This document shows, in pieces, positions 1-64,000 of a DNA stretch of 64,000 nucleotides; positions within the stretch are counted from its first letter, which is position 1, and every line of letters begins with the position of its first letter. The DNA is taken from positions 69,836,552 to 69,900,551 of the forward strand of contig NC_092524.1 of the NCBI RefSeq assembly GCF_037038585.1, given 5' to 3'. The notes under the pieces are model-generated. The model was not told the DNA's origin, made no database searches, and saw only the letters and a program-made list of their open reading frames with translations. The position numbers and the translations under genes were made by a program. Source of the stretch: Patagioenas fasciata. Lineage: Eukaryota; Chordata; Aves; Columbiformes; Columbidae.

Positions 1-1529
1 TCCATTTGGCCTGTGGCATCCCAGAGAAGGGACGCCCACAATGATGATTTTAGTGGATGCAAAGCTGGTCCACACAGCTGCAGTTTAAACGAAGCCCCAA
101 CAAGGCCCAACAGGTCTGGAGGCCTCACCGGAGCAGCTCTGCTCTGCTGAAAGACCGGGATCTTCCCTTCCAAAAGAGAAAACTTATTGAAACGTGGGCC
201 ATGCCCCGTGTTGTCCCTGACCCAGCCTTGGTGGGACATGATCCGCAGTGCAGGTCCCACCAGTGCAGGTGCATGGCCCAGGCTCTGGGCTCTGTCATGG
301 ACTCCATGTTTCCAGCCCCTTCCCTCACTTTTCCAGTTCAAAGTGAATATTGGGAGCTTTGCACAGAGCAGGAATATTTAATATTCAGTCTTCACGTGGG
401 GCTGTCCTTCCTATCACACCTCACAAGACAGCAAGGAGGCTGTACTGCAGCTCTAGGGTTGCGTTTCTATGCAAGAAAAGGGGAAAAAAGAGTTCTGGTG
501 GGGCTGTGAATTAACTTTCTGTGTTGAAAGTAATGGTGCTGTCTTCCCTTCTGTGCCATAATTTATAGCATGTTTACATTTCTGAAATTTCTTTTCCAGT
601 CTGACCGTGTTTCCTGTGTTTCATATCGTCACAAGCACCCAGGTCTGTGGGACGCGTGGTTTGTGAGACGTCACCGTCCTCTCGCAGGGACATCCCCCTG
701 TGCTGAACCAGTGCGGGTGGAAGACGGAGCCAGGAGCAGCCCAGACCCAGGACACCTATACCCTTCCTCTCCTCCACCAGTTTTAGGGTTCGCTGCATCA
801 CAGCCTAACTTCAAAACCACAATGAAGACACCTCTGAGACCGCCCAGGTGATTATAATGGGAAACCCCTGGTGAGACCCCTCTGTAGATACTTCCTGCTG
901 CACAGGACATCAGTGGTGGAGCAGTGGAGCATTTTCCAGCACATGCTAATTAGAACAAATAAACGCTATTGTAGCCCTGGTGATGTAACCCATGACTCAA
1001 GCGAAAGGCATTTTTGATTAATTAGGGTATGTCTGAAAGCATTGCTCTCCAGGAGGGGAGCTGGCAATTTTAAACCTCTTCTTTGTCCTTTCTGAAGTGT
1101 CAGGGAACATTTTTGGCTGGCCCCAAGGTGTAACCAGGGTAGGAAAAGTTTTACCAAATGTTGCCTTTGTTTCTCGTAGCTCGGCTCCAAAATCCCTGGA
1201 TAGCGACTGATTTCTAAAGCTCAACAGTGATCTGCTGCTCTCAGGCCACGCCATGAAGATGGAATTATGAGGTGTCATTGCTGCTGCAACAGCTGGACTC
1301 CACCAGACACCCAAGGAAAGACAAAGGGGCTGTCTCCAGGTTTAAGAAATACATATATTTCCTTTCTTTATGAATTGTATTAGAGTGCACCAGCGGCCTT
1401 TACCATGCAGAAAGAAAAGTTTCAGCTTCACAGCAGCCTCGCTGGGTGAATGAGCAGGGAAGACGTGTCCCACCAAATGGAGGAAAATGGAGGGATGCTT
1501 TTGTTTCTATTGGTTTTCTTCTCAGTCAC
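1..1529. other. Intergenic, no gene seen
   Basis: An open frame of 150 codons at 57-509 has no recognisable domain and is taken as chance. Confidence 0.6.
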
Positions 1530-1998
1530 CAGGACAGTCCAGCGCAGGGCAACAAAGATGCTGAAGGGAGTGGAGCATCTCCCTTATCAGGAAAGGCTGA
1601 GGGAGCTGGGGCTCTTTAGCTTGGAGAAGAGGAGACTGAGGGGTGACCTCATTAATGTTAATAAATATAGAAAGGGTGAGTGTCAGGAGGATGGAGCCAG
1701 GCTCTTCTCGGTGACAATCAATGGTAGGACAAGGGGTAATGGGTTCAAACTGGAACACAAGAGGTTCCACTTAAATTTGAGAAGAAACTTGTTCCTGGTG
1801 AGGGTGTCAGAGCCTGGCCCAGGCTGCCCAGGGAGGTTGTGGAGTCTCCTTCTGTGCAGCCATTCAAACCCGCCTGGACACCTTCCTGTGGAACCTCAGC
1901 TGGGTGTTCCTGCTCCATGGGGGGATTGCACTGGATGAGCTTTACAGGGCCCTTCAACCCCTGACATTCTGGGATTCGGTGATTCTGTGATTCTGTGA
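1530..1998 (+). mobile_element. CR1 3' fragment
   Basis: CR1 is a non-LTR retrotransposon whose copies are nearly all 5'-truncated. This copy begins at AGTCCAGCGCAGGGCAACAAAGATG-like sequence and runs through the 3' UTR landmarks GAGGAAAGGCTGAGGGAGCTG, AGCCTGGCCCAGGCTGCCC and GGAGTCTCCTTCTG to the tail ATTCTGTGATTCTGTGA. It belongs to the same subfamily as the copies at 4101 and 57760. It overlaps only spurious ORFs. Confidence 0.93.
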
Positions 1999-4100
1999 CA
2001 GCAATTCAACTGAGCTTCCCCAGGAAGGGTTAAGGATGTATCTTGTATTCGACCACACAAGCTCAGATGGAGGTGGCCATTATTTCTGCTTTCATGTTAC
2101 ATTTTTGTTTTGTCTGTAATTTTTTTTTTTAATTTGATTTTTTATTATTATTGTTCCAGCTCCCAGCTCTGAAAAAAACGGAGCCAGAGCCGGCATGAAG
2201 AGCATCACACAGTGTGAAGAAAAGGTGCTGCCACAGCACCCAGAACAAAACCCACCCAGCGCTGGAAAGTAATTCCACCAGTGCAGAGCTGGTGATCGCT
2301 TTCAATCGCAGCTTCCAATGTACGGCATCCCAATATCTCTCAGCCGCAGCACAACAGAAATATGTATTATAATCTCCTTCTAGGAATAAAAATATCCTGC
2401 ATGATAATCTGCCCGCCTGCACTTTCCATCCCTAGATTTAGGAAAGCAAAATAAAGCAAATGCATTTGAAACAAATAAACAAAGTGACTCACCCAGTAAC
2501 CAGAGTTTAATCTGGAAAATTACTATTCTGGGAGCTGAAAAGAGAATTAAGGCAAAACACAGGAACCTTTAGATGAGAGGACTTAGAAAGGTCATCTCTC
2601 AGAAGCAGGACTGCAGATTGGGATGCAGCTGCTGGGAGGACAGGGAGAAGCAGTCCCGGTGGTGCGCACAGGCGTGTTATCATCACACTCTGAGCACCAG
2701 GTAAAACAACAAACAACACAGAAGCGAAGGTTATTAAAGAAAAAAAAATATTCACCAGGAAAGCAGGTGCAAAAAATAAACCATCAGCTCGGATAGCTGG
2801 TTTGGGAGACCCGTCCTCAGCAGTGGGGACTCACTCCGTCTTCAGACATCTGCTCTGTTGCTTGCTTGGTTCCAGAGCAAGGGCTGAAGCAACCTTCTCA
2901 ATATATGAGAGTTGCTTATTGATATTTTAAATGCTGCTGAAAAAAATAGGTAATGAAATTTAACTCTGACCTTTCTTTATACATATATAGTCTTTTGTGA
3001 TCCTAACATATTAGAGAAGAAAAAAGCCAGGCATGCACATTTGCGTGTGCAATTATGCCCCCTAATTTGCTGCTGTAATTATGATGAGAGCACATTAAAA
3101 TCATGTAATTGCATGTGTAATGGCTAATCAGGCATGTGTGTGGATACAATCTGATAGCTTGCACATTTAACTGTGGCAGGAGTGTAAATATTTTGCACAA
3201 AAGTTTTTATAGGCTTAACTAGTGCAAGTGTCCTTGGTGTCCTGCATGACAGCACCATGCAGGCAGCAGCTATTTTATATATATTCCTTCACAAGGAAGT
3301 GAAATGCTACATTTTCCCCAAGCAAAATCCTGCCTCTGTAGAAGAAAGACCAACAATTTTATCTCTTCTTGGAAAAGGTGCAGTTAGAGTGAATTATGGT
3401 GGATTTGTCCATTCAGCTGTGGGCAGTGCAGGGCAGTCTCCGGCCATTGCCACCAAATGGAGGTAAGCGTTAGCAAATACTAATATTAAAAGGTTATTTA
3501 ACAGCATGAAACGGGATTTGTAGAGCCTGTTTCTCCTGTTTGTTTATTCCAGAGGATTATCAAGTCTGCATTATCTGTTGTTTATCTGTAATTAGGCCAA
3601 AGCAAGGTTTGCTTCCTTCATGTTCTTGTTCCACTCATTTTTCAAAGCGTCACCTTAATCTTCTGTAATTATTGAGTACTTCACAGATCAAGTCAGTTTT
3701 GAAACCCATTACAAATCCAATTAATGCAAAACTTGAGAATTCCTTTCTTGCTGCAGGACTGCCTCAAGCCCCAGCTTTGCTCGCATGTGAAATATTTTTG
3801 CCTTTGACTCCATGTACAGCGAGGATCACTTGTTTATTGAACGGCTCGTCAGCTCCTGCTGCACAACTGTGTTACTAATTGGTTGCTTGAATTTCATGAG
3901 CTTGCTAAGCAAAGATGCGGGATGCTCCAGTTCAGCCAAGTTTGATAAACTTTTAACTTCATTCACATCTACCCGCTCCTGCCTCTGGCACTCACACTGC
4001 TGAGCAAGGTCTCCAAAGACCATACACACCGACCTGAATTGCTGCCCTTACTCACAGAAAACTGTGGTCCCAGTGAAATGCGTCTTCTCACTTCAACTCG
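1999..4100. other. Intergenic, no gene seen
   Basis: T-rich low-complexity run at about 2117-2150; the AT-rich candidate element at 2990-3200 is listed separately. Confidence 0.6.
2990..3200. promoter_or_regulatory. AT-rich block with homeodomain-type cores, possible conserved noncoding element
   Basis: CTAATTTG, GTAATTATG, GTAATTGCATG and GCTAATCAGG fall within 120 bp, with no repeat signature. This composition is typical of developmental enhancers near neuronal genes, but it needs comparison with other birds. Confidence 0.25.
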
Positions 4101-4779
4101 TAGCGGTGTAGGGGAAAGGGAGCTGGGGGTCCTGGGGACAGCAGGGTAAGCATGAGCCAGCACTGGGCCCTTGTGGCCAGGAAGGCCAATGGTACCTGGG
4201 GTGTGTTAGAAGGGGGTGGTCAGTAGGTCAGAGAGGTTCTCCTGCCCCTCTGCTCTGCCCTGGGGAGACCACAGCTGGAATCTTGTGTCCAGTTGTGGCC
4301 CCTCAGCTCCAGAAGGACAGGGAACTGCTGCAGAGAGTCCAGCGCAGCCACCAAGATGCTGAAGGGAGTGGAGCATCTCCCGTGTGAGGAAAGGCTGAGG
4401 GAGCTGGGGCTCTGGAGCTGGAGAAGAGGAGACTGAGGGGGGACTCATTCATGGGGATCAATATGGAAAGGGGCAGTGTCAGGAGGATGGAGCCAGGCTC
4501 TTCTCGGTGACAACCAGTGATAGGACAAGGGGCAGTGGGTTCAAATCGGAACACAAGAGGTTCCACTTAAATTTGAGAAGAAACTTGTTCGGGGTGAGGG
4601 TGTCAGAGCCTGGCCCAGGCTGCCCAGGGAGGTTGTGGAGTCTCCTTCTCTGCAGCCATTCAAACCCGCCTGGACCCCTTCCTGTGGAACCTCAGCTGGG
4701 TGTTCCTGCTCCATGGGGGGATTGCACTGGATGATCCTTTGAGGTCCCTTCCAATCCCTCACATTCTGGGATTCTGTGA
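4101..4779 (+). mobile_element. CR1 3' fragment, about 680 bp
   Basis: One of the two longest copies here. It starts with GTGTAGGGGAAAGGGAGCTG and contains GGGGAGACCACAGCTGGAAT, the GCTGAGGGAGCTGGGGCTCT segment and a tail ending ATTCTGTGA. It lines up end to end with the copy at 57760-58446. No intact reverse-transcriptase ORF is present. Confidence 0.94.
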
Positions 4780-6124
4780 ACTCCATCATGACTGGGCAGC
4801 ACCTCTCCATCCAAAGGCCCCAGAGACTCTTTCTCACAGCACTAAGCAAAGTGAATTCAGAGCTTACTGACCAACCCATGACTGTGGTGTTCATGATCCA
4901 TAGCTGGCTCCTCTCTGCAGTTGCTGTCCCACCTCTCTGGCCCATCCAGGAGCAGTAAACTCACTTTGTCTCCTCTCCAGCTCTGTGTCCAATCCTGACT
5001 CCTTTCTTGGCCACCACCCTGAATCACAAAAATTCAGTTGTTGTTATGTCTCCAGAAAGTTTTGCCCTTGCTCTGGACAAAACTCTGAGACTTGTAGACA
5101 GCTTATTTCCAGGAGACCACAACACAAGGGCCCAAAATAAAGAGCTGGTCCCTCCTAACACTTGGGGCCAGCCCCTCCAACCTCTACAACCCAGGTAAAG
5201 GGAAATTTCAAAGGGAAAGTTTGCTTATTGCCTGTTCAGTCTGACCCTGCCCAGGGAAGGGTACAATGAATTTTCTCTGCGGTGAAGGTAACACAACCTC
5301 TGATGCACTTGATAGATATTATAGGGAGTTTCTTCACAGACTGAGCAACCACCACAGTCTGAGCTGCCTTTTCTTGTCGGACTAAGACAACACAATGGCT
5401 TCGGGAGGTTATAATCTCTTCTGCAGCTAAGTTGAGGGCACAGCCAATTAGCCCTTAGAGAATGACTTAAACAACCTGAACCTGCACATTAGCTTTGTCA
5501 TTGTCATGAACAGAGTGGGTGACAGTGCTATTGTTGGGTAGGGTGATCCCCACTCATTGTCCCACCAGCTCCCAGGGACCAGAGGAGTTGGTGGCTTCAC
5601 ACTGAGACATGGAACAATAGCTCATCTCAGTTCTCCAATCAAACTTTGCAGAGTGCAAAGATTTCCAGGGAAATAAAATGTGTGAATCCAAACAGAAGTC
5701 ACAATGGAAAGATGGAATTATGAAGGTTGTAGAAAGACCTGTTTAATCACAGTGATACTGATTTTTCGGTAATGCCATCTATAGCAAGTAATGTTGTCAT
5801 TACACTTCTCATCATCACTTTAAATAACCTACTTTACAGAACAACAAGATTAATTAAACCCATTAGTTCATATTTGCTGGAAGACCCTAATGAATGTTCA
5901 TCTAGGATTTATGTCTTCCTTGTCCTAAGAGCTGGTGAAAGGATTTGGAACATGGGAAATTCCCTCTGTGGGCACTTAGTGTCCTCTCTTTCCTGACAGT
6001 AGATGGCTTTTCTGTCAAAATGAGAGCTCTGCTATTACTATGTGGGTCTCAGTCCCCACATTCATGTCCCAGAGTGGCCTTGGGCCACCCTGACAGTGAA
6101 CAGGACCAATTTGTGTCAAGAGAT
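4780..6124. other. Intergenic, nothing recognised
   Basis: Unique sequence with scattered short open frames only. Confidence 0.6.
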
Positions 6125-6392
6125 AGAATCATAGAATTGTTTTGGTTGGAAGATCATCGAGATTATTGTCAAGCCCAACCATTAGCCCAGCACTGTCACT
6201 ACCCCACGTCCCTGAGAATGTCATCTCTGCATCTGTTCAACCCCTCCAGGGATGGTGACTCCACCACTGCCCTGGGCAGCCTGTTCCAATGCCTGACAGC
6301 CCTTTCTGGGAAGAAATGTCTCTTGATATCCAATCTGGACCTCCTCTCGTGCACCTTGGGCCTATTTCCTCTTGTCCTGTCACTGCATCCCA
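6125..6392 (-). mobile_element. CR1 3' fragment, reverse
   Basis: Read on the minus strand it ends in the CR1 tail (AATTCTATGATTCT complement at 6125) and carries CAGGCTGCCCAGGGCAGTGG and the AGGGATGG complement. It is diverged (TTTCTGGGAAGAAATGTC in place of the usual AAGGGCTGTGG complement), so it is an older subfamily member. Confidence 0.88.
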
Positions 6393-9203
6393 TCAGACAT
6401 CCCCACGTCTGCCAGCTCCAGGCTGTGCTTCTTCGTGGCACCTGGGTCCAGAGCAAACAACTCATGAAATGGCATCAGAAACAGGAGTGAAGGCCCTTAG
6501 GGATGGAACAGGCAGATGGAGAAAAGCAGCAAGAGAAACTCTGAGCATCTGGCTGTGGTTTTGCATCTGCCATAGGAGGTTTGTTACCTCGCACACAACG
6601 TTTATCTCGTGATGTTTCCTTGTGCTCGAGCAGCGCTGGAGTGAGCTGCACGGCAGAGATTTCACATATCGGGGCACCATCTAAAGGGCAACCATTATTG
6701 CACAGAAATATTCCAAAATAACGTATATTTACACAATGGAGGAAGAGGGAAACACAGGCTCCTTGCAGAACTTGCTGGACTTAGCATACTTATTTAAACA
6801 AAGCTTTTTTACCAGTATTGAATTAAAGCATCTCTTTAGCAGCCACAGCAAAGGGGTTTCTTTCCTCCTGCTCTGTGACTGGCATTATATTCCATTCAAC
6901 ATTTGCATTTTCTTGTTCAGCTTCATACCTCCGAATGACGCCAGCCCATGGAAGGGAACATTGCAGTCAACCTTGGGTGAGGGTGAGCAAATGAGAGTGA
7001 AGGGAGAAGTGAGAAGCTTTCAGGGGAAATAGCTGGACTTCCCAGGTTGGATTATCACTCTACCTGGCTCAGACATTGTCAGTTTGTCCAGAACTGGGAA
7101 GTTAACAATATTGAATTGATCCCTCAGAGGATTAGTTTAATCCTACTGTGATAATCAATATAATAAGCACTTATTAGCTTTCTGTTCAAGCTGATGGCTC
7201 TCTCCAGAAGAGCGTAAAAATCTCAAATAGCAAAGGAACCTGCTGATCTTCACCACCGGTGCTGGGAGAGGAGGAAGAGGGGAGGAAGGGAGCCCACCAG
7301 GAGAACACAGAGCACTCATTCTGTTCTGTTCTGACCCGCTCTGAAAAAAGGTTTGACTTTGGGAGGCAGGGGGCAAGTCACACATAGACACCCCCTCCTG
7401 CCAGCAAGCAAGTCAAATATAACATATTTCTAGAAGAAACATAATTTTTTAAAAAAAATTGCTGCCTTTGTTAGCATAGATGAGATTGTCTTGGGTCAGG
7501 TCCATGTGTTTTGTGTCGCAGGGAAGTTAGTGAACTGGCTCGTGCTCACAGGCCATCTGCTGAGGTCCCTATTGGTAAAAACTCTTTACTCATTTTATCC
7601 CATTTCCTCCTGTTTAGCTTTTCTCAGGGCTTTGGTCCTGCAGCTGTAAATAAACTTTCCACCAATGTCACTACAAGGCTGGCGAGGGAGATTTCTGTCC
7701 TTATGCTGGTCACTCCACAATATCACCCAAATTCACTCTTGGATCACTCCTTGGGGTCAGGTTGCAGTTGATTTATCATGAGGTTTGGATACATGGGCGC
7801 CGAAAACACATCTTCCTTCTTCCCCTACCAGCTTCATCTGAACAGCTTTTAGAAACCCACGCAATTTCAAAGGAAAGCCACGCGTGTTACTTTTCGTGAT
7901 GCAAAGCGGTAAAGCCCTGGAATAGCAAATCAGAAATGCAGTTACACCAAGAAAGTGTAGAAATGAGTGAATTCAAACATACGCTATTCCTGACATCAGG
8001 CTGGCTTTTAAAAGTCCCTGGATGTCCTCCTGGGGCAGCCTCTTAATCACAGTGGGCTAATGGGCAGTTCAGAAGTAGGTCCCATCACAGATATTGCCTT
8101 TCAGAAGAGCCCTAGTTCTCAGGTCCCCCTGTCCCATGGTTTATACCAGAAGGATGAATACAGGTTTTCAGAGCAGCACCTGGGACCCAGCTCTCATTCC
8201 AGTGAACTAATTAATTTAATCAGAGCTCTCACCTTCTTTTCACCTTCCTTACTAATTTCGGTGAAACATATTGCTGCTTTCAGAGATTCGTGAGAACATA
8301 AATAAAACATAGCTTTAGACTGTTTACTTCTGTCTTGCCTTCTGAAATGCACCAGTCCAGTGATACGTTGATTTTTCTCGCTAGACTCATTCCTCATCTG
8401 GATAGTTAATTGAATTGCCATTTTATATGATTTCATTCTTCCCAGAAAGCATGCCTTGCACTGGTACAATTTTCATGGCTTCATTACAACTTACACATTT
8501 ATGAGCGTGGAAAGTATTAGTAACTCTTTTTTTTTAAATTTTTTTTTGTTATATCCACACTAATCAGGCTATGAAGAGCAGTTTATATTCTCTGCTGCAG
8601 TGTAATGATACTGGTGACTGCCAGCACCTAAAATGTCTCCCCTCCTTATTGCCCCAATTGCTTGTTTTATCGTAATTTAAATAGGCTGGGAAACTATGGC
8701 TCCTGTCTAACATTATGTCTTTGTAGAGTACCAAGCCTAGAATCATCTCAAGGTGCCAGTAAATAATAAATGCCAGTAAAACCCAATCTGCTCCCAGATC
8801 AGGACTCGTGCAGCTCCATCGAGGCAGGGCTGCTCTTTCTCTACACATTATTCAAAGCAATAATCAAGATTGGTATAGCTGTGTCTACAGACCAAACAAG
8901 TGCTCTTTACCAAACCATTGCAGATGGTGGGGTTTGTAGAGCTCCAGGGCTCTTCCGACTCTACATATGTGAAACATCCATCACGACAGAGGGAAGGGCT
9001 ATAAGGGGCTTTTCTGGTTCGTCAAAGCTGAAGGAGGATGACAAAGTTCTTAACTTAAGAGTTGGTGATGAAAAATGGAAGCTGAATATTAATGTGTGGA
9101 AAAGATTTTCCATGGCTCTCAAACAGATTTCCTTTCATAAGAAAGGCCTTTGGGATGCTCTCAGTCATGGTCTAGAGAGCTTATAGACATTTTATGGACA
9201 TAT
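6393..9203. other. Intergenic, nothing recognised
   Basis: A-run near 7447-7460 and two T-runs at 8526-8548; otherwise unique DNA. A 138-codon frame at 8770-9186 shows no domain. Confidence 0.6.
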
Positions 9204-9293
9204 TAGGGACATGGTTAAGTGCTAGATTTAGGTTGCTGTTGGACTCAATGATCTTCAGTGTCTCTTCCAACCAAAATGATTCTACGATTCTAT
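9204..9293 (+). mobile_element. CR1 3' tail fragment
   Basis: Only the last 90 bp remain: AGGGACATGG, then TTGGACTCAATGATCTTCAG and TCTTCCAACCAAAATGATTC, ending TCTACGATTCTAT. Confidence 0.85.
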
Positions 9294-10284
9294 TTACTTT
9301 GCAAATGATTAATGCAACTGAAGCTTCCATTGGGAAACCAAAAAGAGTAATATCACTCCCATGTGCCCTGTTTCTAGTCTGAATTTCTCTGTCAAGCTTC
9401 ACCATCCAGCCATTGATGGGGGGCTTTCCCTCTACCTTTTTTTTTTACAGAACTTAAGGTGACTCTCACAATAATATTTTTGTGCAGGAATCTTTGGACC
9501 ATGTTCAAGTCAACTCTTAACCTTCCTTTTGTTCAGCTGAACAGACTGAGCCGCTCTGGACTCTCGCTGCAATGAAATATTAGGACATTATTATTATTTT
9601 GAGATTTTCTGTAAATAAGTGTCTCCTTTGGGACTAAGGAGTGGGCACGAGGCATGGAGAGGGTCTGAAGCGACACCTCTCTGGCTCAGCCCTAATTTCC
9701 GCAACGAGTCATTAGGCACACTGCCAGTGTTTAAAGCACCGTCTGTTTAAGGAAAATAAGAGTAATGGAGGAGGTGTTCACCACAGGAACGACATGATTA
9801 CTTGACTGCTGTTAATGAGGGCTGAGGAGCAAACTGCAGCCAGATACTAGATTAAAATGTTGCTGCTCCCAGAAGCTGAGATGGGGAGCTCTGAGACCAA
9901 GTCCAAACAGCTCATGGAGAGTCTCATTTCTGTGGCATGAAAACACCAGAGCTGGAAAGCTTTAGGATGGCTATTGGCTTCATTCCTGCCTAAGGCACAT
10001 CAAAGACCATCAATGTCTTTAGTTGACGTCAAACGCTCAGCCACAGAACATACAACATACCTGTCTGGAGACCAGACTGTGCTCCAGGTCTGCTTTTCCC
10101 CTTTCGGGATGAGAATAAAGCCTTTGAGTGGGCAGAGGGACCATCCCTGTGCCCACTGCTCAGAGCCAGCGTGGACAGATCTGCCACCAGTGCAGAAATT
10201 CTAGGTTTTGTCCCAGAGATTTGAAAGATGAAAGATTTGGGTTGAAGCAGACTCTTCTATTCTGCTCTACATAGAGAAAAAAAA

Positions 10285-10485
10285 ATGTTACGATGAGGGT
10301 GGTGAGAGCCTGGCCCAGGTTGGCCAGAGAGGTGGTGGCTGAACCATCCCTGGAGACATCCCAGGCCAGGCTGGACGGGGCTCTGAGCAACCTGAGCTGG
10401 TGAAGATGTCCCTGTCATGGCAGGGGTGGCACTGGATGGGCTTGGAAGGTCCCTTCAACCCAACTACTCAATTATTCTATTATAT
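10285..10485 (+). mobile_element. CR1 3' fragment
   Basis: It starts in GAGGGTGGTGAGAGCCTGGC and continues through CATCCCAGGCCAGGCTGGAC and TGTCATGGCAGGGGTGGCAC to a decayed tail at ATTATTCTATT. It is the same subfamily as 32648, 46021, 52343(-) and 59443. Confidence 0.92.
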
Positions 10486-11424
10486 CAATGAATAAATAAG
10501 AAAGTGTGCAAAAGATTAATACTCCAACACTTTGCAATTCCAGAGTTAATCTTATAAAATGTCTTAGTACAAGGTTTTATGTGGAAGACAAACAATTTCG
10601 AAGAAACATCTTCAGTCACTATTACTTAATCTGAAATCAATACATTGCTTACATGAAATAGAATTAAAGACTACTTTACAGTTGTCTGATTTCATTCCTC
10701 AATAATAAAAATTGATCCACCTTTCTCTGAAAGCAAGGGGAAAAAACAACATAACTGACTGTTTTCAGCAGCACTTGTGCAAAACCTTTATCTGAAATAT
10801 CACAAAATAACTATCAATAGTAATTACTTCTACTAAACTACACTGTCCCCTAAGAGAATGGGTCAAGCATTAAAATGCACATTAGCAGGCAGCTCCTGCC
10901 TTTAGGATTCTACTTTTCAAAAATGATGAGGGAGAACATTAGATGAATACAAGCGTCTTCTCTACTGTCGCAGTGAGAAACTGAGGCACGGATGGCCATG
11001 CTCATTCTGGGAGCCTCTGGCAGAGTTAAACCCACCCTCCGACCCACCATGATTTCCAGCAAAGTGAGGACTAACCTCATAGCTTGTTAAGGTTGGTGGC
11101 AAAACTGTATTGCTGAGGCTAATTAAAACTTCTCCATTTAAATGACCATAAGTGAGTGCCTGTCTCTTGGGTAAGCCATTTGTTGGATAAGAATCCTGAA
11201 AAAGCTCATGAAATTTAGTCTAAACCTTTGATGTCAGTAAATATCTCAAGGATGCTTTCCAGGTAAATTAATGTGAAATGTAAATGCGACATAATGAAGC
11301 TAATATATAATATGTAAGTTGTGGACACTCAGAGGCCCACGTTCACCGTGGCTTAGTTTTACCTTCTCCAGGGGTCTATGGTAAATGACAGTTGTCCTAA
11401 TTTTGAATCAGAGCATCCACACAG

Positions 11425-11523
11425 GGAGGCTGGCAGTTGGACTAGATGATCATGTGGGTTCCTTCCAATGGAACTACTCCTATTCTACACCATTCTATTC
11501 CATTCTACTCCATGCCATTCTAA
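11425..11523 (+). mobile_element. CR1 3' end with expanded ATTCT-rich tail
   Basis: TTGGACTAGATGATCATGTG and CCTTCCAATGGAACT are the usual CR1 end. The tail has grown into irregular ATTCTA/ATTCC units of about 50 bp, an example of a CR1 tail seeding pentanucleotide sequence. Confidence 0.75.
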
Positions 11524-12932
11524 AGATTACTGAGCTCAGTCTTCATGCTTTGGGCTACTCTTCATGTTTTGGGTTTCCACATCTCTGCTTTCTTGTGTGT
11601 TCCTCTGCAGAGAAGCTGACACTGAACTTTGCTGCATGAGCCTGGTGTTGGCCATCAGGTGGAAGGTCTGAAATCTTGATTAGGCAAATTTCTGGGTGTT
11701 TCACTAATATCACTACCACGTGGCAGTGCTTGAGTTTCCCAAAGCCATCACTTACTGATAAGAAAACACTGAAAATACCCACTTATAAAACATGCTTTGA
11801 AGAGGAAGAAGTGGTAGTTTAGATTCTTGGTGTTTGTGCTCATTGCAGGCCGTGCTGTAGAGGCAACTCAAGAGTCCAGGCTGTGATTTGAAGTGGTGCA
11901 GCAGATGTGTGTCCTGGGAAGCAGTGAGTCCAGCTCCTTCCATGCTTGAGTTGAGCTGGAATTGATGAGCAAGTGTGAAACTCGTACACATTCGCAGGGG
12001 GCCGAGCCCCCAGCACAGCATTGGAGGTCATCTAAGCAGGCAGAAAAGTCGTGTTTGATTAGAAATCGTACCTCTGACTTGGCCCGTACCAAGGATGGAG
12101 AAGACAGAATGAAGCACAGCTTTGCGGCAGGGAGATGTGTCCCCGGTTGATGGCTCATGGAAAACAGCTGGAGCCAAGCTCAGCACTCAGGTGAAGTAAT
12201 TAATTAAGCAGTGATGAGCAGCATGACAGACTCCTAAGGAAAAGAAGATAACCCGTGTGGAAATGTCTGATAAATGGGAGGAAACATGACCATGGAAGGC
12301 GTCCCCTGACAGCGGTGACAGGGAAGGTGGCAGAGCCCGTAGGACAAAGTCAGCACCTGGAGCCTCCAGCCGCAGACCCAGTACGCTGAGACCAGACCAC
12401 GCAGCCGTGCTGCAAGACGTCCCTTCAGTCCCTGCTGTGGAGAACTTACAGCAGAAAGTAACATAAATACATCAGATCGATTTTCTTGAACTGGCATAAA
12501 TCTATGAAGTCAGCAGAGCCACGCTGATTTACCTCCTGCGAGGAAATGGCCAAAAAGATGTTTAATCACTGTGTCTCTCCTTCTGCATGACATACCAATC
12601 ATTTGCTGTTGCCCTCATGCTGTGACCAACAGCTTGGGCTTGTCCACAGCCCCTTGCAGGAGCCCAGACCCAAGAAAGAGAAATCCAGTATTGCCAACAC
12701 CCCTGCCAAGCTGCTCCAGAGGGCAGCTTCCCTCAGGACGGGTCTCATTTTGCACTATAATTTGGCTTTAACCTACCATCCATACTCACAGTTTTCCTTT
12801 TTCTGCTGTGTTAAACATTTTCTTAAGCCAAAGCCAGGAAACCCAGGGCTGGGGCTGAAAGATGAGGTTCACTGAAGGACAAAGTGGAGCGCGATGCTGG
12901 ACTCTTGGGGGAGTCCATTTGCTGGAGCCACC

Positions 12933-13188
12933 ATAGGATCATTTTGGTTGGAAAAGACCTTTAAGACCACTGAGTCCCAACTGGTAACCTAACATTGCCA
13001 AGTCAACCACTGCCCCATGCCCTGAGAACCTCCTGTCCGTCTGTCCAAGCCTCCAGGGATGGTGACTCCAGCACTGCCCTGGGCAGCCTGTTCCAATGCC
13101 CCACAGCCCTTTGGGGAAGAAATTGTTCCCAGGTCCAACCTCAACCTCCCCTGGCGCAACTTGAGGCCGTTTCCTCTCATCCTGTCAC
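12933..13188 (-). mobile_element. CR1 3' fragment, reverse
   Basis: Contains the complements of the tail (AGGATCATTTTGGTTGG), of GGAGTCACCATCCCTGGAGG and of the AAGGGCTGTGGGGCATTGGA segment. It is the same subfamily as 15003, 19281, 46844 and 63456, in opposite orientation. Confidence 0.93.
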
Positions 13189-15002
13189 TTTTTCCTTTTT
13201 TCTTTTGTATCAAACACAAAAGCAATCTTCCCTTTCACTCAAAATCTCCTGTTTTCTAGTAGTTTCAGGGATTTGGTGTCACACTCTTGAGCCTGGAGGT
13301 TTCTGTGTGCACATCCTTAATTTCACCCGGTCTAACATGCATTATTTAACTGAGCTAAATAGCCTAAAATAAAATCTTAGAGAAAACAAAGCTGTTCCTA
13401 GCTTTCAGAGGAAGCTAACGAGTCAAGGAGCAGATTATACCTGCGTTAAACCAATGGACAAGTTTCAAATAATTTTCTTTTTTACAAAAAGTGACATCTT
13501 AAGCCACCCATTGAGCACCACTGAGTTTTGACGACATAGCCTTCCTGAAATGAGAGATAAAATGCATTAGTTTCACATTCCTCCAGTACCTTTTTATGCC
13601 ACCAAACACAGTCATGTTCGACCAGGAGTCCATACTGTCAGCCCACTTTTTGTAATATCTTCATGTAGTAAGGCACTTCCATTAGTGTGATGTATTGTGT
13701 TTTCACATATACGCTGTACCCCTAGCTATAGGTTTGACCAGCTACATGGCAGTAATAAATACAGAGCCATGTCTTACCCGAATTTCACAACAGAGATTTC
13801 ACAAATGCTCCTCGATGCCTGGTAGTGAAGGGTTGTCTCTTTTGGGCTGTGCAAAAATGCCTCTGGAAGGAGGTAGAAAAGGTAAAAATTGCCTTATCTT
13901 CACTAGAATCTTAACTGGAGTAAAGTCAAGAGCACATCTATTATATTCATACTAAAGACAAGTCCTTCATCATCTGCTCGTAGCGTGGTACTTATAACAT
14001 CAAGAGGTAACAGCATCGGAAATTGGTGCAATCAGTTCCCAGAACACGAGCCTTAACACAGTAAAGGGAAATAACAATAACACGAAAATAAATTGCTACA
14101 GTTACAGCTGTTTTATTTCTCTCATATTGGTAGAAATTTAATATCCCACTAGAGCTATTTAGTTGTTTCTTTTAAAGTTAACTTTGTCCTTTAGGAAAGA
14201 AACTGTAGATTTGTCTAATAGCAGAGAAACATAAAACTTCTCTGTTTAAGCAGACTGTCAATGGTCTCTGCTTCACCATAGCCAGCATGGAAGTTGTCCT
14301 GAAGAGCGTTACCCATGCTATCTCACATATTATACTTAAATGAAGCAAAAAATCCCCAAACCAGACCCTCCTGTGGTAAAACTGTCCCATGTGCAATGCT
14401 GGGAACAGCAACTAAGTTCTCAGATCAAAGGTCCAGCTAATGCAGTGTCCTGGTCCTCATTGTGGCCAAAGGTGGATGTGCAGGGAAAGGAAAATACATG
14501 TTATCCTTGCCTGGCTGCTCCGTCCTCCAGCCATTTGCAACTCAGGAACTGAACAAGAGGTAGTGTCCATGTAGCTAGTAATTCTCAATTAATTTCTGCT
14601 CCAGTAATTAGTCCATTCTGCCCCTGAAGCTGTGCAGGCTCCTTCTGGAGTTGCAAACACTGGCAGAAACCCATTTCTCTTGTGGGCTTTTTCTGCAAAA
14701 TCTGTCTCTCCTTGGTAGACCTCCAGCGTGAGCCAAAGGAGGTTGGACTCTGCGCTTCAGACAAGCACATTTAAGGGAAAAAAAAAATATATATATATAT
14801 ATATAGGTTTTATCATATGAAGAAAATCAGCGTTATGTAAAAAGCAGCCAGTAGATGACAGTCTGGATGTCACCCACAGGTGCCCTTTATTGCCACATGA
14901 GCCCAGGGTTCTGATCCTTACAACAAATCCTTCCTTCCTTTTGGGACTGACCAAATTGCACCTGCTGCCTCAAAGAGATAAAGTTCTCGAGAGTTTGGCA
15001 GG
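13189..15002. other. Intergenic, nothing but a simple repeat
   Basis: Only the (AT)n at 14776-14807 stands out. Confidence 0.6.
14776..14807. repeat. A-run and (AT)n dinucleotide repeat
   Basis: A run of ten A's is followed by about nine AT units. Confidence 0.9.
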
Positions 15003-15246
15003 AAAGGAGGAAACGGCCTCAAGTTGCGCCAGGGGAGGCTGAGGTTGGATCTGGGGAACAATTTCTTCCCCAAAGGGCTGTGGGGCATTGGAACAGGCTG
15101 CCCAGGGCAGTGCTGGAGTCACCATCCCTGGAGGGCTGGACGGACATGAGGTTCTCAGGACATGGGGTAGTGCTGGAGTTAGGTTATGTTTGGACTCAAT
15201 GATCTCAAGGGTCTCTTCCTACCAGTTCTATGCTTCTATGATTCTG
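15003..15246 (+). mobile_element. CR1 3' fragment
   Basis: Runs from GGAGGAAACGGCCTCAAGTT through GGGCTGTGGGGCATTGGAAC to TTCTATGATTCTGT. Only about 240 bp remain. Confidence 0.93.
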
Positions 15247-16142
15247 TCGCAATGCCAATTCAGGTCTGTCTTTCAAGAACAAGTAGCCAGAACCTCTACA
15301 GCTGCAAAACACTGCTGTAAGCAACGCTTATAAAACAAAGACCATGTTGTGCAAAGCACTAACCTGAAAAGGTGCCCCTGAGGTCCCGCCGCAGTGCTTG
15401 GTAGCCTGGAGAGGACCATGGCCACCAAGGAGCACTAATAGGAAGGTGGTGTCACATTTACAACCAGCATTTATGACAGCCTTCTCACTGATTAGATACA
15501 ATTTTGGTGTCTGCACTGAAAAACCTCATGGGCATCAGGACGGCGTGAGACCTGGACAACCTGCTCATGATAGCACTTGAGACAGGTCTGTTTATAGAAG
15601 TTATAGAGGTGACGTGCTCACCATTTACAAGTGCCTACATGTGACACATTTTCTGATGTGAGATGGCTCTTCCACCCAGCAGAAAAAGGAATAATTAAGG
15701 ATAACATTTAGCACCCGGAGCTGTAAAAAATCAGCCTTGAAATGTGGTGAAATTTTTAAGAAGAGCAGTTAGCCACTCAAACAACTTATTTATTGTCTCT
15801 GACCCCACCTGAAGGCCTCAAATCAAGTTTGAATATGGTTGTGTGAAGCTCCTTTGCGATCAGGAGCTGCAGGCTTGTTGCAGGGGCTCTGACACAGGGG
15901 GGAGATAACCCACATCACCAGCCGATTCTCTGATCTCCCTAATGGCACATTTTTAGCAATTTTAAACAACAGGAAAATTTACACAATATAATAACTATTT
16001 TGAAACAAAGACTCGCAATGCATCTAAGGGGCTTGAATTATGAAGAAAAAAATCTCAAAGTGTTTTCCTGGGGTTTTAGCTCTTCAACTATACCCAAGAT
16101 CAGGGCAACATTCTGGCTGAAAAGTTCAGCTTCTGGAGTCAC

Positions 16143-16190
16143 TATAGATGTCGCTATACTGGCAAATATAGATGTCGCTATATTGGCAAA
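16143..16190. repeat. 24-bp tandem duplication
   Basis: TATAGATGTCGCTATACTGG-CAAA is repeated once directly, with a single C/T difference. The sequence also contains the short palindrome-like TAGATGTCGCTA. Confidence 0.9.
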
Positions 16191-18179
16191 TTTCCTAAAG
16201 GTCTTGGCCAGCTGGCTGCCCTCAAGATTTGTGATCCTTTGACCTTCAACCCATGGTACCTTCGGGTTATTTCTACAATTTCTTTGTTTTTTAAAAGAAT
16301 AGCATTGATTTGCATCAAACACCTGGCTCTTATTTTTCCCGTGCTCCTCTATGCAGTGGCACAAGCTGTAATGCCACTTAGAATCAAAATTTTACACTCA
16401 CTGATGTGTAGCAGGCACATACCATTAAAAGAGTTTTACCAGGAAAGATTATCCATCACTTTAAATAGGTCATGCATACACTTAGCATATGTTACATTAA
16501 TTCTCTTACATGCAGCCAATCACACGGGCTAATTGAAAATTTCTGTAGTCATAACCAAAGAAAGTCATTTCTCTGATGATTAATAAGCAGGGAGTCTGAG
16601 AAAAGAGGAGAAAAAGCAGCAGCAGCATGAAAGAAGAATCAGACTCGGTGTGAAGTTTGAGATGCCTCCTACAATAGACCCTCCATTTGCTGGTGTAATT
16701 TATATTTAAAAATAAAGGTGTCGTTGTCTCCAGCTTCACTCTACACCTCACACCCCTGTGCAGGGAGGGATCTCTCAGCATCTTCTCCCAGGTCCCGTCA
16801 TCTGCTTGGGAATGCGAGCACTGAGGATCAAGACCCATTTTGGAGTTTAACAGCTCCAGGGCACATCGAGGCGCCCATGCAAGGAGTGGAGGGCAGCACC
16901 GAAATGCCATCTTCGCAGATATGGTTAATCCAACACTTAGCATGAATTCAACCAGGACATTTATTTTTCTTCTAATCATGCCCATGGCTTCCTTCGGCTG
17001 GGTTAAGCTCCTTTTTAATGCCAGGTATTTTTAACCGCTGCCCTTTGCAAATGCTGCACCAACGTCCTTGTTTATCAAATTTCAGGTCAGAACAAGTTTT
17101 GCTGAATTCTTAAAAATGACAGAGCAAATGGCTTCAGCCTTGCTTGCTGACATGCCACCACATTACATGTCTGCTTCCCCGCTGAAATATAGCAAGCGTT
17201 GCCCCGTCGCACTGGCAGCAATGGGAGATGAATCAATCCCCCTGCGTTCCCAGGCGCCTGTTAGTTGACTGTCAAGACTGGGTTTAGTCCTTCAAGAACT
17301 GATTAAGTCCCTTCCTGGCAATTTTGCTCATGCACACACTTCCAGCGTCACCACCTCAAGCTGTGTGGCTGGTGTCTCGTTTGCTGCCAGCAGATTTGCA
17401 ACTCAGTATGGGGATAATTTTTTGAGACACATGTTAAGACCAGCTAAGGACAGATGGTCTTGCAGGGAAGGGCTGAATTTGTCATTCATGTCTGCAAACC
17501 TCCTGGGCAGTCAGTCACTTGTTGCTTTGCTACTGCAGTGGGTTTAAATTTGGAAATCCCTGGGCTTGGCTGTGCCCACAGGTCTGGGAGCCTGCGAGGA
17601 GCAGGCAGACCCATGATGGAGGGTGGCCCTGGGGACCTGCTGTCCTCCACGTCCAAGCAAGGTCCTGGGCTCTGGGGCTGGTCTGACCTGGGGGGAGCAT
17701 CAGCACCTCTGCAGGGGAAGCTCAGACGAGGAGAATGTGACCAAAAAGCAGCAAAACAGGAGCTGACAAAGGATTCTGCTTCAGGTGTCCTTGCAGCAGC
17801 ACTGGCCGGCAGCTCTGGTGAACCAGCGATCAAACCGCAGCTCCAAACATTGACTTTCCCTTTGATAACCGCAAGCCCAAGCTGAATGAAGCCGATAAAC
17901 ATGGTCCCTTCCTACCAGAACATCTCCCAGAAATCCCAGTTGGCATTTCAACTACGCTCATTTCACAGATGTTTCCCCAAGAAGCCCCCAGCAGCGAGGA
18001 ATTGCTGCCACCCACAAGATCTGCAGGTATCTCAGTGCTCCGGTGTCTCCCAGCAGACGGCTCTTGTAGTAAACTGTGCCTGGACACCCCTGTGACGAGC
18101 ACCAGGTCTAAATGAATCAAGTTGATTTTGAGATGCTTTCACGAGCTGCTGCTTTGCATTTCCACTGCCCGCCGCTCGC

Positions 18180-18370
18180 TGAGAAGCTTGCCTTGGTTCA
18201 GCAATAATGTCATTTGGATATTAATTCACCCAGTGCCTACCTAGTGTCTCTCTTCATTAGCCGAGTACATCGTTCATGGCAAGGCTTTGATTAATGAAGC
18301 GGAATTGCCCTTTGATATGTTATTTTCGTTTCCTTGGGCCAAGCAAGGTAGCTTTGTGCTCAGAGACAAC
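18180..18370. promoter_or_regulatory. Possible conserved noncoding element
   Basis: Mixed-composition unique sequence with GGATATTAATTCACC, TTTGATTAATGAAGC and CTTCATTAGC. No repeat is seen. The call rests on motif texture only. Confidence 0.2.
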
Positions 18371-19280
18371 TCCTGCTAAATTCGCAGAGGGTTTTGCTTG
18401 TGTTGGCACAAGGTACTGCCCAGGAAAGCTGAATCGAGATGTCCCAGCTGGAGGAGCTGTGAGAGAGGACTAGGGGTGTGGAGAGAGATCCTGGGCCAAG
18501 GATTATGCTCATTTAAGGCCTCCACAGATCTGAACAGCACCGTGATGGCCGCTATAATAGTCCATCAAAGGACAGCTTCGTCGTGGCATTCAGAAAAGTA
18601 TTCTCCTTCATTGTCAGCAATCTCCTATGCTCTTCTTTGGCAGGCACACAACTCCCAAAATGCCCCAAACAGGAGCGGTATTTGCATTTTTACACAACAC
18701 GGAGATGAGCCGCTCCGGAGCGTGCTGCCGCCCACTGCCCAGCTGTGCGCTGCACATCTGGATCCACCCACCAGCACCGCGCTGCTGGAGGAGGCCCTGT
18801 CTGTTTCACCAGAACTCAGCGCTATTCACAGCAAAGCACAAGACCTCGAATCATCATCTCAAGTCAAATCCATGCCAGAGCCTCTTTCAGCCGTGTGGCA
18901 TCTTCTCCTCCCACCACCTCCACCACGGCTCCAGCTCCTGCCTCTCTGCTGTGGACACAACTCTCCTTCACACTCCAAAAAATGCTGAAGTTGTGCAGCT
19001 GTAGGAGCAAAATGCCACACGTCAGCACCTCGCAGCTTCCCTCGCTGAGTGGAGCACAGCAACACGGCTGTCTGGAGCAGAGCCGCTCTGCTTGGAGCCT
19101 TTCTCGGGTGCAGATGCTGGGAGATCCACACCTCATCCCACCTCCCTTCTCCATCAGCCTCAGGCTGACTCCACTTCATGCTCCAACCAAAGTCCTGGCG
19201 CTTGCTCTCATCCTGCTCATGGTGCTCATGGGCTTCTGCCCATGGGCTGGAGCGAGTTGAGAGAAGGAAATGGAGCTGGG

Positions 19281-19671
19281 GAAGGGGCTGGAGCACAAGT
19301 GTGATGGGAGCGGTTGAGGGACCTGGGAGGTTCAGCTGGGGAACAGGAGCTGAGGGGAGACCTTCTGATCTCTGAACTGCCTGAAAGGAGCTTGGAGCAT
19401 GGGGGGTCGGGCTCTGCTCCCCAGGAACAAGCGCCAGGAGCAGAGGAAACGGCCTCAAGTTGCACCAGGGGAGGTTGAGGTTGGATCTGGGGAACAATTT
19501 CTTCCCAAAAGGGCTGTGGGGCATTGGAACAGGCTGCCCAGGGCAGTGCTGGAGTCACCATCCCTCGGGTTCTCAGGGACATGGGGCAGTGCCAGGGGTG
19601 GGTTATGGTTGGACTCAATGACCTTGAGGGTCTCTTCCAACGAAAATGATTCCATGATTCTATTCTATGAT
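19281..19671 (+). mobile_element. CR1 3' fragment, about 390 bp
   Basis: Starts near AAGGGGCTGGAGCACAAGTG and includes CTGATCTCTGAACTGCCTGA and CCCCAGGAACAAGCGCCAGG before the shared 3' part, ending ATTCTATTCTATGAT. It lacks the GGAGG...GACGGACATGA stretch seen in the 15003 and 63456 copies, a small internal deletion. Confidence 0.93.
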
Positions 19672-19917
19672 GCTGAGACAGGCTGAAGACACTCGCATGC
19701 ATGAATCTTGCAGCCCATCTTCGTCACAGCAGCTGATTCATTACCTGGCTTATAAGGAAGCATGGAGGCCAAGCCAAAACTGGATTAATGCGGCAATGGA
19801 TGCCCTTGAACAAGCCCCAGGACTGGTCACAGAGCAGAGCCTGGTGGGAATGGGGGTGGCAGCTGCTGCCATGCCAACTGGGAGCATTGCTGGACCTGGA
19901 GAGTCACAGAGCAGATC

Positions 19918-20138
19918 ACACAGGTGGGTCCAGGCGGGTTTGAATGTCTCAGAGAAGGAGACTCCACACCCGCTCTGGGCAGCCTGGGCCAGGCTCTGGC
20001 ACCTCCCAGCAAAGAAGTTTCTGCTCATGTTCAGATGGAGCCTCCTGTGTTTCAGTCTGTGCCTGTTGCCCCTCACCCTGGCGTTGGGCACCACTGAACA
20101 GTCTGGTCCACCCTCTGACACCCACCCTGGAGATACTG
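19918..20138 (-). mobile_element. CR1 internal fragment, reverse, lacking its 3' end
   Basis: Complement of the CR1 segment that includes GGAGTCTCCTTCTCTGAGAC and GCCTGGCCCAGGCTGCCC. Neither tail nor 5' part is present. It lies only 250 bp from the opposite-facing copy ending at 19671. Confidence 0.78.
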
Positions 20139-21765
20139 ATCATTTCCACAGCTCCATTTCAAATTGCTCTGACTGAGCTGTTCTGTTCTGAACAAGGCTG
20201 TTGCTTTCTGCCGTTTTCAAGCGGTGCCGATTTAAAGGTATAAAATAATAACTGCATTACAGCAGTGCTGGGGTAGGAAGTATCAAAGCTCTTCAGCCTT
20301 CCCCCTTTAAGAGAGGTGTTTAACAAAGACAGTCCCACTCATGGCTTTACTCTGTCTTTATACTAAAAGCTACCAGCAGACCAGAAAATTATTTTAGATT
20401 TCAAAGGAGCTTCATTTCTGGAAGGTGCCTCTGAGTTTCCTCATCCATAACCACAGAGAGGGAAGGTTTCTGAATGGCAATAACAATCTGTTGCTGCATT
20501 CACTTCCAGGGAGATATAATACAGTGAAAGACATCCTTCTGACAAGACTTGCTGAGGAATAGCACGCTCAAAGCATTCAAGGCAACCGGGGAAGAAATGT
20601 GAGCCAATATTTCAACCAGGTTCCTAAATCATCGCATTTCGGCAGCGGCATCAGCGACACCAAAATGAAGAGAAAACACAGGGACCTGAAACGGGTGGCA
20701 GGGTTTAGGTCACTGCAAATGCTTTAAGTAGCTTCGTTTTGCCATTCTAGCTGTTTACGCAAGTTGGTATTGTTTAACTTCACGGTTTGTCACAGCTTGT
20801 TATTCACGGTTGCACCGTTGTTCCCAAAGCAAAGCCGAGGCGGGCCAGCAAAATGGCCAGCGAGGAAGCTTTCACCTAAGTAAGCTTGCTTTTGCAAGCC
20901 ATGGAAGTAAGCTGGGGTGTTTTTTTGGCAGAATCACGTTGGTTTCAACTGCTAATAGCTCAAGAATTTGGTGGCTTTGATGCCTATTTGATTTCAGGAT
21001 AATGAACATCAATTTTATTATTTAACCTCCTTGTATTCTGCAGTAGATTTAACGTTGCAAAGCACAATTCATCAGTCCTGGAGGAGCATAATATGCCTGA
21101 ATGCTGTTACAAATGGTAGTAAAAGGGCCATGTTCTGGCACAGCCCCTCTAATTTATTTAGTTACTTACCAGGCCTTCATCACCATAGTTACCTGAGTGC
21201 TATCATTAATGAATTCATTAACCTTAATGTGCTTTGTGTGCTTTCACCCTGCGAGGGGGAGAAGTGTTGTGCTGGGTTTGCTGAGAGAACTGGGGCGGGA
21301 GGCAGAGGGACACGTTTGGTGTCACACAGAAAGTCCCCGTCAGGAGCAAGAAGCAAAGCAAGTCCATGCGAACCCCAGTGCAGAGCCACAATAGCATCAA
21401 AATATTCATTTTCCACTTCTGAGGATTTAAGTAAAACATACAAATAATGGTAGTTCTCTGCTCTGGGATCAGCACTGCACCAAAAACCTAAACATACATT
21501 ACAATTCTTTTGAATGACCTGTAATATTTGCATTTCCAACGCAGAAAAAAACTGCCCAAAACATTATATTCTCACGTTACGTCTGTGCTTTCACAAGTGG
21601 CTTTAAAACTATTGTAATTTGCACTTCTGCAGAAATCTCTGCCTGACAGGCAATAAACACAGGGTAGACAAGCAGCGACCATCTTCACACCCTGTTGACT
21701 TCACATTCCCAGTGTTTTTTGGGAATTTACCTCATTTCGCTTTGCATCTGGCCTCCTTTGAAAAG

Positions 21766-21826
21766 GAGGTTGGTTCAGGTGACCTCCAGAAGTCCCTTTC
21801 AACCTAAATCACCCTCTGATTCCATC
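21766..21826 (+). mobile_element. CR1 3' tail remnant
   Basis: GGTTCAGGTGACCTCCAGAA then CCCTTTCAACCTAAATCACC and CTCTGATTCCAT match a CR1 end with the usual GACCTCCAGAGGTCCCTTCC wording. Confidence 0.65.
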
Positions 21827-22311
21827 AGTTTAATATCTGGTCAAATACCACTGACTGAAAAATCATAATAAAGCCACCTCACTTGGGTTTTAAGAAATAT
21901 TAAGTTAATCTAATAAGGAAGTAATTAATCATTTCCAAGTCCCATCTAGATGAGTGAGGAGGAACTGCGAGCTGGGTAAGCCAGGGGAGATGAGCAACAT
22001 GATAGCTGCTTCAGTTCAGTGCTAATCAATGTGAAATCATTAGGACCCTTGCAAGGACCCTGGGCTTGGGCTGGTCAAAGATGCCCTCTGAGATTGTCAC
22101 ACTGACCTGTGTTAAACTTCTGGCTTTTCAAGTCATCTAAAGCCTTTACAACAACCTGGTCCTCTTCAGTACCAGCAGTACCTCCCGCCATGGAAACCTC
22201 CCTGTGGTCCATGACCTGGCAACTCTGGAAGGGATTTGGACCATTATCCCGGTCAGCAGGTCTGCAACAGGTTGTCTTCTCTCCAGGGCACCCTGCGTGT
22301 CCCTAAAGCCT

Positions 22312-22386
22312 TGGCAATGTTGGGTTAATGATTGGACTTGATGATCTTAAAGGTCTTTTCTAACCAAAATAATTCTATGATTCTCT
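22312..22386 (+). mobile_element. CR1 3' tail fragment
   Basis: GTTGGGTTAATGATTGGACT, then GATGATCTTAAAGGTCTTTT and AACCAAAATAATTCTATGAT. Confidence 0.83.
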
Positions 22387-22439
22387 CCCAGGGGCACATG
22401 GAGCCAAACTCCTTAGCACAAGCACCTAAGTTTGATACT

Positions 22440-22700
22440 CCAATTTTTTGCAATCTGTAGTTCTTTCTCTGATGCCATTAATGTCCATATTAAACAGGAC
22501 CTGTCAAAGATTTACCTATAGTAATGTCAAGCAGCCACTTCTCTCCACTCTAAGACACCCCTGCCAATACACAGAGATACCTTCCCTTTGGCCAGCTCCC
22601 AATACAGGTACTAATCCCCACCATCTCCACCTTGAGCAAGAACTTCCTGTGGGGAACAAAGTCAAATGCTTTACTTAAATTAGATAGTCTGGATCTGTTT
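22440..22700 (-). mobile_element. Possible old CR1-like remnant
   Basis: CATTAATGTCCATATTAAAC, AGGACCTGTC and GGGGAACAAAGTCAAATGCT resemble wording from reverse-oriented CR1 coding remnants in amniote genomes, but the match is from memory and heavily degraded. It could be unique DNA. Confidence 0.3.
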
Positions 22701-23867
22701 CATTTTCCTTATCTAAGAAACTGTATTCATATACATATATACATTAAAAAAAACCAAACAACCAAACAGCAAACAGGCAATGTCTCTGTTGTCATCAAAC
22801 ACTGATAAAGCCATGATGTAATTTCTCCTGTCTACCCTTTGTCTTTCACATCCTTAATTACTCTTTCCTTCAGAAAGTGTTTGGAGACTGGGCAGAATAT
22901 TGAGTTTGAGCCACCAAGGCTGGAGCTCTCCAGGTCCCTTCACACATACAGGTATTTTTTAGTATAGTTTATGCTAAACCCACCCAGACCTGGCTCCCAA
23001 GCTCTCAGCCCCTTGGCTCGCCTGGCTATTGATACCAAAATTTTGTGGGGTTTTGTTTCCACTGCTGAATCTTCATTCTATTTAGTCCTTTTTACGTGGA
23101 CAATCACATCACTTATACAGGCTGTTCTCCTTTTCCTTTTCTATTTTCTGACCTCTGAGGCAAAATTTACCTTCCCTGACACCCCCTGTTCTGTTTGCTG
23201 GGAAATCTCTGCTCATTCTCAGTATCTCCTCTGAGGTTCCTGTATGACCAGGAAAGTCTGTGGCTTTACCCAGCTGGTGGTGCTGAGTTTATTTTATCTC
23301 CTGGTGCGAATATGGAGTTTGCAGCACCTCTTGCCTCCTCCACATTTGCATGAGTGAGGTCTCTTCACACCCCCAAAGCTGCTCTATTAAATATGTCAGT
23401 TGTGGAAATGGTAACAGGGTTAACACAGAGTGTAACAGAGTCCTCTGCTTAACATGAGGGAAAGAGCAAGTAAAACACCAGACTACACACAGAAAATACA
23501 GCAGACAAAATGTGCAAGCTGCTATGTGACTTATGTATATATAATATTGATTATTTCACGTGAATGAAGAATTAGTGCAGAAAAAAATTACAAAGAAAGA
23601 ACGAAGCCTCTGTAAACCTCCCCTTTTCACAATTAAGTTGATTTTCCTTACACTGGAGACAAACAGCAATTAATTGTCGATAAAAGTTATAGAAACCGAA
23701 AGAATTTACAGGATTCAAGAAAGGATGATTGGAAGCTTATATAAGCATTATGGCAGCAGAGTACAATTAAATCATGTGCTTGTGAATGTCTGTATTTATG
23801 TATATTCAGTGTATATACCTGTTGATGTGTGTTTATATACACGCCATCCCCGGGAGTGCTTAAAAGA

Positions 23868-23985
23868 CACGTAGATGAGGTTCTTACGGACATGGTTTAG
23901 TGAGTGTTGGGTTAACAGTTGGACTTGATGATCTTGAGGGTCTTTTCCAACCAAACTAATTCCATGATTCCATGAGTCTATGATT
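23868..23985 (+). mobile_element. CR1 3' tail fragment
   Basis: GGTTCTTACGGACATGGTTT, then ACAGTTGGACTTGATGATCT, ending in a degenerating ATTCCATGATTCCATGAGTC tail. Confidence 0.86.
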
Positions 23986-25408
23986 AGGGCTGAGAAAACG
24001 GGTCTGAGAAGGAGAAGAGAGCAAGTGCCCAACTGCTCTTCCAGGACCAGGGGTCTCATCCGGTCTCCTGAGGGCTCAGTAGCACGGCGCAGCTTTCTCA
24101 AAACTCACCACCAGGCTGCGTGATTAATTCCAATAATTAAATATTAACTCAGGTTAAACCAAAGAGATTCCACAGAGATTATTTCGTATTTCAAGATAAA
24201 CATCACCTTGGCTTATGAGCATGCTATCCACAGTAATTAGGAAAGCTGCTTGTTTCTGTAATTTGAAATTATATTATTACATTCAGTATGATCTCCTGAG
24301 CTGATATCATTATATTCACCAAAATTTACCACAATGGATTTCATAACTCTGTGTCCCACTGTGCCCATCTTGGGTAACCCCACGTTTGCAACCATGGTCT
24401 GAGCCATCCTAATGTGGCCTCCGGTTCCACACCAACACACGCAGTTAAACGTTTCAGATGGCTTTAAAACTGCAACGGGAAAGCAAATTCTGGGTTGGGT
24501 TTATTAAACATACAGCCTGTTTTCTAATGCTTATTTTAATCTTGGATGCAGTCATGTAGCTGCCTGAGGCCAATCAAAGGTGCAACTTTTGGTAAACTGT
24601 TTAATGTTCCGAGCTCCTTCCTTCTCCCTGTTGGGAAAGAGGAGAACAAGCGCCTCTTATCGTATTTGTATAATTAAAGCAAAAAAGAAAATCACAGCCT
24701 CCACCCTCAGTCACAACAGGGAATTCACGAGCGCAGAACGTAGTCAAATACAATTATTTATCAGTCCGAGCCTGAGAGGATCTTTTATTAAAATCCTTTA
24801 TTATCCTTTCAGTCACAGACAGATGAGGCAAAACCATCCTATGGCTAAGTCAATCTGTCCTTCAATACCGCTCTTACTGTTTTATCCTTATACGTATTTT
24901 CGCTAAAATATTTTGCCCAGTTTTCTGGGCATTAGTGATTGGGGTTATTTTTGGTTTTACTTCCAAGTATTTTGCCGTAGGTGTGAATGAGGCCACTCAG
25001 CCTTTGCTCTGCTCACAGAGCTGAAGCTATGGGAGCTGTTTTGCCGTCCTGTTGATGGTGAGATGGTGCTTTCAAATTAGATATGGACCACAAGGTTCAA
25101 TTCTGAGCTTCATTGCATAGGGCAAACCATCCCCGTTGTGTTTTTTCATCATCAAGAAACATGCAACAAACAGTAACATAAGAGAACTCGTATACTCTAT
25201 GCGATCTCTTCTTCTTGTCTCTACGTGACACAGTCATTCGATATTTTGGTTTCAGTGGAAGATGGTGTGATACAGAGCTGCCATTGTTACACATTGGAGA
25301 CCTGCTTTGTAACAAGAAGAGAGGAAGGGAGAGATTCACTTTCATTTCTGTGAAAGTCAAAGTGCAACCTTTTTAAGGAACCCTCATTTCAAACCCTCCA
25401 TTTTTAAG

Positions 25409-25561
25409 GAACCCTCCATCCCTGGAGACATCCCAGGCCAGGCTGGACGGGGCTCTGAGCAACCTGAGCTGGTGAAGATGTCCCTGCTCATGGCAGGGGT
25501 GGCACTGGGGGAGCTGGGAAGGTCCCTTCAACACAAATTGTTCTACGACCCTGTAATTCTA
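25409..25561 (+). mobile_element. CR1 3' fragment
   Basis: CCATCCCTGGAGACATCCCA through AGATGTCCCTGCTCATGGCA to a mutated tail (TTCTACGACCCTGTAATTCT). It is preceded by a short local duplication, AACCCTCCAT-TTTTAAGG-AACCCTCCAT. Confidence 0.9.
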
Positions 25562-26430
25562 CAGTGTGGCACTAAAAGTGGCACCTGAACTAATCCCACA
25601 CTTTGCTGTTAATTTGCTTTTCAAAAGCAAAGTTTAGTCAGCCTAAAGGAACAAAGAAAGACATTTGTTGGAAAAGGTAATATTTCAGATTTGAAAATGC
25701 GCTCGTACCGAAGATTTCTCTATGTTATCTACCTGTACCCATCAAACCAATTAAAAGCGCTACCTCTCTATGCAGACTTGACCTCACTAGCGTATGGAAA
25801 TTCTGAGAAGGAATTCAAGATATTCTGAAAAAACAGTAAAGGCTGAATAATGACATAAGGATAGCAAGCTATGAGCCCTTTTCCGCTGAAAGCTGGCTGA
25901 GATCCTAAATTAAACCCTTTCATCTCAGCGACTGGTTTGAAACTCTTAGTTCAAACTGAAAATAGTCAAAACCATCTCCTGAGGAACAGAGAGTTGATCC
26001 ATCTGAAATCTGATCTACAGTGCATATCTTTAAAAGTCCCAGTAATTCTCATATAATTATTGTATGGTTGGCTTTTTTTTCTTTCTACTCCCACATGTGC
26101 ACTTCAATAGAAAAACACTCTTTATTTTTCTGTTTTATGAATAATACAGAAATACATAAATAATAGATATGTTATTAATGAAATGGCCAAATATATATTC
26201 CCTTCAAAATGCATGAGTTTGAATGGAATGTCAAACAGATTACTGGATGAATATTTGATATTTTAATTTATTAGGCAATTTCTTACAAGAATAGCTGAAC
26301 TCCTCAATTAGACTTCACAGCCCTGGTCCTCCATCATACCTGCCACCAATTTATGCCATGTTCCTTCCACTCCTATGAACCTGCCTCTCAAGCAAGATCG
26401 GTGGTTGCAAGACCAATCAAAAACTAGTCT

Positions 26431-26753
26431 CCTATTCTATTCTATTCTATTCTATTCTATTCTATTCTATTCTATTCTATTCTATTCTATTCTATTCTAT
26501 TCTATTCTATTCTATTCTATTCTATTCTATTCTACTCTACTCTACTCTACTCTACTCTACTCTACTCTACTCTACTCTACTCTACTCTATTCATTCCATT
26601 CCACTCTACCCTACCCTACCCTACCCTACCCTACCCTACCCTACCCTACCCTACCCTACCCTACCCTACCCTACCCTACCCTACCCTACCCTACTCTACT
26701 CTACTCTACTCTACCCTCCCCTCCCCTACCCTATCCTACTCTACTCGACTCTA
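26431..26753. repeat. Pentanucleotide satellite in homogeneous blocks
   Basis: About twenty copies of CTATT (26432-26531) change abruptly to about twelve of CTACT (to about 26588). A short irregular stretch (26587-26606) follows, then about seventeen of CTACC (26606-26690), a few CTACT, and a degenerate C-rich end. Each step is a T-to-C change at one unit position. No stop appears on the + strand across it (Tyr-Ser/Pro-Ile/Thr-Leu repeats), an artefact of the repeat. The unit resembles the ATTCT words in CR1 tails, but no CR1 body precedes it. Confidence 0.95.
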
Positions 26754-28285
26754 AAGTTCTAGAAACCCCTGAGCAAGGATTAAAGACACAGGGGAAACAT
26801 GCAGAAAGAAATTAAATATACTAACGCTCTTGAGCTGCCTGGAATTTTATTTAATTAATTTTTCAACCATACAGAGACTGGTGCAGATTTTTTTCTCTGC
26901 ATTGACATTCAGACTTTTCAACAAAATGACAAATAAATGTGACTCCAGCAGAAGATAAACAGCATTCACCAGGGTTTCTGCAGGGGATGTATTCCCCCTC
27001 CTGTCGCTGGTTTTCTGAAATAGGTTTGTGGTTCAGCTCAGCTCACTTTCATTTTTCAACCTACCTCGCTAAGCAGTTTGCAAAGATGAAAAAGAGACAT
27101 TAGAAAATAACAGAAGGGGAAGAAAAACCTGACTCACCTGAAACAGGAATAGGAGCAATTTTTGTCTTCAATTCACCTGCAAAACTCATTGCCGTAAGCT
27201 AGTACTAAGGTGAACAGCCTTTTACTCTTACAATTATTAGACAGGTGTGTGAAGTACCTAATAAACTGGATATAAATTAAAAGACAGATCTTTCAGAAAA
27301 CTTAGTGCCTATTAGACAATTACAACCCTTTTTAAAATCCAGGAGACATTCCCACTGATTTAACCTAGACTGCACCTCTAAAAGCATCTGCTCCCAAATT
27401 CCATGCTATTTTAGTCTCAAATCCCTTTCATTGGTGTGAATCAGGACAAATAATTAGATCCACAATGCAGAAGAGTTTTGTAGTGTCTGATACTGGTTCC
27501 TCTTGCTCTCCATCTCTCCTGGCACCAATGTATGTCTGGGAAATAAAGTCATTTAAAGTCATTGCATCTCCTGGTTTGTTGTTTTCCTTTCACGTCTATC
27601 ATGCCAATTTTGAGCCTTATGTGTCAGCTGCAAATCTTAGCTTAAATCAAAGTATTTCCAAGCACTTTCTAAGGAGAAGCTCTGACAGAGGTGAAGCCAC
27701 GTTTGCTGCCAGAATGAGACTTCTCAGGCAACCAAGCACATTGCCCAGTTGCTGAAAGCCTGTTTCTGTGGGGTTTCTTAGTGATAATCAAGGAATGCGT
27801 GCTCAGTTTGAGAGTAAAAGAACCCAACCAACCAACAAAAAAAAACAAAACCACAAAACTCAAAAAAAAATCCGAAAAACTAAAACCACCATAAAAATTT
27901 GTAAGAAGACAGAGGTTCAAGGAGGGACAGGTAATGAGGGACAAGCAAAACAAGATCCACAGCAGCTATACTTTAAAAAAATAAATCAGTATAACCCTTT
28001 AAGAGGAGGTCTTGATTTGATTGCTGTTCTTTTACATGAACAGCAATTATTGGGTCTGAGATCTGTGAGGTATCTCCTGTGATTCTGTTGCTACACCGCT
28101 GCCTGACGGGAGCTGTTGTTTTAGAGAGGATGACACCAAGTTGGGCATCCACACTCATGAAAAACTACTTTTTTTTTGGCCTTTCAGAATGCTCTATTTA
28201 GCATCAGCCATTTCAATACACTTGTTCAGGTCCAGCTGAGAGTGGAGATCAGCTTCAAACCTCTTGCTGCTGTCATGTGCAGGGA

Positions 28286-28342
28286 CAAGAGTTGGACTCG
28301 ATCCTTGTGGGTCACTTCCAAGTCAAGACATTCTATGATTGT
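28286..28342 (+). mobile_element. CR1 3' tail remnant
   Basis: AAGAGTTGGACTCGATCCTT, GTGGGTCACTTCCAAGTCAA and GACATTCTATGATT form the last 55 bp of a CR1. Confidence 0.65.
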
Positions 28343-30115
28343 GTTTGGAAGACGTGGTCAGGCATCACTGTCCCCACCTGGGGAGGGTACAGGAGCCCGT
28401 GGGTCAGTGGGGTGATGGAGGAGCAGCCAGAAGTGATGGTCACAGTGGGTATTTGTCCTTAATGTAGAGTTTTCTGTCCTAAATTTGTTTTGCTTTGGTT
28501 AGAGCAGTACCAAAGGATGACCAAAAATAGAGAAGTTTCTCTTGGAGAGTCACACAAGAGAAAAGTGGAGGCACACACTCCAATGAGCACACCAAACACG
28601 TCCTTTGGGCCATGCGATGTCGGAACAGTTTGGCCACCAGAGTGCGGAGAGATGCCGAGCAGCTCCAGAGCTTCACCTCTAGAAATAAATGCTGTGTACA
28701 CACACCCTCTGAGTATCTCCAGAGTAAACAACTGTAACCTCTGAAACCCACCTCTCCAACACGAGCAACTCAACGCCCTCCAGAAGAAGGCAGGAAGATG
28801 TAAAAGCCATTGGCTCTGCCCAGGTGGGACCACACTCAGCCATGCACACCCAACCTCCCTCTTGGCAGCAATATAACACTGCAAGAGCAGCAGCTTTGCA
28901 GGTGTAAATGATATAACACACTGATTTGCACCAGCTGGTCCCCTCAGATGAAAAATCTTCCCAACTCCAACGTAGTTACACAGTGTTCACCCTGCTGAAA
29001 TTTTATTAACACTTTCTCCAGACTCCTCGAAGCTCCCCGTCCATGGCCGTGAATCATCAGCGATGCTCGTGGTGTAACAGCCCAGCGAGAAATTAATTTG
29101 CTCATCTCCAGGGTCCCTGGGAAGTGTGAGACTCGCCGAGCAGATCCCTTGGTGCCTTCCCAAGAGGTTTCATCCCAGGTGGCCCAGGAGCACTGTGTCT
29201 GAGCCCTGCGGACGATGCCCAGCATCCCATCCGCCCTCCTCAAAGCCTCAGAATAAATTAAAACAAGTGTGTTTTTTCAGCCTTAACCACAGTGGGTTAA
29301 AAAACGCAGTAGGGGTTTTGTTGTTTTTTGGTTTTTTTTCTGGAGGAGGAACTGCTTTCCTGCAAGGATTTGGGGTAAAAAAAGGCAAAGCTGGAGCCCG
29401 TGATGCTTCATCCCTTGGCCCACGGCCAGCAGAGTGCACTCAAAACCATCCCCTGCTCCTGCAAACCTCCCCGGCTAATAACATCCATCCTGTGTTTAAT
29501 ATGGAGCGGCTGTAGTGAGAAGCCACTGAAACTTAATTGTTTTCCCCTGCATTATGAAGAAGAATAGAGACACTCCAATGGGATTTCATTTTATTCAGGG
29601 AAATAAACTCAGTCTGATTGCGTTATTTTAAATAATTCCCAGGATTCATTTCCACAGTGCAACAGGGGCAACTTCACCAGCAGGAATGTTGCGTATTAAT
29701 ATTTCCCTTTAACTTAACAAGAATTCATTTTTTTTTCTTTTTTTTCCGCTGACAATGCACAAGACACTCACTATTTTTTGAACATCAGCCTTATTGGAGT
29801 TATCTTTGTGAACTACTTGTTTGCAAAATAGCCGGGCTATAGTAAGCACTGCATTTTTAGTGGTTTGTTTATTATTGCCAGGATGTCCAACTTCTTCTGT
29901 TGCCTATAACTTGAAGCTTGTGACCACAACAGAGCCAATACATTGAGCAGCCCCATTTGTCACCGGTTAATTAAATGTGACCCATTTCTTTCACGCTGTC
30001 CTTCCCTTCCTCTGCGGGGAATCGTGGTTCACATGCCAGTCAGCGTTAGCGCAGCAGGGCAGAATGTTATTTTGATTATTTGACACAATAGTGCGGCGTT
30101 TTGCAGCCAAAACCA

Positions 30116-30135
30116 TGTGTGTGTGCACACACACA
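30116..30135. repeat. 20-bp perfect palindrome of TG and CA repeats
   Basis: TGTGTGTGTG joined directly to CACACACACA gives a perfect palindrome of alternating purine and pyrimidine, able to form a cruciform or Z-DNA. Confidence 0.85.
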
Positions 30136-30260
30136 AACAAGAACACACGCATCTTGTTGGTACAACAATATTGCCCTTGTAGGAAGTAAAAACCAAAGAG
30201 TGGATGTGTCTGTACGCAGTGGGTTTGAGCTAATTCAGCTGGCCCATCCCTCCAGGTGTG

Positions 30261-30421
30261 ATCACAGAATCATTTTGGCTGGAATAGACCTTCAAGGTCA
30301 TCGAGTCCAACCATTAACCCAACACCGGCATTAACCCATGTCCCTGAAAACCTTATCTATGTGTCTGTTAAACCTCTCCAGGAATGGTGACTCCACCACT
30401 GCCCTGGGCAGCCTGTTCCAA
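30261..30421 (-). mobile_element. CR1 3' fragment, reverse, left arm of a back-to-back pair
   Basis: ATCACAGAATCATTTTGGCT starts the reversed tail, and the piece reaches GCCCTGGGCAGCCTGTTCCA. It abuts a + strand CR1 end with no spacer, so both 3' ends point outward. Confidence 0.9.
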
Positions 30422-30474
30422 TGGCTGGACTCCATGATCTTATGGTTCTCTTCCAACCAAAATGATTCTATGAC
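30422..30474 (+). mobile_element. CR1 3' tail, right arm of a back-to-back pair
   Basis: GCTGGACTCCATGATCTTAT, TCTCTTCCAACCAAAATGAT and TCTATGAC are a CR1 end of about 50 bp joined directly to the reversed copy on its left. Confidence 0.85.
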
Positions 30475-33400
30475 TATTTGGATAAAACAGCTGCTGGGCC
30501 TGGAGCCCCAAACCGAGACCTGCCTCCCTTCATGAAGATGATGAAGAGCTCATGGCCATACAGCAAACTGAGTTATCCAGGAAACAAATGCACAAAGAGT
30601 GTCACATTTTAATTACACAGAATTGCTGTTCCAGGTGTTTTCTGCTGCCCTTGGACTCACTGAGCCCAGGAAGGCTCATGCGTGGTTTAGATGTTATTAC
30701 TGCATTTGTACAGCCCCACAGCTTGATGCACATGAAAGCTTCGACTGCACATTAAAGTTTGAAGAACACGGCAAAACCCTGTTCTCACGGCAAGTATTAA
30801 CGGTTTTCATTTTCAGTCTCTATGGCTTTATTTCTGAGACCGAAACAGAGCAAGTGATGCATTACAGAAAGAATGAAAGACCAGAGGGATGTTACACGGA
30901 TTTGAACTCTCTGTCCCAGGAGGGTAAACCTGAAGCCACTCTGACAAGACAAGGGGGGTGTAGAACAAGCTGAACATGTGGGCACAGAGATCTCTCCAGT
31001 CAACGAGACAGACAAACCCATACCTACAGATCACTGCTTCTCTCCTCCTGCACCACACGGCGGACGGTTGGAAATTCACCCTTTAATCCAAACAATAAGT
31101 ACATTTACCATAAAATGACAGCTTTTTCGAGGCAAAAAACCAAACGCCCCCCTGAAAGTGCTGTGGCTTCTTGGCGGTGCCTCCATCAGGGTATGAGGAG
31201 GAGGAGGGGGGTCCCTGCTTCCCATCCGCCTTCAGTTTGTCTCTTTCCGCTTCTTTATGGGATGAAGCCTTTTAGTGAAAGCTCATTGGGAAGCATTATT
31301 TTGCCTGTTTGCTTGTGCTGGGCTACAGTCCTGGAGAAGATGGACCTTAATCTCGATGTTACTGGGCAGGGCCCAGTGGTTGGGCCAAAGACCTATAGTG
31401 CTGCGGCTGCCGCCATGGACTCACCACAGAGTTACTTTTTTCATCCAGAACAATAACCCAGACTACAAATTTCAGCCATGAATCATCACCCAGGCTGTTA
31501 AGTGACACTATCCTGGAGTATACGGACACCAGAAGACATATGAGAAGCCCACCAGGGAGAGGAAGCCCAAGGCACAAACTAACATTTATCTTGGCCTTAG
31601 GCCAGTGGCCACCAGTGGCCCAAATTGCTTCATCCATGTAAATTCTTGAACGCCAGAAGGATTATTCTCACTTCACACCAGTCCTGCAGAGCAGACCTAG
31701 CCTGAAATTAGGTAGTTTGATGTAATTTGTAATAGTTCTGAGCCCTAAACTGCACCAGTGAAGATAACAGGTGTGTCTAAAGGGTCCGTCACACTTAGTT
31801 ATTTATCTAATAATTCCATCCCTTGGAGGTTTGGCCCTAAACATTGTTAAATGAGCCTGTTTCAATTTTCAGAACAAACTAAGTCTTATCAAGAGAGTGT
31901 GAAAAAGCACAAGGCAGATGCTGCTGAAACCTTCAGAGGATCTGGGACCATCACTTCAAACGGGTCTTCGGCGGCTATTTTCATGTCCAGCATCTGCCCC
32001 AAGGAAGGGAAAGCTAAGAATAAAGTTGGGAAGGGCCTGTCCAAAAGAAGAGCATTTAGTGTTTGTGCTCTTAACTTGTTCCTCTGCGAGTATGAAGGGT
32101 GGAGATTTAATGTGTATGTGTCTCTGAGAGAAACGTCGATATTATGTGGAAGTGGAGGGGCGCTCGTCACGCTGCAGTCGCAGAAACTGGAGCTTTAACA
32201 AAACTACCACGTGCTGCAACGCACAAGCAGAGCTGACAGTTGACTCGTCTGTCTGTGGAGAAGAACAACATTTCCACAGCAAGAAATGTGCCCATTTTTG
32301 TGCCACTTGTAACGGTTGAGCCTGGCAATGCATCCCCCATGTGCGCTTCCATCAGAACAGGGTTGGTCGCAGTCGGTCAATGTGAAACACTTTCCCACAC
32401 ACATCTCATGCTGGTTGAGCCCATCCCACATGACATACGCAAGGATTGACTTTGTGCCCCAGGCTGGAAGGTGGATAAGGGGAAATGGTCCCATTTATTC
32501 TGCAAATGCCTCTGGGTGAACATTCCTGTGTGCGCTTGGCTGTAACACCTCCATGTGCAAAGCTTGTGCCTCTGGGAAAAAAACTCCTTCCAAATAGAAA
32601 GGCTGGGAAATGCAATATTTGGCTTTGATGGAGTAATGCAATTCCTGTATTCCTGGAGAAGAGAAGCTCCAGGAAGACCTTATTGTGGCTTTTCTGTACT
32701 TTAAAGGGGACGATGAGAAAGATGGGGACAGACATTTTAGCAGAGCCTGTTGTGATAGGACAAGGGGTGATGGTTTTAAACTAAAGGAGGGAGATTCAGG
32801 CTGGACATGAGGAAGAAACTGATGTCCCTGAGGGTGGTGAGAGCCTGGCCCAGGTTCCCAGAGAGGTGGTGGCTGAACCATCCCTGGAGACATCCCAGGC
32901 CAGGCTGGACGGGGCTCTGAGCAACCTGAGCTGGTGAAGATGTCCCTGTCATGGCAGGGGGGGCACTGGGGGAGCTGGGAAGGTCCCTTCAATCCAAACC
33001 ATTCTGTGATTCTATCTGGGCCACCCTAGGCAGGGGGTGCTGTCCTGCCACACAATTCCTTCTACACCTTTACAAGAACTCATACAGTAAATGGTCCAGG
33101 CTTGAGTCCTGCACCTGACAAATACTTTCCTCCCCTTTTTAGATTGTTATTCTAGGTCAATTTGCTAATTCTGTATAATCTTTTCACACTCTAAACACGA
33201 TACATGCAGTTCTCAAATTCAGCAGAATGATGAGATTGAGTTGAATTTAGTTTTGCCTTAATTTTGTTGGATATTTCAATCCAGTGTGGCTGATAAGGAG
33301 GGACTAGAGTAACACACACAACTCACCGACACTGCCAAATTACTCAGAATCTTAATGCTATTTAATGGTCTCCTTCAGTCAAATCTCGATTATTTGTAGA

Positions 33401-36400
33401 CTTGCTCCCTATGAGAGAGAAAATAATTTGCTTCTGTCTGGTGTTGGATGAAATGAAAAAGCTGCTAAGAAAAGAGCTTCTCAAATAAATGGCTGCTGGA
33501 GTGTGGGAAGCATTAGAGTCCCAGAACTTTTGTTATTCAAGCAGTTAGCCTAATTCAGTTTGATTGATTTCATTTTATTTTATTTACCTCGCTCCCTTCA
33601 GCAACAGAGGGGTGTATAACACACAGTTGGTGCCACACACGACCGTGCAATCCTCTTGATACTGAGAAATGCAAACCAGCCCGCTGTGATGTGCTTCGCT
33701 GATGGCTCCTTATCTCTAGGGGCAGAAGAGTAACGTCAGCTTTATTTACCGAGGAATATTTTGCATCAAGCAGTATTGCTAGCAAGGCAGTGTTGCTCTC
33801 ACAGGGCACTTAATGCCTGGGCTAAAATGATGCCCCGTGCTTGGCTGCAGACCTGTGTCAGGAAAAGGTGAGCGATTAACGTTGCCATTACCTCCCATAG
33901 GAAAGTTCTGCAGTCAATCTCCTTGGGGTCTGATGCCTCTCTATAATCAGCACTGATATTCTGATTGACCAAATCATCGCAGCCCCAGCTGTGACAACCT
34001 AGAATTTCTTGAAGTGTGAGGGCTAGCTAAAACGAAGCTAAGCAAGCAGTTAGAAACCTGCCCCTGTGTCTGCTACAAGACTATTCGCATTTTTTCCTTT
34101 AATAAAAGTAAGAGCAACCTGATTCTTGCAGACACCTCCAGGGTGGATGGCACAAAGTGGCATTTATCAGGAGCTTGGACTGTGCTCTGCCCATGACCAA
34201 CACACCACTCAGCTCAGGCTGCACACAGACGTGCTCTGCAATAAATGGGACCCAAAGGTCCTTATTTCACCCAAGGGATCTCAAGCAGAGGGTCCAGGAG
34301 CCTGTGCTGGGCACACCCAAGCCACTGGATTGACCTTGCTCTCCTGTTCTTCCAGGTCTTCACCCTATCGGTGCATCACCCGTCTGACATATGGTCCCCT
34401 TGGGTAACCTCTGAGGACACTTTGCCAGCACTGGTGGGTCACTCTGCATCATCTGAGCAGGAGAGTCTTCACCGTTTTGGCAGCTGGCAGGGAGAAGGGG
34501 GTAGTACTGAAATAGGAACTTGTTTGGGGGTCAAAACCAACAGATGAGCCTTTGCAGTGATAAAGAAAAGCCACAAAATGAACCGGGGGGGGTTGAAGGT
34601 TGAAGTGGGGTCTGCAAGTAGCCTGTGGGGACCATCCAGATGACACATTTTCCTTCCCAAAGCAAATTGCAGGTGCTGGAGTTGATGGAGCCCAGCGACA
34701 AATCCCAGTCCTGGCCTCGGGAACACCTGAATGACACCAGCTGAATTTCACAAGCCGCAGAAGAACCCGCAGCTACCTTATTTTAGTGAGGAGCTACTCC
34801 ATTGCTATTTAATGCTGTAATAGAGAGTGATTTGGGAAACTCAGCAAACTCGGGTGGCTGTCAGCTCTGACTTGGTGAGTTATTTTAATTCCTCCTTTTC
34901 CTTCAGTAAACTACCTAGTGAGATGGTCAGGTTTAGGTTCACAGCTTAATATTGTCAAACAGGCCGTAGCAGTAGCTGTAGTGTTTAAACATTTAATGGC
35001 AAGGTATTTTTAAAAAAGCCATGTCAGATGATCCTGTTCGGTGGAAATCATTTGGGCACTTATCCCACAGAAATTTACACACCTGCTTAATTTCAGACTG
35101 AGTTATTTTCACAGATTTCAAGTGCAGTGCTTTTGTGGTAAGGTTTACTAGGTGCATTAGCCTCTGCAGCACCGAAGCTTGAACTTGCAAGAAAGTGTGC
35201 CAATGATGTGCTAACGAAACACTGCGTCCCTCCTAATGGCTGTTCCACAGGCTAGAGCAGCAGCCAGTTAATGATTTCAGCCTTCAGGATCAAATAATTC
35301 TCTCTCTGCTGTGAGGATCTTGGATTTAACCATGTAAGGGCTGGAAACAGGGTGAGAAAGAACCAGTCCTGGAGGCGTTATTGATGTTGAGCCTACAAAG
35401 CAGACGATAAGGTACAGATCCCTCTTCCTTCCACCTCCACTTGAATGATCTCCAACAAGAAGAGGTAGGGCTGGGTTCTGGGCTTCTCCTGCCAAGACCT
35501 GCCATGGACAGGGCTTTACAGGTGAAGAAAACATGCACTGTCCCCACAAAGTCAAAAGAGTTTCTGAAGTTTGTCCGTGTTCCATGCTCTGGGATCAACG
35601 GGCATGGGAGTAAGAAAGGAATCTGGGGGGAAAAATAGCTAGGGGAGGACACCAGAGCACTGGGTGCAAGTCTGGGTTGGGTTGGGACCTCCGTGGCCTA
35701 GAAGATGTGGCACAGGTGTTGATTTGAGGGCCAGTTTGGCACAGGTGTGGCAAGGTGGAGAGGCTGAAGGTAAAGACAAAAGGCAACCCAAGCTTGAATG
35801 GAATCTATTGAAAGCCACGCTGCAGGGGCAAACTATGGAGGTCTACTGAGGCACATTCCCCCAAATGCTCCTTGCAACTGAAAGACAAAAAGGAGCATCA
35901 GGCGGACACAGACATGCAATGTGGGACTCCCTTCAAATAGGGAGGCCAACCACCGAAGGTGATGAGATGCGTTTGGATGGTTTCATGGAGGAAATGGCTT
36001 TGTTAGGCTCTGACTGGTCTCTCAGCAACCCTCAACAGCAGCTGAGGACCTTCCTTTCCATCGCCCAGACGTGCCCGTGGCTTCTGGAGAGTCTGTCCAG
36101 AGGAGTCGGTGCAGCTGGAGGCACCACCCTGTGTTTGCTGGTGCTGCTGTCTGCCTTAGCAGTGAAACAACAACCCCATGGATTTTGGCATGAGAAATGC
36201 TGCGCCCATCCCTTGTTCCACCTTCCGCCTTCTAATCGGTTTGGGACAAGGGAGCAGCCCCAGCAAGAACTGAATCCAGCCCCTTGCATCCCTCAGCGGA
36301 TTTCCAAATGATGGGTTGGATGGCTCGCAGCCCTTTGGGGATGGAAGCTCAACAGATCGTCTCAGAAGGGCAGCACTGAAGCGCTCAGCCCCTGTCACCA

Positions 36401-37199
36401 GTGGCCAGGAGAGCGCTAAAAAGTGCTAGAAGAGTCCAAGCCTTGTTAACAGTGTCCTGCTTCCTGCCAGAGGGGTCACAAGAAACACTGACAGCGCAAT
36501 TACTTCTTCCAGAGCATGTCACTTGGTCCTGGCATGGAGCGCTAATCCTTAATTGGTGCAGGCAGAGGAGGAAACTGAATGTAACTGTGTCCAAAATGCC
36601 CATGGTTTTGGTGCAATCCTTGCGGGAACCGAGCACGAAGGGGAGAGGACAGAGGCAGTCACTTCCAAACAAGTCCTTGGTTTGCTCTGGTGAATTGGAG
36701 GCAAGAGACCTTCACCAGCACAAGTCCCATGAGACCCCAAAACATATGGACATCAGGCAGCCTGAGCACAGCCTCGGAAGGTGCTGGGAGCCAGTGAGGT
36801 ACCTCAGATACTTGGTGGAGGCCAAACATGGCTGAAGGGGGGATGACCAGGGGACAACCCAGTGGTGGGCAGTAGTTGGGGTGTGCTCAGCTGCATTGCT
36901 GCCTGCCAGACACACGAAGCAGCTTGTCCCCTATGTGCCCCCTCCCTGCTTATCACACCAAGGTGTGGGAGCCCCCAGACTGGTGAGTGTCCTTAGCCCT
37001 GTGCCTGGGTCACTCAACCTTGAGCAAGCACGGGGTGTTCAGTCAGTGGAGGCTGGGGAGAGCAGCTCTGCTGCCCCCCGGTACCCCACCAGTGTGTGTC
37101 ACCAGTGGGACAGAGCACGGCTGGGAGCAGGTTTGAGCCCTGGGGTGTCCCCAGCAGCGGGCAGAGAGGGAGCGGCTGGAATGGGGGGGTGACGAGGGG
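30475..37199. other. Upstream flank of MDGA2, nothing but CR1
   Basis: One CR1 copy (32648-33015) and a G-run near 34585. Frames up to 148 codons (35865-36311) overlap opposite-strand frames and show no domain. GC increases toward the CpG island. Confidence 0.5.
32648..33015 (+). mobile_element. CR1 3' fragment, about 370 bp
   Basis: From TATTCCTGGAGAAGAGAAGC through GATGGGGACAGACATTTTAG and AAACTAAAGGAGGGAGATTC to ATTCTGTGATTCTAT. It is the closest relative of 46021-46400. Confidence 0.93.
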
Positions 37200-37479
37200 A
37201 CAGCACGAATGCCGGCAGGGAAGCCTCACCGCGGAGCGCAGTTCTGCCCGGAACCAGCGGGAGATGCGCGGTCGCCCGCGGCCGGGCCGTCCCCCTTCCT
37301 CACGGCAGCCGGGAGCGGAGCGCGTAGTGAGCGCGGGCGCAGGGCGCCCCGCACCGTCCGCACCGCGCAGCCCCGCGGAGCCGTGTGACCGGTACCCAGG
37401 GTCGGGTGACAACCGGGCACAGCCGCGGCGCTTAGCGGGGACCTTTGGAGCGCGCAGCCAGCGAGGGAGCGCGGCGTTC

Positions 37480-37790
37480 CTCACCGTCCGCACTGCGCGG
37501 GGGCACCGCACCTCACCGCGCAGCCGGGAGCGGAGCGGGGCGAACCGCACTGTGGGGCCGGGTGCGGAGCGGGGCGCATCGGCACCGTGCTGACGGGAGG
37601 GGAGCGGGGAGCACCGCACCGCGCATCCCGGAGCGGAGCGCACCGTAGCGCGCATCCCAAGGCGCACCGCGCATCCCGGAGCGGAGCGCACTGCACCGCG
37701 CACCCCGGAGCGGAGCGCACAGCGCAGCCGGGAGCGGAACAGGGCGCACCGCACCGCGCACCCCGGAGCAGAGCGGAGCGCGGCGCCCTG
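37480..37790. repeat. GC-rich imperfect minisatellite in the promoter island
   Basis: Degenerate units built on CGCACCGCGCA-CCC-GGAGCGGAG recur about ten times, with a spacing of roughly 20-35 bp. On the minus strand this reads as repeated Arg-Ser-Ala-Pro-Gly-Cys-Ala in more than one frame, which gives spurious long ORFs. It begins about 1.1 kb upstream of the MDGA2 ATG. The tract is likely to be length-polymorphic and hard to sequence. Confidence 0.75.
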
Positions 37791-37854
37791 GCCTGGCAGC
37801 GCCCGCAGCCCTGCGCGCCCGGCGGCGGTGGCGGAGCCACGAGGACACGAGAGG

Positions 37855-37890
37855 CGGCGGCGGCGGAGGAGGAGGAGGCGGAGGAAGGCG
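37855..37890. repeat. CGG/GGA triplet tract
   Basis: A short purine-rich run of CGG followed by GGA triplets just upstream of the CRE-like site. It is simple sequence within the CpG island. Confidence 0.6.
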
Positions 37891-37913
37891 CGCAGCAGCG
37901 AGCCACGCAGCTT

Positions 37914-37921
37914 TGACGTCG
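37914..37921 (+). promoter_or_regulatory. CRE-like site TGACGTCG
   Basis: Seven of eight bases match the palindromic cAMP-response element TGACGTCA. It lies about 670 bp upstream of the MDGA2 start codon inside the CpG island, between the GC minisatellite and the exon. A CREB/ATF site is plausible in a neuronal gene promoter, but a single 8-mer in GC-rich DNA is weak evidence. Confidence 0.3.
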
Positions 37922-38284
37922 CCGGGCTGCGGCTCCCCGGCCCCGGCTGGCGGCACGTATAGCACAACGTGACCGCACACCGCCGCCCTCCATTCACACT
38001 CGCACACTCGCACCCACCGCACGGCAGAGGGAAGCCCGCCGCCCCCCTTCGCCGCCCCCCCTCCCCGCCATGGGCCAGGCCGCCGCTCCGCAGGCGCGGT
38101 GAGGGCCGCTCCCGGCGCGCAAGAGCAGGACACACCTCCGCGGCTCCGCGCCCTCCCCCCCGACGCCACCTCCGCGCCGCGCGGGGGGCCCCGCGCACCA
38201 TGCGGGGGTCGCGGCGCTGCGATGGCATCTGATGGCCGCGGGGCGCAGGCGGCTGCGGCGGCCCCGGGAGGCGCTCGGCGGCCC

Positions 38285-38430
38285 CGGGAGGCGGCGGCGG
38301 CGGCGGCCGGCGCCCTGAGGGGGCTGCCGCTCTGAGGGGGGCTCGCCCCGCGCCTCTCCGCGCCGCTCCGCGCCGCCCGCTGCGCAGGAGGAGGAGGAGG
38401 AGGAGGAAGAGGAGGCGGAGGAGGAGGACC
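38285..38430. repeat. CGG and GGA triplet tracts near the presumed 5' leader
   Basis: A (GGC)n block near 38292-38312 and a long (GGA)n block at about 38388-38430 lie 160-300 bp upstream of the MDGA2 ATG. Both are simple repeats that could form quadruplexes or purine triplexes. Whether they lie in the transcript depends on the unmapped start site. Confidence 0.6.
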
Positions 38431-38530
38431 GCAGCGGTGCCCGCCGCCTGCCCCCCGCCGCCCTGCCTGCGCGGGCGTGCGCGGCTCGGCCGCAGCGGAG
38501 CGCGGGGCTCCGGTGGGCGCTGCGCTGCCT

Positions 38531-38588
38531 CCCCCCCGCGCCCCCCCCCCCCCCCCGCCGGGCTGGATATGTGGATGCTCACGTGAAG
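38531..38588 (+). promoter_or_regulatory. MDGA2: C-rich 5' leader segment with 7-C and 16-C runs
   Basis: Seven C's (38531-38537) and sixteen C's (38541-38556) lie 32 bases or more before the MDGA2 ATG. If transcribed, the mRNA leader would carry poly-C, a binding context for poly(C)-binding proteins; the minus strand is G-rich enough to form a quadruplex. The exact run length may suffer sequencing error. The function is inferred. Confidence 0.45.
38569..38586 (+). CDS. Upstream ORF of five codons ending 2 bases before the MDGA2 ATG
   Basis: ATG at 38569 reads M-W-M-L-T and stops at TGA 38584-38586; the MDGA2 start codon begins at 38589. It contains a second ATG in frame at 38575. If the transcript starts upstream of 38569, ribosomes would meet this uORF first, and termination so close to the main ATG would make reinitiation inefficient, so translation would rely on leaky scanning or on a downstream cap site. 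The layout is seen directly; the regulatory effect is inferred. Confidence 0.5.
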   Translation: MWMLT

Positions 38589-38661
38589 ATGGATGTAGCG
38601 ATCGGGCTGCTGGGGCTGCTGACGGTTCTGCTGGAGGGCAGCTCCGGGCAAGGGGTATACG
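38589..38661 (+). CDS. MDGA2: MDGA2 first coding exon (signal peptide), partial gene
   Basis: This exon encodes the start of MDGA2 (MAM domain-containing glycosylphosphatidylinositol anchor protein 2). In known vertebrates the full protein has six Ig domains, a fibronectin-like domain, a MAM domain and a GPI anchor; it sits on the neuronal surface and binds neuroligins, limiting neurexin-neuroligin synapse formation. The 24 complete codons begin MDVAIGLL and contain LLTVLLEG and then SGQGVY, which match my memory of the human MDGA2 N-terminus (LLTVLLEG-ISGQGVYA) much better than MDGA1, which shares only GQGVYA. The exon ends with the first base of a Gly/Ala-type codon (phase 1) and is followed by GTGAGT at 38662, so a next exon starting CN would restore the conserved Ala after GVY. 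Residues 5-15 are the hydrophobic core of a signal peptide, with likely cleavage near Gly20. The ATG has a strong context (A at -3, G at +4). The Ig-domain exons lie beyond the window. MDGA1 or another Ig-family gene is the less likely alternative. Confidence 0.87.
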
Positions 38662-40680
38662 GTGAGTCCGGGGCGCGGCGTGACCTTGTCGCGACTGTCG
38701 CCGGGGCGGGAGGGGGGGGTGTCCCCCCGCGCGGTCGCGGGGGCGGCGGGCCCGCGCTGCGCGCCGCGGGAGCCGGCGGAGCCAGAGCGGAGGCAGCGCC
38801 GTTGCCATGAGACGCTGACATTGCGCGGCGAAAACCGGGGGCGGGGGGTATCGGGGGCTCCGGCCGGTCCCGGGCCGGGCTGGCCGCTGCCGCGGAGCGG
38901 ATGGGCACCACCGCGATGGGGCTTCTCGGTGCCCGCGGAGCTCCCGCACTTGTTAGCAGCGGCGCTGCCGCCCGCCCGCGGCCGCGGAGCGAGGGGTGGG
39001 GGGCGAACCGCAAACTTCCCGGCGCTCCGCCGGGGGCGCGCAGTCCCCGCGGCAGAGCGCGCAGGGGAGCGCCCCGCGGCCCCGCTGCCCCCGGCAGTGA
39101 CTTGCAAATCGCCGCCGCGGAGCGGGACGCGGGAGAGTCCGCGGAGCGGGGCGGCCGGGGCCGAGCCGGCGGCATCACCTGCCCCGCTCTCAGCACCCGG
39201 GTCCTGAACAGCTGCCTGGGGACCGGCGCTGCGGCCGCGGGTCTTGTTGCTTCTCCCTCAGCCCCCGCCAAGTTGGCCCCGTTTACCGCGAAGCCTGGAC
39301 CCGAGCAGCGGGGAGAACCGGGTGCCCCGCCGGACCGCGGTGCTGCGCGGTGGGGACACCACCCGGTGCGTTGACCCCAGCCCCGGCGCTGCCCCAGCCT
39401 CTGGGGTGCCCCGGCCCCGGTGATGCCCCGTTCCCGGTGATGCTCCAGCCGCGGTCCGGGGTTATGTAAGCGGCACGGCGGGGCTCGGCTCGGCGGCGGT
39501 GCGGAGCTGCTGGGAGCGCTGCCTCTGATACTCGATGTTAAGGCGACTTCATGAATTTACCAGTAAATGCTTCGTTTGACATCCGCTCCTTCGAAGCCCC
39601 TGTTTCAGCACTAAAATCTTTGCTCCCCACCAGCAAGGCAGCCTCAGAGATGCTCTCGCCGCCCCCACCCTCCCGCTTTTTAAAATTTTGCGAAATTTCA
39701 GTGTAATAGAAAATATCTGGGGGGTTCTGCTCCCAGCAGCTGGATTGCTAACGTGCAGATCTTGGCACTGGCAGCACCGGGGCTCCTCGCCTTCCCCGAC
39801 ACACAGGCACATATTGTTGGATGCGTTGGAATAGCAACCGCTGTCGTGAATAGAAGAGGGCTTGTTCAGGCAGAGTGTGTTTTGTGGGGGCCTGCAGGAA
39901 AGGGAGCTCTTGCCCTGGACTGAACATCAGCATCTATGCACGGGTGATGTCACACGCAGATTTGTAGTAAGACTTTTGTTTGGCAATGCTGCATTTTCAT
40001 CCTGTCAGATGTAACACCTTATTTAGGTTAAGGATGATTGGTGAAGGGCTGGTGAGAGGGGAGGGGGGGGAAGTGGTGCGAAGTCAGGCAGATGTGGCTG
40101 CACTATATTTGAAACCTGCTTCGTGTGAATTTGTGTTTCTTCATTGACTCCTGAAGGCTGGTTTGAGAAAGCAGACAGTGCTCAGCCAAAAAAGAAAGCC
40201 AAGCCCAGGGTATGTCACCTGGCAGCCTGGAGCACCAGGGCCATTTTGAGAAAGGAGGTTTTGAAGGTAGCACCCATTAGCAAAAGCAAGCAGGCTGGGA
40301 GAGGGACCCCGCTCAGTCCTTGTTGCTTTGGAAAAATAGGTTTGTGGGATTTGAACAACTTTTTTGTCCCTTATTGAAGATTTCAAGATCCTCGCAGCTC
40401 AGCTTCCAGGAGTGGAGCAGTTAGGAGGGTGTCTTGCTGACTTAACCCATTTGTTCCCTGCTTTTGTGCCACCGATCTGAAATACTGGTGTCTCTTCCGA
40501 GCATCCTCCTTGTGCCCTGCTGCTCTCTCCGGTCCTGCATGGAGAACCTGCCACCTTGCAGCTCGCTCAGACCTGTCGTTAGGTGCTGTCTGCCGCTTCG
40601 GCTTCTCTCCAGCTCCTCCCGTTGCGGTTGTGTCCCTGGGACAGAGTCTCACTGGTGATGTGCACTGCCCGAGCTCCACC

Positions 40681-40895
40681 TGCCTGCTCCCGGCACTGCC
40701 TGCCTGCACTTCTGCCTGCACTCCTTCCTGCACACCTGCCTGCACTCCTGCCTGCACTCCTGCCTGCACTCCTGCCTGCTCCTGGCACTGCCTGCCTGCA
40801 TTCCTGCCTGCATTCCTGCCTGCACTCCTGCCTGCACTGCTGCCTGCTCCTGGCACTGCCTGCCTGCACTCCTGCCTGCACTCCTGCCTGCACCC
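40681..40895. repeat. 12-bp minisatellite (CTGCCTGCACTC)n with higher-order units
   Basis: The basic unit CTGCCTGCACTC repeats about fourteen times with point variants. A longer marker, CTCCTGGCACTGCCTGCCTGC, recurs near 40686 (as CTCCCGG), 40779 and 40847, so blocks were duplicated as larger units of about 70-90 bp. It lies 2 kb inside MDGA2 intron 1. It reads without stops in several frames on both strands (Cys-Leu-His-Ser and Gly-Val-Gln-Ala repeats), so open frames over it are not evidence of coding. Confidence 0.9.
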
Positions 40896-42011
40896 CGCGG
40901 CTGCTCGACACTGCAGAAGGTGCAAAGAAGCATTCAGCACGTCCCCCCAGAACAGCAGCGCTTGAGAGCTGCTTTGCTGCCTTTAAATGCAAAATAAATG
41001 ATCCACATTTGCGTATTCTTAGTTCATGCAAAAAAGCAAATTAATGTCCCGTGATGTCTGGCTGTGCATCTCGCCGTTAACTCGCGCCTGTTGCTTCTGA
41101 ATAGTAAAGCTATGATTAAAAGGTGGTACAGCCGAACCTGCGGGGGAACCGAGGCGCTGGCATGGGGAACAGTTTGCCAAGGTTGGTGATGGAGCCAGAG
41201 CAGGCGCAGGTCTGTGCGGTGCCCACCTTCTGCTGCTTCAGGGGACGGGGAGAGAGCAGAGCTACTAAAATCCCTGGCAAGATGTACGATTCCCCAGCTC
41301 CGCTTTGCGCAGCTTGTTTTCTTGGCTAAAATAATCTCAAACTCCAAGTGCAGCATGCACTTTCCCTCCCCTTTAAATTCTGCGTGACTCGCATGGTTAA
41401 TAAAGCAGAAGACGCAAGTATCCAGCTCATGATGGTTAGCTTTCACGTTACAAGAGAAGAAGTGGCTAAATGAGGAGGTCAACAGATGAGTTGCAGCTCA
41501 TCCAAATGTGGGACTTTTATGATAATGGGGAGTGATTTCCCCACCCATTCCCCCGGCTGGGGGGCTCGCTGGGGACCCGGGGTTTAGGTGCATGTTTCCA
41601 AAACACGCGAGGCACCACAATAAAGGGGAGCACCCATGGCACCTGCTGGGTGAGGTGTCTGCACCCATGGGGTGCTGGGCATGGGGGTGCAGCCCTCCGG
41701 CAACCGAAGCAGCCCCCTCTGCAGCACGGTTTCCCCGTGGCCACAGGAGCGTGTTTTACCCACTCTTATGCAGAGCTTTTAGTTACTTTCCCATGAATTC
41801 AGCTGGAAATAAGCAAGGCAGCTACAAAGGATGAGTTTCTCGTGTGTGTAAACGCCAGGTCTGTGTGGCAGGATGCAAACCCCCCACCTTCCCCCCCCTC
41901 CTTCAGTACGGAAGGAGCAGGCACATCTCCCTCTCTCTCTGTTTGAGGTTAACAGCTTCTTTTGTTTGGCCCCAGAGCCTCTGGCCAGGGCCATTAGGAG
42001 AAGGGGCTGAG

Positions 42012-42088
42012 CACCTGTGACCAGTGTGGGGATGTTTGGAGGCTTCAGGGCACCCACAGCCGGTGTGGGGGTGCAGAGAAGCTTCTGG
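42012..42088. repeat. Diverged tandem duplication of about 39 bp
   Basis: Two copies read CACC..AC..GTGTGGGG.TG...AGGCTTCAGG-like and align over their whole length with several changes. It lies about 150 bp before the hairpin array. Confidence 0.5.
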
Positions 42089-42234
42089 AATGGCCACAGT
42101 CAGGTCTGATCAGCCATTAAAAACGGGACTCTCGTCGAGACTCCGGGTCTGTGGGAGCACGAGCGAGATGGTGCGGCCGAGAGCCCCCGGGATGGAGACC
42201 CCGCTGCCTTGGGCCGCGGCTGTGAGTGAAACTG

Positions 42235-42584
42235 CTGGCAGGATTGCCAGTGTATTTATCCTTTCCGTGCACATTGCACGTGTAACTTCCCGTGCTTAAT
42301 ACAAGCACGTATAAATTTATTTCCTCGCACAATCGCGAGTGTATTTTTCTCCCGTGCTTCCACATAAGCACGTGTACTTCCGTGCACATTTGCACGCGTA
42401 CCTTAAATTATTTCCTCGCACAATCGCGAGTGTGTTTTCATCCCGTGCTTCCACATAAGCACGTGTAGTATTCCGTGCACATTTGCACGTGTAAGTAAAT
42501 TAACCCTCGCAGGATTGCGAGTGTATTATAAACTTATCCTCGCGGAATCGCGAGCGTACACTTTCCGTACTCACTATGAGCACG
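42235..42584. repeat. Tandem hairpin array with about 30 bp spacing
   Basis: Twelve inverted repeats lie in series at 42235-42250, 42266-42280, 42291-42309, 42324-42339, 42353-42372, 42381-42396, 42415-42430, 42444-42463, 42474-42489, 42506-42521, 42539-42554 and 42566-42584. Stems are 6-7 bp with loops of 3-6 bases. Three types occur: A (CTCGCA..YGCGAG and variants), B (CGTGCTT..AAGCACG) and C (CGTGCA..TGCACG). A-B-C repeats as a unit of about 91 bp: 42324-42414 closely matches 42415-42505. Most stems are followed by TGTA, with TATA, CGTA or TGTG variants, and lie in AT-rich spacers. Stems vary in a compensatory manner (see findings). I do not recognise a known repeat family. In a + strand MDGA2 pre-mRNA the array would be intronic. 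The hairpins are too short for pre-miRNA and lack tRNA A/B boxes. Confidence 0.85.
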
Positions 42585-42681
42585 TGTATCTCTTTAAGAA
42601 TAACCCCACACCGTGTTCATGCAGTGTGGGCTCCTCCGGGACTCAGGGACGGCTCCGGCATCGTTTTGGTGAAGCCACGTG
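42277..42681. promoter_or_regulatory. Cluster of six CACGTG E-boxes
   Basis: CACGTG occurs at 42277-42282, 42369-42374, 42460-42465, 42486-42491, 42581-42586 and 42676-42681. The first five arise where a ...GCACG stem meets the following TGTA of the hairpin units. CACGTG is the core site of USF, MYC/MAX, TFE and CLOCK/BMAL1 bHLH factors. The density is far above chance, but it could be a by-product of repeat expansion. Confidence 0.5.
42605..42630. repeat. Outlying hairpin CCCACAC...GTGTGGG
   Basis: A 7-bp perfect stem with a 12-base loop lies 20 bases after the hairpin array. Its stem is unlike types A-C, so it may be a diverged unit or unrelated. A further 10-bp palindrome GTGCATGCAC at 42679-42688 resembles a type C stem with no loop. 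Confidence 0.5.
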
Positions 42682-43579
42682 CATGCACTCTGTGGACCTC
42701 CTGTTGTATGAGTTGCTGCCTCTTCATAATTTCCCTCAACTGATATCCGAACCTGTATTTAAGTCATTTTTGGAGTGCTAAAACCCTGTTTCTCACCGGT
42801 TTAGTAAGAGTTGTTTTGGACCCTGTTGTCCCTTAAACGAACCTCGGGGTGCCTCCGGGACAGTCCGCCATAGGAAAATTGTGTGTGTGCAACATTCATC
42901 CCTCTGTGCACCCCCACGCTGTGTTTTAAACCATCTCCTGTAAGCAAAAGTGCTGAGCATCTCACATGCAGATGCAGATAACATCAGGATGGCCGTGAAT
43001 GCCTCAGGAAAGCAAGTGATCACAAATGTAAGGAGTATCGCTGTGCTCAGCCGGAGTCTCCCTGGAGCTCTGCAAATTGTTGGGAGAAGCAGCTGCAGCT
43101 GAGGGAACGACCCGGCTTTTTGTTGCTGGTGCAAAGTAATGCGGGAGTATAGGTATTTATTGTATTAAACGTCAGAGAGATTGTCCTTGTTCCTTGTGCC
43201 AAGCATCAGATGTTATCCAACACATGAATTTGTATCCCAGTTGTATAAAGAAGCAGGTTTGGCAATGGGGAACCCAAACCCCTTGCACCCCAGATGGCAG
43301 CTGGGTTGGGGTCTGGTGAAGCACTTTGTGTCCCCAGGGAGGCGGAGCAGGTCACGCAGTGTCGGGAAGGATCTTCCAGCACCTCTGGCTGCCTCTTTAT
43401 AATGATGATGATGATGTTGTGGTACGCTCGGCTCCTCGGAGGGGTTAATGACAGCCGGCTTTGCAGCGAGAGTGTCTGCGTGCCGCTGCTGACCCGGCCT
43501 TTCCCTAATGCTCCCCCTGCTTGAACAAGTGGATTGGAAGGATGAAAGAAGGGAAGAAGGGGAAAAAAACCAACACTAA

Positions 43580-44105
43580 GAGCGTTTTCCCATTAGAAAG
43601 GCCGGTTGCCCATTTCTGCCGGCGAGGGCAGGCTCTGGATCGCCGGCCCCAGATGTCACCACGGCGGCGCGGGGACCGCGAGGGTATTTCCGCGGGTGTG
43701 AATGCGGGTGTTGTGTGGGCTGGTTTAACCCTGCACAATTCGGGACATTGTGCGAGGGAAGCGCGGCGGCCCCGGGAACAGGGGAGGAATTATGCGGTGC
43801 CGGAGGGGCTGGTGTTTCTGAGCAGCTGTGAGCTCCTCCGCCGCCCGTCCAGGAGCTTTCGCGGGAGCCAAGTGATCATCCAGAGCTTTAACTCTTAACT
43901 GAGCCCTGGAGAGGGATCTCCTCCTCCCTCTCACGCTGTGGATGTTGACACTGGGATTTCGGCAGCGCTCTGACATGGACTTCAGCTTGTGCAGCTGAAC
44001 CGAGAGCGTGCAGAGACGGGGGAGCAGCCGCTGTGCATTTAGCGGACAGCCAAGCGATCGGGATCGACTCTGCTCCCGTGGTTCTTATCTATCCCATAGG
44101 TAAGG
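43580..44105 (+). promoter_or_regulatory. Second CpG-rich patch ending in a consensus splice donor
   Basis: CpG density is raised at about 43600-43870 (CGGCGCGGGG, GCGCGGCGGCCCCGGG) and again up to 44080. Downstream, CATAG|GTAAGG at 44095-44105 is a strong 5' splice site. This could be an alternative MDGA2 promoter with a noncoding or 5' UTR first exon ending at 44099. No long reading frame runs to the donor; a short ATG frame at about 43975 stops after seven codons. This is an inference from composition plus one splice motif. Confidence 0.35.
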
Positions 44106-46020
44106 GGCTGCACAGCACCCAGCATCCGTGTGTGCTGGTCTGTGCGTTCGGGGGGCTGGTTTTCCCCTGGGGTGCAACAGTTTGGGGTCGAGGGGTGCAA
44201 GTGGGTAGAGTCAAGCTGTTAAAAATGCTCTGGGCGTCGCGGCACGTCTCACCCCGCCGGGAGCAGCTGCTGCTCCGCGCGTCCCTGCTCCAAACGCTGC
44301 CTTGGACTCTGCGAGGGACATTTGGAGGAAACCTGGTGGCGAGGAAACAAGTGTTTAAACAAAATAACAGCTCTCCTGGCTCGGAAGAGGAAAATCCGGT
44401 TTAATTAGCATCAGTCAGATGAAGTGCTGGGGAGGAAGCAAGCAGGTGAATGAGTAAAGCTCAGTTCTGTCTTGTGCCCTCCTCAAATATTCTCTGGGAC
44501 CTTCTTCAGTGATGAGCTGCTCCCTGCATGCATTGCAGTGCCAGCCTATGTATGTATATATCTATATGTATACTCTTCTCTGCAGTGTGTCCCTTTCTTC
44601 CAGTGGAACAAACCCCTTTTGCATGGGAGACACCCAGCCACGGCCATGCAGAAAGTGAATGCAAGCAGGGAGGATGCTCCCCGCCTCCTCCTGCCCGTGC
44701 CAGGACATTGTCACTTGAATTCCCTACTCAGGTGGGCTCAGGACCATGCATTGTGTCTGAAACCATGTTTCTTAAACCTGGAAAAGACTCTGTTTTTTGG
44801 AGAGAGGGGTTTTTGAGAGCGGCTGTCCCCACCACCCAGGTGTGACCCGGTGAAGGCGTTGGGCATTTGCAGCACTGCCGCTCCATCGCTGGCTGAAGAG
44901 CCGGCCCTCGCCCCCTTAGGTCCTTCGGTTTATCTTTTTATAGAACCTCTTGCCCGTTTTGAGTTATGTCTGGATCCCGCTGAATTATTTCCTGCCATCT
45001 CCATAAATAATGGCCTCGCTAAATATAGCTGAACGTGGAGGGAAGTCGGTTTGCTGTTCTCAGACAGGTTTTGAAGGCAGAATCATCTGGGAGGACTTTC
45101 TCACAAGACATGGTGGCTGCTTGGAGCAGAGATCCCTCCCTCCACGGGTGCTTCTTGTACCTAAGAAAGGCTGGAGGACCAGGCGGTTGCCTTGAACATC
45201 CTTAGGGGCTCACATGGGAGCATTAAGCTTGGTTTTGATGTCTGCTTGTCCTGGTTGCTTGTTGCCAGCATATGTGGGTATCATGGAGGTTTGTGAGCTA
45301 GAGGAGCTCCATGCATAAAGGGGGTTAAGACTGACTAGAGGTAGTTAAAAAAGGAGAAAAAAAAAGTATGTTTTAATTATCTCGGGAAGGAAGAAGCAGG
45401 CAGTGGTGAAGAACTAGCTCCAGACAGCCACCTAAAGCATTAGAGGAGCCAACAACAATCACTTGAAGTTACCAAAGCCCACAGTGGAAATAAGGATGAG
45501 GTTTTTTTACCAGCTGGGGTAATTAGCTGGGGTAATTAGCTGTTGGAGCAGCTCACGGAGAGATGTGCTGGATTCCCTGATCTTGAATGTCTTTGATATA
45601 CAATCAGATGTTGCTGCTTAAATTGGCGAGCTTGACAGAGGTGGGGATTGCTAAGAGAGATCGTGGATGTGTGGGAGGTCAACCCCGATGAGCCCACTGC
45701 CTCTCCTGGCCTCAGACCCCAGGAAGCAGTTCGTCTCTTTTTAATGTGTCAGAGCAGTGATCGGAGTAATATATGTTACTTAGCAAACAGTGTGGACTTT
45801 AATTATAGTATTAATACATTACATGATTAAAACATGATGTAGAGCGTATGACAGGGTCTCACCGAGCGCTGGATGCTCTGCCGGAGCCTCCTCATTGAGC
45901 TTCATGGCACCATCCCATGGAGCAATCCCACCGCCTGAGCATCGCTTTCTAACCTGGCAACGTGTTGTTGTGGCTGGATGAAATAGCTGGTTGTCTCTCA
46001 TATGTAAAAATGCATTGGAA
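44106..46020. other. Intron 1, nothing recognised
   Basis: Only the 13-bp direct repeat at 45512 stands out. Confidence 0.55.
45512..45542. repeat. 13-bp direct repeat AGCTGGGGTAATT, 2.4 copies
   Basis: Two perfect copies followed by AGCTG. The AATTAGCT core is itself close to palindromic and resembles a homeodomain site. Confidence 0.85.
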
Positions 46021-46400
46021 GAGTTGGGGTGTTCGGCCTGGAGAAGAGAGGCTCCGGGGAGACCTTATTGTGGCCTTTTTGGACTTGAAAGGGGCTGATA
46101 AGAAAGATGGGGACAGACATTTTAGCAGTGGCTGTTGGGATAGGACAAGGGGTGATGGTTTCAAACTAAAGGAGGGAGATTCAGGCTAGGTATAATGAAA
46201 TTGTTGTCCCTGAGGGTGGTGAGAGCCTGGCCCAGGTTGGCCAGAGAGGTGGTGGCTGAACCATCCCTGGAGACATCCCAGGCCAGGCTGGACGGGGCTC
46301 TGAGCAACCTGAGCTGGTGAAGATGTCCCTGCTCATGGCAGGGGGGGCACTGAGGCAGCTGGGAAGGTCCCTTCAACACAAACCATTCTGTGATTTTATG
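46021..46400 (+). mobile_element. CR1 3' fragment, about 380 bp, in MDGA2 intron 1
   Basis: GTTCGGCCTGGAGAAGAGAG through AAAGATGGGGACAGACATTT to CCATTCTGTGATTTTATG. The element is in sense with MDGA2 and is inverted relative to the copy at 52343. Confidence 0.93.
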
Positions 46401-46413
46401 AGTTGATAATTTT

Positions 46414-46530
46414 CATAGAATTAATATTTCATGGGATGTCCTGAGCTGGGAGGGACCTGCAAGGTTCATTGATTCCAATTCTTGTCCTTGCATAAGACAA
46501 CCCCAAAATTCACACCATTTGTCTGAGGGT
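46414..46530 (-). mobile_element. CR1-like 3' end, reverse
   Basis: CATAGAATTAATATTTCATG, GAGCTGGGAGGGACCTGCAA and GACAACCCCAAAATTCACAC resemble the common reversed avian end 'gagttggaagggacccacaag...acaaccccaa'. It follows the previous CR1 by 14 bp in the opposite orientation. Confidence 0.6.
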
Positions 46531-46843
46531 GTTATGTGGATGCAGGCTTTTCTGATGTAGTGAAGGTCAAAGCTAACTGTCCTTGATGCACCAACCCAGG
46601 AGCCTTCAGTCCTCAGGAGACAACCAGAAAAGCTGCGCTGTCATCTTGAACATGAAACTGCTGGGACTTTTCTTCCTTACATCGTTTCACTGACTAATTC
46701 TGTCTGGTGGCGTATGGATTTGTGAGATAGGAATCAAAGAGGCAGGGAGATAAAAAACTTATGAGGAGCAGACATCCTCCCGTTGTGGCGGGGTGAGCTG
46801 TGATGCTTCATTCCAGGCGAGGAGTCTCCATCCACATGGAGGG

Positions 46844-47238
46844 TGAGGGGCTGGAGCACAAGTGTGATGGGAGCGGCTGAGGGACCTGGGGGTTCAGCTG
46901 GAGAACAGGAGCTGAGGGGAGACCTTCTGATCTCTGAACTGCCTGAAAGGAGCTTGAAGCCAGGGGGGTCGGGCTCTGCTCCCCAGGAACAAGCGCCAGG
47001 AGCAGAGGAAACGGCTTCAAGTTGCCCAGGGGAGGTTGAGGTTGGATTTAGGAACAATTTCTTCCCCAAAGGGCTGTGGGGCATTGGAACAGGCTGCCCA
47101 GGGCAGTGCTGGAGTCACCATCCCTGGAGGGGTTGAACAGCTATGTGGATGTGGTGTTTAGGGACATGGGCTAGTGCCAGGGTTGGGTTGAACTTGATCT
47201 TGAGGGTCAATTCCAACCAAAATGATTCTGTGATTCTT
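46844..47238 (+). mobile_element. CR1 3' fragment, about 395 bp, in intron 1
   Basis: TGAGGGGCTGGAGCACAAGT through CTGATCTCTGAACTGCCTGA and GGGCTGTGGGGCATTGGAAC to AATGATTCTGTGATTCTT. It is very close to 19281-19671. Confidence 0.93.
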
Positions 47239-47774
47239 CGTGGGGCAGTTCTTGTTTCACCAATATTTGAGCCTTGGGGAAGTTTAATGCTGAACTTACA
47301 AGTATTTTCCATACTGGAGAATCGCTAGGGCAGCCCGACGCTTTGACTCCTGCCCTATGCTTGGGAAGAAAAGTCAGTTTTCCGTTCCCAGCTCATCATG
47401 CTGGGCCTGGTTGAGGTGGGATGAGAAGTGCTCACCAACCGGATGGAGGTGGCTCATCTCAGAGCATCTCCAGGTGGTCTTGCAGTATTTCATGCAGATT
47501 TTTCCCTTGAATATCTGGCATCTTAGGTTAACGGCATTAAACCAAAAATCCTTGTGAATATGCTGGCAGCGTGATGGGTGCTGGAAGATGCACCGGCTGT
47601 TGAAATGTGCTTGGTGGGAGTGAGGCAGTGGAGAGAATGGTGGTGATTTGCATTCTGTAATTAGACTAACCAAACTGTTCGGAGAAGGATGAGCCAATCC
47701 AGGGAACCGATTGAATAAAAAGTCCTTGAGACAATGTTTATAACAACAATGCACAGACCATAACCATCGTCCTG

Positions 47775-47963
47775 CCTCCATCAGACCATCCGCCTCCATC
47801 AGACCATCCACCTCCATCAGACCATCCACCTCCATCAGACCATCCACCTCCATCAGACCATCCACCTCCATCAAACCATCCGCCTCCATCAGACCATCCA
47901 CCTCCATCAGACCATCCGCCTCCATCAGACCATCCGCCTCCATCAGACCATCCACCTCCATCA
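47775..47963. repeat. 18-bp minisatellite (CCTCCATCAGACCATCCA)n, about 10.5 copies
   Basis: Units are nearly identical. The main variant is A or G at the final base (ACC or GCC at the junction); one unit has AAACC instead of AGACC. Since 18 is a multiple of three, all frames repeat; on the minus strand it gives a Gly-Leu-Met-Glu-Val/Ala-Asp hexapeptide repeat inside a 211-codon open frame (47374-48009) that I regard as spurious. High identity suggests recent expansion. Confidence 0.92.
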
Positions 47964-47999
47964 TGTCCCTGCCCATCCCGCACACACCACCAGCAGCTT

Positions 48000-48260
48000 C
48001 CAGCTTCACCCTGAGCTAGAAAAATTAAAGCTCATTACAGTTTAGCGCTCAGGGGCCCAGATTATGAATTAGCAAATAAATGAATATTTCCTGGTGGCAG
48101 GAGCTGAAGGAATTGGATTCTGCATTAGGCTGCCCACCTGATTAATGGCTGTTTTTCCCTAAGGTGGAGTTACTCTGCTCTTCTGGGTCTTGCGTTGCTT
48201 TTCTCTTTGCCTAGCATTACATTGATGGAATATAAAGCAATAAAGCGGTCTGGGCAGCGT
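48000..48260. promoter_or_regulatory. Possible conserved noncoding element in intron 1
   Basis: GATTATGAATTAGCAAATAA, CACCTGATTAATGGCTG and TTTAGCGCTCAGGGGCCC occur in unique DNA directly after the 18-bp minisatellite. Motif texture suggests an enhancer; nothing more can be shown. Confidence 0.22.
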
Positions 48261-48858
48261 TACACTGCAAGGGTCAAAGCCAGGAGGGAGTAGAAGTTTT
48301 CACGCAAGTTTCACCCTAACATTTGTCTCTCAATGGTGGGACAACATCCTCTTCTCCTTGCAAGCCTGGTGCTGTAGCTCCTCTGGCAGGGGGGGAAGGT
48401 GCAAATTGAGCTGAACACCACGATTTGGCACAGCTGGCAGCATCCCCACCATGCAGGCAGCTCCTTATTGCAGCCCCAGCCAGGGCTCTTCTCCACTCCC
48501 TCATCTTTCTTCCCTTTCCTCCACATCACTGCTAAATAATGCAAAAGAGAATGCTGCAAATCAGCCACTTTTCCTGCAATCTCTCCCCAAAATTTAGCAC
48601 GGCTTGACTTTTTTTCCTCTGCACATGAGCAAGGCTGCCAGTACAAAGCCAATGGTGGAGCTGTGTACAGGGGCACGTCTGCAGCCCCACAGCTGCAATT
48701 AATTCTGATTGTTAATTAAAGCAAGGCCAGGCGGGTACTGTGAGTTTCTTCTCAGAGTGGATCTGAGCAGCCTTGGAGTGAGTTTGTAAACCTGAGGTTC
48801 TTCTCTTCTAAATGTGAGTGGTTTTTTTACTTTATTTCATTGAAATTATTCATTTGTT

Positions 48859-48874
48859 GGGGGGGGGGGGGGGG
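48859..48874. repeat. Run of 16 G's
   Basis: An uninterrupted G homopolymer in MDGA2 intron 1. The length is likely to vary and may be affected by sequencing error. Confidence 0.85.
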
Positions 48875-51800
48875 AAGAAAAGGTATGTGTGAGAAGCCAG
48901 TGCTTTTTTTATATGCATTGTTTAAATAAATTAAAAATGGTGAGGGAGGTGGTTTCTTTGTTGTGGTGGTTGCTTTTTCTGTGGGCTCTTGAACAGATGT
49001 CATAGAGCAGGTTTGAGGTGGGTTCTTATCCTAGAGATGCATCCGGGGTCTGGTCTGCTGTGTTCTTCTCCAGGTTATCGCGTATTTTCCCAAATCCTGG
49101 TGAGGAAGAGAGAGAAATGGTGATTTTAAGGGGAGATGGGGCTCTGCGATGTGCCTGGTCTGAGTTCACTGTGGTCGGACCTGTAGCAAGGGGAAACATG
49201 GAACATTTTTCTCTTTTTGGGTTAAGTTGGAATTTCCAAGAGTTGCAAGAGTTATTCCAAGCGATCAGAATGGTTTGCCCAAGTCAAACTATACTGGGGG
49301 TTATTGTATTTTTTATTGTTGTTGTTTCACCTGCATGAGTGCTTGAACATAAAAGAGAAGGGGAGCTTCAAACAGGCGCTTCAAAATGAAAAGTTGAACT
49401 GCTTCACTTAAAAAGTCAAAACATTTAAATGTTTTCCAATTATTCAGAGAATGCTGTCAGGAATTCAAGGAACATGTCAGGCTTTGGAATTTAGCATTTT
49501 TATTGCTGTTTTGTGAGAGGAGAGAGAAGAAATGTCCCACTTGTGCTAGCACAGCACTCGGCTCCATCTGGTGTGTTGTGTCCTGAGTCTTAGGTCAATG
49601 AGAAACGAGCTGATCTCTGATAATAGACAAGAAAACCCATCCCTTTTCAGTAATTTCTCCTTTTATAATATGGTTGTACATGTGCTTATCGGCCTCTTTT
49701 TTTCTGACGTTTGGAGTGATCTGCTCTAAATGAGCAAGGCTGTTGTTGCTACTTGGTGGTCAGGTCCAACTCGTGATGCCAGCTGGGCTTTGTCTTGCCT
49801 GTAGTGTCGTATTGCAGCACCAATTGATTGATTAGCAATTAATCCGTCGTATGTGACTCCAAATGCTAACGGAGCTGTGGCTGAACAATTGTTGGAGGTG
49901 TCCCCATGCAGAAGCTGGGCTGTCCGTGTCAGCAGAAAATGGGACTAAGATGATTAATGTGTATGAATGATCTTTTTCTGTATTCACGGGATGTGACTTT
50001 AATCGGTGTTGGTTCCTGTGGATGTCCAGCCACTGTCTGCTCTTGGCCAAGCGCGTATTTCCATACAAACCCAAGATCTGCTTTATCTGTGGCCAACCAG
50101 ACTAAAGAGCTTTTCACTAATAAGCAGCAAGGCTGCTCATCTGTGGCAGAAGCTCTTGCATTTTTCTAGTTAGTTTAATTAATGTATATATTTTGCCTTA
50201 TATGAAAGTTTAACTTTACCTCAGGCACCTGAAGAAAAGAAATTACTGTTGCAGCTAAATATTCTCATAAAGAGAACGTTTTGTTGCCTGCAGCTACTCT
50301 GTGCTTGAGCAAGTAGAGCCATCAAACTTCTGGGGCTTTTAGAAGCGTAATATCAATACCCTAAAACTAAACTCCCATCCAGCAGAGTCCTATGGGACTT
50401 CACTAATGGGCTTTGCCGTCCCCCCGCACTCACGTAGGAGCCCTCTGAGAGCATCTCCCCAGTGTGGTGTGGTGAGTCAGAGAGGAGGGAGCGGGGTTCC
50501 TGGGTATTTTTGCTTTAAGGACGATGATAAGTTGTAGGAGTGATGCGCAGACTTGGGGCGAGCGTTAGAAATGAGTGCGTTTAACTGAGGAGTAGGTGCG
50601 AGTCCTTCCCTTCTGTGCTTACCAGCCAAGGTCTGAACTTGTCGTTCTTGGGTGGTTCACGATGTGCCTTTCACAGCTGATGTTCTGGAGAAACGGTGCC
50701 GTGTGTTCTGCCCGAGCTGTTCTGGCGATGGTGCATATGGGGTGGGGAAACCAGAAAACTGGATACTTTGCTACCTATGGACAGTGTGACCTTGGCAGTA
50801 GGAATTAAGCTATCTGGTGAACCCTGGGACAGAGCTGGCGGACACCAAGTGTGGAAACACAGCAGGGTGATGTTTAGCTGTGGGTATGGCTGTTTCTGAA
50901 GACCTTCCTCCTCTAGTTTGGTTGCTGTGGGTAAGAAGAACTTGAAATGGAGTAGGCAGGTTCCTTCCCTCCAGTGTTGTGGGCTGGTAGCCAGACTTGT
51001 TGCGCTGGATATGAATGTGGCAGATGGATCCATGAGTGCAAGTGTAGTCTTGTTCACCCACCCATGTGTTGCAAAGGTAGGGCAGACCCAGTGTTCACAT
51101 GACAAACAGAATTTGTGTTTAAGATACTTGCAGGTCCAACCTCTGAAGCAGTTGTATGGTTGTCTGTGTGCAAAAATGTCCAGTCCCCTGTCTGCAGCAA
51201 AACTCCTCATAGCTGGGAGCAAGGAAGATGCATAGTGGTCTTCTTCCCAGGATTTGGTTCCCTGCTGCTCTCTGGGATGCTCTTCTAGATGGAACCAAAG
51301 CTCATATGCTCCTTGATGCAGTGCCACCATCTACATGGTGTTCAGGCTGGGAGAAGTTTTACTGAAATGCATTGCTGTGAAGTGGCTGCATTCACATCCA
51401 GAGACTCTAAGCAAGTTCCCCTTGAGGCAGTAAGCCCTGGTGACTTTCATGCCGTGGGAGACATGAGTTTTGTCTCAGCACAGCAGGATATGGAGAGGAA
51501 ACCTTGAAGCCACCCAAGTGAGTGCAGTGAGTCAGCCGGGAGGAGGGTGGGAGAGGGCTGAGACCTCCGGGCACTGCTGCACTGCATCAGATCACACAAC
51601 CATGGCACTGTGGAATAACGATGAATAATATTTCTGAGTGACTCCAGATTTGCTGTAAACAAGATCATGATCTTGCTCTTGTGTTGTTCTCTTTATTAAT
51701 GGGTCAAAGCAGCTGGATGGATCACGTGTGGATGGTGCAGAGCTGCCTTGCTGGGTGCTGTGACTGGTGCTCCTGGCATCTTCCAGGGCTGATGGAAGTT

Positions 51801-52342
51801 CAGAGCTCTGGGCTCGGCTGGTTTCTGTTCGTGTTTCTCTAACTGCTGGTTAAAAACACAGCACGTGTAGTTCATGGGGGAAAATATTGCTCTGAACTCC
51901 AGAGTCTCTCCAGCACCAGTGCAATGGGTGAGTGAGGTTTCTCATGCCTCTGTTTTTGTTGGTGTGGAAGCACACTCGTGGTTGGAGGTGGAGAAGTTGT
52001 GAGCTGGTGTATCTATGACATCTCTGCTCAGATGCAGGAGCCCAGGTTTCCCTTTTCCCTCTAGGTATGAAGCACAGTTGTGGTGGGTGATGTCTCTGGA
52101 ACAGCTGTGCTGGAAACATGGCAGCTGTGAATGGGAGCAGGTGATACCTGAACTATGGGGCTATGATTCAGCCCTTGCACTGACTTGTATCATCTCTGCC
52201 GTTGATGTATCCTACTGCTGATACTGCCCAGTATCTGCTGTGCTTCCACTGAATGCTTCTGCATCCTGATGTCTCAGTGGTCTGTAATCTTTGAATGGTC
52301 CAAGTGTGTCAAACCCAACGTTGGCCAACTCCAGTTCATGTA
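48875..52342. other. Intron 1, unique DNA with one longer open frame
   Basis: A minus-strand frame of 219 codons (50671-51330) is the longest here outside GC-rich or tandem-repeat DNA. It has no recognisable domain, repeat or splice context; see findings. Confidence 0.5.
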
Positions 52343-52608
52343 GCATCACAGACTGGTTTGTGTTGAAGGGACCTTCCCAGCTCCCCCAGTGCCACCCCTG
52401 CCATGAGCAGGGACATCTTCACCAGCTCAGGTTGCTCAGAGCCCCGTCCAGCCTGGCCTGGGATGTCTCCAGGGATGGTTCATCCACCACCTCTCTGGCC
52501 AACCTGGGCCAGGCTCTCACCACCCTCAGGGCCAACAATTTCATGATATCCAGCCTGAATCCCCCCTCCTTTAGTTTAAAACCATCACCCCTTGTCTTAT
52601 TGCAACAG
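52343..52608 (-). mobile_element. CR1 3' fragment, reverse, in intron 1
   Basis: It carries complements of AAGGTCCCTTCAACACAAAC, CATCCCAGGCCAGGCTGGAC and CTAAAGGAGGGGGGATTCAG. It is the only clear antisense copy of this subfamily inside the intron. Confidence 0.93.
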
Positions 52609-53036
52609 TCCATGTAACCACGCTGGGCTGCAGGGTGTCCTCTCAAAGCCATCCTGATCTTCATCGGTTGGTCTCTTGGTTTCTGATGGGGGTTGCAAAT
52701 ACAGACAGGCAGAAATAAAGCAGATGGGAGTGTGCAGTAATGAGGACAGCTGAAGATTAATCAGTGGGTCAGCCGTGCTCCACCACCGAGAGCTGCACAG
52801 CCGTGGCTAATACAGGGATAAATTAAATTGCAACAGTAGTTAGGATGGGTGCTGAAATCCTGCTCCACAAATTGGCTGTGCAGTGAAATCTGTTGAGAGA
52901 GGCACCTGTCTATCATTGTTCCTATTTAAAGCTTAGTTTGTTTTTAGGATCTTGATTTTTTTTTTTTAAAAGCAGTTAAAAGCACTTTAACTCTTCCAGT
53001 GCCAACAAGGGGGAGAATTCAGCACAGAAAAGCCCT

Positions 53037-53131
53037 TTGACAGGTTGCCCAGAGAGGTTGTGGCATTTCCATCCTTGGTGATGATCTCTGGAGACCCCTT
53101 CCCACCTCAACCGTCCTGTGATTCTCCATTG
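53037..53131 (+). mobile_element. Degenerate CR1 3' fragment
   Basis: AGGTTGCCCAGAGAGGTTGT, then a shortened middle, CTTCCCACCTCAACCGTCCT and GTGATTCT. The segment between is deleted relative to other copies. Confidence 0.7.
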
Positions 53132-56100
53132 GCGTTGGCCCAACAGCCACTGCAGTCCTTGCAAGGACAGCCCTACTTATCCATTTTCTTCACTCTCTTT
53201 TTCCTCTAAAGCCAGCAAATACAGGTAATGTCCACTTGACCATTTGAAGACCAAGCCAAGGAAATAGAAGAGCAGGTATTGTCATGTTTTCTGCTGACAA
53301 GAACTGGAAAATCCTGCTTTTTTCTTATGCTGTCAAAAAATTGGTGGCTAAAATCCACTAGCAAACTAATTTTAATAGGATGTTATGTATCTTGAGTTAG
53401 AACTGTAAAGTGAGTCTTAAGGTGAGCGTGTGTGGGGAAGTGCTCTGCTTGTGCTGGGGCCCAGCAAATGGATATTCTGCTGTAAAAACCACATATTTCT
53501 AGCCTTATTTTATTATTTACCCATTAAACAGAATTCTTCTCTTATGCTTTTTTCTTGATGTGGAATCTGGCTGCTTGGTTTTGTGCTGTACCCTGCACGA
53601 CTGTGATACAGATGTTTCTATCGCGCTGTGCGTGCCCAGATGTGGTCGGGCTGATATCCGGGGCACCCCTCATGCCGTGTCCATGGAGGGTGACGGGAGC
53701 CCATGGGCTGCACATTAAGGAATCAGTCTTAGGATCATAAAGTGGGCAAAGCCCACCAGGTCTCTTCCAGGCACATTTGGTTTCTTGGCCGAGCCGGTCT
53801 CTATTTCATAAGCCTGTAATGACTCACTGGTGGGTTTGCTCTTGCAGGGATGAAAATGTGCTCCTTCCTTCCTCGCATCCTTCGGAGAGCGAATGTACAG
53901 CGCTTGGCTGCTTGTTCTGCATTTAATAGCTTATAAAGTACCATATGGAAGGATATTAAATGAAGCACGGGTTTTTTCTGGGGGATGGTAGTGCTGGTTC
54001 TGCTGAGGATGGCAGTTGTTTTTCTGGCTCTCTCTCTCATGTCTGTTGTGGAGTTTATGCCACATCTTGGAAGGGTTGATGCAGGTACAAGTAAATGCAT
54101 CTCTGGTTTTGGTTCTACCTTGCCCAAATTCTCCAGTTACATACGCAGGAATAATATGTAGTAACAAAAATTAGATGTGAGAACATGTGCCTAGTTCGGT
54201 CGTGTTAAAAGTAATAACTTCACTGGTGGAGCAAATCAGATGTATACTAGGTGGATGATGAGGATGATTTTGGAGGGGTTTAGAAACAATTTATTACAGC
54301 TCTTAAAGTTTCAGCCCTGACTCCCTGGTGGTGTTAAATAAAGATGTTGACTAAAAAAAGCTGTTGTGCATTGGAATATAAAGTTTACCCTGGCTAATGC
54401 TTATGTGTGTGTCTCACCTATTTGAGGAGGTTATTGGGGAGGCAGCTGTGCCTATGGAGGATGTGCCTGCCAGCTGTGTGGCACTGATGCTCAGCTGGGG
54501 GGTTTAGGCTGAGCCTAGGCAGAGCTCAGTGCTGATGTGATGAGGATAAGCTGAGCCTGGGACACCTGTAGTAGCAGTTCCCGGTGTTATTTTATCAATA
54601 TGTTATTCTTACATCTATCTCATCTTGTTGTTTGCCTTTTCTCTCTCTAATCCCATCGTTGACAAACTGCTCAGTACCTTTCCCATGTGCTCTGTGTTGG
54701 AGGTTTAACCCGTGGAGTTTATTTGCTTGACCACCAATGCAGCATGCGGGATATTTAAAATATCCCCAAAGGATCAAACCTCTCGCATTGCAGAGATGCT
54801 GTCGTGTGTCTGTGTCAGGAACGTTTCTCGTTTTAACTCGTTGGAGATGACTGTGAAGTAACAACAAAACCACGTACAGAATCAAGATCCCCTTAGGGTT
54901 GATTATTTTTTTCCTCAATTAAAATCTCAAGTTTACAGCTGCTCACTTAGAGCAGGAAATGCATTTTTCCACTTAAGAGTACAGTTGTGTCATTAACTTC
55001 ATAATTGTAAGACTGTGTTATTACACATTAAAATGTTAATAGAACTTACTTAAAGCATAGGGGTTTAAAGCAGAACTCTGCCAGGCTGTACAAGGCTGGT
55101 GATTTAATGGACCGGCGAGGGTGAACTATTTTATCTGTGTATGGACCTTAATTTGGGACTTAATTTGGATGCTCGCTGTGAGGTATCTGTGCTCGGGTAT
55201 CCCTGTGCAGGGAAAACAAGATTCCCCAAGTATTTAAGCTCTTGAGGTCTGGAAAGAGGCTGGTTTAACAATTTAAAAGCCATTTGGAGAGATGCGAAAG
55301 TCACCGGGGGACTCTGTTGGGTGGGAGGATGAGGAGAGAGATGGAAATAAAGGGAGAGAAGTGTGCCAAGGAGACCAATAAATAGCTTTAGCAGGGGCAG
55401 AAATCTAGACCCATTTTTCTTTTTGAGACAGATGTACTTGGCCTGCAAAGCCTTGAGGGTGAGACTGTGCTTGTGCATCACCTGTCACAGTGGGATGGCA
55501 GCTCCTGGCAGGGTTTCCAAGGCTTTATTGCAATGTAAATAATAATAATTAGCACGTCCTTATGAAGCAGTCATGGTAATGTTTAGTTTAAGGGAAAATA
55601 ACCCAGCAACAAAAGGAGAAGCGTTGTTAATTATTGTAAGAGGATCATTTGCCTTTCACAAAGGCATGGTGAATGCAGAAGGTGTGATACTGGGATCAAG
55701 GTGAGCTCGGAGTTGTTGCCCAATTCCAGGGTAATTTCTAGAGGGTCCTGTGGAACAGCTTCCATTTTTATGTATTTAAAAAAATCCCCAACGAAATTTT
55801 AAAGTTAAAAATCCAACAGGCTCTGCAGGGCTTGTCAGATTGTTGGCTTTTTAAGTAGGGAGGTGAAAAGGAGCTTTATGGAGAAATGAAGTGGGAATCG
55901 AAGGAAGGATGGTGATGGCTTTTTAAATAGTCTTGGAGTATCTTGTAGGTGCATCAAAGAAATATGGAGCAAATTCTCCCAAAACTTGAGCAGAGAGGTG
56001 GGGGATGAAGCGGTCTGGGCATCTGATTGAGGTCATAGGCGGTTAGTGCTCAATATGTGCTCTAATTAGCTCATTGAGAAAGACTTTCTCATGCTTTTTT

Positions 56101-57423
56101 AAGGAAAAACCTGCTGTTGACATGTGCTGGTATTGTAATTCAGCAGAATCCATCGTCCTTTGCCTGGGAAGAAACAAACCAAAAGCACAACAAACCAGAC
56201 TTTCCCCATTTCCACCATCCTACCCCTGTGTTGTAATGTTATGGATGTGAGTAGAACACTCCAGCGCGTTAGTGATACAGTGATGTTATAAATTGGTACA
56301 GCCTGGTCAGGTATTGTGTAGGATAAGGAAAGCAGCCCAGAAACAGAGACACTTAACTCTTCAAAAGCCTAAAAGCTTATGAAATGATGAAATACAAATA
56401 ATCCTAACGGTAGAGCTGTGTTATTACACATTTTGAGATATTGTGGTGTGTGCTCTTCAGGGTAAGTACATGATACCTCTCTTCTGATTCCCTGCAATAG
56501 TGGGAGCTGAAAGAGGTCTAGGACATGTGTTCAGAAAATATCTGTCTTCAGGGATTGCTTGTGTTTTCATTTTAAGATGAATCCTGGAGTTCATGTCCCT
56601 TCCTTAGCCTCTGAGCCTGGTTCTGTTGCGTGCCAGCTCCCCTCTAAGGGTTTGGGGACTGGTTTATTGCACTGATTTACTTTGCTCTGCCGTCTGGCAC
56701 AGACTTAAACTTCTTAAACTAAAGCACCCCATAGACCTCTGGCCCCTGCAGGAGGGAGCTCTGCCTCAGCAAAAGCAGCGGCATATACAGCAAAACAACT
56801 CGGGAAGTCTGCTGTGTTTTCAACCATGCATTTATTTTTATGGATTTTTAGGGGAGAAATGATGCAGAGCCTGCAGAAGGTGGAATGGGGACTTGAGAGT
56901 GCATAATGGCAGAGCAGCTGTATTTGGACAAAGCACGTCTGAAAAATGGGAAAATCTTTGAAGCAGCTCCCTTTGAAAGTGGCTCAGACACAATAGGAAG
57001 CTTTTGCTCTGGCCTTGCTGGAAAAAAGGGATTTATTGTTTCCTCTAAGATACTACAAGGTATCTTTTATTATCACCCATGGATGGTTGAGAGCACTAAC
57101 TCGGAGCCTTGACAGGTTTTATTTTAAAGGGAAGGGAGGGATAAAATGTCCAGGGGACATGTGGAGTTGGCAGAGTGCAGGCTGCTCACCAGATGGGCAT
57201 GGGGCTGCTTTGAACCGGAGATGCAGAGAATGGAAAAGGGTCCCCAGTGAGGTATCTGACTCAAACTGGCCATGCGGTTACTGTGCCATAAACAGGATCT
57301 CCTCCTGAACCCGTGCCTGCAATGCCCCGCACCCTGAACAAGTGGTTAAGTGGCATCGCATGAAGATGTTTATAATGCTGGATGCCTCATAAATCTTTCA
57401 TACTCACTGCAAATGGAAAACGT
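53132..57423. other. Intron 1, nothing recognised
   Basis: AT-rich unique DNA without repeats that I can name; a 12-T run lies just before it, at 52956-52967. Confidence 0.55.
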
Positions 57424-57490
57424 GGGTTAGTCCTAGAGTTAGGGTATGGTTGGACTCCATAGTCTTGAGGGTCTCTTCCAACCAAAACAA
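57424..57490 (+). mobile_element. CR1 3' tail fragment
   Basis: AGGGTATGGTTGGACTCCAT, TCTTGAGGGTCTCTTCCAAC and CAAAA; the terminal ATTCT words are lost. Confidence 0.8.
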
Positions 57491-57759
57491 CCTGCATCTT
57501 TGCAGTTCTTTTCCCTGCTCTTCCCCGCTTGCTTCTTTACATGTGGAAAAGAAAATTACAGGAAAAAAAGAAAATACAGAGTACTTTTTCATGTGTGAAG
57601 TTTGTAGCAGAACCAAACCCTGTTCTCAGCCTGAGCTGCACGGAGCTGTGCTGGGTGCGCAGAGCCATGCGCTGAGTTGTTGCATGTGGTGCCTGGAGGG
57701 CGAGGGGTGAAATCACAGTAAGTGTCCAAAAGCTGCTGGCAAAGTTAAGTTGGGGAATG

Positions 57760-58446
57760 ACCTATTAGAGAGCAGTGTAGGGGAAAGAGACCTGGGGGTC
57801 CTGGGGACAGCAGGGTGACCATGAGCCAGCACTGGGCCCTTGTGGCCAGGAAGCCAATGGTACCTGGGGTGGGTTAGAAGGGGGTGGTCAGTAGGTCAGA
57901 GAGGTTCTCCTGCCCCTCTGCTCTGCCCTGGGGAGACCACCCCTGGAATATTGTGTCCAGTTGTGGCCCCTCAGCTCCAGAAGGACAGGGAACTGCTGGA
58001 GAGAGTCCAGCGCAGCCACCAAGATGCTGAAGGGAGTGGAGCATCTCCCGTGTGAGGAAAGGCTGAGGGAGCTGGGGCTCTGGAGCTGGAGAAGAGGAGA
58101 CTGAGGGGAGACTCATTCCTGGGGATCAATATGGAAAGGGGGAGTGTCAGGAGGATGGAGCCAGGCTCTTCTCAGTGACAACCAGTGACAGGACAAGGGG
58201 TAATGGGTGCAAACTGGAACACAGGAGGTTCCACTTGAATATGAGAAGAAACTTGTTCCTGGTGAGGGTGTCAGAGCCTGGCCCAGGCTGCCCAGGGAGG
58301 TTGTGGAGTCTCCTTCTGTGCAGCCATTCAAACCCGCCTGGACACCTTCCTGTGGAACCTCAGCTGGGTGTTCCTGCTCCATGGGGGGATTGCACTGGAT
58401 GAGCTTTACAGGGCCCTTCCAGCCCCTGACATTCTGGGATTCTGTG
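57760..58446 (+). mobile_element. CR1 3' fragment, about 690 bp, in intron 1
   Basis: The longest copy here. AGAGAGCAGTGTAGGGGAAA opens it and ATTCTGGGATTCTGTGG closes it. It aligns end to end with 4101-4779 and shares long identical stretches. The true 5' limit may lie slightly before 57760. Confidence 0.94.
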
Positions 58447-59442
58447 GAAGGTGCTGAGTGAGTTCCCCTGTCTGAGCTGTGCTCCAAACCTTGGTGCCTC
58501 TGACTCTCTCCATCTGTTGAATTGGAGCTGGTCTGGATGAGTTTGGGTAGAGGAGGGATGGGCACTGGGGACCTTCACTTCCATTAGCAGCAGTCCCTGG
58601 TCAGAGTTGGGGAACTCCTGCTCCCATTTGTCATTCCAATTCTAATTTGTTTGTTTGTTTTGCAAGTGCATCCCAGCAGGTACAGCCGAGTGCGGTGTTA
58701 AAATGTCTTGGCATGAGATGCTGCTGTGCTTTTTCATAGTGTATCCCTGAAGACGTAGAGCAGGGAGCTACACAACGTGCTGCCACATGGGGCCCTTTTG
58801 TATGTAGATCCTCTTATTTGCTAATGGGATTTAGATTTAGACTTCCATCTAACTAACCTGAACGCTTGCCCTAAGGTAAGGCAGGCTTTTATACCTTGCA
58901 AAAGCAGTGTGTTAGATGAAGGGGCAAGCAGGTAGAGGCTTTACATGCCATGTTGTCTGTACTGTCACTGCAGAGCACTGCAAAAATCTCATGTCCCCCT
59001 GCAGCAGGGACCAAATTCCCTTTGAAAGGCTTTGCTTAATCCAGTGGCACTGGAAAACGTGTTCTGCTAGCTTGCAGATGCTTTTGTTGAAGCTGAAAAT
59101 GCTGTAAAGTGATGGGAGTGTGGGATGGTGTGGGGATGATGCTTGCTGAGCAGGTGTGATGGGCACTAACAGCCTTGTGGGAGATGTTCTGCCTTCAAAT
59201 TTGAGGTTAGACAGTCCATTCCAGTCCTTCTGCAAGGACTGAGGTGCAGGAGAGAAGCTGTAGATCTTCTAAAGGGTTGTGAGATTGCTGGGAAGTGTAC
59301 AGGGTTTTCTTTATGGTTTGCCTAGCTATGTATGTATCTGGGAAAACTGATTCTTTCCAAAATTCTGGCAGCTGACCAGGTGGTACCACAAAGTCCATTG
59401 GTGTATGGATATTGAGTTAAAAGTCATTGCATAATAGGAGAG

Positions 59443-59709
59443 AGCTGTTGCGATAAGGTCAACATATATATAACTAAACTAAAGGAGGGAGATTCAGGCC
59501 GGACATGAGGAAGGAATTGTTGGTCCTGAGGGTGGTGAGAGCCTGGCCCAGGTTGGCCAGAGAGGTGGTGGCTGAACCATCCCTGGAGACATCCCAGGCC
59601 AGGCTGGACGGGGCTCTGAGCACCCTGAGCTGGTGAAGATGGCCCTGTCATGGCAGGGGGGGCACTGGGGAGCTGGGAAGGTCCCTGCAACCCAAACTCT
59701 TCTATGATT
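59443..59709 (+). mobile_element. CR1 3' fragment
   Basis: AGCTGTTGCGATAAGGTCAA opens it; the usual AGGGGTGATGGTTT after it is replaced by a short CATATATATAAC run. The rest is standard through TTCTATGATTG. Confidence 0.9.
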
Positions 59710-61263
59710 GAGCGCTTTATAGCCATGTTGGTGTCCTGCTCCTGTGCTGTGCTCTCCCCTAAGGATTTTGGGACAGTCTGGAGGACTGGGATGGTCTGTG
59801 CATGAGGATGCTGCTCTGAGGATTGTGCTGTGGAAGTATAAGAGTGTTTGGGGCTTCCTTGTGGGTCCAAGGCTTTTTAGATACTTTCAACATGACAGGA
59901 TCCAAGAGTTCATTCCCTTGCTTGTGGCTTCTGCAGAGTGAGGTGGCCTACAGCTCAGCGAGATGTTTGTGTGAGCTTTTATGGGCTGGTCTCGCTTCTT
60001 CCCTGCTGTTGCTGGAAGTACCCCTCCTGGCCTTGTCTGCACTGGTGCTCCTTGTGGGCATCTCAAAATAAGCAGTGAGGGGGTAGGAATTTCATTTTGT
60101 AGCAGGGTTTCTCCTTTCCCCACAGCAGAAGCAGGACCCCAGTGCCTACAAAGGGCATCCTTGATAGTTTATTATCTTTTTATAGCAGCCCCTTGGCTAT
60201 GAAGGCAGCGCAGTGATGTCCTGCATCTCCTGCATGTGTCCTCATTGGCAAGATTCTTTACAGATCTAGCGGGGCTCCTTGCTTTATCTAAATATCATCG
60301 GTCTATGGCCATAATGCTCTGAGCTGGACATCTTAGGAGGCTTCCTAGATGGGACTGAGTTCTGTGTGGAGCTATAGATGGTTGAAGGAGGACTGGAAAC
60401 CTTTGGCTTGTTTGCTGGGAGTATGAAAGACTTAGGAGGCATCCAGTGTTATAAATGTCTTTACGTGATGTCACTTAACCACTTGTTCAGGGTTAGGGAC
60501 ATTTGCAGGAGCTTCACAACTCTGTGCTTCTCATGTGTCAAGTCAATACCATGAGAGAATCTCGTTGGGTGCGTCATTAATTGCTTCATCACTACGTAGC
60601 ATGGTAGAAGTTTTAGAAACACACTGTTTTTCCCGGTATTCCTGGCTCTGGTAGGTAGGACTTGTGGAATTATGTTTGTGTGACGTGTCAGAGGGAAATA
60701 GCTTTCATTTTGTGTGAATTGAATAAAAATGTGCGGAATGACATCACGCTGCTTAAGCAAATGGCAACAGCAGAAGTCGAACGAGTTCAGTGCGTTGGCT
60801 TTTTATAGCACATGAATGAACTTGCTCACTGGAGCAGCTGTGAGTTGAAGAGTTCTCCGCCATACATATTTCAGGTAAATCCGTTCTGAAAAGTCCTTGT
60901 TAAAGTTTAAATGGAGAGAGTGAGCAAGGAAAAAAGTCAAATTTCAGATTATTTTAAGGCACATTGTTTTGTGCTCTGGAGTGCAGGGCTGTGAAACTAG
61001 GGAGACTGAACATTAAAATTACCAGCCTGTTACATAAGTGCTATATAAAGGATATAATCAAGACTAAGACTTTGAGGAAAATAGTTCAGATCATGAGATG
61101 GAGTACAGGAGTTACTTTGAATTTCCACAGACACTTAACTGTCTGAACACAGCATCATTATATTGTCCATCCATCTTCACCTGTGACCCTGCAGAAAAAC
61201 CACCTTTTCCTCCCAACAGGCTCCTTCCAGCTCTTTCCAGTCAACAATATGCTTTTGGATTTG

Positions 61264-61298
61264 AAGGTTCTCAGGGACATGGTTTAGTGCCAGTGTTA
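61264..61298 (+). mobile_element. Isolated CR1 near-3' piece
   Basis: AAGGTTCTCAGGGACATGGT and TTAGTGCCAGTGTTA are the CR1 segment that normally lies just before the tail, here 45 bp upstream of a more 5' segment of another copy. Confidence 0.6.
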
Positions 61299-61342
61299 AT
61301 AGCAAGCTCCTGTGGGTCAGCACTCTCAACTGTTCAAGATTG

Positions 61343-61560
61343 TACCGGGGAGGTTGAGGTTGGATCTGGGAACAATTTCTTCCCCAAAGGGCTGTGGGGC
61401 ATTGGAACAGGCTGCCCAGGGCAGTGCTGGAGTCACCATCCCTGGAGGGTTGGACAGACGGACATGAGGTTCTCAGGACATGGGGCAGTGCTAGGGTGGG
61501 TTATGGTTGGACTCTATGGTCTTGAGGGTCTCTTCCAACCAAAGTGATTCTGTGATTCTA
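61343..61560 (+). mobile_element. CR1 3' fragment
   Basis: ACCGGGGAGGTTGAGGTTGG through GGGCTGTGGGGCATTGGAAC and GACAGACGGACATGAGGTTC to GATTCTGTGATTCTA. Confidence 0.93.
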
Positions 61561-63455
61561 AGGTCATCCTGAAGTCAAGGCTCCCCAACCTGGACCTGTT
61601 GCAGGACCCAGATGAGCTCACCCAAAGGTGACATTTAGCCTTGTTAAAACTACCTCGTCCCACTTACCTTGTGGCCGGGACAGGTTGGGATGGTTGTTGA
61701 ACAGCTGGTGTGGCTGAGTTGGCATCATCTGTCCCCATCCTGTGCAGAAAGGTGCTGAGGTTGAACAGCTTTGAATTTTGTTGCTCATATGTATTTAGAG
61801 GAAACATCCCACCTGTACGATGTCCAGCAAGTAGAAGAGAAGTTGTGACTTAATCCTGAACAAGGGCAGGAGCATGAGAATGGCCTCCCCAGGTCAGACC
61901 ATGTCCAGGGTCTTCCCTTCACAAGAACCTGTGGCAGGTGGCTGCAGACAGAGTAGAAATCTGTTCTGGGGATGTTTTTTCTGCCACTGTGTCCTCCTGA
62001 CTTCTGCCACCTCTGAAGAACTTCTTGAAATGGAGGTTACAGGTGTATCTGTACATTTAATAGTCTTAAATGAGCCTTTCCCTCTTCAATTCTTCATGCT
62101 GCTTTTGGAGCGCTTTCTATTTTTGGTTTTCAAAACATTCTTTGAGAGAGCGAGCTCCAAAATTCCCTTGCATGGTGTGAAGCAGCCGCAGAATTTCATT
62201 GCTGGCTCCATAGTTCTTGTGTTATGAAAACCAGTGCAAGTTCACTGTGCCACCTTCTCATGATAATGGTTTTTATGAGTCTGCGGCACCAGGTGAAGCT
62301 GAGTGGAAGAACAACTGCTGCTGTTTCCTTTGCAGAGTAAATGTGACAAACTCAGGCGCTGGTTCTTCCAGCAGGTGACAAAGCGCTCGTGCAGCATCAC
62401 ACTGGATGGCATGGACTTGTGGGCATTCTTCAGCAAATCTCCAGGAATAATTAGATTCCTGGACTATAAGATTAGAAGCAACCTGTGAAATCCTCTGATT
62501 ACTTCCAATGCAGCATGGGGGCCTTTAAAGATGCATATGTGACCCTATGGAGAAGGGCTCCAAACTGCTCACAGGCTTCGTGTCTCTGTGCGCATTCCCC
62601 CTCCTGAACACAAGTTCTGAAGTTGTTGATGTTCTTTGCAAAGTGCTTTGGAGCCCTGGCAGGAAAAATGAGTGTGAGCACTTATTGCTGGTGATAAGTT
62701 TGAGGAATTTATTGAAGAACTAACAGTATTTTTTTTCCTCTTCTCCTCGAGACTGTGTCAGCTGCACTCAAAAGGCTCAGGATGGTGGCACAGATAGCAT
62801 CTGAGCTTTCAGTTGCTTTTAAAGTAAATTTATGGTTCTCATGATAGCATAGAAGAGCTTAACAATGTGACTCTGCTGTGTTTGAAAAGCAATAACTTTG
62901 AATTTACTTCTAAGAACTCTTGATGTACTGGCTCTTCCCATGGGTTGAGTATTGTCCAAAGTGCAGTACATCACATGCCCCAAGACCCATCAACCTGGAT
63001 TTAATGGAGTCAGCGAGGGCTTGAGGTCAAAGGATGAAGCTGGAAATCAAAATGACTGGAAGAGCAAGGAACAAAACTCAGAGAAGACTGCAGAAACAGC
63101 CCCGGAGGAGACCCTGCTTTGCTTGGATCCTCCTTGGGGTGAAGGGATTTCAGAAACAACAATGCAGGTGAAGAAACAAGGTGAAACTTGTGAAGCGCGA
63201 ACAGCAGCGCAGTCCAATGAGCCAGAGAGCGGATGGCTGTGGGGAATGAAATGCAGGTTCCCAACACAAGTAGGGGCTAAAAGTCTTTCTGGAGTGGATG
63301 GATTAGAAGTTAAGAACCCAGCACTGTGCTGTGCCTGGAGGGGATGGGCAGAGCTCAAAGGAAACGCATGACCCCGGCTCAGGTGCTCAGGTGCTGTAGC
63401 TGTGCCCAGGTGGCTGGGAGAGCATCAGTGCACCAGGCCAAATCCTTCTGGGGAT

Positions 63456-63721
63456 CTGCTCCCCAGGAACAAGCGCCAGGAGCAGAGGAAATGGCCTCAA
63501 GTTGCACCAGGGAAGGTTGAGGTTGGATGTGGGGAACAATTTCTTCCCCAAAGGGCTGTGGGGCATTGGAACAGGCTGCCCAGGGCAGTGCTGGAGTCAC
63601 CATCCCTGGAGGGTTGGACAGACGGACGTGAGGTTCTCAGGATCTGGGGCAGTGCCAGGGGTGGGTTATGGTTGGACTCTGATCTTGAGGGCCTGTTCCA
63701 ACCAAAATGATTCTATGATTT
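63456..63721 (+). mobile_element. CR1 3' fragment
   Basis: CTGCTCCCCAGGAACAAGCG through GGGCATTGGAACAGGCTGCC and GACAGACGGACGTGAGGTTC to ATGATTCTATGATT. It is a sister copy of 61343-61560. Confidence 0.93.
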
Positions 63722-64000
63722 AAACAACCCATACAGGTGACTTCCCAGGAATGTCCCCTATTGCTGCCTGACCCACTGGAATTGGGGGCATCTGTGTCAT
63801 CTGTAGAGCGTTGTGCTAAAAACCGGACCCAGATGTGCAGACACCGCTGTGGTCGGGCTCTCCAGCCACAGCCTGGTCTCGAACCTCCACACCAGCTGCC
63901 TGGCTTCAGAGGCCTGAGCAACACAATGCAGTTTTTTGGTATTCCATGCTTTTCCTTCTTTCTTTTTAGCATGGAAATAATCATGCAATAAGAGAGCTAA

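Follow-up and report, generated by a model that had tools for sequence, protein, structure and literature searches.

The twelve-hairpin array in the window (the 64,000-nt stretch of DNA analyzed here) is part of a long terminal repeat (LTR) and not a feature of MDGA2. We identify the element that carries it, with high confidence, as the solo LTR of a class III (ERVL-like) retrovirus without room for env. The identification draws on the ends of the LTR, a target duplication, a dispersed family of copies, and proviruses with protease, reverse transcriptase (RT), RNase H and integrase. The origin of the array, a solo LTR, is ordinary; its internal structure is unusual.

The array occupies 42235..42588 of the forward strand, with stems at 42235-42584 and the tail of the last unit running to 42588. 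Its units take the form YC-stem-loop-stem-TGTA, or nearly so, with loops of 3 to 6 bases. Our scan re-found the twelve short inverted repeats, 25-34 bp apart, that the original prediction had described (successive spacings of 31, 25, 33, 29, 28, 34, 29, 30, 32, 33 and 27 bp). Applied to mononucleotide-shuffled versions of the 460-bp stretch (n = 20), the same scan averaged 0.35 units; on 100 random 460-bp stretches taken from approximately the first 41 kb of the window, it averaged 0.18. The array is real and lies far beyond chance. Across its twelve units, the outer five stem pairs were Watson-Crick in 59 of 60 cells, with a single A-C mismatch in the twelfth unit (CGTACTCA/TGAGCACG). When 3′ arms were exchanged at random between units, the mean was 46.7 such cells (P = 0.0002), a P value obtained from units that are not independent, because units 4-6 and 7-9 fall in a 91-bp higher-order repeat of three hairpins, present in 2.4 copies at 42312..42527 on the same strand. 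The individual stems named by the original prediction were found in their places, two-sided differences included, as were the A/C intermediate pairs at 42324 and 42415. The observed/expected CpG ratio was 1.54 in the array, compared with 0.53 and 0.64 for the 1 kb on either side of the LTR. Since differing units keep their pairing, one of two processes has acted, as had been proposed: hairpins were selected for, or palindromic units were copied. Rfam, at the gathering score, gave no matches in the window or in 50 kb of contig C25. The window also contains ordinary tandem repeats at 26432-26753 ((CTACT)n), 40679-40893 (12/68-bp) and 47775-47963 (an 18-bp minisatellite).

The LTR itself spans 41864..42862 on the forward strand (999 bp, TGTGGC...GGGACA), with limits set by homology and by the target duplication. 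Homology to a copy on C25 covers 42021-42862, and other copies mostly start at 41864 and end at 42862. The LTR is flanked by GTCTG at 41859..41863 and GTCCG at 42863..42867, which match at four of five positions. Of 18 loci checked for duplications, two belong to the C23-C25 arrays and the other 16 are LTR copies located through the hairpin pattern. Perfect 5-bp duplications were seen by eye at seven (L027, L029, L037, L040, L041, L044 and L045) and 4/5 duplications at two (L021 and L024), the remainder being unresolved or without duplication. A search of the window for a further copy of this LTR found none. From this anatomy it follows that the element was inserted and stands as a solo LTR, which we infer to be the product of recombination between a pair of LTRs. 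At ~38589-38661, the window has a signal-peptide-like first exon with GTGAGT after it. The LTR was inserted in sense orientation in what is probably intron 1 of MDGA2, the gene named by the original prediction.

Within the LTR, a TATA-like box at 42116..42123 (ATTAAAAA here, TATAAAAA in the C25 copy), which would mark the start of transcription, and a poly(A)-signal position at 42803..42808 (AGTAAG here, AATAAA in relatives) both lie on the forward strand; both motifs are degenerate in the window copy and better formed in its relatives. Because the array is placed between them, it probably lies in the R region of the LTR, whose putative boundaries are set by these motifs. Directly before the array, at 42222..42227 on the same strand, stands a splice-donor-like GTGAGT, recognized from its sequence only. 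Soon after the pol stop of a provirus, there is a pyrimidine-rich ...TTTTCTTGCAG|G (L074, 141-160), and the array might lie near the beginning of an intron in the RNA of the element.

Copies of this LTR are dispersed through the genome, numbering over a thousand. Exact matches to the hairpin pattern CTCGCANNATYGCGAGTGTA amounted to 2587 genome-wide (1233 and 1354 by strand), and those to the LTR 3′ end GGGGTGCCTCCGTGACA to 1248 (617 and 631 by strand), while backward-read controls of both patterns gave none. A genome search with 42200-42620, in which 40 of 1951 candidates were scored, returned the window and 39 copies on C23, C24 and C25, at 88% identity. The array is accounted for by a repeat family, recognized here from copies within this genome, and belongs to that dispersed family; the original suggestion that MDGA2 has a structured intronic RNA or a binding array of its own is accordingly not supported.

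The two LTRs most similar to that of the window (92% and 91%) lie on the same contig within ~2.1 Mb (C5:67.7-70.4 Mb), as do four more high-scoring LTRs (81-85%); this clustering suggests local duplication or a local burst. Among the 100 listed of 106 matches to the flanks of first units, 26 were on C1 (216 Mb), one of them unrelated, and 22 on C47 (70 Mb), 18 of the latter at 45.7-61.7 Mb; as a guess, this part of C47 could be an ERV-rich region of a sex chromosome. Contigs C23, C24 and C25 (L009-L016) carry tandem copies of a host segment ~38.7 kb long. One truncated LTR was present per unit looked at in 50 kb of C25, two neighboring units were 95.6-99.1% alike, piecewise, and at least 39 copies of the truncated LTR occur on these three contigs, with closest steps of ~37-39 kb among the matches listed. 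The regular 37-39 kb spacing had suggested ribosomal DNA, a reading we rejected, as rRNA genes were not found in 50 kb of C25.

Proviruses of the family are marked by same-strand LTR pairs 5114, 5750, 5750 and 6073 bp apart among the 100 matches listed for each pattern. Pieces between one such pair matched the Pfam families RVP, RVT_1, RNase H and rve. The first piece of the same provirus, of 281 residues, had no Pfam match; this ORF upstream of the protease is presumably gag. In a neighboring provirus, the interval from the pol stop to the 3′ LTR measures 472 bp, which leaves no room for env. For the RT piece (200 residues), the best matches among solved structures were 7kse and 7ksf (Peptidase A9/RT/RNase H), followed by 7o0h, 7o0g and 7o24 (Pr125Pol), all ahead of murine RT chains; we take these five to be foamy-virus entries. 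A target duplication of 5 bp is typical of ERVL. The element fits class III (ERVL-like), an assignment based on a single RT search plus the target duplication. Class III ERVs likewise have TG...CA ends, a 5-bp duplication, the order protease-RT-RNase H-integrase without room for env, and an RT nearest to foamy virus among solved structures. A primer-site-like TGGCGCAGCGAGCAGGG, which presumably fits the 3′ end of tRNA-Ser, starts 4 nt past the LTR end (L073, 140-156); two 3′-end patterns for a corresponding tRNA-Ser gene had no match in this genome.

We then compared the units of 38 copies, comprising the window copy, 20 slices retrieved for their resemblance to the LTR start, 16 located through the hairpin pattern and one from the C23-C25 arrays; the 16 pattern-found copies are biased toward an intact A unit, since they were chosen by that pattern. 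Similarity to nine unit templates, with at most six mismatches, identified 421 units, from 1 to 16 per copy and some 11 on average, although these counts may be short in seven slices in which the last unit lies within 40 bases of the slice end. Successive units were 25-34 bp apart in 378 of 383 cases. In the 5′ flank, which was not part of the search template, position -2 was a pyrimidine in 419 of the 421 units and position -1 a C in 390. The TGTA tail, which was part of it, had T1 in 362 units, G2 in 380, T3 in 411 and A4 in 410. Polarity is fixed, nearly all units reading pyrimidine-C, stem, TGTA.

Stems of the different unit types differ at pairs 2, 3, 4, 6 and 7 with pairing kept, and the differences run from Watson-Crick to Watson-Crick pairs, some of them by transversion (T-A/G-C, C-G/G-C). 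Variation of this kind was also found within types. At pair 7 of B1, T-A occurred in 32 units and C-G in 22 (54 Watson-Crick versus 29.7 expected), and at pair 3 of A4, C-G had become G-C in three copies (L053, L054 and that of the window); C11:7146644 (CTCGCA/TGCCAG) and L058 (CTCGCG/TGCCAG) show only the 3′ half of this change to G-C. Because such covariation is common to separate insertions, it arose while the element was active. Double Watson-Crick changes over the 421 units numbered 46, compared with 27.3 in shuffles of the 3′ arms, 0 of 1000 of which reached 46. Leaving out B1 pair 7 reduced them to 24 versus 17.2 (reached in 46 of 1000), and leaving out A4 pair 3 as well to 21 versus 16.3 (107 of 1000). 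The residual excess is weak and can be explained by shared descent.

During the active life of the element, the number of hairpins changed as units were duplicated, and stems changed without loss of pairing. After insertion, the stems, B1 pair 7 and A4 pair 3 aside, decay close to independently and about neutrally. One-sided changes over the 421 units of the 38 copies were as often of the GU type (145) as of the AC type (145); those outside CpG leaned to GU (49 versus 31, P = 0.057). Divergence at non-CpG sites was 4.5% in stems and 4.8% in loops, so stems were no better kept. Selecting first units by their flanks only gave 106 places (backward-read controls, 0 and 1); of 100 listed, 98 were used after two unrelated ones were dropped. 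In these 98 copies, 26 CpG losses were of the GU type and 29 of the AC type (P = 0.79), and CpG had changed in both arms in 3 copies versus 8 expected, that is, in fewer (Fisher P = 0.013). Last units, selected at 388 places (controls, 11 and 12), contributed 94 of 100 listed, six being unrelated; their 658 cells contained 70 mismatches, part of them a shared C-C variant at the outermost pair, 21 GU pairs and 4 double Watson-Crick changes, and one-sided changes at the outer CpGs comprised 16 GU and 25 AC. Decay of the stems without clear compensation, which the original prediction had named, for orthologs, as an outcome that would refute it, was thus seen in paralogous insertions. Moreover, the compensation that did occur arose in the active element and therefore carries no information on MDGA2.

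What the array did in the element is a separate question, for which we tentatively propose a role at the RNA level, a reading held weakly and somewhat short of even chances. If the array is in R, the element's RNA would contain it twice, in the leader and again at the 3′ end. A string of hairpins, each followed by UGUA, would compact a long R region and might offer single-stranded UGUA tetramers at regular intervals, possibly for binding by CFIm, a cleavage factor that promotes use of the poly(A) site. The polar flanks and the place in R favor an RNA structure, as do the two-sided changes within unit types, with their one-sided stages, and the folding of the sense strand. The lack of an overall wobble preference, the similar divergence of stems and loops at non-CpG sites and the equal or stronger folding of the antisense strand do not; folding z was -6.6 for sense RNA, -7.4 for antisense RNA and -9.1 for DNA. 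In the minimum-energy RNA fold, several local hairpins were broken for pairing between units. The link from UGUA to CFIm is a guess. Passages of PMC10476966 report that two UGUA motifs of a single RNA can both be bound by a NUDT21 dimer if 7 nt or more separate them, and that UGUA is enriched 40-100 bp upstream of the cleavage site; the array ends ~215 bp before the poly(A)-signal position, and this distance, set against the zone given in those passages, argues against CFIm. The most far-reaching form of an RNA role, in which an active avian class III element evolved a modular RNA ruler in R, that is, a selected hairpin-UGUA array of variable number that folds R and recruits 3′-processing or export factors, with its length tuning expression, seems to us improbable. 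Two other readings of the motifs were tried and rejected. An E-box fails since GCACG+TG gives CACGTG in B/C units and not in A units. PUF sites have the form UGUANAUA, which the octamers after TGTA, by eye, do not fit.

Template switching offers a different account of how pairing was kept: in the course of reverse transcription or of replication, a polymerase would switch strand inside a hairpin and copy one arm from the other, so that palindromes correct themselves, and unit duplication would spread the products. The process creates and maintains hairpins according to PMC8794818, whose hairpins resemble ours in their perfect stems and two-sided changes; here, they form a regular array in a mobile element. 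Both the Watson-Crick to Watson-Crick differences between unit types, with their transversions, and the range of 1 to 16 units among the 38 copies, seven of whose slices are perhaps short, speak for it. However, wholesale correction would remove the A-C pair at position 6, yet 67 of 75 A2 units retain it; the C-G to G-C change is seen half-way, on one side only, in some copies; and the motif flanks, phase and CpG content of the array would need a separate cause. We regard template switching as possible but rather doubtful.

Less favored still, and in our view unlikely, is an array of DNA-binding sites in the transcriptional control region of the LTR, each unit being a dyad-symmetric site for a host or element protein. 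Palindromes this rich in CpG, the missing wobble preference and the strong folding of the DNA would suit such sites, but the A units differ from B/C at pairs 2 and 3 and loops vary in length, which a single dimeric protein would hardly tolerate, and the flanks of the unit are polar (YC...TGTA). Host selection on the array, whether as a functional structured RNA or as a regulatory element serving MDGA2, can be practically dismissed: its sense orientation in the intron, if the gene call is right, is outweighed by its membership in an LTR family of over a thousand copies, by the decay of copies without clear compensation and by the degenerate state of the TATA-like box and the poly(A)-signal position in the window.

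In contrast to class III solo LTRs, the present ~1-kb LTR carries some 11 hairpins per copy in a probable R. Passages of PMC3601003 describe R as long in gammaretroviruses, class III ERVs/spumaviruses and lentiviruses, and note that residual conservation in R can be linked to stem-loops. As far as passages of PMC3601003 and PMC2664473 go, the stem-loops of R regions are single or few, whereas here they form a tandem array with a 91-bp higher-order repeat. Minisatellites inside LTRs are likewise built of tandem units; the present units, by contrast, are palindromes that vary among themselves and yet stay paired. In the listed titles and opening lines of abstracts of open-access PMC papers on ERV-LTR hairpins or repeats or on bird ERVs, hairpin arrays in bird LTRs were not found, and a search of open-access PMC for MDGA2 with ERV and bird found no paper; this silence is a weak sign of novelty.

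Covarying stems are usually taken as proof of RNA function, whereas here the covariation, though real, came with a mobile element. Anyone scanning introns for covariation is thereby warned that what a mobile element brings in is uninformative on the host gene. At the same time, the family provides more than 1000 datable multi-hairpin insertions, which could test whether template switching or selection is the keeper of hairpins.
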